Assembly (NCBI GenBank): GCA_012519205.1
Contig: JAAYQR010000019.1
Span: forward strand, 1 to 64,000
Source of the DNA: Candidatus Epulonipiscium sp.
Lineage (GTDB): Bacteria > Bacillota > Clostridia > Lachnospirales > Defluviitaleaceae
Length of the DNA: 64,000 bases
Direction: 5' to 3'
In this document: positions 1 through 64,000 of the stretch, piece after piece
How positions within the stretch are numbered: the first letter of the stretch is position 1
Layout of the letters: every line of letters starts with the position of its first letter
Made by a program: the position numbers and the translations under genes
Notes under the pieces: model-generated
Seen by the model: only the letters and a program-made list of their open reading frames with translations
The model's database searches: none
Told to the model about the DNA's origin: nothing

Positions 1-67
1 CGCGCTTCAATGATTTAAAAAGTATAAACGAAAGATAGTTGGTTATAATAACTTTACATATTAATGA

Positions 68-142
68 TGGGTAGTCGCCAAGCGGTAAGGCACAGGACTT
101 TGACTCCTGCATGCGAAGGTTCGAATCCTTCCTACCCAGCCA
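68..142 (+). tRNA. tRNA-Gln (anticodon TTG)
   Basis: This folds as a complete cloverleaf. The acceptor stem TGGGTAG (68-74) pairs with CTACCCA (132-138), the discriminator is G139, and CCA is encoded at 140-142. The anticodon loop CTTTGAC puts TTG at 100-102, which reads CAA/CAG as glutamine. The T-loop TTCGAAT is canonical. A hairpin terminator follows directly. Confidence 0.97.
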
Positions 143-150
143 ATTAATTA

Positions 151-173
151 AGGCACCCCTAGGGGTGCCTTTT
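151..173. terminator. Palindromic terminator between tRNA-Gln and lysA
   Basis: A perfect 20-bp palindrome (AGGCACCCCT and its complement, 151-170) is followed by TTT on the + strand. It ends the tRNA transcript. It could also serve lysA, which converges from the right, although the T tract on that side is poor. Confidence 0.8.
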
Positions 174-210
174 GATATAGATATCACTTATTTTAATGAT
201 TCGCGAGGGT

Positions 211-1467
211 TTAAATATCATAATAACGAATTAAATCCTCAAGGGTATCTCTTCTACGAATTAACACAGGCCTACCATCTTCCTTGATTAATACTTCTGC
301 AGGACGAAGGCGGTTATTATAGTTAGAACTCATAACATGACCATAGGCTCCAGCATCTAATATTCCTAATATATCTCCCTCTAGAATTTTTGGAAGAATC
401 CTATTCCTAGCGATAATATCACCACTTTCGCAGATGTTTCCTACAATGGTAACAGGTTCCTTAGAATTAGAAGGAATTTCCGTGGCTCTATATACTTCAA
501 TATCGTGATGAGAATCATACATAATAGGTCTTTGAAGCACATTAAAACCTAAGTCAGTTCCGATGTATTTATTATCATAGTTTGTTTTAACTGCATGGAC
601 AGTACCTAAAAGTATACCACATTCAGCAGATATATATCTACCGGGTTCAATTTTAAAAGTAATTTCTTTTCCATAGGATCTTACCCAATCATTTAGTATA
701 GGGTTTAATTGTTCTCCTAGTTTAGACAAATCCAAGCGGGGTTCGTTATCTTGCTTATGATAAGGGATGCCAAAACCACCACCTAAGTCCACAAATTCTA
801 GGTTATCAAAATTTTTGGCAATAGATAAAAGAGACTTTATTCCTTCGACATAAGGGGCACCATCCATAAATAAGGAGCCGATATGCTGATTGATACCTAC
901 TAATTTTAGATTATACTTTTTAAGGAGATCCTTGACCGCAGAAACGAAATTAGGATCTACCCCAAATTTTGTTTCTTTCCCACCTGTTACCACCTTTTCA
1001 TGATGTCCTGCTCCAACACCGGGATTAAATCTTATTGCAACTGGGCCACCGGGGTTTAATTTACCTAGTAGTTCCAGTTGTGATAAAGAATCAACACTTA
1101 TTGTGATATTCCTATCAATGGCAAATTGCATTTCTTCTGCGGAGACATTATTGCTAATAAATAATATTTGTTCGGGTTTGAAACCCGCCTTAAGTTCCAC
1201 ATAAATTTCACCGGGGGACATGGCATCTACATTTAACCCTTCTTCGCGAATAATTCTTAGAAGTTGTAAGCTGCTATTTGCTTTTACGGAATAATTAACA
1301 GAAATATTAGGGTAAGAAATGAGATTTTTCATTTCTTTACACCTTTCACGAAATATATTTTCATTATAAACATATAAGGGACTACCGTATTCATTGATTA
1401 ATTCTATTGGGTTAGTATTACCGAAAAAATTACTTTTTTGCGTAACATCTGCATAAAGATATTGCAT
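211..1467 (-). CDS. lysA: Diaminopimelate decarboxylase
   Basis: This PLP enzyme decarboxylates meso-diaminopimelate to L-lysine, the last step of lysine synthesis, in the cytoplasm. The 418-aa product has the fold-type III (alanine-racemase-like) barrel. The Schiff-base lysine is K62 in YSVKAN, the phosphate-binding loop is GGGFGIPY, EPGRY follows, and the substrate-binding CESGD motif is near the C-terminus. I chose the ATG at 1467 because GGGAG lies 8 nt upstream. A longer in-frame reading from 1515 adds 16 hydrophobic residues with no ribosome binding site. A consensus promoter lies at 1524-1552. The gene is monocistronic. A DAP dehydrogenase at 49.5 kb would supply its substrate. Confidence 0.96.
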   Translation of the reverse strand: MQYLYADVTQKSNFFGNTNPIELINEYGSPLYVYNENIFRERCKEMKNLISYPNISVNYSVKANSSLQLLRIIREEGLNVDAMSPGEIYVELKAGFKPEQILFISNNVSAEEMQFAIDRNITISVDSLSQLELLGKLNPGGPVAIRFNPGVGAGHHEKVVTGGKETKFGVDPNFVSAVKDLLKKYNLKLVGINQHIGSLFMDGAPYVEGIKSLLSIAKNFDNLEFVDLGGGFGIPYHKQDNEPRLDLSKLGEQLNPILNDWVRSYGKEITFKIEPGRYISAECGILLGTVHAVKTNYDNKYIGTDLGFNVLQRPIMYDSHHDIEVYRATEIPSNSKEPVTIVGNICESGDIIARNRILPKILEGDILGILDAGAYGHVMSSNYNNRLRPAEVLIKEDGRPVLIRRRDTLEDLIRYYDI

Positions 1468-1523
1468 ATTCAAACTCCCTTCTACAAAAAAGCTGATGCT
1501 TATTATTAACACCACATTTTTAG

Positions 1524-1552
1524 ACTATATTATCTTTAGGAATCGATGTCAA
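1524..1552 (-). promoter_or_regulatory. lysA promoter (sigma-A type)
   Basis: On the minus strand, TTGACA (1547-1552) is separated by exactly 17 nt from TATAGT (1524-1529). The predicted start near 1517 gives a leader of about 50 nt before the lysA ATG, too short for a lysine riboswitch. Confidence 0.8.
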
Positions 1553-1686
1553 GTCTTTCAGTGCAATTTGTAGGCTTTTCATGTAATTCTAAGGAGGTTA
1601 GGCTCCTTCACATGGCATATTTATTTCCTATGATATATAATACAATATATAATTCTTTTAAAAAAGTATCAATAGAGGTGATAGTA

Positions 1687-3009
1687 TTGGATATTTTTGA
1701 ATATAACAGGCAAAGAACCATGAAGAACGAATCCCCTTTGGCAGCTAGGATGCGGCCAAGAACATTAGAGGAATTCGAAGGGCAAGGGCATATAATAGGG
1801 GAAGATAAATTACTTTATAGGGCTATAAAGGCCGACAAATTAGGTTCTATCATCCTTTATGGGCCTCCAGGAACAGGGAAAACTACCTTGGCTAAAATCA
1901 TTGCTAATACTACTAAGTCTGAGTTTACACAATTAAATGCTACAACATCAGGCAAGAAAGATATAATGCAGGTGGTAGAAGAGGCAAGAACTAGACTGGG
2001 GATGGTATCAAAAAAGACTATACTCTTTATAGATGAAATTCATCGTTTCAATAAAGCTCAACAAGATGCACTCCTCCCTTTTGTAGAAGACGGAACCATC
2101 ATTCTCATCGGTGCTACTACAGAAAATCCCTACTTTGAAGTGAATAGGGCCCTTGTTTCTAGGTCTAGGATATTTCAATTAAAAAGCTTGTCTAGAGAAA
2201 ATATTAAAAATCTAATCAAAAGGGCATTAACCAATGAGGAAAAGGGTTTAGGAAGTTACGGAGCGGAGATTTCAGAAGAAGCTTTAGAATTTTTATCAGA
2301 TGTGTCCAATGGGGATGCCAGAGCAGCTATGAATGCAATTGAGTTAGGGGTTCTTACAACCAACCCTTTGGAGGATGGCAAAATACATATTACTTTAGAA
2401 GTAGCACAAGAATGTATTCAAAAGCGAGCATTAAATTATGATAAAAATGGAGATAATCATTATGATACAGTATCGGCCTTTATAAAGAGTATGCGAGGGT
2501 CCAATCCGGATGGGGCGGTGTATTATCTAGGGCGGATGTTGTATGCAGGGGAAGATCCAAAGTTTATTTCTAGAAGGATTATAATTTGTGCAGCTGAAGA
2601 TGTAGGAAATGCAGACCCTAATGCGTTGCAGGTTGCTGTTTCAGCAGCTCAAGCCGTCGATTTTATAGGAATGCCTGAAGGAAGGATAATATTATCCCAG
2701 GCGGCTATTTATGTGGCATGTGCGCCAAAAAGCAATGGGGCTTATATAGCTATTGACTCTGCTATGAAAGATGTGAAAAATATTCAAATAAAGGGCATCC
2801 CAGCCCATTTAAAGGATGCTCATTATATAGGTGCATCAGACTTGGGTCACGGACAAGGGTATAAATATACCCATGAATATCCTAATAACTATGTTAAACA
2901 GCAATATTTACCGAATGAATTAATAGATAAAGTATATTACCATCCTACGGATAATGGGTATGAGGCTGTTATTAAAAAGCTTCAAAATTCAAGAAAAAAT
3001 TCTATATAA
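1687..3009 (+). CDS. rarA: Replication-associated recombination protein A (RarA/MgsA AAA+ ATPase)
   Basis: RarA is an AAA+ ATPase related to clamp loaders that acts at stalled replication forks. The 440-aa product has Walker A GPPGTGKTT, Walker B LFIDEIHRFNK, a sensor region (GATTENPYFEVN), and the C-terminal MgsA/RarA oligomerisation domain (YYLGRMLYAGEDPKFISRR and onward). The start is the TTG at 1687, with AGAGGTG at 1674-1680 and the family-typical N-terminus (M)DIFEYNRQ. Upstream in-frame ATGs lack a ribosome binding site. The gene is divergent from lysA. The small DUF1657 gene that follows is separated by 127 nt. Confidence 0.95.
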   Translation: MDIFEYNRQRTMKNESPLAARMRPRTLEEFEGQGHIIGEDKLLYRAIKADKLGSIILYGPPGTGKTTLAKIIANTTKSEFTQLNATTSGKKDIMQVVEEARTRLGMVSKKTILFIDEIHRFNKAQQDALLPFVEDGTIILIGATTENPYFEVNRALVSRSRIFQLKSLSRENIKNLIKRALTNEEKGLGSYGAEISEEALEFLSDVSNGDARAAMNAIELGVLTTNPLEDGKIHITLEVAQECIQKRALNYDKNGDNHYDTVSAFIKSMRGSNPDGAVYYLGRMLYAGEDPKFISRRIIICAAEDVGNADPNALQVAVSAAQAVDFIGMPEGRIILSQAAIYVACAPKSNGAYIAIDSAMKDVKNIQIKGIPAHLKDAHYIGASDLGHGQGYKYTHEYPNNYVKQQYLPNELIDKVYYHPTDNGYEAVIKKLQNSRKNSI

Positions 3010-3136
3010 AAGAGCAGCTTTGTTTATTAGTAATATTTTATAATTATATTTTTGAAAAATTAGCAAACAATAATAGAGGATTTCATCTTAAATTATGAAA
3101 CCAACTACAAAAAATTTATTTTAAGGAGGAAGTTCA

Positions 3137-3337
3137 ATGCCTACAAATACCAAGTTAGAAAAAGCTTTAGCAGGCGCTCAAGGATTATCTGCAGATTTAA
3201 AAACATTCTCTCAGGATACGGATGATCAGGCTGCTAAACAAATGTTTGACCAATTATCATGCACAGCACAAAACATTGCTCAATCTATTCAAACAAGGCT
3301 AGATTTTGTAAAAGATCAAGAGCCACAGTACAGATAA
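3137..3337 (+). CDS. DUF1657 family small protein
   Basis: This is a 66-aa, mostly helical, soluble protein that starts after a strong AAGGAGGA box. It has the DUF1657 pattern: MPTNTKLEKALAGA near the start, then DDQAAKQMFDQL, and a terminal EPQYR. DUF1657 proteins occur in spore-formers, often beside DUF421 or SpoVA genes. The molecular function is unknown. A paralogue at 36831-37043 shares the EPQYR end and does sit beside a DUF421 gene. This copy instead sits 155 nt upstream of an Asn/Lys-rich micro-protein gene. Confidence 0.85.
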   Translation: MPTNTKLEKALAGAQGLSADLKTFSQDTDDQAAKQMFDQLSCTAQNIAQSIQTRLDFVKDQEPQYR

Positions 3338-3492
3338 GAATATCTTATTTACTATTAAGATATTTATTATCTAAGATAATTTTTGATTGGTAAAAAATTC
3401 AATAAAAAAATAGGATTTTTAGTAATAAGTTTTATTTTTTTGCTCATACTAACTCTGAAATAAATATTAAACCTTATGAGGAGGATTCATAA

Positions 3493-3645
3493 ATGGACAA
3501 AAACAACAAAAGAAACAACAAAAACAACAATAACAAAAACAACAACAGAAACAACAACACAAATTTAGACTTTGCAAACGAACTTGTTCCTGACAATAAC
3601 AAGAATAACAAAGATAACAAAAATAACAAAAATAACGAAAGATAG
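3493..3645 (+). CDS. Asn/Lys-rich 50-aa protein
   Basis: An ATG at 3493 preceded by GAGGAGG (3478-3484) opens 50 codons ending at TAG 3643-3645. More than half of the residues are Asn or Lys. The only complex segment is LDFANELVPD in the middle (residues 25-34). There is no signal peptide or membrane segment. The strong ribosome binding site and the terminator directly behind it (3655-3687) argue that it is translated. The composition and the upstream DUF1657 gene suggest a spore-associated role, perhaps like small acid-soluble proteins, but this is inference and I recognise no family. Confidence 0.7.
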   Translation: MDKNNKRNNKNNNNKNNNRNNNTNLDFANELVPDNNKNNKDNKNNKNNER

Positions 3646-3654
3646 TTAAATACA

Positions 3655-3687
3655 AAAAATCCCCACGGTTGTATCATGGGGGTTTTT
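3655..3687. terminator. Terminator after the Asn/Lys-rich gene
   Basis: AAAAATCCCCA (3655-3665) pairs with TGGGGGTTTTT (3677-3687) through 11 bp, including one G-U pair, around an 11-nt loop. The A and T tracts make it usable on both strands. Confidence 0.8.
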
Positions 3688-3791
3688 GCTGTGAATTAAT
3701 ATTAACTATCAAGAAGAAGTGCCAGATGAAAAACTAAAAAAATCATGATAGAAGAAACAGGATACGAACTGGCTAAAAGTGAAGATGTATA
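3688..3791 (+). other. Short unassigned reading frame, possible gene remnant
   Basis: About 28 open codons end at the TAA at 3790. They read approximately NYQEEVPDEKLKKIM then IEETGYELAKSEDV. The EETGYE segment faintly recalls a Nudix box, but there is no ribosome binding site, no convincing start and no other family motif. It may be a decayed gene end or chance. Confidence 0.2.
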
Positions 3792-3823
3792 AGATAGGGC
3801 AGGTATGAAAACCTGCCCTATCT
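3792..3823. terminator. Hairpin at the end of spoVB
   Basis: A perfect 13-bp stem, AGATAGGGCAGGT (3792-3804) with ACCTGCCCTATCT (3811-3823), has a 6-nt loop. It overlaps the first base of the spoVB stop codon as read on the + strand. The T tract after it on the minus strand is weak. Confidence 0.65.
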
Positions 3824-5358
3824 TATATGCTATCTTTTAACATACGAACATCATCTTTTGAAATACTTTGTAGTAAAAACAGGAAAACAATATAGGTTAT
3901 ACAAGTAATAATAAGTGTTAAAAATAGACTAAACTTTAATGGAAATTTAGCTAAAAAATAAGTATTCATTAAGTATTTTGTTGTTAGTCCAGTGGCTGTA
4001 GCAGCTAAAGCAGGTTTTATAATCCATTTGTTAAGTTCAAGGGTAATAGAAGTAAATTTTAGTACCTTTCCTAAATGAAGTAAGGTGGTAACAATTGAGC
4101 TCACAATAACTCCCCATATAAATCCAAGAAGTCCAAGCTTAGGAATTAAAAAATACACAAAAGATATACAAATAATAGAATTAATAACATTGTTTTTAAA
4201 TGTAGTCATTTGCTGTCCTAAACCATTTAATATACCCCCTAAAGTTGATTGGAGATAAAAAAATGGACATATCCATGCCATGGAATAGAGCATACTACCA
4301 ACATCAGCTTGCTTATAAATTGCTAGCCCTAATTCTTTTGGAAAGACAGAAAAGATACAAGTGGCTCCGATGCCTATTAGGCAGGTAAAATGAATCGATT
4401 TTGATACTGTGCGGAGGATTTGTTTGGTATTTTTGACTGCGGAGGCTTCAGAAACAGCAGGGATTAATGCCATGGATAAAGAGCCTGTAAGCATAGAGGG
4501 GAAAAATATTAAAGGCATTGCCATGCCACTGAATTTTCCATACACTCCTATAGCCTCGCTATTGGTCATGCCAAAAAGTTGAAGCTGGATGGGAATCAAG
4601 ATATTTTCAATGGAACTAAGTATTGAAGTTACAAATCTGCTGCCAGTTAAGGGTATTGCCATGGATAGTAAAATACCATAGGATTGAAATAGGGTTAAAG
4701 AAGGTTTTTTGGAAAGCTTTTTCTTGCTTTTATTTCTCTTGTAAGAGATAAAGATATAAAGAAATGAGGCAATTTCCCCTATACACATTCCAAGTACGGC
4801 TAAGGCACAGGCATAAGACAATCCCTTAGGTATAAAAAGACCAGCTAAAAAATATATTACCATCATCCTTGTTACTTGTTCTAATACTTGGGATATGGCT
4901 GGTTTTGACATTTTTTGCATTCCATAAAAGTATCCCTTTATAGAGGAGGCAGCTGCCATAAAAGGAACACAGGAAGCAAGAATTTTCAGGGCTAGAATCG
5001 TTCTGGGTTCCCGGATTACCAAAGTAGCTAAAAAGGGAGCAAAAATATAAATAATTGCAGAAATAACACATCCAATACCGATGGATAAACCCACAGAAAT
5101 TTTTAGTATTCGGTGCATATTTCCATACTCCCTTTTTGCATTTTCTTGGGCAATTAATTTTGAAACACTAAGGGATATGCCGGAGGCAGAGAGTGTCCAA
5201 GCAAGCATATAGATAGGAAAAATTAATTGAAATAAGCCCATACCTTCTGCACCGATTAAATTAGACATATAGATTCTATAAATAAAACCTAGAATTCTTG
5301 TAATAAAACTGGCAACAGTCAATATAAGTGCCCCTGTTACCACATTTTTTTTAGACAT
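3823..5358 (-). CDS. spoVB: Stage V sporulation protein B-like flippase (MOP/MATE superfamily)
   Basis: A 511-aa polytopic membrane protein of the polysaccharide-exporter branch of the MOP superfamily. The N-terminus (SFITRILGFIYRIYMSNLIG) is the characteristic start of SpoVB and its relatives, and about 12-14 hydrophobic segments follow. SpoVB is needed for spore cortex synthesis in Bacillus and is thought to move lipid-linked precursors across the membrane. The ATG follows GAGGG with 6 nt spacing. A second member of the family starts at 63100, so which one is the functional SpoVB cannot be decided from sequence alone. The gene is followed by a hairpin and preceded by ogt on the same strand. 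Confidence 0.88.
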   Translation of the reverse strand: MSKKNVVTGALILTVASFITRILGFIYRIYMSNLIGAEGMGLFQLIFPIYMLAWTLSASGISLSVSKLIAQENAKREYGNMHRILKISVGLSIGIGCVISAIIYIFAPFLATLVIREPRTILALKILASCVPFMAAASSIKGYFYGMQKMSKPAISQVLEQVTRMMVIYFLAGLFIPKGLSYACALAVLGMCIGEIASFLYIFISYKRNKSKKKLSKKPSLTLFQSYGILLSMAIPLTGSRFVTSILSSIENILIPIQLQLFGMTNSEAIGVYGKFSGMAMPLIFFPSMLTGSLSMALIPAVSEASAVKNTKQILRTVSKSIHFTCLIGIGATCIFSVFPKELGLAIYKQADVGSMLYSMAWICPFFYLQSTLGGILNGLGQQMTTFKNNVINSIICISFVYFLIPKLGLLGFIWGVIVSSIVTTLLHLGKVLKFTSITLELNKWIIKPALAATATGLTTKYLMNTYFLAKFPLKFSLFLTLIITCITYIVFLFLLQSISKDDVRMLKDSI

Positions 5359-5422
5359 GTAATACCCTCTTTCAATATGGATGGTACTACAATTTATTCT
5401 AAGGAAGGTTGTACTATACCAA

Positions 5423-5899
5423 CTAATATTTATTGTAAAGTCTTTTTTCTAGATCCAAAAGATATTTCTTCCTCCATACTCCTTCTGCATAACCTACTAG
5501 GTTCCCATTGGCTCCTATAACCCTATGACAGGGAATAATAATTGCAATAGGGTTGTTATGATTTGCATTTCCCACAGCCCTTGCGCCCTTAGGATTTTTA
5601 ATCATTTCCGCTATTTCTTTGTATGTAGAGGTTTTGCCATAGGGGATGCTCACAAGGGCGGACCAAACCTTTTTTTGAAAGTCAGTTCCATTGATTAATA
5701 AAGGAATCGAGAATAAATTCCTTTTGCCTTTAAAATATTCATCTAATTGAGTGATACATTCGGTTAAACAAGTAGGAACGCTATCTTCAATAATAGTAGC
5801 AGTTTTTTCACAAAAACTTATGGATGTAATACCTTCTTCATAACCGGATATTTTTATATAGCCAATGGGGGAATCATAATATAAAAAGTATTCATTCAC
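5423..5899 (-). CDS. ogt: Methylated-DNA--protein-cysteine methyltransferase
   Basis: A suicide enzyme that removes O6-alkyl groups from guanine in DNA. The 158-aa protein carries the active-site motif PCHR with acceptor Cys124 (IIPCHRVIG), the helix-turn-helix region YGKTSTYKEIA, the arginine-finger segment ARAVG, and the C-terminal GYAEGVWRK. I prefer the GTG at 5899 because AAGGAG lies 8 nt upstream. An ATG 18 nt earlier lies on top of that box. It is transcribed from a promoter at 5943-5971 that overlaps the divergent alarmone-synthetase promoter. Confidence 0.95.
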   Translation of the reverse strand: MNEYFLYYDSPIGYIKISGYEEGITSISFCEKTATIIEDSVPTCLTECITQLDEYFKGKRNLFSIPLLINGTDFQKKVWSALVSIPYGKTSTYKEIAEMIKNPKGARAVGNANHNNPIAIIIPCHRVIGANGNLVGYAEGVWRKKYLLDLEKRLYNKY

Positions 5900-5942
5900 A
5901 TTTTCAGCTCCTTCCATATAAATATTTGGATTATAGATTGTA

Positions 5943-5971
5943 ATTATATACTATGATGTTTTAGTTGTGAA
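5943..5971 (-). promoter_or_regulatory. ogt promoter
   Basis: On the minus strand, TTCACA (5966-5971) lies 17 nt from TATAAT (5943-5948). The -35 box shares bases with the -35 box of the divergent promoter. Confidence 0.65.
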
Positions 5972-5993
5972 CCCCATGTATTTTTTGTATAAT
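5965..5993 (+). promoter_or_regulatory. Promoter of the small alarmone synthetase gene
   Basis: TTGTGA (5965-5970), 17 nt, then TATAAT (5988-5993). The predicted start near 6000 gives a leader of about 50 nt to the ATG at 6049. Confidence 0.75.
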
Positions 5994-6048
5994 GAAGGGT
6001 AGAAATTACAAAAGATATGCCATTAAGAAAATAAGGAAGTGAACTACG

Positions 6049-6858
6049 ATGGATATTAATGAATGGAAAAGGCTACTAATTCCATATAAACAAGCGGTAG
6101 AAGAGCTCAAGGTTAAATTTAAAAGTCTTAGAGATGAATATAGAAAATTAGACGAATATTCCCCTATTGAATTTGTTACAGGAAGAGTAAAGAAAATATC
6201 CAGTATTTTAGAAAAGGCTAAAAAGAAAGACATATCTATAAATGAAATAGAAGAAAGGATAGAAGACATAGCTGGAATCCGAATAATGTGCCAATTTGTT
6301 AAGGATATCGATAAAGTCGTTGAATTAATAAGAAATAGGGATGGAAAGGATTTAAAGATAATAGAGGAAAGAGATTATGTTAAAAATATTAAGGATAGTG
6401 GATATAGGAGTTACCATATAATAATATTATATCCCGTTCAAACATCTCTAGGAGAAAAAAAGATACTAACGGAAATTCAGATTCGGACCTTAGCAATGAA
6501 TTTTTGGGCAACTATAGAGCATTCCTTAAGGTATAAATACAATAAAGATATGCCTAAGTATATACATAAGCGATTGATAAAGGCGGCAGAAGCAGCTTTT
6601 ACCCTAGACCAAGAAATGGCTGAAATAAGACAAGAAGTTTTAAAAGCCCAAGAGCTATTTCAGACAAAATCGAATGTTGTGGCAGATATATTTAGAAGTA
6701 TCCAAAACCTGTACAATATAAGTGAATTAGAGGAGGCAGGGGAGCTATATCAAAAGTTTTGGGAACTATGGGAAGAAGGAGACTTACAAAAATTAGAGGA
6801 ATTCAATAGAAAATTAGATACTTTAGCAGAAGTATATGGTGCACAAAGATTAATGTAA
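6049..6858 (+). CDS. Small alarmone synthetase (RelQ/YjbM-type GTP pyrophosphokinase)
   Basis: It transfers pyrophosphate from ATP to GTP or GDP, making (p)ppGpp. The 269-aa protein holds only a RelA/SpoT synthetase domain. Visible motifs are RVKKISSILEKAKK, EIEERIEDIAGIRIMCQF, DSGYRSYHIIILYP and TEIQIRTLAMNFWATIEH, which match the catalytic and GTP-binding parts of the family. There is no HD hydrolase, TGS or ACT domain, so it is a short SAS-type protein rather than RelA. A helical C-terminal tail follows from about residue 190, which in RelQ mediates oligomerisation. The gene is monocistronic and closed by a bidirectional terminator. Confidence 0.92.
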   Translation: MDINEWKRLLIPYKQAVEELKVKFKSLRDEYRKLDEYSPIEFVTGRVKKISSILEKAKKKDISINEIEERIEDIAGIRIMCQFVKDIDKVVELIRNRDGKDLKIIEERDYVKNIKDSGYRSYHIIILYPVQTSLGEKKILTEIQIRTLAMNFWATIEHSLRYKYNKDMPKYIHKRLIKAAEAAFTLDQEMAEIRQEVLKAQELFQTKSNVVADIFRSIQNLYNISELEEAGELYQKFWELWEEGDLQKLEEFNRKLDTLAEVYGAQRLM

Positions 6859-6876
6859 TTAATATACATCCAAGAA

Positions 6877-6910
6877 AAAATCCTGTCCCCCTTTGGAGCG
6901 ACAGGATTTT
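6877..6910. terminator. Bidirectional terminator
   Basis: AAAATCCTGTC (6877-6887) pairs perfectly with GACAGGATTTT (6900-6910) around a 12-nt loop. It serves the convergent alarmone-synthetase and RNA methyltransferase genes. Confidence 0.85.
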
Positions 6911-6921
6911 AAATTTTTCTA

Positions 6922-8058
6922 CTATGCATTTTTGGGTTTTTGTCCAAAATACTGATAATAATCGACCTTAATTCTTCCATTATACAATTTTCTTCTTTTA
7001 TTTGCTTTTTTGCCATATAGGGATTCGAATGCTTCAACAGAAGTAAGGATATATGTAGACCATGTGGGTTCGTTTTTAAAAATTTGACCGAGGGTATTAT
7101 ACAGCTTGGCTACTTCTTTTTCTTCTCCAAGTCTTTCACCATAAGGGGGATTGCTAATCAAAATCCCATAGGGTTTATCTATTATTATTTTTTTTACGTC
7201 TTTTACTTCGAAATTAATACAATCATCCACTCCTGCCTCTAGGGCATTTTCTTTAGCTATTTCTATAGCTTTAGGATTAATATCCGATGCATTAATATTT
7301 AATACAATATCATGATTAATTTTTCTAAATGCTGATGTCCTTTCCATTTTCCATATTTCTTTCCCAATCTGGGGCCATGATTCACAGGCAAAATTTCTAT
7401 TTAATCCAGGGGCAATATTTTTTCCTATTAAGGCTGCCTCTATAGGAATAGTGCCAGAGCCACAAAAAAAGTCATATAGGGCTCTCTTTTTGTTCCAATA
7501 ACTAATTTGAATAAGAGCAGATGCTAATGTTTCCTTAGGTGGAGCCTCTACCGCCTCATTTCTATATCCCCTTTTATGGAGACCAATTCCACTGGTGTCG
7601 ATAGTAAGAGTTGCCACATCTTTTAAAATAGATATTTGTACCGTATATTCAGGACCTGTTTCGGGGAACCAATCGATATGGTATTTCTGCTTTAACTTTT
7701 CAACAATAGCCTTCTTAACAATAGATTGACAATCAGGAATGCTATATAGTTTAGACTTAACCGATTTTCCTAGTACTGTGAACTTTGCATCTTGGGTAAT
7801 CCATTCCTCCCATGGAAGGGCTTTTGTTTTTTCAAACAGTTCCTCAAAGCTAAATGCGTTAAATTCTCCAATCTTAAGCAGAACCCTATCTGCGCTACGG
7901 AGCCATAAATTAGTGTGAACGATGGATTCTATATCTCCTGTAAAAGTTACTTTACCATCTGAGGCAAGCACATCTTTATATCCTAAAGTAACTAATTCGT
8001 TCTTTACTACTGATTCTAATCCAAAAGGAGCTGTAGCTATTAAAGTTAGATTTTCCAT
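6922..8058 (-). CDS. THUMP-domain class I rRNA methyltransferase (RlmL/YpsC-like)
   Basis: A 378-aa S-adenosylmethionine-dependent RNA methyltransferase. An N-terminal ferredoxin-like/THUMP region (about residues 1-155) precedes a Rossmann methyltransferase domain with FFCGSGTIPIEAA (SAM binding) and the catalytic SNPPYGERLG, the NPPY signature of N2-guanine or N6-adenine methylation. It matches the methyltransferase half of RlmL and Bacillus YpsC, so a 23S rRNA guanine target is likely but not proven. The ATG at 8058 has AAGGAG 7 nt upstream. A 15-residue longer reading has no ribosome binding site. Confidence 0.9.
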   Translation of the reverse strand: MENLTLIATAPFGLESVVKNELVTLGYKDVLASDGKVTFTGDIESIVHTNLWLRSADRVLLKIGEFNAFSFEELFEKTKALPWEEWITQDAKFTVLGKSVKSKLYSIPDCQSIVKKAIVEKLKQKYHIDWFPETGPEYTVQISILKDVATLTIDTSGIGLHKRGYRNEAVEAPPKETLASALIQISYWNKKRALYDFFCGSGTIPIEAALIGKNIAPGLNRNFACESWPQIGKEIWKMERTSAFRKINHDIVLNINASDINPKAIEIAKENALEAGVDDCINFEVKDVKKIIIDKPYGILISNPPYGERLGEEKEVAKLYNTLGQIFKNEPTWSTYILTSVEAFESLYGKKANKRRKLYNGRIKVDYYQYFGQKPKNA

Positions 8059-8141
8059 AAAATTACTCCTTAAATTAAAGTGAATTATTAATATCTTCTC
8101 CATTTTAACATAAATAATAACAAAATCATATTAAATTCTTA

Positions 8142-8171
8142 TTGACTAGTATACTTAATGCAGTATACAAT
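8142..8171 (+). promoter_or_regulatory. Possible upstream promoter with GTATAC repeats
   Basis: TTGACT (8142-8147), 18 nt, then TACAAT (8166-8171). Two copies of the palindrome GTATAC (8149-8154 and 8163-8168) lie 14 bp apart inside the spacer and -10 region, where a regulator could bind. No reading frame starts nearby, so it would give iscR a long leader. Confidence 0.35.
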
Positions 8172-8243
8172 TAAAAATATATAATCATATAAATTTGCTG
8201 TGAATAGTATGTTTTTAGGGGGAAAAGATACACTTAAAATATA

Positions 8244-8272
8244 TTGACAGTAAAATTATAAAGTGATATTCT
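8244..8272 (+). promoter_or_regulatory. iscR operon promoter
   Basis: A perfect -35 TTGACA (8244-8249), 17 nt, then TATTCT (8267-8272). The predicted start is near 8279, directly before the inverted repeat at 8282-8304. Confidence 0.75.
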
Positions 8273-8281
8273 TAAACAGGA

Positions 8282-8304
8282 ATACCGACTATAAAAGTAG
8301 GAAT
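8282..8304. promoter_or_regulatory. Candidate IscR operator
   Basis: An imperfect inverted repeat, ATACCGACT (8282-8290) and AGTAGGAAT (8296-8304), has a 5-bp centre. Seven of nine positions are complementary. It lies at the predicted transcription start, where a bound Rrf2 repressor would block the operon. Confidence 0.6.
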
Positions 8305-8323
8305 TAAATCTTGAGGTGAGAGT

Positions 8324-8773
8324 ATGAAATTATCTACTAAGGGAAGATATGGATTAAAGGCAATGCTTGATTTAGCAGTTCATAGTCAGGATAGGCATAT
8401 TGCATTAAGACATATCGCAGAAAGGCAGGAAATATCCGATCACTATCTAGAACAATTAATTGCAGTCCTTAGAAAATCAGGACTAGTTAAAAGTATAAGA
8501 GGGGCCCAGGGAGGATATAGTTTAGCGATGCCTCCTAGACAAATAACCGTAGGAGATATTCTTAGAGCCTTAGAAGGCTCACTAGCCCCTGTTGACTGCG
8601 TTAGTGAAGGTATTAATGCTGAGTGCACAGAGTGGGATTGTTGTGTGACGAGACTTGTCTGGAAAAAAATCAGGGATAAAATCAATGAGGTTGTTGATTC
8701 GATTACCCTTGAAGATTTATTAAGAGATTATGAAAAGCTAAATGTCGATAGGGAGTATATGTATTACATCTAG
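8324..8773 (+). CDS. iscR: Rrf2-family iron-sulfur regulator
   Basis: A 149-aa winged-helix regulator opening with the Rrf2 signature MKLSTKGRYGLKAMLDLA. The recognition helix region is ISDHYLEQLIAVLRKSGLVKS, followed by the wing RGAQGGYSLA. The cluster-binding region has Cys residues in DCVSEGINAECTEWDCC (C-x8-C-x4-CC), the place where IscR holds a [2Fe-2S] cluster. It probably senses iron-sulfur status and represses its own operon through the inverted repeat at 8282-8304. It is the first gene of iscR-iscS-iscU-mnmA, with 30 nt to iscS. The ATG follows GAGGTG. Confidence 0.93.
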   Translation: MKLSTKGRYGLKAMLDLAVHSQDRHIALRHIAERQEISDHYLEQLIAVLRKSGLVKSIRGAQGGYSLAMPPRQITVGDILRALEGSLAPVDCVSEGINAECTEWDCCVTRLVWKKIRDKINEVVDSITLEDLLRDYEKLNVDREYMYYI

Positions 8774-8803
8774 CTCTTATGTTTAGGTGAGGAGTGGTTT
8801 AAA

Positions 8804-9979
8804 ATGCAGAGAATTTACTTTGATCATGCAGCTACAACTTCAACAAGACAAGAAGTCGTGGATGCTATGATTCCATATTTTACCGAGAATTTTGGTAATC
8901 CTTCAAGTATATATGAAATTGCAAGAATAAATAAAAAGGCTCTAGACGAATCTAGGGATAAGATTGCGAAACTCTTAGGAGCTGATTCTAGGGAGATCTT
9001 TTTTACCAGCGGAGGAACGGAAGCAGATAATTGGGCTATAAAAGGAATAGCCGAAAGTTATAAAGATAAAGGTAATCATATAATTACTTCTACTACTGAG
9101 CATCATGCGGTACTTCATACTTGCGAATATCTTCAAAGCAAGGGATATGAAGTAACCTATCTTCCTGTGGATGAATTCGGAAGGATTAATCCGGAAGATG
9201 TAAGAAATGCAATCAAAGATACAACCATATTGATTACTATAATGTATGCCAATAATGAAATAGGTACTATTCAGCCTATAGAAGAAATAGGTCGTGTGGC
9301 AAAGGAAAAAGGAGTGATTTTCCATACTGATGGGGTTCAGGCGGTAGGACATATCCCTATTGATGTTAAGGAAGCCAATGTAGATTTATTATCTCTTTCA
9401 GGACATAAATTCCATGGTCCTAAGGGTATTGGGGCATTATATATAAGAAAAGGAATAAAAATAAAACCTCTTCTTCATGGAGGTGCCCAAGAAAGGGGAC
9501 GAAGAGGTGGAACTGAAAATGTTCCAGGGATAGTAGGCCTAGCTAAGGCATTAGAATTATCAATTAAGGATATGGAAAAAAACAATAAAAAAATGTTGGA
9601 GCTTAGGGATACCATAATTGAGGGGATTACCGAAAAGGTAGACCATGTGAAATTAAACGGACATCCGATTCATAGGTTGCCTAATAATATAAATTTTACC
9701 TTTGACTTTATTGAGGGAGAATCTTTGTTACTTCTATTGGATATGAAGGGTATATACGGCTCTAGTGGTTCTGCTTGCACTTCAGGTTCCTTAGATCCAT
9801 CCCATGTATTACTCGCCATTGGGCTTCCCCACGAAAGGGCCCATGGTTCCCTTAGAATTACTATAGGGGGTGAAAATACCAAAGAAGAAGTAGACTACTT
9901 TTTGGAGGTTTTACCTCCTATTGTACAAAGATTAAGGGATATGTCTCCTTTATACGAAGCTTATATAAAATCTAAGTAA
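8804..9979 (+). CDS. iscS: Cysteine desulfurase (NifS/IscS family)
   Basis: A PLP enzyme that converts cysteine to alanine and passes the sulfur as a persulfide to IscU and MnmA. The 391-aa protein shows FDHAATTS at the N-terminus, TEHHAVL, the PLP lysine K202 in SGHKFHGPKG, and the persulfide cysteine C325 in the short-type loop SGSACTSG. It sits between iscR and iscU with 20-30 nt gaps, so the operon holds donor, scaffold and one sulfur acceptor. In clostridia the same desulfurase often serves both Fe-S assembly and tRNA thiolation, which fits the layout. Confidence 0.95.
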   Translation: MQRIYFDHAATTSTRQEVVDAMIPYFTENFGNPSSIYEIARINKKALDESRDKIAKLLGADSREIFFTSGGTEADNWAIKGIAESYKDKGNHIITSTTEHHAVLHTCEYLQSKGYEVTYLPVDEFGRINPEDVRNAIKDTTILITIMYANNEIGTIQPIEEIGRVAKEKGVIFHTDGVQAVGHIPIDVKEANVDLLSLSGHKFHGPKGIGALYIRKGIKIKPLLHGGAQERGRRGGTENVPGIVGLAKALELSIKDMEKNNKKMLELRDTIIEGITEKVDHVKLNGHPIHRLPNNINFTFDFIEGESLLLLLDMKGIYGSSGSACTSGSLDPSHVLLAIGLPHERAHGSLRITIGGENTKEEVDYFLEVLPPIVQRLRDMSPLYEAYIKSK

Positions 9980-10002
9980 TAATTTAAAAAGAGGTGCTTA
10001 TT

Positions 10003-10440
10003 ATGTACAGTGAAAAGGTTATGGACCATTTTATGAATCCGAGAAACGTTGGAGAGATTGAAAATGCTTCAGGGGTAGGAACAGTTGGAAATGCAAAATG
10101 CGGAGATATTATGAAAATATATCTTGATATAGAAGGGGAAATTATTAAAGATGTTAAGTTTAAAACCTTTGGTTGTGGGGCAGCTGTTGCAACTAGCAGC
10201 ATGGCAACAGAACTAGTTAAAGGAAAAACAATACAAGAGGCAATGAAAATAACAAACAAATCAGTTATGGAATCCCTAGATGGTCTTCCACCAGTAAAGG
10301 TCCATTGCTCAATATTGGCAGAGGAAGCTTTGCAAGCTGCCCTTTGGGATTATGCTCAAAAAAATGAAATCATAATAGATGGATTAAAACCACCAGTCGA
10401 TAATGAACATCATCATGCCATCCTTGACGACAACCAATGA
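10003..10440 (+). CDS. iscU: Iron-sulfur cluster scaffold (IscU/NifU N-terminal type)
   Basis: A 145-aa scaffold on which Fe-S clusters are built. The three ligand cysteines are C33 (KCGD), C58 (GCGAAVATSS) and C102 (VHCSILAEEAL), and the conserved Asp35 follows the first. The ATG at 10003 is chosen over an in-frame GTG at 9994, because GAGGTG at 9991-9996 is the ribosome binding site and covers that GTG. A His-rich tail (NEHHHAILDDNQ) follows the core domain. It is 23 nt after iscS and 19 nt before mnmA. Confidence 0.95.
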   Translation: MYSEKVMDHFMNPRNVGEIENASGVGTVGNAKCGDIMKIYLDIEGEIIKDVKFKTFGCGAAVATSSMATELVKGKTIQEAMKITNKSVMESLDGLPPVKVHCSILAEEALQAALWDYAQKNEIIIDGLKPPVDNEHHHAILDDNQ

Positions 10441-10459
10441 AGTATCTGAGGTAGCTTAA

Positions 10460-11569
10460 ATGACGAAGAAAAAGGTTGTTGTTGGGATGTCCGGTGGAGT
10501 TGATAGCTCTGTAGCGGCATATATTTTAAAAGAACAAGGTTATGATGTAATCGGTATGACAATGCAGATTTGGCAGGATGAATTAAGGGATGAAGTAGGA
10601 GATAACGGTGGATGCTGCGGATTATCCGCCGTTGATGATGCAAGAAGAGTGTGTCAAAAACTAAACATTCCCCATTATGTAGTAAACTTTAAAAGTGATT
10701 TTAAGGACAAAGTAATAGATTACTTTATAGATGAATATTCCAAAGGGAAAACTCCCAACCCGTGTATTGCATGCAATCGCTACATTAAATGGGAATCAAT
10801 GTTATCTAAGGCTCTTCAATTGGGGGCAGATTATATTGCTACAGGGCACTATGCAAAAGTTGTGCATTTACCTAAGAGGGATAGATATGCCCTTAAGGTA
10901 TCTACGGATACAGGTAAAGATCAAACCTACGCCCTATATAATCTTACTCAGGAACAATTAAGACATACATTAATGCCCCTAGGGAATTATAATAAATCTG
11001 AAATTCGCAAAATAGCCCAAGATATAGGATTAGGTGTTGCGACCAAACCAGATAGTCAAGAAATATGTTTTATTCCCGATAATAATTATGGGGCATATAT
11101 CGAAGAAAATTATAAAAAGCCTATTGCCCCTGGAAATTTTATAGACATTAAGGGCAATATTTTAGGAAAACATAGGGGTATAATATATTATACCGTGGGA
11201 CAAAGAAAGGGCCTTGGTGTTTCTTTCGGGAAACCAATGTTCGTTATAGGTATAAGACCTGAAAGCAATGAAGTGATATTAGGAGAGCATGAAGAAGTAT
11301 TTAGTAAAATCTTATATGCACATAAGATTAATTTTTTTCCTATGGAAAAAATTGAGGGTTCTATAAAAACCATGGCAAAAATTCGTTATAGCCATAGGGC
11401 TGCCACCTGTACCATAGAGATGCAGGATGATAATACGCTAAAATGTACCTTTGATGAATCCCAAAGAGCAATTACCCCTGGACAGGCTGTAGTATTTTAT
11501 GATGATGATATAGTAATAGGCGGAGGTACCATTTTATGTGGGAAAAATGAATACATACAAATAAAGTAA
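10460..11569 (+). CDS. mnmA: tRNA-specific 2-thiouridylase MnmA
   Basis: It adds sulfur to U34 of tRNA-Lys, -Glu and -Gln using ATP and an IscS-derived persulfide. The 369-aa protein has the PP-loop GMSGGVDSS, the catalytic cysteine C102 in NPCIACN, and the persulfide cysteine C203 in SQEICF. C105 of the CIAC pair and the GGCCG segment at residues 50-54 are extra cysteines. It closes the iscR-iscS-iscU-mnmA operon and is followed by a terminator. A target tRNA, tRNA-Gln(TTG), happens to lie at the start of the window. Confidence 0.96.
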
Positions 11570-11594
11570 ATCCTTGGTATAGCCAGGGATTTTT
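11568..11594 (+). terminator. Terminator of the isc operon
   Basis: AAATCCTTGG (11568-11577) pairs with CCAGGGATTT (11583-11592), including one G-U pair, with a 5-nt loop and a following T tract. It overlaps the mnmA stop codon. Confidence 0.75.
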
Positions 11595-11681
11595 CCTTCT
11601 AAAAAAAATAACAAAAAAACTGATTAAAATTTAAAAAAGTTGGATATATATCATAAAGGAGTGGTAAAATATTAGAAAGGG

Positions 11682-11711
11682 TTGATTTTATTTTTTTGAA
11701 CATGATAGAAT
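11682..11711 (+). promoter_or_regulatory. Likely promoter of the Na/Pi cotransporter gene
   Basis: TTGATT (11682-11687), 18 nt, then TAGAAT (11706-11711), about 40 nt before the ATG. Confidence 0.5.
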
Positions 11712-11750
11712 ATTACGGAATGCATGGGAAAATACATTAGGGGGAGAGCC

Positions 11751-13430
11751 ATGGGAGATTATACTAAGATTTTATTTGCTTTTATTGGTGGCTTAGGTTT
11801 GTTTATTTATGGTATGCAGATTATGGGGGATGGACTTCAAAAATCTGCAGGTAATAAAATGAAAAAATTATTAGAGGTACTTACTAGCAATCGACTAATG
11901 GGTGTATTGGTTGGAGCCGGGGTTACAGCTATTATTCAAAGCAGCTCAGCAACTACAGTTATGATAGTAGGGTTTGTTAATGCAGGGCTGATGAATCTAG
12001 CCCAGGCGGTAGGAGTTATCATGGGTGCTAATATAGGGACAACTGTTACAGGATGGATTGTTTCTAGTGCAGAATGGGCAACATTTTTTAACCCATCCGA
12101 ATTAGCTCCTATTGCAATTGCAGTAGGGGTTGCCATGGTTATGTTTGCAAAGAAAAAGAATATAAAACAAATCGGTGAAATTATTGCAGGATTCGGTATT
12201 TTATTTTTGGGATTAGAAATGATGTCAACAGCTGTAAAACCACTTAGGGATCTTCCTGCCTTTGGGAGGTTATTTATAAGTTTAGGTCATAATCCTATCT
12301 TAGGGGTTTTGGCAGGTTTTGCAGTTACAGCGATTATCCAAAGTAGCTCGGCTTCAGTAGGTATTTTGCAAACCTTAGCAGCAGCCTCTCTAGTGCCATG
12401 GAATGCAGCAATTTACATTATAATGGGACAAAATATAGGAACTTGTGTTACGGCTATGTTTTCCAGTATTGGCGCAACCAGAACTGCCAAACGGGCAGCC
12501 TACATACATCTTTTGTTCAATATACTAGGAACGCTGATATTTTCGATAGTAAGTGTGATTTATCTTTATTTTATTAATCCAGAGTTTGGATTAGGATTAA
12601 TTAATATGACAGAAGTTAGTATAGTACATACTATTTTTAATATCTCAAATACTATTATGCTTTTCCCTTTTGCAGGTACGCTGGTATACTTATCGAGTAA
12701 ATTTGTTAGAGGTGAAGATGAAGAGGATGAAAGTGGTCTTCATCATTTAGATGAGCGTATATTGGAAACACCTAGTTTTGCAGTAGAAAATGCTATTAAG
12801 GAAGTAATAAGGATGGCTAATCTATCAAAGGAAAATACAAGAGTAGCCATGGAAGCCCTATTAGAAAGAGATGACAAAAAAGTAGAGCAGGTATTAAAAA
12901 GAGAAAAAAATATAAACAAGCTAAATAGAGCGATAACCCCATATCTAGTTAAAATATCTAATTCACCCCTTAATGAAAAACAAAATACTATAGTTACAGG
13001 ATTATTTCATACTGTAAATGATATAGAAAGAGTAGGAGACCATGCTGAAAACATTGCAGAATTAGCACAGTTTGCTATAGATGAAAAGGTGCAGCTTTCG
13101 GAATCCGCTATTTTAGAATTAAAAACAATGTCAGAAAAATGCATCGAATGTTATGAAACTGCAATAATAGCAAGGCAGCAAGATAGCCCTGAGCTTGCAA
13201 AAGCTGTCGAACCTCAGGAAGAAATGGTAGATAAGATGGAAAAAGAACTTAGGACAAGACATATAGAAAGACTTTCACAAAATGCTTGTGATTCTACATC
13301 TGGGATTGTATTTTTAGATGTAATAAGCAATCTAGAAAGAATATCCGACCATGCTTCTAATATTTCATTAACCATTTTAGACGAGCATGGTATAGTAAGT
13401 AGTACATCAAATAAGAAGAAAAATTTATGA
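11751..13430 (+). CDS. Na/Pi cotransporter family protein with PhoU-like domain
   Basis: A 559-aa membrane protein. The first part (about residues 1-310) is the Na/Pi cotransporter fold, seen as two internal repeats that each contain the QSSSA signature (AIIQSSSATTVM and AIIQSSSASVGI). The cytoplasmic C-terminal half is a helical PhoU-like domain (about 345-550), including DIERVGDHAENIAELA and LERISDHASNIS. It probably imports phosphate with sodium and may sense phosphate through the PhoU part. The start is the ATG at 11751 with AGGGGGAG at 11739-11746. An upstream in-frame ATG at 11724 lacks this box. It stands alone between the isc and glycolytic operons. Confidence 0.92.
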   Translation: MGDYTKILFAFIGGLGLFIYGMQIMGDGLQKSAGNKMKKLLEVLTSNRLMGVLVGAGVTAIIQSSSATTVMIVGFVNAGLMNLAQAVGVIMGANIGTTVTGWIVSSAEWATFFNPSELAPIAIAVGVAMVMFAKKKNIKQIGEIIAGFGILFLGLEMMSTAVKPLRDLPAFGRLFISLGHNPILGVLAGFAVTAIIQSSSASVGILQTLAAASLVPWNAAIYIIMGQNIGTCVTAMFSSIGATRTAKRAAYIHLLFNILGTLIFSIVSVIYLYFINPEFGLGLINMTEVSIVHTIFNISNTIMLFPFAGTLVYLSSKFVRGEDEEDESGLHHLDERILETPSFAVENAIKEVIRMANLSKENTRVAMEALLERDDKKVEQVLKREKNINKLNRAITPYLVKISNSPLNEKQNTIVTGLFHTVNDIERVGDHAENIAELAQFAIDEKVQLSESAILELKTMSEKCIECYETAIIARQQDSPELAKAVEPQEEMVDKMEKELRTRHIERLSQNACDSTSGIVFLDVISNLERISDHASNISLTILDEHGIVSSTSNKKKNL

Positions 13431-13459
13431 TAGCCTTTATATATTTTCAGAAATTAACC

Positions 13460-13488
13460 TTGATATTTTGTATGATATTCGTTACAAT
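13460..13488 (+). promoter_or_regulatory. cggR-glycolytic operon promoter
   Basis: TTGATA (13460-13465), 17 nt, then TACAAT (13483-13488). The predicted start is near 13495, directly in front of a short hairpin and about 30 nt upstream of the direct repeats proposed as the CggR operator. Confidence 0.65.
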
Positions 13489-13495
13489 ATAAACG

Positions 13496-13518
13496 AAGAT
13501 GCAAAGCATCTTTTTTTT
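13496..13518 (+). terminator. Small hairpin with T8 tract before cggR
   Basis: GATGC-AAA-GCATC (13498-13510), extended by two A-T pairs, is followed by eight T. By form it is the terminator of the Na/Pi gene. However, it starts almost exactly at the predicted start site of the cggR promoter, so it would also form the 5' end of the glycolytic mRNA. Confidence 0.6.
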
Positions 13519-13526
13519 CGGACCAC

Positions 13527-13552
13527 GTGGGACTAAAATCGTACGGTGGGAC
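13527..13552 (+). promoter_or_regulatory. Candidate CggR operator (GTGGGAC direct repeats)
   Basis: Two GTGGGAC boxes (13527-13533 and 13546-13552) are spaced 19 bp apart, on one face of the helix within about two turns. The Bacillus CggR operator is a tandem CGGGAC-N6-TGTC repeat. Here the second copy reads TGGGAC-N5-TGTTC. They lie between the promoter and the cggR start, consistent with roadblock repression. Confidence 0.6.
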
Positions 13553-13578
13553 AAAGATGTTCCCGAAGGGCGTGTACA

Positions 13579-14607
13579 ATGAAAGATTTATCCATAGTAC
13601 TAAGAAAGATTATTCCTGAAGGTATTTTAGATTTAGAAAGAAGATATGGAATTTTAAAAGCTATAATGTATTCCGAACCCATAGGAAGAAGGGTTCTATC
13701 AGCCAATCTTAATATCTCTGAAAGAATCATCAGATCTGAAATTGACTTTCTAAAACATAATGGTTTTATAAGAGTTACTTCTTTAGGAATGGAAATTACC
13801 TCAGAAGGATACACTATTGTTCGGGACTTAAAAAAGTTGATTTATGAGATAAGAGGTTTAAATGAAATTGAAAATCGGATTGCCAAGCTTTTAGATATTA
13901 ACAAAGTTGTTATTGTACCAGGCAACTCCGATCAAAATGAAACAATCAAGAAGGACATTGGTAAGGCAGCTGCCTCGATTTTTGAAAGCATCATTAAACC
14001 AAGAAACATTATAGCAGTTACTGGCGGAACTACTGTAGCTCAGATGATTAAGGAGATTCAAACTTTTAATAATAATTATAAAGATATTGTTGTTCTTCCT
14101 GCTAGGGGGAGCATAGGAAAAAGAGTTGAATATCAATCAAATACCTTAGCTTCGCTATTGGCACAGAAGTTAGGGGCAGAATATAAATTACTTAATATAC
14201 CTGATCATCTAAGTAAAAAGTCTTTGGATAGCATCAGTAAAGAGCCAGAAATTCAAGATACCCTCCAAAGGATTTCTCACACTGATATTCTAATTTTTGG
14301 TATTGGTAACGCAGTCAAAATGGCAAAGCGAAGAGGACTCCAAGAACCAATTATAGATTTTCTAAAAAGAAAAAAAGCCGTTGCAGAGGCTTTTGGATAT
14401 TATTTTAATTCATCAGGAGAAATTGTATATAATTCTCGTTCAGTGGGTATAAAATTAGAAGAGATTAAAAGAATTCCTTATATGATTGCTGTTGCAGGGG
14501 GAACTTCAAAAGCAGAAGCTATTATGGCTACAGGGCATCTTATTAAAAATGGATGTATCGTAATAGATGAGGGTGTCGCAGATGAAATTATTAGATGCAA
14601 AAAATAA
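13579..14607 (+). CDS. cggR: Central glycolytic genes regulator (SorC/DeoR family)
   Basis: A 342-aa repressor. The N-terminal winged helix (about residues 30-75, YGILKAIMYSEPIGRR through SEIDFLKHNGFI) is followed by a SorC-type sugar-phosphate-binding domain with VTGGTTVAQM, VVLPARGSIG and the ribose-phosphate-isomerase-like AVAGGTSKAEAI. In Bacillus, fructose-1,6-bisphosphate releases CggR from the operator and induces lower glycolysis. Its position in front of gap-pgk-tpiA-gpmI-eno supports the same role. The start is the ATG at 13579, with AAGGG 8 nt upstream. A longer in-frame reading would run through the operator. Confidence 0.92.
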   Translation: MKDLSIVLRKIIPEGILDLERRYGILKAIMYSEPIGRRVLSANLNISERIIRSEIDFLKHNGFIRVTSLGMEITSEGYTIVRDLKKLIYEIRGLNEIENRIAKLLDINKVVIVPGNSDQNETIKKDIGKAAASIFESIIKPRNIIAVTGGTTVAQMIKEIQTFNNNYKDIVVLPARGSIGKRVEYQSNTLASLLAQKLGAEYKLLNIPDHLSKKSLDSISKEPEIQDTLQRISHTDILIFGIGNAVKMAKRRGLQEPIIDFLKRKKAVAEAFGYYFNSSGEIVYNSRSVGIKLEEIKRIPYMIAVAGGTSKAEAIMATGHLIKNGCIVIDEGVADEIIRCKK

Positions 14608-14623
14608 TAATATATGTTATTAT

Positions 14624-14656
14624 ATTGTAGGAATATGATTAACATATTCTTACAAT
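14624..14656 (+). promoter_or_regulatory. Intercistronic hairpin between cggR and gap
   Basis: ATTGTAGGAATATG (14624-14637) and CATATTCTTACAAT (14643-14656) pair over 14 bp with a single non-Watson-Crick (G-U) position and a 5-nt loop. No T tract follows, so it is not a classic terminator. In Bacillus subtilis the cggR-gapA mRNA is cut between these genes and a stem-loop stabilises the gapA part. This hairpin sits in the equivalent place. Confidence 0.65.
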
Positions 14657-14692
14657 TAAAATAAAATTAAAAATATTTAGGAGGAATGAAAA

Positions 14693-15679
14693 ATGGCAAA
14701 AGTTGCAATTAACGGTTTTGGACGTATTGGACGTAACGCATTTAAGGTAGCAATCGAAAGAGGAATGGATATAGTTGCAATCAATGATTTAACTGATCCA
14801 AAAACATTAGCACACTTATTAAAATACGATTCTTGTTTTGGTAAATTTGAAGGTACAGTTGAAGTTAAAGAAGGCGCTTTAGTTGTAAATGGAAAAGAAG
14901 TCAAAGTAACAGCTGAAAGAAATCCAGAAAATCTTCCTTGGAAAGAACTTGGAGTAGATATAGTAATCGAATCTACAGGTATTTTCAGAAGTAAAGACCA
15001 AGCGCAATTACATATCAATGCAGGTGCAAAAAAGGTTATTATTTCTGCTCCTGGTAAAGGAACCAAATCCATCGTTATGGGTGTTAACGAAGGAGATTAT
15101 AACCCATCTGAAGATAATATTGTTGATAATGCTTCCTGCACAACAAATTGTTTAGCACCATTTGCAAAAGTTCTTAATGATAATTTCGAAGTAAAAAGAG
15201 GAATTATGACAACTGTTCACTCTTACACAAATGACCAAAGAATATTAGATTTACCTCATGAAGATTTAAGAAGAGCTCGTGCTGCTGCTGAGTCAATCAT
15301 CCCTACAACAACAGGAGCTGCTGAAGCAGTTGCAAAGGTTATTCCATCTCTCAAAGGAAAATTAACAGGTATGGCTATGCGTGTACCTACTCCTACAGTA
15401 TCTGTTGTTGACTTAACTGTGGAATTAGGAAAAGATGTAACTGTAGAAGAAGTTAATGCTGCTCTTAAGGCTGCTGCTGATGAAAAGGTATTAGGATACA
15501 CCGATGAACCATTAGTATCTATCGATTTCAAAAAAGATTCTCGTTCTTCTATCGTTGACGGATTATCCACAATGGTAATGGGTGGAAATATGGTTAAAGT
15601 TGTTTCTTGGTACGATAATGAATGGGGATACTCCAATAGAATTGTTGACCTTACACAATATATTGCAGAACGTTTATAA
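14693..15679 (+). CDS. gap: Glyceraldehyde-3-phosphate dehydrogenase (glycolytic, NAD-dependent)
   Basis: It oxidises glyceraldehyde-3-phosphate to 1,3-bisphosphoglycerate with NAD+. The 328-aa protein has the Rossmann start [12 protein letters not shown], Asp32 after the second strand (AINDLTD), which favours NAD+ over NADP+, the catalytic Cys149 in SCTTNC, and HSYTNDQ with the partner His just before it (TTVHSYT). It is second in the operon behind cggR and has a strong AGGAGG box. Hairpins on both sides (14624-14656 and 15701-15740) suggest its message level is set separately from its neighbours. Confidence 0.97.
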
Positions 15680-15700
15680 TAATAATAGGTAGACCAACAG

Positions 15701-15745
15701 AAGGTCCGGTTTTGTAGTAGTAACTATAGGACCGGGCCTTGTTTT
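15701..15745 (+). terminator. Attenuator-like hairpin between gap and pgk
   Basis: AAGGTCCGGT (15701-15710) pairs with ACCGGGCCTT (15731-15740) over 10 bp including one G-U, with a 20-nt loop, followed by GTTTTATATA. It would partly terminate transcription after gap or protect its 3' end. Confidence 0.65.
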
Positions 15746-15772
15746 ATATAGATTATCCGAGGAGGGAACTAA

Positions 15773-16969
15773 ATGTTAAACAAAAAATCAGTAGATGATA
15801 TACAAGTTAAAGGAAAAAGGGTATTGGTTAGATGTGATTTTAATGTGCCTCTAAAAGATGGGGAAATCACCGATGAAAATAGATTGGTTGCGGCACTTCC
15901 AACCATTAAAAAATTAGTGAATGACGGTGCCAAAGTGATTCTTTGCTCACACCTTGGAAAGCCAAAGGGAGAAGCTAAACCAGAATTATCCTTAGCACCG
16001 GTGGGACAAAGATTAAGTGAGTTATTAAACAAAAATGTAGTGTTTGCAAAGGATGATAATGTTGTTGGTGATAATGCAAAAAGAATAGTAGCTTCTATGA
16101 AAGATGGGGATATTGTTCTTCTCGAAAACACTAGATACCGCAAGGAGGAAACTAAGAATGGTGATGATTTTAGCAAGGAATTAGCTTCCCTTGCAGATGT
16201 ATTTATAAACGATGCATTTGGAACTGCTCACAGGGCACACTGCTCTAATGTAGGCGTTACTAACTTTATTGAAGGAGATTGTGCTGTTGGATATCTAATG
16301 CAAAAAGAAATTGAATTCTTAGGAAATGCAGTCGATAACCCAGTAAGACCTTTTGTGGCTATCCTTGGTGGAGCAAAAGTATCTGATAAAATTAATGTAA
16401 TCAATAATCTTCTTGATAAGGTAGATACTTTGATTATCGGTGGAGGAATGGCCTATACCTTCTTAAAAGCAATGGGAAATGAAGTTGGTATGTCTTTACT
16501 AGAAGCTGACAAAGTAGAATATGCTAAAGAAATGATTGAAAAGGCTAAGGTAAAAGGGGTAAACTTCTTACTTCCTGTTGACCATGTGGTAGCCCAAGAA
16601 TTTAAAAATGATACAGAATTTAAGATAGTTCCAAGGGGTGGAATTGACCCTGATTGGGAAGGCTTAGATATAGGACCAGAAACTAGAAAAGCCTATGCAG
16701 ATGCAGTAAAAGATGCTAAAACAGTTGTATGGAATGGACCTATGGGTGTGTTTGAATTTGAAAACTTTGCCAAAGGAACCATGGCAGTAGCTGAGGCATT
16801 AGCAGCAACAGATGCAACAACCATTATTGGTGGCGGAGATTCGGCTGCAGCTGTGAACCAATTAGGCTTTGGAGATAAAATGTCCCATATTTCAACTGGT
16901 GGAGGAGCATCCCTAGAATTCCTAGAAGGTAAAGAATTACCTGGAGTAGCAGCGGCAAATAATAAATAA
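15773..16969 (+). CDS. pgk: Phosphoglycerate kinase
   Basis: It makes ATP from 1,3-bisphosphoglycerate. The 398-aa protein has the signature [14 protein letters not shown], the substrate-binding SHLGKPKG and [10 protein letters not shown], and the ATP-binding [10 protein letters not shown] and GGGDSAAA near the C-terminus. Length and motifs are complete. It is 93 nt after gap, with a hairpin in the gap, and 18 nt before tpiA. GAGGAGG precedes the ATG. Confidence 0.97.
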
Positions 16970-16987
16970 ATTTATAGGAGGTTTCTT

Positions 16988-17737
16988 ATGCGTAAAAAGA
17001 TTGTAGCAGGTAATTGGAAAATGAATAAAACTCCTGCAGAAGCGATAAAATTAGTAGAAGAGTTAAAACCACTGGTAGATACTAGCGAGGTGGATGTAGT
17101 ATTTTGCCCACCATTTGTTTGTCTTCCTGCTGTATTAGATGCAGTTAAAGGAACAAACATTGCCGTAGGTGCTCAGAACATGTATTACGAAGAAAGTGGT
17201 GCTTATACTGGAGAAGTTGCCCCTAATATGTTAACAGAACTAGGTGTAAAATATGTAATTATTGGGCACTCTGAAAGAAGAGCTTATTTTGCAGAGACCG
17301 ATGAAACTGTAAATAAAAAAGTTCTAAAGGCCATAGAACACAATTTAATCCCCATTATTTGTGTGGGAGAAACTCTAGAGCAAAGAGAACAAGGTATTAC
17401 AATCGATTTGGTCCGCCTCCAAACCAAAATTGCCCTAAAGGACGTTCCAGGAGACAAAGCTAAAAATGTGGTGATTGCCTATGAGCCAATTTGGGCAATA
17501 GGGACAGGTAAAACTGCTACATCAGCTCAAGCCGAGGAGGTATGTGCAGCTATTCGCCAGGTAGTAGGCGAAATTTATGATTCTTCTGTTGCAGAGGAAG
17601 TTCGTGTTCAGTACGGTGGTAGTGTCAATGCAGGGAATGCAAAAGAACTTTTTGGCATGGGCAACATTGATGGAGGGTTAGTTGGAGGAGCAAGCTTAAA
17701 ACCTGAGTTTAGCAAAATCATAAATTATAATGACTAA
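16988..17737 (+). CDS. tpiA: Triosephosphate isomerase
   Basis: It interconverts dihydroxyacetone phosphate and glyceraldehyde-3-phosphate. The 249-aa TIM barrel shows K11 in GNWKMNK, His94 in IIGHSERR, and catalytic Glu166 in [11 protein letters not shown]. The phosphate-gripping loop follows directly after it. It is third of the enzymes in the operon, with an AGGAGG box and 26 nt to gpmI. Confidence 0.97.
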
Positions 17738-17763
17738 GGATTATCTATAGAAGGAGCATAAAA

Positions 17764-19308
17764 ATGAGTAAGAAACCAACCGTATTAATGGTGCTTGACG
17801 GTTTTGGACTAAATGACCGCTGTGATGGTAATGCTATATGTAAAGGAAATACCCCTGTATTAGACAGCATTATGAAAAACTACCCCTTTGTCCAGGGTTA
17901 TGCCAGTGGGATGGATGTAGGTCTCCCAGAGGGACAAATGGGCAACTCCGAAGTAGGACATCTAAACATTGGAGCAGGTCGAATTGTATATCAAGAACTG
18001 ACAAGAATCACAAAATCAATCCAAGATAGGGACTTTTTTGAAAATCCTGAATTACTTAGTGCTATAGAAAACTGCAAACAATATAACTCAGCCCTTCACT
18101 TATTTGGACTTTTATCTGATGGTGGGGTTCATAGTCATAATACTCACCTATATGCCCTACTTGAATTAGCTAAAAAGTTCAATTTATCTAAAGTATATGT
18201 ACATGCCTTCCTAGATGGTAGAGATACTCCCCCTGCCTCAGGCAAAGACTTTGTTCAGCAGCTTCAAGATAAAATGGATGAAATAGGTATAGGGAAGATT
18301 GCTACCGTTATGGGTAGGTACTATGCAATGGATAGGGATAATCGTTGGGAAAGGGTAAAGCTAGCCTATGATGCTATGGTATTAGGGGAAGGAGATAAAT
18401 GTGAAAATGCAGTAACTGCCGTAAATTTATCTTATGATAGTGAGATATTTGATGAATTTGTACTGCCTACAGTTATTGTCTCTGAAAAGGACCCAGTTGC
18501 GAAAATAAAGGCAAATGACTCCGTTATTTGCTTTAACTTTAGACCTGACAGGGCTAGAGAAATCACAAGATGTTTCTGTGACGAGGATTTCCAAGGGTTT
18601 GAAAGAGTAAATGGACTTTTTCCTGTAAAATACATATCATTTACCGAGTATGATATTACAATAAAGAATAAATCTGTAGCATTTAAACCTACAAGACTTA
18701 CAAAAACTTTTGGTGAATATTTGGCAGAAAAAGGCCTAAAACAGCTTCGTCTTGCGGAAACTGAAAAATATGCCCATGTTACATTCTTTTTCAATGGGGG
18801 AGTAGAAAAGCCAAATCAGGGAGAAGACCGTATATTGGTTCCATCCCCCAAGGTTGCAACTTATGATTTGCAACCAGAAATGAGTGCGGTAGAAGTTACA
18901 AATTACCTTGTTGAAGCGATTACCTCTAAAAAGTATGATGTCATTATTATAAATTACGCCAATCCCGATATGGTAGGGCATACAGGAATTATGGAAGCTG
19001 CAGTTAAAGCTGTAGAAACAGTAGACACCTGTGTAGGGCAAGTTTTAGATGCAATACTTAAAGTGGATGGCCAAATGTTCATATGCGCCGATCATGGTAA
19101 CTCTGAACAATTGGTTGATTATGACAATGGAGAACCTTTTACAGCCCATACAACAAATCCAGTGCCATTTATTCTAGTGAATGCAGGGGAAGGTATAAAA
19201 TTAAAAGAGGGTGGGAAACTAGCAGATATTGTACCAACTCTTCTTGAACTGATGGGGCTTGAAAAACCGGAAGAAATGACCGGTTCTTCACTTCTTATTA
19301 GGAAATAG
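17764..19308 (+). CDS. gpmI: 2,3-bisphosphoglycerate-independent phosphoglycerate mutase
   Basis: A manganese enzyme of the alkaline phosphatase superfamily that converts 3- to 2-phosphoglycerate. The 514-aa protein has metal ligand Asp12 (MVLDGFG), the phosphoserine nucleophile Ser62 (GQMGNSEVGH), HSHNTHLYAL, FLDGRDTPP, and the C-terminal metal site ADHGNSEQ plus FTAHTTNPVP. Cofactor-independent mutases are usual in spore-forming Firmicutes, where Mn dependence lets pH control 3-phosphoglycerate storage in spores. It is 50 nt before eno. Confidence 0.97.
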   Translation: MSKKPTVLMVLDGFGLNDRCDGNAICKGNTPVLDSIMKNYPFVQGYASGMDVGLPEGQMGNSEVGHLNIGAGRIVYQELTRITKSIQDRDFFENPELLSAIENCKQYNSALHLFGLLSDGGVHSHNTHLYALLELAKKFNLSKVYVHAFLDGRDTPPASGKDFVQQLQDKMDEIGIGKIATVMGRYYAMDRDNRWERVKLAYDAMVLGEGDKCENAVTAVNLSYDSEIFDEFVLPTVIVSEKDPVAKIKANDSVICFNFRPDRAREITRCFCDEDFQGFERVNGLFPVKYISFTEYDITIKNKSVAFKPTRLTKTFGEYLAEKGLKQLRLAETEKYAHVTFFFNGGVEKPNQGEDRILVPSPKVATYDLQPEMSAVEVTNYLVEAITSKKYDVIIINYANPDMVGHTGIMEAAVKAVETVDTCVGQVLDAILKVDGQMFICADHGNSEQLVDYDNGEPFTAHTTNPVPFILVNAGEGIKLKEGGKLADIVPTLLELMGLEKPEEMTGSSLLIRK

Positions 19309-19334
19309 ATAGTAGTCTATTTTATTATAAATAA

Positions 19335-20681
<1,347 letters not shown>

Positions 20682-20703
20682 TTGATATACAATTTAAAGA
20701 TAA

Positions 20704-20737
20704 AAATACTCAGTAGATACTTGCTGAGTATTTTTTT
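20704..20737 (+). terminator. Terminator of the glycolytic operon
   Basis: AAATACTCAG (20704-20713) pairs perfectly with CTGAGTATTT (20724-20733) and is followed by a T tract. Confidence 0.88.
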
Positions 20738-20744
20738 AAATTTG

Positions 20745-20773
20745 TTGATAAAAAATATTCTTTATGATAAAAT
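20745..20773 (+). promoter_or_regulatory. secG promoter
   Basis: TTGATA (20745-20750), 17 nt, then TAAAAT (20768-20773), about 30 nt before the secG start. Confidence 0.6.
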
Positions 20774-20802
20774 ACTAATGTTGATGAATGGGAGGTGTAG
20801 AT

Positions 20803-21042
20803 GTGGACATACTTACTATTATTATATCAGTTGTATATGTAATATTGGCTTTAGGACTTATCACGGTTGTACTACTTCAAGAGGGAAAATCAGCGGGGCT
20901 TGGTTCTATTGGTGGAGCAGCAGAAACCTACTGGGGTAAAAATAAAGCTCATTCTTTAGAAGGTGCTTTTGAAAAGTATACGAAAATTGGGGCGGGGCTT
21001 TTTATTATATTGGCTCTTGTACTTAATGTATTGATTAAATAA
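20803..21042 (+). CDS. secG: Preprotein translocase subunit SecG
   Basis: A 79-aa accessory subunit of the SecYEG channel in the cytoplasmic membrane. Two hydrophobic segments (about residues 3-24 and 57-77) flank the conserved cytoplasmic loop LLQEGKSAGLGSIGGAAE. The start is the GTG at 20803 with GGAGG 7 nt upstream. An in-frame ATG at 20788 overlaps that box. Its place between eno and rnr is a common Firmicute arrangement. A hairpin terminator follows its stop codon. Confidence 0.92.
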   Translation: MDILTIIISVVYVILALGLITVVLLQEGKSAGLGSIGGAAETYWGKNKAHSLEGAFEKYTKIGAGLFIILALVLNVLIK

Positions 21043-21072
21043 AACACACTTTTTAAAAAGTGTGTTTTTTAA
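21041..21072 (+). terminator. Terminator after secG
   Basis: AAAACACACTTTTT (21041-21054) is the inverse of the following AAAAAGTGTGTTTT (21055-21068), giving a strong hairpin with a T tract. Confidence 0.85.
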
Positions 21073-21108
21073 TTTAATTTTTATTTCTATGTTTAGGCTT
21101 TAGGATTA

Positions 21109-21136
21109 TAGACATACTAAGGATAAAAGGTATAGT
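21109..21136 (+). promoter_or_regulatory. Likely rnr promoter
   Basis: TAGACA (21109-21114), 16 nt, then TATAGT (21131-21136). It is close to the rnr ribosome binding site, so the leader would be short. Confidence 0.5.
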
Positions 21137-21157
21137 GCGAAAGAAGAGGTGGTACAA

Positions 21158-23299
21158 ATGGAAGAAAATAAAGATAGAAAGCAACTGATATTAGATTTTA
21201 TGCAGCATAAGGATTATACCCCCATGAAAATAAAACAACTTAGTATAATTTTACAAGTCCCTAATAATGAAAAGGTATTATTAGAAGAATTACTAGGCGA
21301 ATTGATTAAGGAAGGAAAAGTAATTAAAACTAAAAAGGGGAAATATGCTATCCCCGAAACTTTGAATATGGTTATAGGTGTTTTTCAAGGAAACAGTAAG
21401 GGTTTTGGATTTTTATTATTGGATGATCCAGATTCAAAGGACATCTTTATCCCTGCCGAGGCTGTGAATGGGGCTATGCATAAAGACAAGGTACTATGTA
21501 AAATAACAAGGCCTGCTGCAGATGGGAAAAGGACAGAAGGGGAAATTGTAGAGATACTTGAAAGAGGCTCGGATAAGATTGTGGGGACTTATGAACAAAG
21601 TAGATATTTTGGTTTTGTAATTCCCGATGATAAAAATTTCGCTAAGGATATTTTTATACCTAAGGGTGCTAATTTAGGGGCAGTTACGGGGCATAAGGTA
21701 GTCATTAAAATTACTGATTGGGGAAAGGATAGGAGAAATCCAGAAGGAGAAGTCATCGAAATATTAGGACATATAAATGATCCTAGAACCGATATACTAG
21801 CCATCATAAAACAATTTGACATGTCTATGGAATTCCCGGAAGAGGTAATGAGTCAAACGAAAGGTATCCCGGAAGAAGTTTTAGAAAATTCTATCGAGGG
21901 GAGGAAAGACCTTCGAAATATCAGAATGGTTACCATTGATGGGGAAGATGCAAAGGATTTAGACGATGCCATTTCCTTAGAAAAGCTTTCTAACGGATTG
22001 TATAGGTTAGGGGTACATATAGCTGATGTGACCCACTATGTAAGGGAAAACACCCCTTTAGATAAAGAAGCCCTGGATAGAGGTACCAGCGTATATTTAG
22101 TAGATAGGGTTATTCCCATGCTCCCCCATAAATTATCTAATGGTATATGCTCCCTTAATGCAGGAGAGGATAGGCTGGCCCTTAGTTGCATCATGGATAT
22201 AGATTATAACGGTAATGTGCAAAGCCATCAAATAGCAGAAACAGTAATCAATATAGACGAAAGAATGACATATACCAATGTTAAAAAAATCTTAGTAGAT
22301 AAAGATGCCAAATTAATGGAAAGATACAAGGATTATATAGACTTTTTCAAGCTAATGGAAAAGTTATGTTTAATTCTGAAAAATAAAAGGGATAAAAGAG
22401 GAGCAATAGATTTTGATTTTGAGGAGGCTAAGATAATACTGGACGAAGAAGGTCGTGCCATAGATATCAAAACCCATGAAAGAAATATTGCTACGAGAAT
22501 TATAGAGGAGTTTATGTTGGTATGTAATGAAACTGTGGCTGAAGATTACTTTTGGCAAGGCATTCCTTTTTTATATCGTTCACATCAAGACCCTGATTCT
22601 GAAAAAATATTAAAGCTATCTACTTTTATTCATAATTTTGGATACCGCATAAAGGGAGCGAGTAATGTTCATCCAAAAGATTTACAAAAAATCTTAATGG
22701 ATATAAAAAGTAAGCCCGAAGAAAACGTGATAAGCCGTTTGGTTCTTCGTTCGATGCAGCAAGCAAGATACACTCCTAATAATGATGGTCATTTTGGATT
22801 GGCTGCAAAATATTACTGTCATTTTACATCTCCTATAAGGCGATATCCCGACTTACAGATTCACAGAATTATTAAAGCAAATCTTCAGGGAAGAATGGAT
22901 GATAAATATCAAAATATACTTAAAAAGAAAATGGCCGATGTGGCAAAGCATTGTTCCCTCAGAGAAAGAACTGCTGAAGAAGCAGAAAGGCAAACAGAAC
23001 AGCTTAAAAAGGTTGAATTTATGAAAGACAAAATAGGTGAAGTGTATGATGGTATAATATCAGGGATTACCTCTTGGGGAATGTATGTTGAATTATCCAA
23101 TACAGTAGAAGGTCTTGTCCATGTGACGGAAATGGATGATGATTATTATATATTTGATGAACAGCATTATTTACTTATTGGTGAAAAGAGAAAGAAGATT
23201 TATAGATTAGGAGATCAGGTAAAGGTAAAGCTTATAAAAGCAGATACCATACAAAGGACAATTGATTTTTCATTGGTATTACCTGAGGAAGATGAATAG
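21158..23299 (+). CDS. rnr: Ribonuclease R
   Basis: A processive 3'-5' exoribonuclease that can unwind structured RNA. The 713-aa protein has an N-terminal winged-helix segment (residues about 5-65), two cold-shock-like OB domains (about 70-220), the RNB catalytic domain with acidic residues in IDGEDAKDLDDAISLE, and a C-terminal S1 domain (about 620-705, GEVYDGIISGITSWGMYVEL). With SmpB and tmRNA close downstream, this is the trans-translation and RNA-decay neighbourhood seen in many Firmicutes. The ATG at 21158 follows GAGGTG. An in-frame ATG 9 nt earlier overlaps that box. Confidence 0.95.
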   Translation: MEENKDRKQLILDFMQHKDYTPMKIKQLSIILQVPNNEKVLLEELLGELIKEGKVIKTKKGKYAIPETLNMVIGVFQGNSKGFGFLLLDDPDSKDIFIPAEAVNGAMHKDKVLCKITRPAADGKRTEGEIVEILERGSDKIVGTYEQSRYFGFVIPDDKNFAKDIFIPKGANLGAVTGHKVVIKITDWGKDRRNPEGEVIEILGHINDPRTDILAIIKQFDMSMEFPEEVMSQTKGIPEEVLENSIEGRKDLRNIRMVTIDGEDAKDLDDAISLEKLSNGLYRLGVHIADVTHYVRENTPLDKEALDRGTSVYLVDRVIPMLPHKLSNGICSLNAGEDRLALSCIMDIDYNGNVQSHQIAETVINIDERMTYTNVKKILVDKDAKLMERYKDYIDFFKLMEKLCLILKNKRDKRGAIDFDFEEAKIILDEEGRAIDIKTHERNIATRIIEEFMLVCNETVAEDYFWQGIPFLYRSHQDPDSEKILKLSTFIHNFGYRIKGASNVHPKDLQKILMDIKSKPEENVISRLVLRSMQQARYTPNNDGHFGLAAKYYCHFTSPIRRYPDLQIHRIIKANLQGRMDDKYQNILKKKMADVAKHCSLRERTAEEAERQTEQLKKVEFMKDKIGEVYDGIISGITSWGMYVELSNTVEGLVHVTEMDDDYYIFDEQHYLLIGEKRKKIYRLGDQVKVKLIKADTIQRTIDFSLVLPEEDE

Positions 23300-23330
23300 A
23301 AGGCAGCGGAGGGAGAAAGGCAATATAATA

Positions 23331-23365
23331 AAAATAGACGGAGGATTTTTTCCAACGTCTATTTT
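23331..23365. terminator. Convergent terminator between rnr and the S41 peptidase gene
   Basis: AAAATAGACG (23331-23340) pairs perfectly with CGTCTATTTT (23356-23365). The right arm covers the end of the peptidase gene. Confidence 0.75.
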
Positions 23366-24309
23366 CCCATTTTATCAATATATTGAACAGCATAATTAAT
23401 AATATCGTCATTGGTATATTCTAAATCAGGTTTAATACCTTCCCCTTGAATATTAATATTATTAGGAGTGTTCCAAAGCATAGTGGTTGCTTTTATGGCA
23501 AAACCATCCTTAAGGGGCATTGTGAACTGTCCAATTCCCTTTCCAAAAGTAGTCTCACCTATTAGGGTAACATTATCTAGATTATCTTTTAAGGCAGCTA
23601 TGAATCCCTCGCTAGAACTGGCAGTGTTACTATCTTGCAAAATAATAACATTATTAAAACCTAATATCTGATTCTTTTTACTTTTTATAGTTCGTGTAAA
23701 TAACTTTGAACGGGTAATGTCAAAGGAGATAACCCTATTCTTTGGAATAAATAAGTCACTGATATAATATAGGGCAAAAACATCACCCCCAGGGTTACCC
23801 CTTAAATCAACAATGATATTTGGATATTCATTTAGGACTTTAGATTGGTCTTTTATAAATTTCTTGGTATATTTAGAAAAATTGGTGAGCTTAAGATATA
23901 CAATATCATCAGAAAGTTCTTCTAAATAGGCTTGCTCAGCTTCCTTGATGGTAATTTCCTTGCTTTTCTTATATTGTTCTGGGAGGTATTGATATGTATA
24001 CCTATCATTTTTAATCGCACGTATTTCCCTAGTTACTATAGACATTACAAGATTATCAAAGTATTTATAGTAATCACCATTAACAGTTCTATTTAATTCT
24101 TTTTCATAAAGTTTTTCAAGGGAATCAGTATAAACATAATTTTGGTTGATCAAATGTTTGAAAACAAAGTAATCATAATTTAGGTAAATATAATATGAGG
24201 CTCCACATAAAAAAAGGATAAATATAGTAAGAAGAGTATAAAATTTTCTTTTTAGACTTTTGTATTGATAATCCATGGATATAAACATGGGCTTTTTTCT
24301 TCCAAACAT
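23359..24309 (-). CDS. Membrane-anchored S41-family serine protease
   Basis: A 316-aa tail-specific-protease-like enzyme. A short cytoplasmic N-terminus is followed by one membrane segment (about residues 24-46), and the rest lies outside. The S41 core is visible as VDLRGNPGGDVFAL (about 167-180), the nucleophile serine in NTASSSEGF (about 228-236), and the general-base lysine K257 in TFGKGIGQ. No PDZ domain is present between the anchor and the core, unlike CtpA/CtpB, so substrate choice must differ. It lies between rnr and smpB on the opposite strand. GGAGGGG precedes the ATG. The target is unknown. Confidence 0.88.
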   Translation of the reverse strand: MFGRKKPMFISMDYQYKSLKRKFYTLLTIFILFLCGASYYIYLNYDYFVFKHLINQNYVYTDSLEKLYEKELNRTVNGDYYKYFDNLVMSIVTREIRAIKNDRYTYQYLPEQYKKSKEITIKEAEQAYLEELSDDIVYLKLTNFSKYTKKFIKDQSKVLNEYPNIIVDLRGNPGGDVFALYYISDLFIPKNRVISFDITRSKLFTRTIKSKKNQILGFNNVIILQDSNTASSSEGFIAALKDNLDNVTLIGETTFGKGIGQFTMPLKDGFAIKATTMLWNTPNNINIQGEGIKPDLEYTNDDIINYAVQYIDKMGK

Positions 24310-24478
24310 ATAACCCCTCCAATATTAATAATATTTCAATATAATTATTATTGTTATATTAGTGTTTCCTAATATTAGTGTATGTTATAATTAGACAAAA
24401 TACAATAATTATTTTAAATTATACATAAAAACATTACATATAAATGCATAATTTACACAAAAAGGTATCTAAAAAAAC

Positions 24479-24506
24479 TTGAAAATCCTAATGAATATGT
24501 TATAAT
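24479..24506 (+). promoter_or_regulatory. smpB promoter
   Basis: TTGAAA (24479-24484), 16 nt, then a perfect TATAAT (24501-24506). Confidence 0.6.
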
Positions 24507-24551
24507 TAATTTTGCACCTTTTAAAGTAGCAGATATAGGAGAGTTTCTATT

Positions 24552-25025
24552 ATGGCAAAAAATCCATCGAACTATAAATTAATAGCACAAAATAAAAAGG
24601 CTAATCACGATTATTTTATTGAAGATACCTACGAAGCAGGGGTTGTCCTTGCAGGTACTGAGGTTAAATCAATTCGTATGGGTAAGGCTAGTATAAAAGA
24701 AAGTTTTGTTCGTGTAAGGGATGGGGAAGTATTCATCTATAATATGCATATAAATCCATATGAAAAAGGGAATATCTTCAATAAAGACCCCTTAAGAACA
24801 AGAAAACTACTCCTTCATAGAAGTGAAATCTCAAAAATTTTGGGTGCCGTAACGCAAAAGGGTTATACTATCGTTCCTTTGAAAATTTACATCAAAGGAA
24901 GTTTGGTCAAAGTCCTCATTGGTGTTGCTAAGGGTAAAAAATTATACGATAAACGAGAAGAGATTGCCAAGAAAGATCAAAGGCGACAGGCAGAAAAAGA
25001 TTTCAAAGTCAAAAATCTGTATTAA
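24552..25025 (+). CDS. smpB: SsrA-binding protein SmpB
   Basis: It binds the tRNA-like end of tmRNA and delivers it to stalled ribosomes. The 157-aa beta-barrel protein shows the family motifs [21 protein letters not shown] (in part), [19 protein letters not shown], and the basic C-terminal helix [18 protein letters not shown] that reads the empty mRNA channel. The tmRNA gene begins 10 nt after its stop codon, so both partners are likely made from one transcript. Confidence 0.97.
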
Positions 25026-25035
25026 CCCATATCAC

Positions 25036-25383
25036 GGGGGTGTACTGGTTTCGACGGGAGTCATGTATAGTGGGGCAGCCATCCGCAGACTCCGGAGCTG
25101 CGATAACAATCTGGAACTTAAACGTAAACGCAGAAGACAATTTTGCATTCGCTGCCTAATTAGGCAGCTGTCTCTCTTAGATAACCCGCGTTCTAGGAAG
25201 AGGCATCGACTAGCGGGCAACTTTCACTCCTAAGCTTTGCGGAGCTGATCGTATCTATGAAGCTACCAAGGTATTAAGCCCGTCGTTAGGCGTCTTACCA
25301 AGGGAAACCTAAAGTAACGACTTTGATGGAAGAGACCACGCTATATGGATTTTCGGACGGGGGTTCGATTCCCCCCACCTCCA
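25036..25383 (+). ncRNA. ssrA: Transfer-messenger RNA (ssrA)
   Basis: The tRNA-like half is clear. The 5' end GGGGGTG followed by TACTGGTTTCGACGGGA is the hallmark sequence, and it pairs with CACCTCC (25376-25382), with a T-arm GGTTCGATTCC. The discriminator is A25383. CCA is not encoded (TTC follows), so it must be added. The tag frame ends in codons for AEDNFAFAA and a TAA (25155-25157). Residues before this are uncertain because two resume codons, GTA and GCA, fit. The stop lies in the hairpin GCTGCCTAATTAGGCAGC. Pseudoknot segments follow to about 25330. Confidence 0.95.
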
Positions 25384-25391
25384 TTCAATAT

Positions 25392-25422
25392 ATCCACGTC
25401 ACCTTTTGGGGACGTGGATTTT
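25392..25422 (+). terminator. Terminator of ssrA
   Basis: ATCCACGTC (25392-25400) pairs with GACGTGGAT (25411-25419), and TTTT follows. Confidence 0.85.
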
Positions 25423-25524
25423 CCCTTTAGCAAGAAACTCTTGCCTTTTAGGAGTAAGGCTATCATAATAAGAATAGAATTATAAATGATATAATATAAA
25501 GATTGAATGATGAGGTACTTTATT

Positions 25525-26235
25525 ATGTATAAGAATTATTTGTTTGATTTATATGGAACACTAATTAATATCAAAACAGACGAGGAAAAGTCAAGTTTTT
25601 GGAAAGGACTGGCACAATTTTATAGTTTTAATGGTGCCCCATACGAAGGCCTGGAATTAAAATTAATATACTTACAGAAAATAAGAGAAAAAAAAGAGGG
25701 TAATTTAAAAACAAAATATCCAGAGGTAAAACTAGTTGAAGTCATTACTGAAATGTACTGGGAAAAAGGAATTAAACCTTCCCTAGAATTAATAATCCAT
25801 ACAACTCAATTTTTTAGAATTACGTCTACTGAATACATTAAACTTTATGACGGTGTCATAAAGTTTTTAGATATACTAAAGGGTAGAGGAAAGAAACTAT
25901 ATGTTCTATCAAATGCCCAACGTGAATTTACATTACCCGAATTAGATTATTTAGGAATAGCCAAATATTTTGATGGGATTTATATTTCTTCAGATTATGA
26001 GATTTGTAAACCTGATATACAGTTTATCAACGAATTAATTAAAAGAGAGAAACTATCAGTGAAAGAAAGCATTATGATTGGAAATGATCACATTGCAGAT
26101 GTAGGAGTAGCTACAGGAGTTGGAATGGACTGCCTATATATTCACTCGAACCTTTCCCAAGAACTAGAAAGTACTCCAAAATGTAAGTATACTATAATGG
26201 ATGGAGATTTAAAAGATATTTGGCATCAAATATGA
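25525..26235 (+). CDS. HAD-superfamily hydrolase
   Basis: A 236-aa haloacid-dehalogenase-like protein. Motif I is FDLYGTL, with nucleophile Asp but Tyr in place of the usual second Asp, as in dehalogenases and several phosphatases of subfamily I. Motif II is VLSNAQ, motif III lysine lies in CKPDIQF, and motif IV is MIGNDHIADVGVA. A helical cap (about residues 20-95) lies between motifs I and II. It is probably a small-molecule phosphatase of unknown substrate. The ATG at 25525 has GAGG upstream. An in-frame ATG at 25507 lacks spacing for one. Confidence 0.85.
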   Translation: MYKNYLFDLYGTLINIKTDEEKSSFWKGLAQFYSFNGAPYEGLELKLIYLQKIREKKEGNLKTKYPEVKLVEVITEMYWEKGIKPSLELIIHTTQFFRITSTEYIKLYDGVIKFLDILKGRGKKLYVLSNAQREFTLPELDYLGIAKYFDGIYISSDYEICKPDIQFINELIKREKLSVKESIMIGNDHIADVGVATGVGMDCLYIHSNLSQELESTPKCKYTIMDGDLKDIWHQI

Positions 26236-26467
26236 GTGATGCCTGTTTGTCCACTTTATTAATATACATCCATTTCTGAGACTCTCTATTTAGTAGATGA
26301 TTATGAAGAGGTATATAAATAAAAGTATGCGAAAGGTGGTTTCATAATCCTAAACTCATTCAATCAAGGGGCAGTAGGTTCCTGGCGGGTTGGGTAAGTG
26401 TCCCTTCTATAGGGGATTGAGAATGGGAGCAAAACAATATAGAAAGTTTACAATAAGGAGAAGGGAA

Positions 26468-27276
26468 ATGCCTAAAAAAAATAAAGAAAGAGCTATATTA
26501 ACAAAGGAGGATTTGATCAGTCAATTTAAGCCTTGCGGGATTGACAAAGGCCATACTGTATTTGTACATACTTCTTTAAAAAGTTTAGGTTTTGTAGTGG
26601 GGGGGCAGAAACTTTAATAAGGGCACTTTTAGAAATAGTAGGAACAGAAGGTACAATAATGATGCCTTCACAGACATGGAAGAACCTTGATCCATCTACT
26701 GGAGTGCATTGGGAAGAACCCGAGGAATGGTGGCCTATTATACGAAAAAATTGGCCAGCGTATGATAAGGAAGTTACTCCTGCAATCGGGATGGGCGTTG
26801 TAGCTGAGATGTTTAGAAAATGGCCAGGAGCAAAAAGAAGCGATCACCCCGCAAGATCAGTTGCTGCAGTTGGAAAATATGCAGCATACCTTACAAAAGA
26901 ACATGATTTAAGCAATATCTTTGGGAAGAATTCACCTGTTGATAAGCTATATGAATTGGATGGATATATTTTATTAATTGGTGTAGGGTATGACAAAAAC
27001 ACTTCTTTTCATTTGGCAGAAACCAGAGCAAACTTTCCTACGAAATGCTTTATAAATGAAAGCAGTGCTATATGGAAAAATGGGAAGAGAGAATGGGTAA
27101 CATATACCACTCAGGCAGTAGATGATTCAGATTTTATAAGAATGGGTGATGAATATGACAAGGAAAAAAACACCAAGATACATAAGGTTGGAAATGCAAA
27201 TGTACGCTATATAAAGCAAAGACCCCTAGTTGATTGGGCTACCCATTGGATTGAAAAAAACAGGATATCTTTGTAA
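26468..27276 (+). pseudogene. AAC(3)-family N-acetyltransferase, single-base frameshift
   Basis: An ATG at 26468 with an AAGGAGAAGGG box opens a frame that matches the aminoglycoside 3-N-acetyltransferase family (FVHTSLKSLGFVVGG) but stops after 49 codons. The remainder continues in the next frame from about 26606 (AETLIRALLEIVGTEG, then MMPSQTW, SDHPARSVAAVG and LLIGVGYDKNTSFHLAE) to 27276. The break falls in a run of seven G (26599-26605). Eight G would join the frames as FVVGGAETL. Either the copy is inactive, the tract is phase-variable, or one base was lost in sequencing. The repaired protein would be about 269 aa. The family also includes YokD-like proteins not linked to resistance, so a resistance role is not implied. 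Confidence 0.85.
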
Positions 27277-27423
27277 TGCCAGACTAGAATAGCAATAAGG
27301 CCAACATTTCCCATGTGAAGACAATAGAAAATTTATATATTTTGATAGAGGTATATAGGTTTTTAGTGTATAATAAATACTAGTTTAATATATTGACTAA
27401 TTATATCGACAGGAGGATACACC

Positions 27424-29490
27424 ATGAAGGACAGAAAAAGCTTTTATACTTATAGGAGGGGTCTATTTAGCAATATTGGAATTACCCAAAGATTAATTAT
27501 AACCTTTATTATATTAAGTGTTGTTCCGCTAAGTATAATAGCGGGTTTTTCCTACTTTAATGCAGAAAAAACAGTCAAGGATAAGGTTGGTTTTTATTCA
27601 AAGAAGATGATTGAACAATTGGCTATTAATATTAATTCTAAAATAGATGAATTTGAAAGAATAACCAAAATGGTTATTGGAAATGATGAATTAATGAAAA
27701 ATATAGAGAAGCGAAATTTTGATAGTCTTTCAGAAAAAAATAATAATGATGAAAATATAAAGAATGCATTGTTCTCCATGAACTTTTCAAATAGTTCAAT
27801 GGAAGCGCTCTATATTTATAGATATGATGGAGAAATATTCAAGGCAGGTAGTAGAATTAATCTGGGAAAGGAATTAGGCGGGGAAAGTGAAGAACAAGTT
27901 TTAAAGGATTTACTTGAAGTTTCTAAAGAAACAGGGGACGATATGATATGGACAACAGGCTTTAATGATACATACAGATATGTACTTTTATTAAAACAGA
28001 TAAAAAGCGTAAAAACGGCAGATAATCTAGGAGTATTGGTTATTGTAATTAATGGCAGCGAACTAAATTCTGTTATTGAACAGGCAGGGCTTGTTGGTAG
28101 CGCCAGTATGACATTAATAGACAAAGATAAAAGGATAATCACAAGCCTTAAGGGACTTGAAGTTAATGATGAAGTAATAGGCACTGAATTTGCAGAGAAA
28201 TATTTGGATAGAATATATGGAGAAGAACCTTCTGATAATTTTACAAATTCTAATGAGGTAATAAGCTATTCCACTACAAAAAACGGGTGGAAGTTAATTA
28301 TTAAGGAGCCCATTTCTGAGTTAATGAAGGAAATGAAAGTAGTAAAACAAGGTATTATAGGCATACTCATTTTTTGTATAGTTGTATCTATATTAGTAGG
28401 GATGTTCATTTCTTTTAGTATTTCTAGGCCATTGAGACTTATAATGAATTTAATGGGTAGAATTGAGCAAGGGGACCTAACAGTATCATCACCTATTATT
28501 GGTAAAAATGAAATAGGAAAATTATCCCATAGCTTTAACAAAATGATAGATAATATTCGTAATTTAATTATGCAGACACAACATGTGGCAGATCAGGTAG
28601 AAAATGATACAGACGTAATAAAAGGCTCTTCAGAGCAATCGGCAGCGTCATCTAATCAAGTAGCCACAGCTATTAGCGAATTAGCAGAAGGAGCTAGTGA
28701 GCAATCAAAACAAGTTGATAATACAAATAAGCTCATGGATAAATTAGCAAATAACATCAACCATGTTATAAAAAGAATAGAAGATATGATAGATATGATT
28801 GAGCAAACAGAAACTTCGAGGGATTATGCAGTGAATACGATGGAACAATTAAATGAAAAAACTAAAAGTGCTGTAGAATCATCTAATATAATATATGAAG
28901 AAATTAGGCAATTAAGTGAAGAAACAAAAGAAGTTATTCAAGTGGTTAAGGTAATAGCAGGAATTAGTGAGCAGACAAATCTACTTGCCCTAAACGCAGC
29001 AATAGAAGCAGCTAGGGCAGGAAAAGCAGGAAAGGGTTTTGCAGTGGTTGCTGATGAAATCCGTAAGCTGGCCATGGGAACTAAGGATGCTACAGGTATG
29101 ATTAATAAAATCATTTCTAACATTCAGACTAAGACTGATAAGGCAGTTGGAATTGTTGAGACTTCCGATAAGATTTTTGAAGAGCAAAAGGTAATGGTTT
29201 ATGAAACAAACAATGCTTTTAATGATATGGCTCAATGCATGCAAAACATGATACAGCAGATAGAGGATATAAATGAAAAGATAGAGGATATAGAGCAGCA
29301 AAAGGAACAGTCAGTAGATGCTATCACTAACATTTCAGCTATTGTACAAGAAAGCGCAGCATCAATTGAAGAAGTAACTGCAACCAGCCAAGAACAGACG
29401 AGTTCTGCAGATCAGCTGGCACTACTTGCAAACAACCTAACCAGTGTAATTCAGAACTTGAAAAATTCGCTAAACCAATTTAAAATATAA
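27424..29490 (+). CDS. Methyl-accepting chemotaxis protein
   Basis: A 688-aa chemoreceptor. A first membrane segment (about residues 21-42) precedes an extracellular sensor of roughly 260 residues that looks like a dCache domain. A second segment (about 308-331) leads to a HAMP domain (about 332-385) and the cytoplasmic signalling coiled coil. The hairpin tip is conserved: [20 protein letters not shown] followed by [15 protein letters not shown]. There is no C-terminal CheR-docking pentapeptide. No other chemotaxis genes are in the window, so the ligand cannot be inferred. An iron alcohol dehydrogenase starts 35 nt later and may be co-transcribed. Confidence 0.93.
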
Positions 29491-29525
29491 CAGACATAAA
29501 TATCACTACATTTAGGAGGAGAATA

Positions 29526-30698
29526 ATGGATAATTTTATATTTCAAAATCCTACAAAGATTATTTTTGGGAAAGGGACCGAGAATGAAGTAGGAAAAGAA
29601 GTTAGTAAATATAGCAAGAAAATATTACTTCATTATGGTGGTGGAAGCATTAAAAAAACAGGTCTCTATGAACGGGTGACTACATCTTTAAAGGGTGTAG
29701 GGGTTGAATATTTAGAACTTTCCGGGGTTAAGCCTAATCCAAGACTTAACCTTGTAAGGGAAGGAATAAGGATATGTCGTGAGAACAATGTCGATTTTAT
29801 ATTAGCAGTTGGGGGTGGCAGTGTTATTGATTCCTCCAAGGCAATTGCTATGGGAACGGTTTATGAGGGAGATGTTTGGGACTTTTATACCGGCAAAGCA
29901 TTACCTAAGGCTGCTCTACCTTTAGGCACAGTCTTAACCATACCCGCTGCAGGTAGTGAATCTAGCAGTTCTTCCGTTATAACTAATGAAGAGGGATGGT
30001 ATAAAAGGGGTGTAGGGTCCGATTTGATCTACCCTAGATTTTCTATACTAAATCCTGAATTGACCTACACTCTTCCGAAATATCAAGTTGCCTGTGGGGC
30101 GGCTGATATCTTAGCACATTTAATGGAAAGGTACTTTACGAATACTAAAAGCGTTGAATTGATAGATCGCCTGATTGAATCCACCATGAAAACAATTATC
30201 AATAATGTCCCTCTGGTTATTAAGGATTCAGATAATTATGATGCATGGGCACAGGTCATGTGGGCTGGTACAATAGCACATAATAATATACTTAGTACTG
30301 GGAGAGTAGGTGACTGGGGTTCCCATGATATAGAGCATGAGCTAAGTGGCATTTATGACGTAGCCCATGGAGCGGGATTAGCTGTTGTTTTCCCTGCATG
30401 GATGAAATATGTTTACAAATATGATTTAGATAGATTCATTCAATTTGCCGTTAGGGTATGGAATACAGAACAAGATTATTTTAATCCTGAGGAAACAGCT
30501 TTAAAGGGCATTAAGAAACTTGAAGAGTTTTTCAAGTCCATCGGTCTTCCTATTACTTTAGAAGGACTAGGGATTAAGGATGATAGATTAGAAGAGATGG
30601 CAGATAAAGCTACAGATTCAGACCAATCTACTTTAGGTAATTTTGTAAAACTAACTAAAAAAGATGTTTACAATATTTTAAAATTAGCAAGAGAATAA
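29526..30698 (+). CDS. Iron-containing alcohol dehydrogenase (butanol dehydrogenase type)
   Basis: A 390-aa member of the group III alcohol dehydrogenases closest in pattern to BdhA/YqhD. NAD(P)-binding features are GGGSVIDSSKAIAMG. Metal ligands are in the DILAHLMERYF and HDIEHELSGIYDVAHGAGLA stretches, with Asp and three His. It would reduce short-chain aldehydes to alcohols as an electron sink in fermentation. GGAGGAG precedes the ATG. It lies close behind the chemoreceptor and ends at a strong terminator. Confidence 0.92.
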   Translation: MDNFIFQNPTKIIFGKGTENEVGKEVSKYSKKILLHYGGGSIKKTGLYERVTTSLKGVGVEYLELSGVKPNPRLNLVREGIRICRENNVDFILAVGGGSVIDSSKAIAMGTVYEGDVWDFYTGKALPKAALPLGTVLTIPAAGSESSSSSVITNEEGWYKRGVGSDLIYPRFSILNPELTYTLPKYQVACGAADILAHLMERYFTNTKSVELIDRLIESTMKTIINNVPLVIKDSDNYDAWAQVMWAGTIAHNNILSTGRVGDWGSHDIEHELSGIYDVAHGAGLAVVFPAWMKYVYKYDLDRFIQFAVRVWNTEQDYFNPEETALKGIKKLEEFFKSIGLPITLEGLGIKDDRLEEMADKATDSDQSTLGNFVKLTKKDVYNILKLARE

Positions 30699-30703
30699 CG
30701 AAT

Positions 30704-30737
30704 AAAAAATTAGTATCTATGAGGATACTAATTTTTT
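30704..30737 (+). terminator. Terminator after the alcohol dehydrogenase gene
   Basis: AAAAAATTAGTATC (30704-30717) pairs perfectly with GATACTAATTTTTT (30724-30737). Confidence 0.88.
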
Positions 30738-30866
30738 TATGGACTATATTTCCGTGAAGAAATTGGAAGGAATAATTAATGCATAAGGGTGTAATTTTAA
30801 AAAAATTATGTTACAATGGGTACGATGCAATTTTACATAAAAATATGCAGCGGAAGGAGCCTAAAT

Positions 30867-32162
30867 GTGAAACGAAAACTATTTATTGCTTTAATATTTA
30901 TTTTAGTACTAATTAATATTTCTCCTATCAAAGCTGAGGAAGTTTCTCTTTCTATACAGTCCGAAGCAGTGATTCTCATTGAAGAAAGTACCGGTAAAGT
31001 ACTTTTTGAAAAGAATGCTTACCAAAAAATGTATCCGGCTAGTACAACTAAAATTTTAACAGCATTGATTGCTTTGGAAAACTTAGACGCAAATAAAATT
31101 ATTAAAATAGGTAACGAAGTATACTCCGTACCTTTAGATGCAAGTAAAGCTGGACATATTCCTGGGGATGAGATTACTCTAAAAGATTTATTGATATCTT
31201 TATTGTTACCATCTGGTAATGATTCGGCATTTGTTATTGCTACAGAGGTGGCAAAAAAAACTACGGGTAATGACACCTTAGATTTCAACAGTGCGATTAC
31301 AGAATTTGCAATTTTAATGAACGAAAGAGCTAAAGAAATAAAGGTAACCAATACAAATTTTGTTAACCCCCATGGGTATCATGATGAAAATCATTATACT
31401 ACTGCTTATGAATTGGCTCTAATTACAAGAGAAGCCTTAAAAAATCCTGAATTTAAAGAAATCATTAAAATGCCTTTATCCACTATTGGAAGTGAAGGTG
31501 CACAAAACCAGAGAACATTAACCTTTAGAAATAGGAACTTACTTCTAGATTCAAGAGATAACAACACATATTATCCCTATGCTACAGGTGGGAAAACCGG
31601 ATTTACTGACGAGGCGGGAGAATGCCTTGTTGCAACTGCAACGAAGGATGGAATGAATTTGATTGCAGTTATTTTAAAGAGCCCTAAGGACACAAGATGG
31701 AATGAAACCAAGGCATTATTTGACTATGGCTTTGAAAGTTTCAAATTCCATAAGGTAGTAGACAAGGGAGAGATTGTAAGTATAGTTGATGTAGAAAAGG
31801 CATCCCCTAAGGGGCCAGCACAATTAGAAGTAATATCAAAAGATGAGTATACGGACCTATTTCACAAAAACGATATTTCAAAGATTAAGGAAAATATAAC
31901 TTTAAATACTGAAACTCTTATTGCACCTATTGTACAGGGAGAAACCGTAGGAGAGGTAACCTTTACCTTAGGTGGGGAAGAACTTTCTAAGATTAAGTTG
32001 GACGCAAAATACGATATTGAAAAGCGTACAATATGGGATGTCATGATTTCAATTGAAGCTATTCCGTATTGGAGCGGGATTATAGGTGGCATAATCATCT
32101 TATGCGGAGTGATGAATATGTTAAAGAAAAGAAAAAGAAAAAAAGGTTTTCATCTTAGATAA
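30867..32162 (+). CDS. dacF: D-alanyl-D-alanine carboxypeptidase (DacF/PBP5 type)
   Basis: A 431-aa exported penicillin-binding protein that trims the last D-Ala of peptidoglycan stem peptides. A signal peptide (residues 1-23, ending near IKAEE) is followed by the S11 core with Ser59 and Lys62 in PASTTK, S116-G-N118, and the KTG triad at K243 (GGKTGFT). After the C-terminal beta domain come a membrane segment (about 400-420) and a basic tail (KKRKRKKG). In most PBP5 proteins the end is an amphipathic helix, so this copy looks anchored at both processing stages or by its C-terminus. The start is the GTG at 30867 behind GGAAGGAG. Confidence 0.9.
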   Translation: MKRKLFIALIFILVLINISPIKAEEVSLSIQSEAVILIEESTGKVLFEKNAYQKMYPASTTKILTALIALENLDANKIIKIGNEVYSVPLDASKAGHIPGDEITLKDLLISLLLPSGNDSAFVIATEVAKKTTGNDTLDFNSAITEFAILMNERAKEIKVTNTNFVNPHGYHDENHYTTAYELALITREALKNPEFKEIIKMPLSTIGSEGAQNQRTLTFRNRNLLLDSRDNNTYYPYATGGKTGFTDEAGECLVATATKDGMNLIAVILKSPKDTRWNETKALFDYGFESFKFHKVVDKGEIVSIVDVEKASPKGPAQLEVISKDEYTDLFHKNDISKIKENITLNTETLIAPIVQGETVGEVTFTLGGEELSKIKLDAKYDIEKRTIWDVMISIEAIPYWSGIIGGIIILCGVMNMLKKRKRKKGFHLR

Positions 32163-32228
32163 TATCATCTATACCATAATTGGATGCTATGGTAAAATTA
32201 TAGCAGTTTCTACTAAAGGAGGAATTTT

Positions 32229-33287
32229 ATGAGCATTATAAAAAGGAGTTTTGGAAAAAATGAAGATGGGAAAGAAATATTTCTTTTTAGGCTTACCAAT
32301 TCTAAAAAAATGGAAGTTGAAATCACCAATTATGGGGGGATAATAGTCTCTATTTTTGTTCCCGATAAAAATGGTAAGATAGATGATGTAACACTCGGTT
32401 TTGATAATCTTGATAGCTACCTAAACAAAAACCCGTTTTTTGGGGCGTTGGTTGGTAGACATGCTAATAGAATTGAAAAAGGTAAATTTACCCTTAATGA
32501 AAAAACCTATTATGTTGTTAAAAACGATGGAGATAATCATTTGCACGGTGGGGTTAAAGGTTTTGATAAACAGATATGGGAACCAAAGATTATCGAAATT
32601 GATAACGGGGAAAGTTTGGAACTTACTTACCTAAGCAAGGATGGGGAAGAAAATTACCCGGGAAATCTTAAGGTGAGGGTTACATACACCCTTAATGAAG
32701 AGAATGAACTAAAAATAGATTATTATGCTATTAGTGATAAGGATACAGTAGTTAACCTCACAAATCATGCTTATTTTAATTTAAAAGGCCATGGAAGTGG
32801 AGATATTCTAGACCATGAATTGATGATTAATTCTGACAGGTTTACTGTGATTAATGATGAATGTATTCCAATAGGTCAATTTAGGGATGTAAAAGGTACC
32901 CCTATGGATTTTACTTCCTTAACCCCTATTAGAAAAGGAATATTTTCAGAGGATGAACAAGTTAAGTGTGGGAAAGGATATGACCATAATTGGGTGTTAA
33001 ATGTAAATGGAAAAGTCCCTGAAAAGGCAGGAGAATTATTTGAACCTAGCAGCGGACGACTAATGGAATTTTTTACAACAAAACCCGGGGTTCAATTTTA
33101 TTCTGGAAATTTTATTGAAGACTGTCCTACGGGTAAGGACGGGGTGGAGTATGGTAGAAGAGCTGGCCTCTGTCTTGAAACCCAGTACTTCCCCAATGCA
33201 TTAAACCATGAACATTTTCCTTCACCGATACTTAGAGCAGGAGAGGAATACAAACATATCACGATTTATAAATTCTCTATAAGATAA
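32229..33287 (+). CDS. galM: Aldose 1-epimerase (mutarotase)
   Basis: It interconverts the alpha and beta anomers of galactose or glucose. The 352-aa beta-sandwich protein shows GRHANRIEKGKF, NHLHGGVKGFDKQIW, the catalytic His in TNHAYFNLKG and the catalytic Glu in LETQYFPNALNHEHF, in the usual order and spacing. No galactose genes are nearby, so the substrate is unspecified. It follows dacF by 66 nt, a space that holds only a short hairpin (TACCATA/TATGGTA) without a T tract. Confidence 0.93.
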   Translation: MSIIKRSFGKNEDGKEIFLFRLTNSKKMEVEITNYGGIIVSIFVPDKNGKIDDVTLGFDNLDSYLNKNPFFGALVGRHANRIEKGKFTLNEKTYYVVKNDGDNHLHGGVKGFDKQIWEPKIIEIDNGESLELTYLSKDGEENYPGNLKVRVTYTLNEENELKIDYYAISDKDTVVNLTNHAYFNLKGHGSGDILDHELMINSDRFTVINDECIPIGQFRDVKGTPMDFTSLTPIRKGIFSEDEQVKCGKGYDHNWVLNVNGKVPEKAGELFEPSSGRLMEFFTTKPGVQFYSGNFIEDCPTGKDGVEYGRRAGLCLETQYFPNALNHEHFPSPILRAGEEYKHITIYKFSIR

Positions 33288-33333
33288 AAAAATCACCCAG
33301 TACATCCTTTGATAGATATATTGGGTGATTTTT
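33288..33333. terminator. Bidirectional terminator between galM and the CHR genes
   Basis: AAAAATCACCCA (33288-33299) pairs perfectly with TGGGTGATTTTT (33322-33333). It serves both converging transcripts. Confidence 0.85.
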
Positions 33334-33335
33334 GA

Positions 33336-33902
33336 CTAATATCTTAAGAGAACCCCTATGAATCCAGAGATAATAATAAATAGTATAGGATGTTTTTTAT
33401 ATTTTTGGATTAGGTAAAGTATAATCAAGAACAATATAATAGCTTTATAGTTTAAGATTTTCAATAAATTACTTCCCACCTTAAGTTGTTCTGTATTTAA
33501 TAGGGTGAGTTTTGCTACTTCAAAACCTGCAGCCGATATAAGGCCCACAACAGCAGGACGAATACCGTTTAGGCTGGCCCTTACATAGGGATGTTCACTA
33601 AATCTCATATAATAATGGGCAATAAGTATAATAATAATAACCGACGGGGCTACTATCCCCAAAGTAGCAACAAGAGAACCTAAGATACCTCCCCCTTTAT
33701 ATCCTACAAAGGTGGCAGTATTAATCCCTATAGGTCCTGGGGTGGATTCTGAAACAGCAATCATATTTAACAAATCATAAGTAGTTATCCAATTGTATTT
33801 ATCCACCATTTGATGCAGGAAGGGGAGGGTAGCAAGCCCACCACCAATGGAGAATAAACCGATTTTAAAAAACTCTAGAAATAATAATAAGTAAATCATC
33901 AT
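33336..33902 (-). CDS. Chromate-transporter family half-protein (second subunit)
   Basis: A 188-aa membrane protein of the short-chain CHR family, in which two half-size proteins act as a pair. The signature is visible as KIGLFSIGGGLATLPFL and TPGPIGINTATFVGYKGGG, followed by hydrophobic helices. Family members export chromate or transport an unknown anion. It overlaps the first subunit by 4 bp (ATGA), so translation is coupled. Confidence 0.9.
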   Translation of the reverse strand: MMIYLLLFLEFFKIGLFSIGGGLATLPFLHQMVDKYNWITTYDLLNMIAVSESTPGPIGINTATFVGYKGGGILGSLVATLGIVAPSVIIIILIAHYYMRFSEHPYVRASLNGIRPAVVGLISAAGFEVAKLTLLNTEQLKVGSNLLKILNYKAIILFLIILYLIQKYKKHPILFIIISGFIGVLLRY

Positions 33903-34441
33903 GAATCCACCTTTTTACGAAGATTTATTAAGGTACCCAAGGCACCGCTAAGGAGTATGACAAACACAGGAGAAATATTTGTAAATGCAATTAAAAGAAA
34001 AGATAAGGTAAACAGTACAATTCCAATCCAATCTTTAACAGATTGATTCCACATTTTAATGATTGTATGGGTGATTAAGGCAACTACAGATACTCTTATC
34101 CCCCCCAAGGCATGTTGCACAATAGGATAGTCCTGGAAATGTTGAAAAAACATTGCTACAATTGTTATGATTACTAAGGAAGGGGCAACCATTCCTGCCG
34201 TAGCAAAGATAGAACCAAGGATGCCTTTTCTTTTATAGCCTATAAAAGTAGCTGTATTAATAGCGATAATTCCGGGGGTGCATTGTCCAATGGCATAGTA
34301 ATCGAGGACTTCTTCGTCAGTGGCCCATTTCCTTTCTTCTACTACTTCTTTTTGGATAATGGGTAGCATTGCATATCCTCCCCCAAAGGTAAAGCCACCT
34401 ATACGGGCAAAAACAAGAAATAAATCAATAAGTTCTTTCAT
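33899..34441 (-). CDS. Chromate-transporter family half-protein (first subunit)
   Basis: A 180-aa partner of the protein at 33336-33902. It carries the same pattern, ARIGGFTFGGGYAMLPII and TPGIIAINTATFIGYKRKG, with about five to six hydrophobic segments. The two halves are clear paralogues in the same orientation. AAGGAG precedes the ATG. It is 49 nt downstream of a small decarboxylase gamma-like gene and may belong to that transcript. Real substrate unknown. Confidence 0.9.
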   Translation of the reverse strand: MKELIDLFLVFARIGGFTFGGGYAMLPIIQKEVVEERKWATDEEVLDYYAIGQCTPGIIAINTATFIGYKRKGILGSIFATAGMVAPSLVIITIVAMFFQHFQDYPIVQHALGGIRVSVVALITHTIIKMWNQSVKDWIGIVLFTLSFLLIAFTNISPVFVILLSGALGTLINLRKKVDS

Positions 34442-34490
34442 ATATTTTACTCCTTATATCTAGGGCAAACGATTCAAAAAAGATAGCAAT

Positions 34491-34622
34491 TTAAATTTTT
34501 GAATCATCCACAGGTATTTTGGAAAGTATAATTACGACAAAGGTAATTAATAAAATAACTACAAATATCCCAAGCATTCCTTTCCACATTATATTTAGGG
34601 AAAGAATAAAATTATCAAACAT
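34491..34622 (-). CDS. Tiny OadG-like membrane subunit of a sodium-pump decarboxylase
   Basis: A 43-aa protein with one membrane helix (about residues 13-34, WKGMLGIFVVILLITFVVII) and a short charged tail (VDDSKI). AAGGAGC lies 8 nt before the ATG. Its position 30 nt after the beta subunit and its topology match the gamma chains that stabilise Na+-translocating decarboxylases. Normal gamma chains are nearly twice as long, so this is a minimal form. The assignment rests on context. Confidence 0.7.
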   Translation of the reverse strand: MFDNFILSLNIMWKGMLGIFVVILLITFVVIILSKIPVDDSKI

Positions 34623-34652
34623 AATATTAAGCTCCTTCTATATCCATATATT

Positions 34653-35789
34653 TTAAAGCATCTGAGATAATAGATTAAGGATTATTCCTCCTGCTACTAC
34701 CGAGCCAATTTGGCCGGAAACATTTGCTCCTATTGCATGCATCAAAAGATGGTTTGTGGGATTTTCCTTAAGTCCCATCTTTTGGACAACCCTGGCAGAC
34801 ATAGGGAATGCAGAAATACCTGCAGCACCAATCATTGGATTAACCTTTTCTTTTAGAAATAAATTAAGAAATTTTGCAAACAAAACACCGCCTATGGTAT
34901 CAAAGATGAAGGCTAATAATCCTAAGCCCATGATTAATAGGGTATTTATGGATACAAATGCTTCAGCTTTCATGCTAAAGGATATGGTGATGCCAAGTAA
35001 TAAAGTTATTAGATTTGCTAAGGTATTTTGGGCTGTTTCGGATAAGCTATTTAGCACACCACACTCTCTAATAAGATTACCAAACATCAAAAATCCAACT
35101 AGAGATACGGACATAGGTGCTACAAGTCCAGCAATGAATGTTACAGCAATAGGAAAGATAAGCCTCGTTTTTTTAGAAATAGCTTTTGGATTATAAGACA
35201 TTTTAATTAATCTTTCTTTTTTGGTTGTAACAAGTTTTATCGCCAGGGGTTGTACCATCGGTACCAATGCCATATAGGAATAAGCTGCTACGGCAATAGC
35301 ACCAATGTATTTAGAACCTAGGATTTGTGATACTAAAATTGATGTAGGACCATCTGCTGCCCCAATGATTCCGATAGATGCAGCATCCTTTAAATCAAAG
35401 CCAAGTAGGGTGGCTACTGATATGGTAAAAAATATGCCAAACTGGGCAGCAGCACCGAATAAGAGCATCTTAGGATTAGAAAGAAGGGGCCCAAAATCTA
35501 TCATTGCACCAATACCGATAAAAAGTAAAATAGGTAGTGCTTCAGAAGCTTCTATGCCCATATTAAATAACCATTCTATAATTCCTTTCGTTTCACCAAT
35601 ACCTGCAAGGGTTTGATTTAAGACTCCGGAGGCAGGCAAATTAACTAAAATTGCACCAAATCCCATAGGGAGGAGCAATGCAGGTTCAAAGTCTTTGTAT
35701 ACAGCCAAATATATAAGCAGTATTCCTATTAAATACATAATAAATTGTTGAGGTGTAATTGACATAAGTCCTGAAATTAGAAAATCCAT
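34653..35789 (-). CDS. Sodium-translocating decarboxylase beta subunit (OadB/GcdB/MmdB family)
   Basis: The 378-aa integral-membrane subunit couples decarboxylation of a biotin-bound carboxyl group to Na+ export. About 9-11 hydrophobic segments are seen, with the conserved Asp-containing loop GAADGPTSILVSQ (family Na+ site), FIGIGAMIDFGPLL near the N-terminal third, and HAIGANVSGQIGSVVAGG near the end, all typical. No alpha (carboxyltransferase) or biotin-carrier gene is in the window, so the substrate (oxaloacetate, methylmalonyl-CoA or glutaconyl-CoA) cannot be assigned. A gamma-like peptide follows. Confidence 0.92.
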   Translation of the reverse strand: MDFLISGLMSITPQQFIMYLIGILLIYLAVYKDFEPALLLPMGFGAILVNLPASGVLNQTLAGIGETKGIIEWLFNMGIEASEALPILLFIGIGAMIDFGPLLSNPKMLLFGAAAQFGIFFTISVATLLGFDLKDAASIGIIGAADGPTSILVSQILGSKYIGAIAVAAYSYMALVPMVQPLAIKLVTTKKERLIKMSYNPKAISKKTRLIFPIAVTFIAGLVAPMSVSLVGFLMFGNLIRECGVLNSLSETAQNTLANLITLLLGITISFSMKAEAFVSINTLLIMGLGLLAFIFDTIGGVLFAKFLNLFLKEKVNPMIGAAGISAFPMSARVVQKMGLKENPTNHLLMHAIGANVSGQIGSVVAGGIILNLLSQML

Positions 35790-35885
35790 AAAAAATAATC
35801 CTCCTGTTATTAATCCAAAAGTTTACAATCTGCGATTTGCAATTAAAGACATTATACCACAATTTTTTCATACATGCATATTAGT

Positions 35886-35921
35886 AGACTGCCATAATTA
35901 ATAGTATAATTTTGGCAGTCT
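35886..35921. terminator. Hairpin between DUF421 and the decarboxylase beta gene
   Basis: AGACTGCCA (35886-35894) pairs perfectly with TGGCAGTCT (35913-35921). It lies just past the DUF421 stop codon. The T tract is poor, so it may be an RNA 3'-end stabiliser. Confidence 0.55.
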
Positions 35922-35925
35922 TATC

Positions 35926-36831
35926 TTAATGTTTAGGAGGATTGATTATTTTATTGCTATTATCTTTATCCCTTAGGTAATGGTGGAAATATTGAATAAT
36001 GTGTTCGATATTTTCAGCACAACTTTCATATAAAATCTTTGCTTGCTTATTATCAGTTTCATTATGATATGTTAGTAAGTCTGAACGAACCTTGTTTAAT
36101 TTGGCAAGGAGTATTTGGTTGGAAGTATCATTAGAGGGAAGATTATCGTAGTAATCATAGGAGTCTATAAATAAATTTCCACTATTATCGACTTGGGCAA
36201 ATGAAATCTTAGCCAAATCAAAGACTCCTTTTTCGCCAAGCTTACTCATAAGCCAAGAACGGGTTAAACCGTACTCATATAGGGCATCCTCATCAATTTG
36301 CCCTTCTCTTATTATTAGATTTCCGATTCCACTATAAGTCGTGGGGAGTTTAAGATGAGAAGGAGTTAGGACTTGCTTATTAGGTTTTTGTTGTATACTA
36401 ATATCACCATTCGTTTCAAGAAAAGCAAATTCTACATCTGATAAATTGAAGACATTCTTTTCCCTGAGTTTTGTGGTTAATTCATCAATATTTAATCTTT
36501 CCTTTTTAAGTTTATCTTCGATGATTCTGCCATTTTTTATGAGCATTGTTTTACTGCCAATAGTCAGTTTTCTAAAAGAAATACTTTTTAGGGATAGATA
36601 TGAGGTAATTATTTGAAGTAGTCCTAAGGTAGCTAAGACAATGAATATTTTTACAAGAGTATTAGAGGTATCAACTGATAAAGTTGCAGCTGAACTTCCT
36701 ATGGTAATACCTATTACATAATCAAAGAATGATAATTGAGATATTTCTCGCTTACCCATTAGACGGGTTATAATAAGCAGAGAAATGTAAGTAAAAACAA
36801 TTTGCATTACTAATTGTAAGTAAGTGGACAT
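35926..36831 (-). CDS. DUF421 membrane protein (YetF/YcaP-like)
   Basis: A 301-aa protein with about three N-terminal membrane segments (residues 5-80, with RLMGKREISQLSFFDYVIGITIGSSAA being the family signature in part) and two cytoplasmic beta-rich DUF421 repeats containing NGRIIEDKLKKERLN and REGQIDEDALYEYGLT. A charged helical extension of about 90 residues follows the second repeat. DUF421 proteins of spore-formers are found with SpoVA and DUF1657 genes and are linked to spore germination and heat resistance. That role is inference here. Its start overlaps the stop codon of the upstream DUF1657 gene, so the pair is translationally coupled. Confidence 0.88.
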   Translation of the reverse strand: MSTYLQLVMQIVFTYISLLIITRLMGKREISQLSFFDYVIGITIGSSAATLSVDTSNTLVKIFIVLATLGLLQIITSYLSLKSISFRKLTIGSKTMLIKNGRIIEDKLKKERLNIDELTTKLREKNVFNLSDVEFAFLETNGDISIQQKPNKQVLTPSHLKLPTTYSGIGNLIIREGQIDEDALYEYGLTRSWLMSKLGEKGVFDLAKISFAQVDNSGNLFIDSYDYYDNLPSNDTSNQILLAKLNKVRSDLLTYHNETDNKQAKILYESCAENIEHIIQYFHHYLRDKDNSNKIINPPKH

Positions 36832-37043
36832 TATTTATTACCCTCCCTATACTGGGGTTCTTCCTCTTCTATATCTTCTATTCTACCTTTTAATTTTCTT
36901 ATTACTGAATTTGTTTGGGTAGATAGCTGCTCAAACATTTGTTTTGTTTGGGCATCGGAAGTTTCTAAGTATGATACTGTGAAGTCTGCAGCAATTCCTT
37001 CTAGGGTGGCTAAGGTTGCCCTTAGTTTTTTATCAACGGGCAT
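36831..37043 (-). CDS. DUF1657 family small protein (DUF421-linked copy)
   Basis: A 70-aa helical soluble protein: MPVDKKLRATLATLEGIAAD, a segment DAQTKQMFEQL, and a C-terminal EPQYREGNK. It is paralogous to the product at 3137-3337. GAGGG precedes the ATG. It shares one base with the DUF421 start (TAATG), a close coupling that suggests the two proteins work together. Function unknown. Confidence 0.88.
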   Translation of the reverse strand: MPVDKKLRATLATLEGIAADFTVSYLETSDAQTKQMFEQLSTQTNSVIRKLKGRIEDIEEEEPQYREGNK

Positions 37044-37157
37044 ATTTACCCTCCTTTAACCTATGAATAGATTTAGTATTTACAAATTAAATGATTGTAT
37101 TCAGGAAGTCATAAATGATATGATATAAATTAAGAAAATTAGGAAGGGTAAAAGTAG

Positions 37158-37301
37158 CTGGAGAAAAAACCAAGAAATATAGTTATCTCCTTAGGTGTAC
37201 TTCTTACCTTAGGTTTTGAATATATTAGTAGGCACCCCTTATTGCAAGTGGCAGATTTTATAAAATTAAATCAAATAGAAAAAGCAATTACTGTGTATTA
37301 A
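37158..37301 (+). CDS. Possible 47-aa membrane micro-protein with CTG start
   Basis: AGGAAGGG (37141-37148) lies 9 nt before a CTG that opens 47 codons. The predicted product begins EKKPRNIVISLGVLL after the start, has one hydrophobic stretch (about residues 8-20), and ends IEKAITVY. An in-frame TAG stands directly before the CTG, so no ATG or GTG start is possible upstream. CTG starts are rare, so this is tentative. Confidence 0.3.
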   Translation: MEKKPRNIVISLGVLLTLGFEYISRHPLLQVADFIKLNQIEKAITVY

Positions 37302-37423
37302 GTCTTATCATATTGTTTATAATAGGTAGGATACTAATATATAAGGTACCTAGTTAAGAAACTAAAATTTTTTGTACTGCGTAGGATGATCGGCCGTTAT
37401 TAGTATTATGCCGTCATTTCTAC

Positions 37424-37452
37424 TTGATTGTCATAGAAAAAAGTAATATATT
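37424..37452 (+). promoter_or_regulatory. Aminopeptidase gene promoter
   Basis: TTGATT (37424-37429), 17 nt, then TATATT (37447-37452). Confidence 0.55.
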
Positions 37453-37514
37453 TATATTGAAGCATTAAAATGCCTAAAAGGTTACTACTAAGGACAACAG
37501 AAAGGAGAACAATA

Positions 37515-38750
37515 ATGAATGTAGAACTGTTAAAAAAATATGCAAGGCTTCTTGTAAAAACAGGGGTAAACATCAAAAAGGATCAGCTCTTAATGATTAT
37601 AAGTCCTATAGAAGCAGCACCCTTTACAAGAATCGTTTCGGAAATCGCTTATAAAGAAGGAGCAAAGGATGTACAAATCCTTTGGAAAGATGAAGTATCT
37701 ACCAAGATAAAATATTTATATGCTCCTGAAGAAGTGTTTGAAACATACCCTAGCTGGCAGAAAGATTTTTATATTTCTTATGCTAGAGCTGGAGCAGCAA
37801 TTTTGAATATTTTCGCTGAAGATCCAGAACTCCTTAAGGATATCGATGTAAAGAGGGTTGCAAAATATCAGAAAGTAACCAATACAGAGCTAAAAGAATA
37901 TAGAGATAGAACTATGACTAACCAAAATGCTTGGTGTATTGCATCCATACCTACTGCTGCTTGGGCTAGGAAGGTATATCCTAATGTATCGGAAGGAGAA
38001 GCTGTTGATAAACTATGGGAAGCTATCTTAAAGACGGTACGAGTAGATACTAAAGACCCGGTAGCTTCATGGGAAGAGCATAAGAAGAATTTAGAAAAAA
38101 GAATGGAGGTTTTAAACGCTAGCAAGCTTCAATACCTTCATTATAAAAATGAATTGGGTACTGACCTTAAAATAGAGCTTCCCCCAAATCATATTTGGAC
38201 GGGAGGCGCTGATAAAACACAAGAAGGCAGAGAATTCATAGCCAATATGCCTACAGAGGAAGTATTTACATTACCTAAAAAAGACGGTGTTAATGGCAAA
38301 GTAGTAAGTTCTATACCTCTAAATTATAATGGAAACCTTATAGACAAATTTTCCTTGACCTTTAAAGAGGGAAGAATTGTTGACTCTACCGCTGAAAAGG
38401 GATATGAAAGCCTAAAACATCTTATAGATACCGATGAAGGTTCCCATTACTTAGGAGAAGTGGCATTGGTACCCTATGATTCCCCAATTTCTAATTTAAG
38501 GACTTTATTTTACAACACTTTATTTGATGAAAATGCTTCCTGTCATTTAGCTATAGGCAGAGCTTACTCCCCTTGTATTAAGGGAGGAGAAAAAATGAGT
38601 CCCGAGGAATTAGCTAAAGAAGGTGCTAACGATTCTCTGGTTCACGTAGATTTTATGGTAGGTACTAAGGATCTTGAAATTATGGGAACTACCGTGGACG
38701 GAAAAGAGATTCCTATATTTGAGGGAGGAAATTTCGCATTTGAATCATAA
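37515..38750 (+). CDS. M29-family aminopeptidase
   Basis: A 411-aa metalloaminopeptidase related to AmpS/AmpT and PepS, which remove N-terminal residues in the cytoplasm using two metal ions. Family features are the N-terminal LLKKYARLLVKTGVNIKKDQLLMI, a central GTDLKIELPPNHIWTGG, MPTEEVFTLP, and the ligand-rich end GEVALVPYDSPIS, FDENASCHLAIGRAY and VHVDFMVGTKDLEI. The ATG at 37515 follows AAAGGAG. An in-frame ATG 45 nt upstream has none. The last codons lie inside a 56-bp perfect palindrome, so stop and terminator overlap. Confidence 0.92.
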   Translation: MNVELLKKYARLLVKTGVNIKKDQLLMIISPIEAAPFTRIVSEIAYKEGAKDVQILWKDEVSTKIKYLYAPEEVFETYPSWQKDFYISYARAGAAILNIFAEDPELLKDIDVKRVAKYQKVTNTELKEYRDRTMTNQNAWCIASIPTAAWARKVYPNVSEGEAVDKLWEAILKTVRVDTKDPVASWEEHKKNLEKRMEVLNASKLQYLHYKNELGTDLKIELPPNHIWTGGADKTQEGREFIANMPTEEVFTLPKKDGVNGKVVSSIPLNYNGNLIDKFSLTFKEGRIVDSTAEKGYESLKHLIDTDEGSHYLGEVALVPYDSPISNLRTLFYNTLFDENASCHLAIGRAYSPCIKGGEKMSPEELAKEGANDSLVHVDFMVGTKDLEIMGTTVDGKEIPIFEGGNFAFES

Positions 38751-38793
38751 AAAGTCCTAGGAGATATCTCCTAGGACTTTTTATGATTCAAAT
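38738..38793. terminator. 56-bp perfect palindrome at the 3' end of the aminopeptidase gene
   Basis: Two 28-bp arms (38738-38765 and 38766-38793) are exact reverse complements with no spacer. The left arm begins ATTTGAATCATAAAAAGTCC and contains the last aminopeptidase codons and its TAA. The T5 tract inside the right arm would let it work as a terminator. This is far longer than the 8-14 bp stems of the other terminators here. Confidence 0.9.
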
Positions 38794-38939
38794 CTATTTA
38801 TTATATTTCTATTCCTGTCTTTTGGTTTGCACTAATTCAGCATTATTTTAATGCATTAGGAAAACCTTGTCTACTTTTCTATTAAGCGTATTTACGATAT
38901 AATAATTGTATCAATGAAAACATAAGAAGGGGTATCAAT

Positions 38940-40844
38940 ATGAATTTATTGTCCGTTGAAAACATAACTAAAATATATGGTGACAAAGTATTATTTAAAG
39001 ATATATCCTTTGGGATTAACGAGGGGGATAAAATCGGTTTAATAGGTATTAACGGTACAGGGAAGAGTACTTTCCTAAAGATACTTATAGGGAAAGAGAT
39101 TCCCGATTATGGCAGTATTACTACTATTAATGGCATTAGGATTGAATATCTTTCCCAAAATCCCAGTTTTGACGATAACTCCACGGTCCTAGAGCAGATT
39201 TTTAATGGCAACAATCTAACTACCCAGCTTATTAAAGAATATGAAGAGACTTTAGATAAGCTAAATAAAGATGGCCAAAATCAAAACCTTCAAGAAAAAC
39301 TGCTTAAGCTAAATGAAAAAATGGATAAGGCGGATGCCTGGCAACTGGAGAGTGAAGCCAAAACCATCCTAACAAAACTGGGCATTTCTAATTTTGACGC
39401 AAAGGTAGGAACCCTTTCGGGAGGGCAAAGAAAGAGAATTGCCATAGCAGGGGCTCTTATTCGTCCATCGGATTTACTCGTCCTAGATGAACCAACTAAC
39501 CAAATTGATAACGGAACTATTCTTTGGCTGGAGGAATATCTAAATAAGCGAAAAGGTGCTCTTATTATGATTACACATGATAGATATTTTTTAGATAGAA
39601 TAGCAAATAGAATTATCGAACTAGATTGTGGAAACCTTTATGAATATAAAGGCAATTATACAAGGTTTATCGAAGCAAAAGCCTTAAGGGAAGAACAGCA
39701 TAAGATTGACGAAGGAAAAAGGCAAAGACTTTATAAAAAGGAACTGGAATGGATAAGAAGTGGCGTAAGAGCTAGAGGAACCAAGCAAAAAGCAAGAATA
39801 GACAGATTTGAAGCATTACAGAATGAACAAGTTAATACAAACTCTGAGACCATGGAGATATCCGTAGGCACAAGAAGGTTAGGAAAAAAGATAATAGAAC
39901 TAGGCAATATAAGCAAAGCTTTTGGGGATAAAATCCTTATAAAGGATTTTACCTATATATTTTTAAAAGAAGATCGAGTAGGGATTATCGGGCCCAATGG
40001 TAGTGGAAAATCAACTCTTTTAAATATCATCGCCGGGCTAATAAGGCCTGATAAGGGGAGTGTGGAAATAGGAGAAACCATAAAGATAGGCTACTACTCC
40101 CAGGAAAATAAAGATATGGATGAAAGTCTTAGGGTCATTGAATATATAAGAGAAGAGGCGGAGTATATAGAAAGTGGGAACGGCACTAAAATTACGGCAT
40201 CTATGATGCTTGAAAGATTTTTATTTCCTCTAAATATGCAATGGACTCCTATTGGGAAACTTTCCGGAGGTGAAAAGAGAAGGTTGTATTTGCTTAGGGT
40301 TCTTATGGGGTCGCCGAATGTACTTCTTTTGGATGAGCCTACCAATGACCTAGATATTCAAACCCTAGAAATATTAGAAGAATACCTAGAGGAGTTTATG
40401 GGCCCTGTGATTACAGTTTCCCATGATAGGTATTTTTTAGATAAAGTAGTGGAAAAGATTTTTAATTTCGAAGGAGAAGGAATAATAAAAAATTATCCTG
40501 GAAATTTCGAAGATTATCAAAATAGAATCCAAAATAAGATATCAGAGGAAAAGGTTATTTATAGAGAAAAAGAAAAAAAGGATACTAGGAAAAAGAAAAA
40601 AGATACAAAAATTAAATTTACCTTTAAAGAAAAGCAAGAGTTTGAACAAATAGAGGGGTGGATTGAAAAGGCAGAAAACGAGTTAAATGAAATTCATAAT
40701 AAGATAAATAATACAAAAAGTGACTATATACTCTTACAGGAACTAGATAAAGAGCAAAATGAAATAGGAAAACATTTAGAAGAACTAATGGAACGATGGG
40801 AATATCTTAATGAATTAGCAGAAAAAATGAATAATACTAAATAA
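38940..40844 (+). CDS. ABC-F family ATPase (Uup/YfmR type)
   Basis: A 634-aa soluble protein with two ABC domains and no membrane part. Walker A motifs are GINGTGKST and GPNGSGKST, signature motifs LSGGQRKR and LSGGEKRR, and Walker B LLVLDEPTN and VLLLDEPTN. The inter-domain linker has the charged helical pair around residues 240-290 (ELEWIRSGVRARGTKQKARI), as in translation factors that enter the ribosomal E site. A C-terminal coiled coil (about 550-630) is typical of Uup/YfmR. The role is probably easing ribosome stalls. It is monocistronic. Confidence 0.92.
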   Translation: MNLLSVENITKIYGDKVLFKDISFGINEGDKIGLIGINGTGKSTFLKILIGKEIPDYGSITTINGIRIEYLSQNPSFDDNSTVLEQIFNGNNLTTQLIKEYEETLDKLNKDGQNQNLQEKLLKLNEKMDKADAWQLESEAKTILTKLGISNFDAKVGTLSGGQRKRIAIAGALIRPSDLLVLDEPTNQIDNGTILWLEEYLNKRKGALIMITHDRYFLDRIANRIIELDCGNLYEYKGNYTRFIEAKALREEQHKIDEGKRQRLYKKELEWIRSGVRARGTKQKARIDRFEALQNEQVNTNSETMEISVGTRRLGKKIIELGNISKAFGDKILIKDFTYIFLKEDRVGIIGPNGSGKSTLLNIIAGLIRPDKGSVEIGETIKIGYYSQENKDMDESLRVIEYIREEAEYIESGNGTKITASMMLERFLFPLNMQWTPIGKLSGGEKRRLYLLRVLMGSPNVLLLDEPTNDLDIQTLEILEEYLEEFMGPVITVSHDRYFLDKVVEKIFNFEGEGIIKNYPGNFEDYQNRIQNKISEEKVIYREKEKKDTRKKKKDTKIKFTFKEKQEFEQIEGWIEKAENELNEIHNKINNTKSDYILLQELDKEQNEIGKHLEELMERWEYLNELAEKMNNTK

Positions 40845-40847
40845 AAC

Positions 40848-40946
40848 TCAACGTTTTCTATTTATAACAAACGCAATTACGATAGCTAATATAATTCCAA
40901 GACAAAAAATGCCGCCAAACGCAATAAGAAGATTTGATCTAACCAT
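40848..40946 (-). CDS. 32-aa single-span membrane peptide
   Basis: GAGGAG stands 6 nt before an ATG (40946) that opens 32 codons: MVRSNLLIAFGGIFC then a continuous hydrophobic run, ending with the basic anchor NRKR and TGA at 40848-40850. The ribosome binding site and the positive-inside charge pattern support a real product. It lies 3 nt from the end of the convergent ABC-F gene. I recognise no family. Confidence 0.6.
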   Translation of the reverse strand: MVRSNLLIAFGGIFCLGIILAIVIAFVINRKR

Positions 40947-41020
40947 AATATGCTCCTCTGTTTTTATATAATTGTAACATAACAAGAAAGTGAAAACAAT
41001 CAATTTAAATTATTTAAAAG

Positions 41021-41075
41021 ATATATAAAAACAGCTGCCATTAGGTAAATTCTAACGGCAGCTGTTTTTATATAT
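41021..41075. terminator. Long near-perfect hairpin after the DUF6320-type gene
   Basis: A 24-bp left arm (41021-41044) pairs with 41052-41075 with a single mismatch and a 7-nt loop. The core is ACAGCTGCC with GGCAGCTGT, flanked by A and T tracts on both strands. It ends the minus-strand acyltransferase/DUF6320 transcript. Confidence 0.85.
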
Positions 41076-41171
41076 TAATTAAAGGGGGGTGTATAACAAA
41101 TTTGATTTATATATTTATTATAGGGGGTAAATATGAATTAGGTATGAACACGATATTACAAGTTGATGAAA

Positions 41172-41896
41172 TTATATATGCAGCTTACTTTTTATTTTTT
41201 CTTTAAGTTTGTCAGGCAGCCTATAATATAAACTTATTAGTAAAAGGGCAGTAGACATAAGGACAATGGATACAATTAGTGACCAAGTAAATTTTATAGG
41301 CCTGTTAGACTGATGATTAAGAATGTACTCAAGGCCGATAGAAAACAAGGAAATCCCTACGCATAAATGAGAAGGTATAAAAATAAATTGATTTTTAAAT
41401 TTACTTCTATTATATAGATAAAGAAGAAAAAAAGAAATGATTATAGAAAGTATAATAATAGGTAAAGCATGTGAGTAGCACCAGGTTACATTATAATCTA
41501 CATAATCAAGTCCAAAGGTTAAACAAAAAGTGGTAATACCCATACCTAGTATGGAGTAGTAATGGTTTTTTATGTAGCCAAAAAGGAGAAAAACATAAAA
41601 CCAGGAAGAAATAACACTTATAATGCTATACTTTATTGCATATTGACTTATATTAATGAATGAATTAATAGCCATTAAAATGAATACTGCACTAAATATT
41701 AAAATAGATAAAGTAAAAAATATTTGATTTTTGACTTTAAGTATTTTTTCATAATATATATTTTCGGCCTCGGGGAATTTTGATTCTTCTAAAAAAATTC
41801 ATTCTCTTCTGTTGTCTTAGGCACAGGGAAAGTGCAAAGAGGACAATTTTTAACTCTATAATCCAGCTCAACACCGCATTTTGGACAGTAAGGCAT
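41172..41896 (-). pseudogene. DUF6320-type zinc-ribbon membrane protein, single-base frameshift
   Basis: The frame starts at ATG 41896 behind GGGAGTG with a zinc ribbon (MPYCPKCGVEL, then NCPLC) and stops after 35 codons. The following frame continues EESKFPEAENIYYEKILKVK, then six or so membrane helices to 41172. The break is in a run of seven A on the + strand (41791-41797, T on the coding strand). One more base gives EFFLEES and joins both parts into about 241 aa. The order zinc ribbon, linker, membrane helices matches DUF6320 proteins, which accompany acyltransferases such as the one ending 4 nt upstream. It may be inactivated, phase-variable or a sequencing error. Confidence 0.8.
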
Positions 41897-41900
41897 AGTA

Positions 41901-43154
41901 TCACTCCCTATTTGTTTCTATTTTAACGGGGATATTCATTCTTCGAATTTTGCGAAAGAATATTTTTTCTATTTCGGTAGCTTTGGTTAAACTTCCAAAG
42001 GAAATATAAATTTTATCTCTATAACTTATTACCCCCGCCTTTATTATGTTTCCACGGCTAGGAGGAGGATAAAACTCGAATCTTTCTATTAAAGATTCAA
42101 TTGATTTCGGCATAGTTATGGGACCAAGGTTAGAAATACTTGTTGTATAATTTCTCTCAGCATATTTATTATAAAGAGTGGGCATCAACATATTCTTAAT
42201 AAAAAGGGGAGTTAATCGTATAAAAAATGATTTCTCGTTCTTTATGTTTTTATGAATATGTTGATTAAAATGTTTTTTATTTATACTCATTTCCATATGA
42301 CCACGAATATAATTTAAAATTTCATCAAAGGAATATATACCTAGGCGAAAGTCTAGTTGGGGAGTAATGCTTATAAAAAAGTTTCTCATAGTTTTGGAAG
42401 GAAAAAATTTTCTGAGGTTTACCGGTACATTCATAACTACTGGATATAACTTTTTAATATTGTTTTGATGGATATATTCTTGAATCGTATCTAAATACAA
42501 AGCTAGTAAAAATTGAGTTAGTGAAGCATTATGATGTTTAGCCATGGCAATTATAGTGTCCACAGGTATAATGCCGGTTATGATATTGTATTCTCCTTTG
42601 GAGTTTAATGGAAAGGGAAAGTGAAAGGCTTTTTTTAATTTGGGGGGAAGTGGTATGCCCTTCCTATAATACCTAAGAAAGGCATCTTCCACTTCTTCTT
42701 TATCTAAAACATGTTTTAATCCCGTTTTAACTCCAAGAAGCCCAAAGTACTCTATAAGGAGAGATTGGAGGAATGTTATGACTCCTGTTCCATCTGTAAT
42801 ACTATGGGATATTTCAATGCTTATTTTATTTCTATAGTACAATACCCTAAATGGAAAGGATTTCTTTCTTTTATATAACATAAACATACAGGGATAGAAA
42901 GTCTCCTTTTGAACCGTGGGATAATTCTCAGTATGTTCATAGTAATACCAAAAAAGACCTCGTTTAAGATTTACCTTGTAGTAGGGGAAACTATCTATTA
43001 TATTTGTTAATGCCTCTTGAAGGATATCTGGTTTTATTAATTTGTATAGGGTAGCAGAAACGCGAAATACAGTAGACACCCTAGTAGAAGTGATAGAAGG
43101 GTAAAGTTTCCCTGCATTATCTAGCCTATACCAAGTTTTTGATTTTTGTTTCAT
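41901..43154 (-). CDS. Condensation/alcohol-acetyltransferase-like acyltransferase
   Basis: A 417-aa protein of the chloramphenicol-acetyltransferase/condensation superfamily. The catalytic motif reads HSITDGTG (HxxxDG, about residues 118-125), preceded by strands that fit the first half of the fold. The C-terminal half has VMNVPVNLRKFFPS and SNLGPITMP, where the solvent channel motif lies in related enzymes. It resembles PapA-like or alcohol acetyltransferases rather than modular NRPS domains. The substrate is unknown. The ATG at 43154 follows GGTGAT. A downstream DUF6320-type gene starts 4 nt after its stop, so the two are coupled. Confidence 0.75.
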   Translation of the reverse strand: MKQKSKTWYRLDNAGKLYPSITSTRVSTVFRVSATLYKLIKPDILQEALTNIIDSFPYYKVNLKRGLFWYYYEHTENYPTVQKETFYPCMFMLYKRKKSFPFRVLYYRNKISIEISHSITDGTGVITFLQSLLIEYFGLLGVKTGLKHVLDKEEVEDAFLRYYRKGIPLPPKLKKAFHFPFPLNSKGEYNIITGIIPVDTIIAMAKHHNASLTQFLLALYLDTIQEYIHQNNIKKLYPVVMNVPVNLRKFFPSKTMRNFFISITPQLDFRLGIYSFDEILNYIRGHMEMSINKKHFNQHIHKNIKNEKSFFIRLTPLFIKNMLMPTLYNKYAERNYTTSISNLGPITMPKSIESLIERFEFYPPPSRGNIIKAGVISYRDKIYISFGSLTKATEIEKIFFRKIRRMNIPVKIETNRE

Positions 43155-43191
43155 ATATATCACCAATCCGAGCATTTATTAATACGTTAAA

Positions 43192-44565
43192 TTACTCTGT
43201 TTTAATTGCACTTAAAGCCGATAACTTCATGGCCCTTCTAGCTGGAAAGTACCCTGCAACCATTCCAATTAAACTACTAAAGATTAAGGAGGCACCTAAG
43301 AGCCAAAAGGGTATAACGGAAACATAAGTTTTTACTCCTTCTTCCGGGGGACCTGTAAACATATCCCCTAATAATCCTCCGGAACTAAAGCGATTAAGTA
43401 AGAATGAGATAAGCAGGCTTATAAGTAGTCCTAATAATCCACCAATAAAACCTATCATTGCTGCTTCTATCAAAAACATTTTTCTGATATCCGTAAGCAG
43501 GGCACCTATAACTTTCATAACACCTATTTCTCTTGTTCTTTCATATATCGACATAATCATTGTATTGGTTATGCCTAAGGCAGCAACCAGCAGGGAAACT
43601 GCACCAATACCTCCTAGTACCATTTGGATTCCCTTAAACATATTTTTAACTTCTTTTAAACCGTCAGACATACTATAAGCTTCAAAACCCATAGCCCTTA
43701 TTTCTTCTAAAACCCCATCAACCTGATGAACGTTCTCAACTTTAACTTTGACATTTTGATAGGTAAATTCTTTAGTACCCTTTTTTTTCGGGATTTTTTG
43801 TCCTTGGGCAGCCTGTAACTTTTCTTCATAATCCCTTTGGGCAAGAATAAGCTTCTTAACGGTATCGGTAGGCATATAGCATCGATAACTGGTTTCATAA
43901 TTTTTTTCTTCCATTATACCTACTACAGTTGCTTTAATAGGTCTAGGAGGCTTAACAATAGGTTTTGGGGCATTCTTTTCTCCGTAATTATGATCAGGTG
44001 AGATTTTTACTGTTTGGTTGAGCATATCAAAAGGAGCTTCTTGCCCTCCATCATATCCACCGTAAAATCTTCCATCAGTATATCCTATTTTACGAAAGTT
44101 CATGGCAACTTGTGTGCCCGCAATGATAACATTGCGATCATCGGCGGTAAAAGTTCTTCCACGGTCTACATTATATCCAAGCTTAGACATTGCTTCGGGG
44201 GTAATTCCTTCTATTTCAATATACCCCTTATATTTTCCGATTATGCTGGGGATATATAGGGAGACAGAGGGAATCACCATCTCTACACTGGTTATAGTTT
44301 CCATTTGTTTTAAATCTTCTTCGGAAATAGAAGGTTCAGTAGTATGAGAAGTCATATTGCCCCAATTAGGCCAAACATTTATTATGGATAAATCACCCCA
44401 ACGTTTCATGGAATTTTCTAGGTTTAGATTCATTGCAAAACCTAAGGAAAGCATAAGTACAATAGAACCAGTCCCTATGATAACTCCTAATATGGTTAAA
44501 GAAGTACGCAGCTTTCGCCGCCATAGATTCCTTATACTCATTAATACCAGATCAAGATTATTCAT
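43192..44565 (-). CDS. ABC transporter permease (MacB/FtsX type)
   Basis: A 457-aa permease. One membrane helix (about residues 20-42, SLTILGVIIGTGSIVLML) is followed by a large external MacB-like domain (about 45-315) and three helices (about 325-348, 375-402, 415-440) forming the FtsX domain, including SIYERTREIGVMKVIGAL. MacB-type systems do not pump across the membrane but move extracytoplasmic substrates or signals mechanically. Its ATG overlaps the end of the exported-protein gene by 8 bp (ATGAATAA), and the ATPase lies upstream, making a three-gene unit. Confidence 0.9.
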   Translation of the reverse strand: MNNLDLVLMSIRNLWRRKLRTSLTILGVIIGTGSIVLMLSLGFAMNLNLENSMKRWGDLSIINVWPNWGNMTSHTTEPSISEEDLKQMETITSVEMVIPSVSLYIPSIIGKYKGYIEIEGITPEAMSKLGYNVDRGRTFTADDRNVIIAGTQVAMNFRKIGYTDGRFYGGYDGGQEAPFDMLNQTVKISPDHNYGEKNAPKPIVKPPRPIKATVVGIMEEKNYETSYRCYMPTDTVKKLILAQRDYEEKLQAAQGQKIPKKKGTKEFTYQNVKVKVENVHQVDGVLEEIRAMGFEAYSMSDGLKEVKNMFKGIQMVLGGIGAVSLLVAALGITNTMIMSIYERTREIGVMKVIGALLTDIRKMFLIEAAMIGFIGGLLGLLISLLISFLLNRFSSGGLLGDMFTGPPEEGVKTYVSVIPFWLLGASLIFSSLIGMVAGYFPARRAMKLSALSAIKTE

Positions 44566-46996
44566 CTAAGCTCATCTCATTTCTTTTGCGCTTTTTCATA
44601 ATTATGATAATAGTTGCAGCAGCTAAGGCAAGTCCTAGTACAACTCCTATCCATGTAATGGGGTTTTTATAAAAAGGTTTTTGCTGATTTTCTATTTCTG
44701 GAGGCATCATACCCATACCATCAGGTCCCATTTCCATTTCGTCAAAAGAAGGGGCATCCATAACCAGCATTGTAAAGGACAGTCTTTGTTCTTGTTTTTC
44801 CCCTGTAATTTCTTCATAAATCACCACCAATTCGCCGCTGCATTCTCCAGGCTGTGTTGGGATAACGATTCCTTCATAATACTCTTCGCTTCCTTGTACA
44901 AAATTACCTACAAAGAAATTGGCATCTTCTTTTTCAAAGGGGCCTTCAACAGTTACCATGAGGTTTTTTATATTGGTTCTACCAGTATTAAAAATTTGCG
45001 AAATAACACTAATGGGCCTACCAATCATTGCCTCTCCATCGATCCTAACTTCCCCAACATCTATTTGGGTGCTTTGCTGTACGGGAATTCCAATTTTTGC
45101 TACCTCCGTGTAGGGCTCTCCTATAGAGTCCTCATACTCCATTTCTACTGTTACCTCGTAAGTTTTGGGATTGGCATCGGGAACAGTGTACATACGAACA
45201 TTTTTCAAGACAGTTTCTCCCGGATTTATTTCTGCAAGATAAAACATATTACTTTGTCCACTAACAGGGGTAAAGACAGTGCCAGTATCCTGAGTTGTGT
45301 TGTCTGCACCTTTTTCATTTATGGTTAATACGGCTTTCATATTTTCCACTGTTTTGCTGCTATGGGTATTTGTAAAGCCTATACTTAAATCAAATTCTTG
45401 ACCCGCCCTTACGATTTGTGGTTCTACAGTATATTCTCCAATAATAATCCTAGGTTTGCTCTTTGCATTACTTTTATCTCCTGCCACATTTATACCGACA
45501 TATTGGCTAAAGGTGGCCACCCCTGCTCCTTGATAGGGTATGTATTCTACCTTAATTTCTATTGGATAATTACGATATTCAGCATCACTGCCTGCCCAAA
45601 AAACTGCAGAAAAGTTCTTTTTAGCTCCTGCATTAAAATTATTAATGGCATAGATGCTCTGGGATTTAGGCTTTAGAATTTCTCCGCCATCCAATGTAAT
45701 TTTAACACTTTTAGCAGGGTATTTTGAGTTATTAATTAAGGAAAAGCTAACATTAAAATCTTCCCCCGTACCCACGGAATTGCCTGGAGTAACAATATTC
45801 TCTATAGATAATTCTGATAAGCCCAAGGTTTTTCCGTCTAAGGATACGAAAATTTCCTGGGTACTTTTTTGAATTTCTGTTGTACCATCGGAATAGGTAT
45901 ATTCGATGGTTAAGGGCTCAATATTTCCTTCCAAGGTTCCCGAAGCTAGCACCTTAAATTGCGTAGTTTTTGTTTCCCCTACTTTAATAGAAGGGATATA
46001 GGAAGTATTACTACCTTCAACTACTGTAAGTCCATCCTTTTTTAAGCCTGAAAGAGAAATTTCTACATTACTGGCAGGAGATTGCCCTTTATTAGTTGCA
46101 GTTATCTCTAGAGAGGCTGGTTTTCCTGGAGAAATTGGAGAGTTACTTTTAACTCCAAATTGAATTCTAGCAGGCATTTGGGTGTTTAGAACTTTTACAT
46201 AAACCGTATCTTTATTTTCAAATTCATCGTCGGAGGAATTTGTGTACTTATATTTTATAGTAATAGGATATAGACCTGGTTTTGCAGTTCTATCCACTTG
46301 AATACCAAAGCTTAAATGATTGACACCTTCTCTATTTATTGAAGAGAAGTGTAGTTTTTCTAAGTCTTTTATTAAAATTGGAATTTGTACTCCCTCTTTG
46401 TTTGCTTCGACCGTAATTGTTAGATTTTTAGCAGTAAATCCTCCGGCGTTTACAAATGGGAGATTTACTTTTTTATATTCCCCTGCCCCTAACTCAACTA
46501 TTTCATCGTTTACAAGGGAAATACGAGGCTGATACTTCTTGGTATCTACAACGATAATAGAATCATCAAGGGTTTTACTCCCTTCTATGGTACCTGTCGT
46601 GGTTGTGACAGCGCCGCTTTCTGTTTTTTCGGCATATTTTATACTATAACTGATTGTTCTATTACCGCCACCTTTATACTCTAATTTTCTTATGATAGAA
46701 ATGTCTTCAACTCCGGGAGCCAAATCAAAACCTAGAGTAGTACTTCCTAGGCATTTATACCCATCCATAAATTCGATTGATTGTAAACGAACCTCTCTTT
46801 CGCTATTTGATGAATTGTTAACAGTAATTTCTATGTTCAGAACATCCCCAGAATCTAATTTACCGCTAGGCACAATGACTTCTTTAACCCAAGTACTCAA
46901 TTCTATATTAGCGGCATGTAGGATATTAGAAGGTAAAAAATTAAAACAAAACACAAAAATATATATAATCGTTAAAAATTTATTCAGCTTTTTCAT
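44558..46996 (-). CDS. Exported CARDB/NEW3-like multidomain protein with C-terminal membrane anchor
   Basis: An 812-aa surface protein. A signal peptide (residues 1-28, ending HAAN) precedes about six Ig-like beta domains of the CARDB/COG1361 kind, each with a pattern such as GDVLNIEITVNNSSNSE, GKPASLEITATNKGQSPASN or GQEFDLSIGFTNTHSSK. A Met/acidic-rich linker (EMEMGPDGMGMMPPE, about 753-767) leads to one membrane helix (about 780-800) and a basic tail. It overlaps the ATPase stop by 17 bp and the permease start by 8 bp, so the three are translationally coupled. It likely serves as the extracellular partner of the ABC pair. The ligand is unknown. Confidence 0.85.
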   Translation of the reverse strand: MKKLNKFLTIIYIFVFCFNFLPSNILHAANIELSTWVKEVIVPSGKLDSGDVLNIEITVNNSSNSEREVRLQSIEFMDGYKCLGSTTLGFDLAPGVEDISIIRKLEYKGGGNRTISYSIKYAEKTESGAVTTTTGTIEGSKTLDDSIIVVDTKKYQPRISLVNDEIVELGAGEYKKVNLPFVNAGGFTAKNLTITVEANKEGVQIPILIKDLEKLHFSSINREGVNHLSFGIQVDRTAKPGLYPITIKYKYTNSSDDEFENKDTVYVKVLNTQMPARIQFGVKSNSPISPGKPASLEITATNKGQSPASNVEISLSGLKKDGLTVVEGSNTSYIPSIKVGETKTTQFKVLASGTLEGNIEPLTIEYTYSDGTTEIQKSTQEIFVSLDGKTLGLSELSIENIVTPGNSVGTGEDFNVSFSLINNSKYPAKSVKITLDGGEILKPKSQSIYAINNFNAGAKKNFSAVFWAGSDAEYRNYPIEIKVEYIPYQGAGVATFSQYVGINVAGDKSNAKSKPRIIIGEYTVEPQIVRAGQEFDLSIGFTNTHSSKTVENMKAVLTINEKGADNTTQDTGTVFTPVSGQSNMFYLAEINPGETVLKNVRMYTVPDANPKTYEVTVEMEYEDSIGEPYTEVAKIGIPVQQSTQIDVGEVRIDGEAMIGRPISVISQIFNTGRTNIKNLMVTVEGPFEKEDANFFVGNFVQGSEEYYEGIVIPTQPGECSGELVVIYEEITGEKQEQRLSFTMLVMDAPSFDEMEMGPDGMGMMPPEIENQQKPFYKNPITWIGVVLGLALAAATIIIIMKKRKRNEMSLDE

Positions 46997-47705
46997 AAAT
47001 TAGTTCCATCCCCTTATCTGATTTTTCTCCTATGGATATGATTTCCCCATCCCTCATATGTATCAATCTATCAGCGTAATCAGAGATTTCAGTGTCATGA
47101 GAAACAACAACCATAGTTTGATTATGTTTTCTTGCCATACGGCACATCAAATCCAAAATTTCAATAGTAGTATTCGTATCTAAATTTCCTGTGGGCTCAT
47201 CAGCAAATATTATGGCAGGGCGATTTACAAAGGCCCTAGCTATACTTACCCTTTGTTGCTGACCACCACTCATTTCATTTGGCTTGTGTTTAAGGCGAGA
47301 ACCTAGGCCAACTGACTCTAACATTTTGCTAGCCATAGTTTCCCGTTTTTTTCTTGGGATGCCTTGAAAGATTAGAGGTAGGCATACATTTTCTAAAGCT
47401 GTAAGAGAAGGTATTAAATTGTACGATTGGAAGATAAACCCTATGTATTTTTGCCTAAACTTAGCAAGTTTAGCCTCATTCATTTTTTCAATATGATGTC
47501 CTTTTATTGTTACGCTTCCCTTAGTTGGTTTTTCAAGTCCTGCCATCATGTTCAAAAGCGTTGATTTGCCAGAACCCGAAGAACCCAAAAGACAGCAAAT
47601 TTCTCCTTTAGGTATTTGCAAATCAATTTGATTTAGGGCTATGATTTTTTCTTCACCCATGCGGTACACTTTCCTAATGCCTTGTACTTCAATAATGGAA
47701 TCCAA
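46980..47705 (-). CDS. ABC transporter ATP-binding protein (MacB/LolD type)
   Basis: A 241-aa ATPase with Walker A GSSGSGKST, Q-loop FIFQSYNLIPSLTALENV, signature MSGGQQQRVSIARA, Walker B AIIFADEPTGNLD and the switch His in VVVSHD. This matches the LolD/MacB/FtsE branch, fitting the adjacent MacB-like permease. I favour the TTG at 47705 (N-terminus MDSIIEVQGIRKVYRMGEE, with AAGAGG upstream). An ATG at 47747 would add 14 residues and cannot be excluded. First gene of the unit. Confidence 0.9.
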   Translation of the reverse strand: MDSIIEVQGIRKVYRMGEEKIIALNQIDLQIPKGEICCLLGSSGSGKSTLLNMMAGLEKPTKGSVTIKGHHIEKMNEAKLAKFRQKYIGFIFQSYNLIPSLTALENVCLPLIFQGIPRKKRETMASKMLESVGLGSRLKHKPNEMSGGQQQRVSIARAFVNRPAIIFADEPTGNLDTNTTIEILDLMCRMARKHNQTMVVVSHDTEISDYADRLIHMRDGEIISIGEKSDKGMELIYEKAE

Positions 47706-47858
47706 TAGTATCCTCTTTTCTAAGAGATAATATATTGATTTTAACATTGTTTTCCTTAAATTAAAACCTTAGAAATATTAAATTTTATTAACATTAACTT
47801 AATAAGCATTAATATTGGTATAGGTAGAAGTGCCTTTATTAAAGAATAATAACTTTTG

Positions 47859-47896
47859 AAAAGGTCCCTCACACAAGGTAGGTGAGGGACCTTTTT
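47859..47896. terminator. Strong terminator after the Pro-rich coat-like gene
   Basis: AAAAGGTCCCTCAC (47859-47872) pairs perfectly with GTGAGGGACCTTTT (47882-47895), with a T tract on both strands. Confidence 0.88.
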
Positions 47897-47897
47897 C

Positions 47898-48275
47898 CTA
47901 ATAGCATTGAAAACTTGTAATGTTATCTAAATCAGTTCCAAAATAAACCCAACGGAATCCGGACCATCGCCAGCCAGCTACGGAATTTCTTCCAACAAAG
48001 GCAAGCCATGCCCAAAAGCTTTGCCCATTATTCAGCCATATATATACGAATTGATGGGTACAGGGACGAATTGCCCCAGGGTCAATTTTATACAGTTCAA
48101 TAGATTTTTGGGGCATTTGTTGAGGCACAAAAGATGGAGGAGCTCCAGCCGGAGGACCTGAAGGATTACTTTGAGGTGGAAAATCTAGGGGTTGCCCATA
48201 GGGAGAACTTCCCGGTGTTCCTGGTTGCCCTGGAAAAGGAAGCTGCCCCCAAAATGGAGGTTGGTTAAAATACAT
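47898..48275 (-). CDS. Pro/Gly-rich protein with conserved aromatic C-terminal domain
   Basis: A 125-aa protein. The first 60 residues are Pro/Gly/Gln-rich low complexity (QPPFWGQLPFPGQPGTPG). The last 65 form a compact domain rich in Trp and aromatic residues: GAIRPCTHQFVYIWLNN, WAWLAFVGRNSVAGWRW, then WVYFGTDLDNI and a final QCY. I recall similar small proteins in Paenibacillus and other spore-formers, sometimes mislabelled as transporters. No membrane helix is seen. A coat or surface role is plausible but unproven. AAGGAG lies 7 nt before the ATG. Confidence 0.75.
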   Translation of the reverse strand: MYFNQPPFWGQLPFPGQPGTPGSSPYGQPLDFPPQSNPSGPPAGAPPSFVPQQMPQKSIELYKIDPGAIRPCTHQFVYIWLNNGQSFWAWLAFVGRNSVAGWRWSGFRWVYFGTDLDNITSFQCY

Positions 48276-48410
48276 AAAATCACTCCTTAATATGTTTTAG
48301 TGTATTATATTCACTATAATGTAAAAATGCGACAAGTAATCTTTTGCATATCCAGGGCATGAATTAAAATAGATGTATATTAACATAGGAAATGGAAAAT
48401 AATACTTAAT

Positions 48411-48821
48411 ATGAAGAAGAGATTTGTAGTATATGGATTTATTGGATGGTCTATGGAGATTATCTGGACAGGGCTTAAATCCCTCATTAAAAAGGATATA
48501 AAGCTAACTGGAAATACATCTATTTGGATGTTTCCGATTTACGGCCTAACGGTATTTTTAGAACCCCTATGTAAAAGAATTAAAAAGCGGCATGTTGTAT
48601 TTAGAGGAGGTGTATATACTATTTGCATATTTGTAGTAGAATTTGCAACAGGCTCGCTGCTTAAAAAAATATTAGGGGTGTGTCCTTGGGATTATGGGAA
48701 AAGGCGTTTTTCTGTAAGGGGATTAATTAGGTTGGACTATGCTCCAGCGTGGTTTGCAGCTGGATTGATTTTTGAATGGTTATATCACTTGCTTACCCAA
48801 TTAAGCAACCCTCAAACTTGA
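48411..48821 (+). CDS. CmpB-like putative ABC-type membrane protein (PF06541 type)
   Basis: A 136-aa protein with about three to four hydrophobic segments and the family pattern FIGWSMEIIWTG, NTSIWMFPIYGL, FRGGVYTICIFVVEFATGSLL, CPWDYG and LRLDY-like RLDYAPAWF. The family name comes from an old ABC-permease annotation with little support. Function unknown. The ribosome binding site is weak: AGGAAATGG lies too far upstream of the ATG at 48411. Confidence 0.75.
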   Translation: MKKRFVVYGFIGWSMEIIWTGLKSLIKKDIKLTGNTSIWMFPIYGLTVFLEPLCKRIKKRHVVFRGGVYTICIFVVEFATGSLLKKILGVCPWDYGKRRFSVRGLIRLDYAPAWFAAGLIFEWLYHLLTQLSNPQT

Positions 48822-48899
48822 TTTAAATATTAAATAGTGGATATTGAACCATATAAAATTAAAAATACTTAAATAGAATATCGTAAATGGAGGGTGACT

Positions 48900-49370
48900 A
48901 TGAAAGAAATCATTTTAGCAGGTGGATGCTTTTGGGGAGTTGAAGAATTTTTTTCAAGGATTGATGGGGTAGAGGAAACTAAGGTAGGATATGCCAACGG
49001 AGAATTGGAAAACCCATCCTATGAACAGGTCAAAACTCAAATGACAGGATATGCAGAAGTAGTACATATTCAATATGACGAAGAAAAGGTAAATCTCGAA
49101 ACCATCCTAGAAAGGTTTTGGGGTGTAATAGATCCTACAGTTGAAAACCGACAAGGACCTGATATAGGTTCACAGTATAGGACGGGCATTTTTTATACCG
49201 ATGAAAAAGATGAAAAGGTGATACTTAAATCTAAGGAGGAAGAACAGGAAAAATATTTAAAGCCGATTGTTACTCAGGTGGAACCGTTGAAAAAGTTCTA
49301 TTTGGCAGAGGAATATCATCAAAGGTATTTGAAGAAAAATCCAAATGGGTATTGTCATATCAAAATGTAG
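48900..49370 (+). CDS. msrA: Peptide-methionine (S)-S-oxide reductase
   Basis: It repairs methionine sulfoxide in proteins. The 156-aa domain starts with the active-site loop [12 protein letters not shown] (catalytic Cys10), followed by [37 protein letters not shown] and [11 protein letters not shown]. No MsrB domain or gene is attached. There is no recycling Cys near the C-terminus other than the one in GYCHIKM. The ATG at 48900 has GGAGG close upstream. An ATG two codons earlier lies on the box. Confidence 0.95.
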
Positions 49371-49393
49371 AATGAATGCCAAGATGATACAAC

Positions 49394-49422
49394 TTGCAGT
49401 TTTCTTAAGAGAGTGTTAAGAT
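49394..49422 (+). promoter_or_regulatory. Likely ddh promoter
   Basis: TTGCAG (49394-49399), 17 nt, then TAAGAT (49417-49422). Confidence 0.45.
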
Positions 49423-49504
49423 TAAACAAAATTTAAGACTGCCATTCAATTAATTAACATTTATTGTAATGGAAACGTAGACGAAAATTGCAAGGAGGAA
49501 TAAA

Positions 49505-50506
49505 ATGAGGGATAAAATAAGGGATAAAATAAGGGTTGGTATTATAGGGTATGGTAATTTGGGAAAAGGTGTAAGATTAGCTTTAAGTCAAAACCCTGAT
49601 ATGGAATTAGTGGCTGTGTTTACAAGGAGAAATCCAAAGAGTATTATTTTGGAGAACTGCAATGTACCCGTATTACATATAGATAGCGCAAAAGATTATA
49701 AAGATAAAATTGATGTTATGGTACTTTGCGGAGGCTCGGCCACCGATTTACCCAAACAAACACCCATGTTTGCCAGCTTATTTAATGTAGTGGATAGTTT
49801 TGATAACCATGGTAAGATACCGGAACATTTTAACATAGTTGATAAAGCATCAAAAAAAGGAAATAAAGTAAGTGCGATTTCTATCGGATGGGATCCTGGT
49901 TTGTTTTCGATGAATCGTATGTTAGCAGAGGCAATACTGCCGGAAGGCAAAAACTATACTTTTTGGGGAAGAGGAGTAAGCCAGGGACATTCAGATGCCA
50001 TTAGGCGAATTCCTGGGGTTAAAAATGCTGTTCAATATACTATCCCTGTAGAAGAAGCCCTAGAGGAAGTGAGGACAGGCTCTAACCCCAATTTGATAAC
50101 AAAACAGAAGCATCTTAGAGAATGTTTTGTTGTAATAGAAGAAGGCGTAGATAAAATTGATATCGAGAATTCAATTAAAACAATGCCTGATTATTTTGCA
50201 GAATATAATACAGTTGTATATTTTATATCAGAGGAGGAACTGAGGGAAAAGCACTCTAAAATTCCCCACGGTGGTTTTGTGATTAGAAGTGGAAAAACTG
50301 GAAGTAACAACAATAATCATATTATTGAGTTTTCTATAAAATTAGATAGCAACCCCGAATTTACATCCAGTGTATTAGTTGCATATGCCCGTGCCGTATA
50401 TAAATTAAACAAAGAAGGACAAAAGGGGGCAAGGACCGTATTTGATATTCCACTTTCATACTTATCCCCAAAATCCGCAGAAGAGTTAAGGGAGGAACTG
50501 CTCTAA
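49505..50506 (+). CDS. ddh: meso-Diaminopimelate dehydrogenase
   Basis: It makes meso-DAP in one step from tetrahydrodipicolinate, ammonia and NADPH, bypassing the succinylase or acetylase routes. The 333-aa protein has the Rossmann motif VGIIGYGNLGKGV, VFTRRNP (NADPH phosphate site), SIGWDPGLFSMNRML, FWGRGVSQGHSDAIRRI, and GGFVIRSGKTG near the dimer/substrate site. The N-terminus carries a tandem duplication, (RDKI) twice, from a 12-bp DNA repeat (49508-49531). The core motif thus starts 8 residues later than usual. The start is firm: AAGGAGG precedes the ATG. The downstream enzyme is encoded by lysA in this window. Confidence 0.95.
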   Translation: MRDKIRDKIRVGIIGYGNLGKGVRLALSQNPDMELVAVFTRRNPKSIILENCNVPVLHIDSAKDYKDKIDVMVLCGGSATDLPKQTPMFASLFNVVDSFDNHGKIPEHFNIVDKASKKGNKVSAISIGWDPGLFSMNRMLAEAILPEGKNYTFWGRGVSQGHSDAIRRIPGVKNAVQYTIPVEEALEEVRTGSNPNLITKQKHLRECFVVIEEGVDKIDIENSIKTMPDYFAEYNTVVYFISEEELREKHSKIPHGGFVIRSGKTGSNNNNHIIEFSIKLDSNPEFTSSVLVAYARAVYKLNKEGQKGARTVFDIPLSYLSPKSAEELREELL

Positions 50507-50542
50507 ATAATTACCCGCTTGAATATCAAGCGGGTAATTATT
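50506..50542. terminator. Bidirectional terminator after ddh
   Basis: AATAATTACCCGCTTGA (50506-50522) pairs perfectly over 17 bp with 50526-50542 around a 3-nt loop. Confidence 0.9.
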
Positions 50543-50565
50543 ATACCAAATTTTTATTTAATAAA

Positions 50566-51009
50566 TCATACCGCATTATGAACGAAGGATACAATGTTTG
50601 CAATAGGAATATCTGTTACGGAGCCTACGGTGTATACTGGATATCCATTCCAACCACCGGCAGTAATAGCACCACTTTCACTAGCAGAAAGAACAGGACC
50701 TAATCCATACATATCTCCGCCCCCATATTCTCCGCCACAACCGCCATATGGAGTATTACCAACACCATAATTCCATCCACCTACATTAAAATCAGTGCAT
50801 GCATTTCCGAGAGCACATCCCGGAGGCGGACCGATTCTAGTAATAAGTCGAACAAATACATTATTAACCGAAAGAATTACTCCAGTGAAACCGGAACCTG
50901 ATTGTCCACCGCTGCTTGTGAAAATTGTTACTGTTTCTCCGATATAATTTGTAAGTAATGCCGCAAAGTTTCCTCCTGCAAATACTCCAGCACCAACACC
51001 ATCTGCCAT
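50566..51009 (-). CDS. Gly-rich coat/exosporium-like protein
   Basis: A 147-aa soluble protein. A hydrophobic N-terminal portion (LLTNYIGETVTIFTSSGG, SGFTGVILSVNNVFVRLITRIG) looks like a small beta-barrel of the kind seen in coat or exosporium proteins with an hfq/Sm-like fold (YIG..VTIFT..G.SG..FTGVI). A Gly/Tyr-rich segment with scattered Cys follows (PPGCALGNACTDFN, GGCGGEYGGGD), and the C-terminus PIANIVSFVHNAV closes the barrel. A strong AGGAGG precedes the ATG. I infer a spore surface role from composition. The precise family is not recognised. Confidence 0.65.
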   Translation of the reverse strand: MADGVGAGVFAGGNFAALLTNYIGETVTIFTSSGGQSGSGFTGVILSVNNVFVRLITRIGPPPGCALGNACTDFNVGGWNYGVGNTPYGGCGGEYGGGDMYGLGPVLSASESGAITAGGWNGYPVYTVGSVTDIPIANIVSFVHNAV

Positions 51010-51119
51010 AAGTATTTCCTCCTTTTTTACGTTAAGATTTTATAGAACATTTTCCTTATATCATATTCAAATAAATAAAAAGTGTGTTTGTTTAAGTTAT
51101 TATAATGGAGGACTTTTTT

Positions 51120-52019
51120 ATGAAAAACAATCTTAAAAGATTTTGCTTATCCATAGGAATTGAGTGTGTAGGGATTGCTTCTTCAGGCCCTTATTATGAT
51201 TTAAAGAAGATTCTTGAAAAGAGAGTAGAAGTGGGATATAATACAGAGTTTGAAAACAAGGAATTACAAAAAAGGATATGTCCATCTCTTACTTTAGAAG
51301 GGGCAAAATCAGTCATAGTTTGTTTGTTCCCGTACTATGTCGGGAATAGGGAAGATGCAAATATATCAAAATATACTTATGGGTTGGATTATCATAAAAT
51401 TGTAGAGGGAAAATTAAAGCAGATTGGAATTTTTCTAGACAATATTATAGAGAATTTTGAATACAAAGCTTATGTGGATTCAGGGCCCTTGGTTGATAGG
51501 TATTTAGCCTATAAGGCAGGTCTTGGTTTTTATGGGGTTAATTCACATTTAATTACAGACAAATATGGCTCCTATGTATTTATAGGATATATTATAAACA
51601 ATTACCCTTTTAAACCTGATGAACCTATGGAAAAGACCTGCATACAATGCAGAAGGTGCATTAAGGCCTGTCCTGGTTCAGCCATTCCTGGAGATTTTAC
51701 GATAAACCCTTTTAAATGTAGATCATATATTTCCCAAAAAAAGGTGGAGCTATCAGAACGGGATAAAGAAATCCTAAAAAAAGACAAACTACTATTTGGT
51801 TGTGATATTTGCCAAGATGTTTGTCCCCATAATAAAAGTATCAGCATGACTAATATGGATGAGTTTAAAGATAATTTATTAACATTCCTTAGCTATGACG
51901 AGATATCAAACATATCAAATAAAGAATTCATGAGAAGATATAAAGACAGAGCCTTTAGCTGGAGAGGAAAGAAAACAATCCTTAGAAACTTTGAAATTAT
52001 AGATAGAAACCCCCATTAA
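51120..52019 (+). CDS. queG: Epoxyqueuosine reductase-like iron-sulfur protein
   Basis: A 299-aa QueG-like protein. QueG reduces epoxyqueuosine to queuosine in tRNA using cobalamin and two [4Fe-4S] clusters. The catalytic Asp is D120 (AYVDSGPLVDRYLAYKAGLG). Cluster cysteines are C174, C177, C180 in CIQCRRC, with C184, C200, and C228, C231, C235 in CDICQDVCPHN. The HEAT-like C-terminal extension of Bacillus QueG is absent, so this is the short form. No other queuosine genes are nearby. The ATG at 51120 follows GGAGG. The hairpin at its stop also serves the ATPase gene coming from the right. Confidence 0.85.
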   Translation: MKNNLKRFCLSIGIECVGIASSGPYYDLKKILEKRVEVGYNTEFENKELQKRICPSLTLEGAKSVIVCLFPYYVGNREDANISKYTYGLDYHKIVEGKLKQIGIFLDNIIENFEYKAYVDSGPLVDRYLAYKAGLGFYGVNSHLITDKYGSYVFIGYIINNYPFKPDEPMEKTCIQCRRCIKACPGSAIPGDFTINPFKCRSYISQKKVELSERDKEILKKDKLLFGCDICQDVCPHNKSISMTNMDEFKDNLLTFLSYDEISNISNKEFMRRYKDRAFSWRGKKTILRNFEIIDRNPH

Positions 52020-52033
52020 TTTATGGGGGTTTC
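52006..52033. terminator. Shared terminator of queG and the ClpE-like gene
   Basis: GAAACCCCCAT (52006-52016) pairs perfectly with ATGGGGGTTTC (52023-52033). Both stop codons lie in or next to the stem. Confidence 0.8.
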
Positions 52034-54340
52034 AAATATCACTTTATTCTCAGACATTTTTATATAAACTGAACTGTTTCCAGTAATAGTCTCTCTAAGA
52101 TATAGTTCGGCAAGTTCATCTTCTATAAGCCTTTGAATCGTTCTTCTAAGGGGTCTTGCACCATACTTAGGATTATAACCTTTTTTAAGAATATAATCCT
52201 TAACTTCATCATCTATTTTAATTGTTATACCCTTTTGCCTTGCTTCAGTTATAATTTCTTTTAACATTAGGTCAATAATTTGTTTTAGCTCTTTTTTACT
52301 TAATTCTGTAAATATTACAATCTCATCAATCCGATTTAAAAATTCAGGACGAAACATTTCTTTTAGTGCATCATGAGTTTTTTCCTCTAATGCCGAGTAA
52401 TTATTTTTCTCAAAACCTATACCGTGCCCTTTTAAGCTGGTACCTGCATTAGAAGTCATAATAAGAATCGCATTTTCAAAATGAACAGTACGTCCTTGGC
52501 TATCTGTAAGCCTTCCATCCTCCAGTATCTGAAGAAGCATATTAAACACATCGGGATGGGCTTTTTCAATTTCATCTAGGAGTATTATGGAATAGGGCTG
52601 TCTTCTTATTTTTTCAGTTAATTGTCCCCCTTCATCATATCCAATGTATCCTGGTGGAGAACCAATAAGCTTAGATACCGTATGTTTTTCCATATACTCT
52701 GACATATCAATTCTGATCAAGGCCTCTTTGCTTCCGAATAATTCTATTGCTAGGGTTTTAACCAATTCAGTTTTTCCGACACCCGTGGGCCCCACAAAGA
52801 TAAAAGAGGAAGGTCTTTGGAGCTTTAAAAACCCTGAACGATTTCTACGTATTGTCCTTGATAGGTTTATAACAGCTTCATTTTGGCCAATAAGTCGTTT
52901 GTGGAGTCTATCTTCTAAGTTTAGAAGTTTCTTTGCTTCCATTTGGGTTATTTTTTGTACGGGAATTTTTGTCCAAGCTTCTATGATAAAGGCTATGTCT
53001 TCTACTGTGATGGAAACCTCATTACTTTCCTTTTCAATTTCTGATATCCTATTTTGAAGTTTACATTCTTCTACTTTATAATCCGCGGCCTTTTCATAAT
53101 CATCTCTTGATGCAGCATCTTCCTTTTTAATTTGGATAGAATTTAATTCTTTCTTTAAAGCCTCAAGCTCTACCAAGCCCTGATTTTTAAGATTAGCTCT
53201 TGAACCAGCTTCATCGATGATATCGATTGCTTTATCAGGGAGAAATCTATCAGTGATATATCTCTTTGACAGTTTAGCAGCTGTTTCAATTACTTCATCA
53301 GATATAGATATATTGTGATACTTCTCATAGTAATCTTTTATTCCCTTAATAATCTCTATGGTTTCTTCTACAGTAGGTTCTTCCACTAAAACCGGTTGAA
53401 AACGCCTTTCAAGGGCCGTGTCTTTTTCGATATATTTTCTATATTCTTCAATTGTAGTAGCGCCGATAACCTGGACTTCACCCTTGGCAAGGGCAGGTTT
53501 TAGTATATTAGCAGCATTCATAGCCCCACCTTCAGCGTTACCAGCCCCTATAATGTTATGGATTTCATCAATAACTAAAATAATATTTCCTGATTCCTTT
53601 GCCTCTTTAATAATAGCTTGCATTCTTCCCTCAAATTGCCCCCTGAATTGGGTTCCGGCAATTATCGAGGTTAAATCAAGAAGATATATCTCCGTATCAT
53701 ATAGCTTTAGTGGAACTTGTTTTTCCTTAATTCGCACAGCCAGCCCCTCAGCAATAGCAGTTTTACCCACCCCGGGTTCCCCTATAAGGATAGGATTGTT
53801 CTTGGCTCGCCGATTAAGGATTTGAATTACCCTATCTATTTCTCTATGACGTCCTATGATTCTATCTACAGCATTGTTTTCTGCTTTTTCAGTCAAGTTA
53901 GTACCATAGGAATCTAAATATTTTCTTTTCTTTCTCTTTTTTTCTTTAACCTTCTTTTCTGCAGTTGCATCAGTATTAGAATTATCTTTGGCTGAGGAAT
54001 TCGCTTTAGGAGAATCTGATGGTTGTACTTCTTCTTTGGGATTTCTTAATCCGGAAAAAGCATTATTAAGGAAACCTAAAAAAGGGTTTTGAGTATCTTC
54101 CATATCACCAAGATTTAATTCACCTATATCTATGTTTTCAAATATACTCCCCATTTGTTCATTAAGATTTTCTAAATCTTCTCCTGATAATCCAGTTTGT
54201 TGTATAATCTGATTTAAGGGACCAATACCTTGTTTTTTTGCACAAGGCATACAAAGACCTGTCATTTCCTGCTTACCATTTATCATATTAGGTATAAAAA
54301 CTACAGCAATATTTTTCTTGCATATAGAACATTTTATCAT
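52016..54340 (-). CDS. ClpE/ClpC-like AAA+ unfoldase with N-terminal zinc finger
   Basis: A 774-aa Hsp100 protein. An N-terminal zinc finger (CSIC at residues 3-6 and CMPC about 30 residues on) replaces the Clp_N repeats, as in ClpE. A charged Ser/Lys linker (about 100-145) follows. The first AAA domain has GEPGVGKTAIAEG and VIDEIHNIIGAG, and the middle region holds a UVR-like DDYEKAADYKVEE and a short coiled coil. The second AAA domain has GPTGVGKTELVK, IDMSEYMEKHTVSKLIGSPPGY and LLDEIEKAHPDVFN. Clp C-terminal sequence NPKYGARPLRR completes it. The start is the ATG at 54340. The GTG 9 nt upstream lies in the ribosome binding site. No CtsR operator is visible upstream. Confidence 0.9.
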   Translation of the reverse strand: MIKCSICKKNIAVVFIPNMINGKQEMTGLCMPCAKKQGIGPLNQIIQQTGLSGEDLENLNEQMGSIFENIDIGELNLGDMEDTQNPFLGFLNNAFSGLRNPKEEVQPSDSPKANSSAKDNSNTDATAEKKVKEKKRKKRKYLDSYGTNLTEKAENNAVDRIIGRHREIDRVIQILNRRAKNNPILIGEPGVGKTAIAEGLAVRIKEKQVPLKLYDTEIYLLDLTSIIAGTQFRGQFEGRMQAIIKEAKESGNIILVIDEIHNIIGAGNAEGGAMNAANILKPALAKGEVQVIGATTIEEYRKYIEKDTALERRFQPVLVEEPTVEETIEIIKGIKDYYEKYHNISISDEVIETAAKLSKRYITDRFLPDKAIDIIDEAGSRANLKNQGLVELEALKKELNSIQIKKEDAASRDDYEKAADYKVEECKLQNRISEIEKESNEVSITVEDIAFIIEAWTKIPVQKITQMEAKKLLNLEDRLHKRLIGQNEAVINLSRTIRRNRSGFLKLQRPSSFIFVGPTGVGKTELVKTLAIELFGSKEALIRIDMSEYMEKHTVSKLIGSPPGYIGYDEGGQLTEKIRRQPYSIILLDEIEKAHPDVFNMLLQILEDGRLTDSQGRTVHFENAILIMTSNAGTSLKGHGIGFEKNNYSALEEKTHDALKEMFRPEFLNRIDEIVIFTELSKKELKQIIDLMLKEIITEARQKGITIKIDDEVKDYILKKGYNPKYGARPLRRTIQRLIEDELAELYLRETITGNSSVYIKMSENKVIFETPIN

Positions 54341-54533
54341 TAATATCACTCCATATTTATTAACTAAAAAACTTATTTAATTAGTATAGCATTTTTCAAG
54401 AAATAAAGGTAGGAGTAAAAATGCATATGAATTATGCAATTAATGCATAAATAGTATAGATTTTTCAATATATATATTGTATCATAATAATGTTCCAAAG
54501 TTTTCCAAAACACTATTACCTTGGGGAGATATA

Positions 54534-56039
54534 ATGGTTATAAATTATAATGAAGTTATTGTGAGTAGTGAACCCGAAAAAAAAATTCTTCAATATATTT
54601 CTAAAATCAGTAATAATACCGTATGGGAAGGGATTGCTGTCCTAAAGGAAGAGCTTAAAATAGATATTGATAATTATGTTAGACATATATATTATCTAGA
54701 TATAGAATTGATGATATTCATCGGAGCATTAGAAATCATAAGTGGGAAAAAGATATGTCAGATATACGCCAAGGCTTTTAGAGCTTCTATTTTAAAACAG
54801 TATGACGGGGAGATTATAAGAGAGAGGATTATAAAGGATTTATGCATAAGACTAAATGTCTCCAGTGATTTTCTAATCAGCGTACTCCATCAATTTTATT
54901 ACTATGCTCAAAGTTTAGAATGGATATTAAATTATAAGAAAAAGGATGATATAAAAAATCCTAAGGAAAAAAAGCACTATCTAGGAGCAATATTTATTGT
55001 AATCTTTGCTGTGATCCTTACAATTAATATATTCCCTAATTATAGAATTCCGACCATGGGCATGGATACAAAATATATTCTAGAAGTTAGGGGTTTGACT
55101 CTTAAATATATGTTGATTTCAACTGCCGGTGAAATTTATGACATTAATGAAAGGATAAAAGAGGAACAATCCCTTTATTATAAATCCTATGGCAGCGAAG
55201 TATACAATCATTATAAATGGATAAAAAACACATATAGTAATATGTCTCAAGATATGAAAAGCCATTTGGCAACTTTGTATAAAAGTGGGACTAATGAAGG
55301 GAAATATATTTATTTGTTAGCAGGTTTAGAAGATGGTGCGGATATAAATCAAATAATCCGTACCATAAAATCAAGCAATATCGAATTAAGAGAAAAGAAG
55401 GCAGCGGAGGAGTTTTATCCTTATTTTTATGAGGAATACTTGAAAGAATATATTAAGATCAATGGGTATAAGTATGAGAGATATGCTTTGGAATTAAATA
55501 ATCAACTCCAGCAAGAAAAGCCAGATATATTAGGGTTTATTGAGGAAACTTCAGGAATTACATACGATAAAAAATACAAACCCATACTTTATTACACAAT
55601 GCGGCCTGGAAATGCATGGGGTTTTACCCATAAAGACCATTACATATCTCTTATCCCGTGCACTGAAAGTGAATATGTAGATTTATTCTATATCCCCTAT
55701 CATGAATATAGTCATGGCATCTTTAAAACGATTACCCATGAAGAAGAATTCAAAAAAATAGCGGATAAGTTAAAAAACAATACAGTATTATATAATTCTT
55801 GGAACAACGGATACTATAATGATTACTATACTTGGGAAGGATGGTGCGAAGATAATTTAGTAGAGGGTTTTGCAATGTATCTGGATTACAAAGCAAGGGA
55901 TAAAAAGCCCAATCCTAAAATATCTATAAGACCCTACGACAAAAGGTACTTTAATTACTTGGTTGAAAATAGATTTAATCCCAGTACAACGAGTTTGAGG
56001 AATATTACTATTAAATTTCTAGAAGAGATAGCAAACTAA
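54534..56039 (+). CDS. Membrane-anchored HExxH metalloprotease-like protein
   Basis: A 501-aa protein I cannot assign to a named family. Residues 1-148 are a cytoplasmic helical domain, one membrane segment is at about 149-167, and about 330 residues lie outside. The zinc motif is H390-E-Y-S-H394, in YIPYHEYSHGIF. A likely third ligand is E444 in NLVEGFAMYLDY, about 50 residues on, as in gluzincins of the DUF2268 type. An NSWNNGYYND segment and W434-E-G-W follow the motif. GGGGAG lies 5 nt before the ATG at 54534. It abuts the convergent gene without any spacer. Confidence 0.75.
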   Translation: MVINYNEVIVSSEPEKKILQYISKISNNTVWEGIAVLKEELKIDIDNYVRHIYYLDIELMIFIGALEIISGKKICQIYAKAFRASILKQYDGEIIRERIIKDLCIRLNVSSDFLISVLHQFYYYAQSLEWILNYKKKDDIKNPKEKKHYLGAIFIVIFAVILTINIFPNYRIPTMGMDTKYILEVRGLTLKYMLISTAGEIYDINERIKEEQSLYYKSYGSEVYNHYKWIKNTYSNMSQDMKSHLATLYKSGTNEGKYIYLLAGLEDGADINQIIRTIKSSNIELREKKAAEEFYPYFYEEYLKEYIKINGYKYERYALELNNQLQQEKPDILGFIEETSGITYDKKYKPILYYTMRPGNAWGFTHKDHYISLIPCTESEYVDLFYIPYHEYSHGIFKTITHEEEFKKIADKLKNNTVLYNSWNNGYYNDYYTWEGWCEDNLVEGFAMYLDYKARDKKPNPKISIRPYDKRYFNYLVENRFNPSTTSLRNITIKFLEEIAN

Positions 56040-56660
56040 TTATCCACCTAGGGTTATGTCTTGACCCTGATACCAGGATAATGCTTTAATTAAATGATTC
56101 TTATTAAAATCAGGCCAAAAATCATCGATAACGTAAAAGTCGGCGTAAACGGATTGAATAGGTAAAAATCCACTAAGTCTGCGTCTTCCACCCCAACGAA
56201 TGATTAAATCCATTCGAGGAATGGTATTAGAAGCATTATTGGATAAATCCCATTGCCATCCGTAATTTACTAGGAAATTAATATTTATAAGACCTTTGCC
56301 AAATAGAATACGTTTATTAGCAAATGGAAGGAGTTCCTTTGGGAAAAGGGGAGAGGTTGCATTGCCAATAACAAGTAAATTAGCATCTTTATTAGCTAGT
56401 TTTATTACTGCATCAACACAGGCTTTTTGAAAAGATTCAGTTTGAATAGCAGGGCGTTTTGTATTATCTTGGGTAAAACCATAAAATGTTATTTCTCTGA
56501 CTCCATACTCTAAACACAGATTGTAAAGCTCGAAACCGGGTCCAATGCCATAGATATAACCTTCATGTTTTTCTTTATTATGTGATAATGCCCATCTGCG
56601 GTTTCCATCAGGAATAATCCCTATATGTTTAGGAATTCTTTTAAACTCGATATTTGCCAT
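56040..56660 (-). CDS. Divergent cis-prenyltransferase (UppS-like)
   Basis: A 206-aa protein of the undecaprenyl-diphosphate-synthase family, shorter than the usual 240-250. The diphosphate-binding HIGIIPDGNRRWA (Asp18) and the C-terminal RWGGRRRLSGFLPIQS followed by VYADFYVIDDFWPDF are preserved. Two usual features differ: RxGGE(H/Q)R reads RWGGRRR, losing the Glu, and the AYAE(L/F)Y metal-site Glu is replaced by Asp174. The usual AGH after the first motif is not seen. It could be a shorter-chain synthase or a degraded one. The start is the ATG at 56660 behind GAAGG. It is not next to cdsA or dxr, so it is not the housekeeping operon copy. Confidence 0.8.
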   Translation of the reverse strand: MANIEFKRIPKHIGIIPDGNRRWALSHNKEKHEGYIYGIGPGFELYNLCLEYGVREITFYGFTQDNTKRPAIQTESFQKACVDAVIKLANKDANLLVIGNATSPLFPKELLPFANKRILFGKGLININFLVNYGWQWDLSNNASNTIPRMDLIIRWGGRRRLSGFLPIQSVYADFYVIDDFWPDFNKNHLIKALSWYQGQDITLGG

Positions 56661-56751
56661 TATGTACCTTCTTTCTTTTATTAAATGTATTAAGATAATG
56701 CCCATTTAGAATTTTTACCAAGATAAGGGTTATATATTCATATAAGAAAGG

Positions 56752-56783
56752 AAAACATATCAATTAAATTGATATGTTTTTTT
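56752..56783. terminator. Hairpin between divergent cis-prenyltransferase and activase genes
   Basis: AAAACATATCAATT (56752-56765) pairs with AATTGATATGTTTT (56767-56780) and T continues on the + strand. A terminator is unexpected between divergent genes. It would stop transcription from the metalloprotease gene reading through antisense. Confidence 0.7.
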
Positions 56784-56850
56784 CCTTATGTTTTAAATGG
56801 GGTAGTAATGGATATAATTTATTTGAAAACGAAAGAATGGAGGAAGAACA

Positions 56851-59800
56851 TTGAAATCTTTAGGTTTATGTGTTGGAGCTTCTAGTATAGGATATGTTAT
56901 TTTAGAAAAAGGTTATGAAATCATTAATATTTTAGAACAAAAATTGATACCCCATGAGGGGAATCCAAGGCGGGTTATTGAAGAAATAATACATTTGGAT
57001 AAATTCAAGTCTATAGATAAGGTTACAATTACCGGAAGAAAGTTTAGAAATATGATTGATGCCTCCTCTATATCAGAGCCTGAGGCGATAGAATATGCCT
57101 ATGAATATATGGCAGGTATTAATTCAGGATTAAAGGAAGCCAAACTTATCGTAAGTGGCGGTGGGGAAACCTTTTTAGCCTATGAGCTAGATAAAAACGG
57201 GAAAATAATAAATGTTTATACTGGCAATAAATGTGCTTCAGGCACGGGTGAATTTTTTTTGCAGCAGCTTAAAAGAATGGATATAAAAATAGATGATGCA
57301 ATATCAAAGGCTGATTTGGATAATCCTTATAAGGTGGCAGGTAGATGCTCTGTTTTTTGTAAGAGCGATTGCACCCATGCCTTAAATAAGGGAGTAGAAA
57401 AATCAAAAGTAGTAGCTGGTCTATGTCAGATGATGGCTGATAAAATCGTTGAACTTCTAAAGAAAACTTCCAATGATAAAGTAATCTTAATAGGAGGTAC
57501 CTCTAGAAATTCGGTTATGCTCCATTATCTAAAGCAAAAAATAGCTCAAGTTATTATACCAGATTATGCTCGAACCTTTGAAGCACTTGGGGCATCCCTA
57601 TGGGGACTTACCCACGAAACCAAAAAAATAGATATAGATAAGGAATGGTGTGCTTATCACAAAAGCTCCTTTTCTTTTCACCCCCAATTAAAAGACTTCA
57701 AAGAACAGGTAGTTTTTAAAACAGCTAATAGAAAAACTGCGAGGGCAGAAGACAGATGCATTATTGGTTTAGATGTAGGTTCGACTACTACAAAAGCTGT
57801 AATTTTGCGTACAGAAGATGATGCAGTGCTCTCTTCTTGCTATCTTAGAACTAATGGAGACCCTATTGGGGCTGCAAGAGAATGTTATAGAAATCTTAGC
57901 AAAGATATAACTTCCCCCATAAAAATCATTGGATTGGGAGTGACAGGTTCAGGGAGGCAAATTGCAGCCCTTCATGCCCTTACCCCAGGAGTGGTCAATG
58001 AAATTATTGCCCATGCCAATGGTGCTGTATACTTTGATTCCGAAGTAGATACTATTTTTGAAATTGGAGGGCAGGATGCTAAATACACATACATTACCAA
58101 TGGTGTTCCCTCTGATTATGCTATGAATGAAGCATGTTCGGCAGGAACAGGTTCCTTTCTCGAGGAAGCTGCTAAGGAATCTTTATACATTAGTACGACT
58201 GAAATAGGAGATATAGCTCTAAAAAGTTCCAACCCCCCCAATTTCAATGATCAGTGTGCGGCCTTTATAAGCAGTGATATTAAAAACGCTATTCAAGAAG
58301 GCATTGGTGTAAATGATATTGCGGCAGGTTTGGTGTATTCCATATGCATGAATTATATAAATAGGGTGAAAGGAAACAGGGCTGTAGGTAATAAGATATT
58401 TATGCAGGGAGGGGTATGTTATAACAAGGCAGTCCCCATAGCTATGGCAGCTCTAACTGGTAAAAAAATCATTATTCCCCCTGAGCCCGGGCTTATAGGA
58501 GCCTTTGGAGTTGCTCTAAATATCAAGGAAAAGTTACGCCTCAATCTCCTAAAGCCTATGGAGTTTGATTTAGAAGAGTTATCAAATAGAGAGGTAAGTT
58601 ATAAGGAATCTTTTGTATGTGCAGGAGGAAAAGAAAAGTGTGGCAGAAAGTGTAATATTAGAAGAATAGAAATACAAAACAAAGTCTACCCATTTGGTGG
58701 GGCCTGTAACAAATACTATAATATGGTCTATCATAAAAATAAAAATGAGATATCACAACTAAATCTAGTTGATCTAAGAGAAAAGATGATATTCGAGAAA
58801 TATGCTAGAGAAAGAGCTATAAGGGTTGCTTCTAGGCAAAACTGGACTCTAGGGATTAGTAGATCATTATTAACAAATACTTTTTTTCCTTTATATTATC
58901 AATTTTTTTATGGTTTGGGTTTTGATATCATATGTAGTGAAAAGGTAGAAGAAAAGGGAACTGAAAGAAAATCTGCAGCCTTTTGTTATCCAGCCGAAAT
59001 ATCCCATGGCTCTATTCAAAATTTAATTGAAAAAAATCCAGATATATATTTTTTACCCCATGTAAAATCCCTAGAAATTAAAAATGGTCTTTCTGCCAGT
59101 GTGACCTGCCCCTTTGTACAGGGTGAACCTTATTATATAAAATCGACTTTTGATGAACTAGATGGTAAGATTGTATTAAGTCCGGTACTAGACTTTGCTA
59201 GGGGATACGATTATATTAGAGATGTATTTATAAAGATTGCCAAATCTTTAAATATAGATGCGAGAATTGCTAGGAAGTCTTTTGAACTTGCCATACAGGC
59301 TCAAAGGGCATTCCACGAAGAATGCAAAAAAATAGGAAAAAAAGTATTGCAAGAACTAGAAGAGGATGAAGATAGGGTGGGTTTTGTATTATTCGGACGC
59401 CCTTACAATGCCTTTACTAAGTGGGGGAATATGGGGATACCCCATAAATTTGCCACGAGGGATTATATTTTAATTCCATATGATTTTTTACCAATTGATG
59501 AAGAAAAAAGCGGAGAAAACATGTATTGGGCTATGGGGCAGCTTATCTTAAAAGGTGCAAGAAAAATAAAAAAGAATCCCAAATTATTTGGAGTATACAT
59601 CACCAATTTTAGCTGTGGACCGGATTCGTTTTTGATAGATTACTTTAGGGACATAATGAGTAAAAAACCTTCCTTAATTCTCGAGTTGGATAGTCATACA
59701 GCAGATGCAGGAATCGATACAAGAATAGAGGCATTTATCGATGTAGTAAAGAGCTATAGGCAAATTGAAAAGCTAAAATCTCAAGATATAAGGAATGATT

Positions 59801-61155
59801 TTAGTCCCGCTTTTATAGAGATGAAAAATAATTTGCTGGAGATTATAGATTCTAAAGGTAATAGACATAAATTAAAGGATAAAAATGTTCATGTACTTAT
59901 TCCTTCTATGGGAGAAATGGGCTCAGAACTCCTAGCTGCTACTTTTAGACATGTAGGGGTTAGGGCGACAGCTGTTACTGAACCGAAGGAAGAAGAACTA
60001 AAACTAGGTCGTGGTCTTTCCACCTGTAAAGAATGTCTACCTCTTCAGCTAACAATAGGAAGTTTGATAAAATATCTCCAAAAGAGAAATAATACAAATG
60101 AAATATTAGTTTATTTTATGCCTAATACTTCCGGTCCTTGTCGGTTTGGACAATACAGTGTTTTAATAAAAAACTTAATTTCCAAGCTAAAACTAGAAAA
60201 TGTTGTTGTTTTTTCCCTGAATTCTGAAAATGGGTATGCAGGTCTTGGGGTGGATTTTGTATTAAGAGCATGGCATTCGGTAATTATTTCAGATATTTTA
60301 GAAGAAATCAGAAGTGCTATATTAGTCTTGTCAAAAGATAAGGAAGAGGATATGAAGATTTTTAATGAAATATGTAAAGATATAATTAGAAGTGCTCAAA
60401 AGGATCCATGGAAAGGCCTAAAAGATACTTTGGAGGATTCTGCGAGAAGGCTAAAAACAATCAAGACGAAGATTCCCTTAAAAGAAGCAAAAAAGATAGC
60501 CCTAATAGGAGAGATATACGTAAGAAGAGATCGTTTCTCGAGAAAAAGGTTAGTAGAAAAACTTGCTAAAAAAGATATAATAGTAAAAATTGCACCTATT
60601 GCCGAATGGATTTATTATTGCGATTATATACAAAAAAATAGATTTAACCTTAATTCAACGTTGAAAGATAGAATCAGCGTTCAAGTCCAAGGATTTTTTA
60701 AAAATCAATACGAAAAGATAATCAAAGGAATATTCTCAAAATCGGGATTATATGAATACAAGGTAATCGAAGTAGATAAAATGATATCAAACGTATCGGA
60801 TATAATTTATCCTGCCTTAACGGGAGAAGCTATTCTTACGATTGCCTCGGCTATCGATGAAATGGTGGATGAGGTTTCGGGGGTTATATCTATTGGTCCT
60901 TTCGGATGCATGCCTAGCAGAATTGCAGAGGCAATAATTGGTTGCAAGATAAATGATAAAAAAATGACGACATCTCATGATTTAATGCTAACACAGAAAG
61001 TTATGGAAAAACATCCGTCTCTCCCCTTCCTACCCATAGAAACCGATGGTAATGTATTCCCGCAAATTATAGAAGCAAGGCTTGAGACCTTTTGTCTGCA
61101 AGTAGAAAGACTTCACAATACGATACAGACTACTAAAGGTGAAGTAATATCATAA
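56851..61155 (+). CDS. 2-Hydroxyacyl-CoA dehydratase activase, giant fused form
   Basis: A 1434-aa protein starting at TTG with GGAGG 7 nt upstream. It has two ASKHA ATPase domains: the first (about residues 1-265) with GASSIGYVILEKG, VSGGGETFLAYE, KCASGTGEFF and GRCSVFCKSDC, and the second (about 303-560) with IGLDVGSTTTKAV, GVTGSGRQIAALHAL, GGQDAKYTYI, EACSAGTGSFLEEAA and FNDQCAAFISSD. A Cys-rich linker (CGRKCNIRR) and a DUF2229/HgdB-like region (about 640-1420, SCGPDSFL, NTSGPCRFGQ) follow. Activases use ATP to drive one electron into a radical dehydratase. No dehydratase genes are near, so the partner is unknown. It precedes typA by 95 nt. Confidence 0.88.
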   Translation: MKSLGLCVGASSIGYVILEKGYEIINILEQKLIPHEGNPRRVIEEIIHLDKFKSIDKVTITGRKFRNMIDASSISEPEAIEYAYEYMAGINSGLKEAKLIVSGGGETFLAYELDKNGKIINVYTGNKCASGTGEFFLQQLKRMDIKIDDAISKADLDNPYKVAGRCSVFCKSDCTHALNKGVEKSKVVAGLCQMMADKIVELLKKTSNDKVILIGGTSRNSVMLHYLKQKIAQVIIPDYARTFEALGASLWGLTHETKKIDIDKEWCAYHKSSFSFHPQLKDFKEQVVFKTANRKTARAEDRCIIGLDVGSTTTKAVILRTEDDAVLSSCYLRTNGDPIGAARECYRNLSKDITSPIKIIGLGVTGSGRQIAALHALTPGVVNEIIAHANGAVYFDSEVDTIFEIGGQDAKYTYITNGVPSDYAMNEACSAGTGSFLEEAAKESLYISTTEIGDIALKSSNPPNFNDQCAAFISSDIKNAIQEGIGVNDIAAGLVYSICMNYINRVKGNRAVGNKIFMQGGVCYNKAVPIAMAALTGKKIIIPPEPGLIGAFGVALNIKEKLRLNLLKPMEFDLEELSNREVSYKESFVCAGGKEKCGRKCNIRRIEIQNKVYPFGGACNKYYNMVYHKNKNEISQLNLVDLREKMIFEKYARERAIRVASRQNWTLGISRSLLTNTFFPLYYQFFYGLGFDIICSEKVEEKGTERKSAAFCYPAEISHGSIQNLIEKNPDIYFLPHVKSLEIKNGLSASVTCPFVQGEPYYIKSTFDELDGKIVLSPVLDFARGYDYIRDVFIKIAKSLNIDARIARKSFELAIQAQRAFHEECKKIGKKVLQELEEDEDRVGFVLFGRPYNAFTKWGNMGIPHKFATRDYILIPYDFLPIDEEKSGENMYWAMGQLILKGARKIKKNPKLFGVYITNFSCGPDSFLIDYFRDIMSKKPSLILELDSHTADAGIDTRIEAFIDVVKSYRQIEKLKSQDIRNDFSPAFIEMKNNLLEIIDSKGNRHKLKDKNVHVLIPSMGEMGSELLAATFRHVGVRATAVTEPKEEELKLGRGLSTCKECLPLQLTIGSLIKYLQKRNNTNEILVYFMPNTSGPCRFGQYSVLIKNLISKLKLENVVVFSLNSENGYAGLGVDFVLRAWHSVIISDILEEIRSAILVLSKDKEEDMKIFNEICKDIIRSAQKDPWKGLKDTLEDSARRLKTIKTKIPLKEAKKIALIGEIYVRRDRFSRKRLVEKLAKKDIIVKIAPIAEWIYYCDYIQKNRFNLNSTLKDRISVQVQGFFKNQYEKIIKGIFSKSGLYEYKVIEVDKMISNVSDIIYPALTGEAILTIASAIDEMVDEVSGVISIGPFGCMPSRIAEAIIGCKINDKKMTTSHDLMLTQKVMEKHPSLPFLPIETDGNVFPQIIEARLETFCLQVERLHNTIQTTKGEVIS

Positions 61156-61250
61156 GTATGACTCTAAATAAATCTTTTTCTTTAACCTATTTTATGATAC
61201 AATAGCTTAGTTCAGACAAAATTTTGCAAAAACAGAAAGTAGGAAAAAAA

Positions 61251-63077
61251 GTGAGTGCAAAAAGAGAAGATATAAGAAATATAGCTATTATTGCCCATGT
61301 TGACCATGGCAAAACCACATTAGTAGATGTACTTTTAAAGCAAAGTGGCATATTTAGGGCAAATCAGGAAGTGCAAGATAGAGTAATGGATTCAAATGAC
61401 TTGGAAAGAGAACGTGGTATTACTATTTTATCTAAAAATACGGCAGTTTTCTACAAGGATACTAAGATTAATATTATTGATACCCCAGGGCATGCAGACT
61501 TTGGGGGAGAAGTAGAGCGGGTGCTCAAGATGGTGAATGGGGTTATACTGGTAGTTGATTCTTTTGAAGGCCCCATGCCCCAAACTAAATTCGTACTTAA
61601 AAAAGCATTGGACCTGGAACTTCCAGTCATAGTATGTATTAATAAGGTGGACAGGCCAGAGGCAAGGGTAGATGAAGTTATAGATGAGGTTTTAGATTTA
61701 TTTATAGAGTTAGAAGCAGATGAAAGTCAGCTAGATTGTCCTTTTGTATTTGCCTCAGCTAAAAATGGAATTGCATCTTTAGATAGTCTTGTACAGGGAA
61801 GAGATATGGAACCCCTGTTTGAAACCATTATAAGTCATATACCGGCACCAGCAGGTAGTAGCGAGGAACCAGTCCAGGTTCTTATTTCTACCATCGACTA
61901 TAATGAGTATGTAGGTAGGATAGGAGTAGGTAAGGTAGAAAGAGGAACTATAAGAATTAATAAGGATGGTATTATTGTAAATGCCCTAGACGAAAATAAA
62001 AAGCAAAAAATAAAAATTACAAAAATTTATCAGTTTGAGGGGTTAAAAAGAGTTTCCGTGGAAAGTGCAGCTATTGGGGATATCGTAGCTATATCAGGAA
62101 TAGAAGGAATTAATATAGGTGATACGGTATGTGATATACTACATCCTGAACCCTTACCTTTTGTTAAGATATCTGAACCTACAATTTCCATGAATTTTTC
62201 TGTGAATGATAGTCCCTTTGCTGGTCTAGAAGGTAAATATGTTACTTCCAGGAATATAAGGGATCGTTTGTTTAAGGAACTTCAGACAGATGTGAGCCTT
62301 AAGGTAGAAGAAACAGATTCAGCAGATTCCTTTAAGGTATCCGGAAGGGGAGAGCTTCATCTTTCCATATTAATCGAAACGATGAGAAGGGAAGGGTATG
62401 AATTTCAAGTTTCAAAACCCGAAGTTTTGTATAAGGATATAGATGGAAAACGTTATGAGCCGATGGAATCAGCAACAATAGATGCTCCTGAGGAATTCGT
62501 CGGGGCAGTTATCGAAAAACTAGGAAGTAGAAAAGGTGAATTAATCAATATGGCAGCCTCAAAAGGGGGATATACCCGCTTGGAATTTGCTATTCCATCT
62601 AGAGGTTTAATAGGATATAGATCAGAATTTTTGACAGATACTAAGGGAAATGGTATTTTAAATACCGTATTTGATGGATATGCTCCATATAAGGGGCAAA
62701 TTGAAACAAGACAACAGGGTTCTTTAATCGCTTTTGAAACGGGAGAAGCGGTAACCTATGGTTTATATAATGCACAGGAAAGAGGTATTTTATTTATTGG
62801 ACCAAGTATAAAGGTATACGAGGGTATGGTAGTAGGTCAAAATCCTAAAGGGGAGGATATAGAAGTAAATGTATGCAAAAGAAAGCATGCAAGTAATATG
62901 AGGGCTTCAGGTTCCGATGAAGCTTTAAGGTTATCTCCGCCTAAGATAATGAGTTTAGAAGAGTGCCTTGAATTCATTGAAGAGGATGAGCTTCTAGAAG
63001 TTACTCCTATAAATTTAAGGGTTAGAAAAAGAATATTAAACAGTGGCGAGCGCCAAAGAGCAAGAAGAAGGAAATAG
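61251..63077 (+). CDS. typA: Ribosome-associated GTPase TypA/BipA
   Basis: A translational GTPase of the EF-G type involved in ribosome assembly and stress. The 608-aa protein has the G1 motif AHVDHGKTT, switch region ERERGITI, G3 DTPGHADFGGEVERVL and G4 NKVDRPEARVDEV, then EF-G domains II, III and V and the TypA-specific C-terminal domain (EAVTYGLYNAQERGILFIG onward). The GTG at 61251 with TAGGA upstream is preferred. An in-frame TTG at 61224 lacks a site. The flippase gene follows by 22 nt. Confidence 0.96.
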   Translation: MSAKREDIRNIAIIAHVDHGKTTLVDVLLKQSGIFRANQEVQDRVMDSNDLERERGITILSKNTAVFYKDTKINIIDTPGHADFGGEVERVLKMVNGVILVVDSFEGPMPQTKFVLKKALDLELPVIVCINKVDRPEARVDEVIDEVLDLFIELEADESQLDCPFVFASAKNGIASLDSLVQGRDMEPLFETIISHIPAPAGSSEEPVQVLISTIDYNEYVGRIGVGKVERGTIRINKDGIIVNALDENKKQKIKITKIYQFEGLKRVSVESAAIGDIVAISGIEGINIGDTVCDILHPEPLPFVKISEPTISMNFSVNDSPFAGLEGKYVTSRNIRDRLFKELQTDVSLKVEETDSADSFKVSGRGELHLSILIETMRREGYEFQVSKPEVLYKDIDGKRYEPMESATIDAPEEFVGAVIEKLGSRKGELINMAASKGGYTRLEFAIPSRGLIGYRSEFLTDTKGNGILNTVFDGYAPYKGQIETRQQGSLIAFETGEAVTYGLYNAQERGILFIGPSIKVYEGMVVGQNPKGEDIEVNVCKRKHASNMRASGSDEALRLSPPKIMSLEECLEFIEEDELLEVTPINLRVRKRILNSGERQRARRRK

Positions 63078-63099
63078 TAAATGTATAGAGGTGTGGCCT

Positions 63100-64000
63100 A
63101 TGTCTAAAAAAGATGTTGGGGGAGCATTAGTAAAACAAGCAGCAATTTTAGCCGTTGCCAGTATGATCGTAAGAGTTATGGGGCTGATTTACCGTTGGCC
63201 CCTTACTAATATGATAGGGGACGATGGTAATGGGCTTTATGGTACTGCATTTAATATTTATCTTTTGTTTTTTATATTATCATCAGGGGGGCTCCCCGCT
63301 GCAATTTCCAAGATGGTGTCCGAGAGAATTGCATTAAGGCAGTATAAAAGCGCCCATAAAGTATTTCGAGCTTCGTTGGTAATGGCTGCAACTATGGGAA
63401 TCGTTGGTTCTATGTTATTGTGGTTTGGTGCATACCCTATAGCAAAATTCATGAATAATACCCGTATTGTATACAGTATGAGGGCTTTAGCACCGACCTT
63501 GTTTATAGTAGCACTTATGGGATCCTTTAGAGGATATTTTCAAGGTATGAACACTATGGTTCCTACGGCTATTTCTCAGATTATCGAACAGCTTTTTAAT
63601 GCTATATTTAGCATTGTATTAGCAGCCCTTTTAATAGGTAAGGGAGTGGAGTATGGGGCAGCTGGCGGAACTATGGGTACCGGAATAGGAGCTCTAATGG
63701 GATTCTTATTCCTTTTATTTATATACATATTGTTGCATCCTAAATTGATAAAAAGAATCAATAGGCAAAAGGCTTATGAAATAGATGAATCTTTTAAGGA
63801 TATATTAAAAGATTTAATATCAATATCAATACCCATTATCATTGGAACAACTATTTTTAGTGTGACCAATTTAATTGATGTAAAAATGGTTATGACTATA
63901 CTTCAAAAATCTCTTGGTATGACGGAATTAGAAGCCAATGGTCTTTATGGACAGCTTACGGGCAAATATGTTACATTAACTAATCTTCCTGTTTCTATTT
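63100..64000 (+). CDS. SpoVB/MurJ-type flippase, second copy (cut by window end)
   Basis: The reading frame from the ATG at 63100 (GAGGTG 6 nt upstream) stays open to the window edge, giving about 300 codons. It begins MSKKDVGGALVKQAAILAVA, then RVMGLIYRWPLTNMIGDDGN, followed by alternating membrane helices, GSFRGYFQGMNTMVPTAISQ and a hydrophilic loop. This is the polysaccharide-transporter branch of the MOP superfamily, a paralogue of the gene at 3823-5358. A lipid-linked precursor, for cortex or capsule, is the likely cargo. It sits 22 nt behind typA and may be co-transcribed with it. Confidence 0.88.
   Translation, partial: MSKKDVGGALVKQAAILAVASMIVRVMGLIYRWPLTNMIGDDGNGLYGTAFNIYLLFFILSSGGLPAAISKMVSERIALRQYKSAHKVFRASLVMAATMGIVGSMLLWFGAYPIAKFMNNTRIVYSMRALAPTLFIVALMGSFRGYFQGMNTMVPTAISQIIEQLFNAIFSIVLAALLIGKGVEYGAAGGTMGTGIGALMGFLFLLFIYILLHPKLIKRINRQKAYEIDESFKDILKDLISISIPIIIGTTIFSVTNLIDVKMVMTILQKSLGMTELEANGLYGQLTGKYVTLTNLPVSI

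Follow-up and report, generated by a model that had tools for sequence, protein, structure and literature searches.

The likely closest named relatives of the protein studied here belong to DUF4932 (PF16286), a family described as a putative metalloprotease in the only paper on it that was found (PMC5410138), and the literature search returned no activity data for any family member. DUF4932 proteins are exported (in one of them, L033, the signal ends in a lipobox-like sequence) and carry an HExxH motif and, some 45 residues further on, an [EN]-E-x-[IV]-V block. The gene described here lies in a window of 64,000 nucleotides from Candidatus Epulonipiscium sp., and the predicted layout of its product is similar. 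It differs in having Asp at the position of the DUF4932 Glu, and Glu (E444) in a column where DUF4932 has Arg, and it adds a cytoplasmic domain and a transmembrane anchor. Judging from sequence comparison, we consider it probable that the window protein is exported, stays tethered to the membrane and acts as a zinc peptidase, and that its small, unnamed family sits inside a wider DUF4932-like group. It is ordinary in kind and new in detail, an exported DUF4932-like putative peptidase with a lineage-specific cytoplasmic domain. Several proteins so far called hypothetical, some of them encoded on Paraclostridium bifermentans plasmids, would thereby gain a defined and testable placement.

The original prediction recognised no named family, which is true at curated thresholds. 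Searches of Pfam, NCBIfam, PADLOC, PHROGs and PDB sequences gave no match above chance for the window protein (chance matches only, in the case of the PDB), neither it nor seven relatives reached the Pfam gathering cut-off for DUF4932, and PF16286 found no match in the window genome. Profile comparison, however, picks up a remote kinship with DUF4932.

Gene, predicted membrane topology and domain models

The features of the gene are collected in Table 1. The reading frame opens with ATG at 54534, with GGGGAG just upstream, at the same point as the full-length relative L003, and runs to the stop at 56039.

Table 1. Features of the putative peptidase gene (positions in the window).
Feature	Position	Strand	Basis
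Putative membrane-anchored zinc peptidase gene, 501 aa	54534..56039	+	ORF and orthologs
Cytoplasmic N-terminal helical domain (predicted), residues 1-134	54534..54935	+	AlphaFold model, distribution among relatives
Transmembrane anchor (predicted), residues 149-167	54978..55034	+	Hydropathy 2.58, Lys-rich cytoplasmic flank
Extracytoplasmic metallopeptidase-like domain (predicted), residues 174-501	55053..56036	+	Alignments A3/A5/A6
YYTMRPGNAWGF motif, residues 353-364, before the active-site helix	55590..55625	+	Aligns with RPHGIKL in the A7 family
HEYSH, residues 390-394, with a presumed zinc-binding His pair and catalytic Glu	55701..55715	+	Invariant in nine relatives
E439-D440-N-L-V-E444, candidate third-ligand segment	55848..55865	+	Joint alignment

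A single membrane helix joining the two parts had been predicted, and residues 149-167 are indeed the only convincing one by hydropathy (mean Kyte-Doolittle 2.58, with the runner-up at 1.61). Because the Lys-rich flank KEKKH precedes this helix, the N-terminus is predicted to be inside, and the ectodomain should therefore be outside. A site-2 type intramembrane protease was considered and rejected, since the sole strongly hydrophobic helix lies more than 220 residues ahead of the HExxH, which is not itself in a membrane helix.

The AlphaFold input alignment had three rows. Residues 1-134 were modelled as seven to eight helices (pLDDT 83.9, pTM 0.80), in agreement with the helical cytoplasmic domain first proposed, and Foldseek found no fold match for this model (best E 2.8 in PDB and 1.2 in BFVD). 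The ectodomain model was poor (pLDDT 51). Its strands ahead of the HExxH and its long helix across the third-ligand segment would fit a zincin, though at this pLDDT they prove nothing and the absence of a Foldseek fold match is meaningless.

For zinc, catalysis, ligand identity, topology and substrate, we infer the following arrangement. The N-terminal ~148 residues would stay in the cytoplasm, and one helix would cross the membrane. In the ectodomain of about 330 residues, zinc would be bound by H390 and H394, probably together with D440, a position that is Glu in most relatives, and E391 would serve as catalytic base. Cleavage of proteins or peptides would take place in the wall or on the cell surface. 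The cytoplasmic domain may be an accessory, dispensable module for docking or local control that the enzyme does not need.

The HExxH site and its candidate third ligand

An HExxH appears by chance in 1.5% of shuffles of the window protein, so that the motif alone is weak evidence. Its conservation argues for a real site, as it is invariant in nine relatives that include a lipoprotein form and the Paraclostridium plasmid forms. Across these nine aligned relatives, with identity down to 38%, H390, E391, S393 and H394 do not vary, and the downstream block W-x-x-W-C-E-[ED]-x-L-V-[ED]-G-F is invariant or nearly so. In a joint alignment with the more distant sequences, HExxH with its catalytic Glu was found in 18 of 18. 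Comparison of L002 with L003 gave dN/dS of ~0.13 for the ectodomain and ~0.21 for the N-terminal domain; both domains are kept by purifying selection, the ectodomain more strictly.

The translation bears out HEYSH at 390-394 and E444 within NLVEGFAMY. The role first given to E444, that of the distant Glu of the zinc site, is not supported. On that reading the protein would be a classic gluzincin-type metallopeptidase with E444 as third ligand, and NLVEGFAMY does locally resemble the motifs of M1 (NEGFA) and DUF2268 (EGLA), as in the L041/L042 sequences. However, at the E444 column the Paraclostridium copy L025 has Asp, and DUF4932, L039 and P0003 from Deinococcus have Arg. In addition, the profile of the family had no match to DUF2268 or M1 sequences. 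We therefore regard this alternative as unlikely, and E444 is not a conserved ligand in these alignments. Only the D440 column is acidic in all 18 sequences (Glu in 16, Asp in the window protein and L007), and for this reason D440 is the likeliest third zinc ligand, as far as an alignment of distant sequences can indicate. In the DUF4932 set, the neighbouring E439 column is occupied by Asn, Ser or Ala. Read against the DUF4932 motif N-E-x-[IV]-x-R-A, the window protein has the HExxH, D440 as the acidic residue, E444 in place of Arg and E439 in place of Asn. Of the gluzincin-clan (MA(E)) pattern, an HExxH with a distant Glu ligand, the HExxH is present, and the acidic ligand is likely D440 here and Glu in most relatives. 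This finding corrects the residue to mutate as third ligand.

As candidate families, DUF2268, M1 and M48 were rejected: there was no Pfam match, and hhalign against one member of each scored 13.8-15.7 (E 0.3-0.5). The best single DUF4932 sequence scored 30, compared to 14-16 for these single-sequence controls.

Probable distant relationship to DUF4932

A search of the phylum found one genome, G968 (E 6e-4 for one genome), with two tandem proteins (L019 and L021) that contain HExxH, an RP(H)G motif and an EENIVEA block. One of them gave an hhalign E of 3.5e-6. Together with the Deinococcus plasmid protein P0003 (NZ_CP092188.1) they form the three-sequence alignment A7, which matched A6 with E 7.9e-7. 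This family shares with the window protein HExxH, the RP(H)G motif and an EE-x-x-V-[ER]-A block, and L019 and L021 also share a C-terminal F-x-Y-L block. Identity to the window protein is just 24% in the matched part, and L019 and L021 differ from it in having no evident export signal at the start. A phylum search centred on G968 found nothing, but its stricter limit also missed G968 itself, so this result has little weight.

DUF4932 was taken up as a lead because the motif layout pointed there. A6 matched A8, an alignment of DUF4932 members, weakly (E 8.6e-4, hhalign probability 24%, small alignments); the match was collinear along 182 columns and paired the HE of one with the HE of the other. 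A7 against A8 gave E 1.2e-3. In controls of 80 column shuffles, run with and without the HExxH block and four columns on either side kept in place, the scores beat 80 of 80 shuffles. With that block kept they were 34.4 against a maximum of 30.4, 33.1 against 27.3, and 54.2 against 27.6. No hhalign match was obtained for L039 and some single DUF4932 sequences. It is thus likely that the window family is related to DUF4932, although it falls outside Pfam membership. The comparisons suggest that DUF4932, the window family and the L019 family make up one metallopeptidase group with a common motif besides HExxH.

Distribution, cytoplasmic domain and gene neighbourhood

The gene is present as a single copy in seven of the eight genomes of the window's genome family (f1). 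Outside f1, the 295 genomes searched in the order yielded one more with the gene, and none of the 391 genomes of the class gave a convincing relative. Three Paraclostridium bifermentans plasmids carry relatives with ~40% identity. The family is rare beyond f1 in the genomes sampled. Class-level A3 matches (L014-L017, E 0.001-0.01) were set aside as expected by chance from so many genomes, the one that was read, L015, having no HExxH, and order-level A4 matches (L029-L032) were taken as chance on the same ground. Viral contigs, searched with ectodomain and N-terminal profiles, and phage records contained no relatives.

The Paraclostridium plasmid proteins, annotated as hypothetical (for example WP_247013949.1 and WP_021431905.1), match the window protein over residues 183-498. 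They are transmembrane-anchored but without a cytoplasmic domain, and their gene neighbours are different. The DSM 14991 plasmid copy (L025, 1001-1945) reads NLVDGF where its relatives read NLVEGF, and L023, the copy on CP124691, appears in the annotation as a pair of overlapping ORFs and is possibly broken.

The N-terminal domain is complete in two Candidatus Epulonipiscium MAGs (36-38% identity to the window protein), where it is followed by an Asn/Ser/Tyr-rich cytoplasmic linker far longer than that of the window protein. It is absent from the sister genus g2 (four genomes), whose proteins of 373-390 residues have a short cytoplasmic tail, and from the G014/L012 form, a lipoprotein with the lipobox FFIVGC. 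Anchors thus differ while export is kept, by a transmembrane helix in f1 and Paraclostridium and by a lipobox in G014/L012. Since the tree places the window protein with g2 (97/100), with the Epulonipiscium pair outside, the simplest history has the cytoplasmic domain arising in f1 and disappearing from g2.

This distribution bears on the sensor or regulated-proteolysis role first suggested, in which the cytoplasmic domain would bind a partner and an event outside, or the reverse, would control cleavage. The domain layout and the purifying selection on the cytoplasmic domain are consistent with it. However, the domain is missing from the four g2 genomes and all outgroups, and the tree makes its absence from g2 an independent change inside the family. 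Beside the gene, no sigma/anti-sigma, kinase or comparable regulator partner is conserved. In f1 the gene is flanked by a convergent UppS-like gene and a divergent one for a ClpC-type ATPase whose N-terminus has a four-Cys element, and outside f1 the neighbours differ. On these grounds the idea is unsupported and we judge it improbable. Likewise improbable is that the protein represents a new family of metallopeptidases whose cytoplasmic domain would couple an inside signal to extracellular cleavage and whose third ligand would switch between Asp and Glu. A catalytically inactive relative retained as a binding protein is also a very unlikely reading: it could draw on Asp at the third position, the variable E444 and loss of the gene from one f1 genome (G005), but the catalytic Glu persists throughout the joint alignment.

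A functional link between the putative peptidase and the Clp ATPase or UppS-like gene was considered and finds no support, as the pairing is conserved only inside f1, where the G005 neighbours remain side by side although the protease is missing. At its position there, a 776-bp AT-rich gap (L055, 4944-5719) between the uppS-like and clp genes contains no recognisable protease remnant.

Several neighbouring genes of the window have features of their own. The UppS-family gene (PF01255; 56040-56705, minus strand) is 84% identical to its G005 counterpart and strongly conserved in f1; it is distinct from a second UppS-family gene elsewhere in G005 and is a lineage-specific paralogue. The ClpC-type AAA+ ATPase (52016-54349, minus strand) contains a UVR motif, and its N-terminus has a McsA-like CxxC...CxxC element; the Pfam matches listed for it include no Clp_N domain. 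A 147-aa Gly-rich protein of no Pfam family (50566-51009, minus strand), with a GETVTIFTSSGGQSGSGFTGVILSVNN stretch, is kept at the same place in L002. A diaminopimelate dehydrogenase-type gene (PF16654; 49505-50506, plus strand) and a gene for a QueG-like Fe-S protein (51105-52019, plus strand) also occur in the same order in L002.
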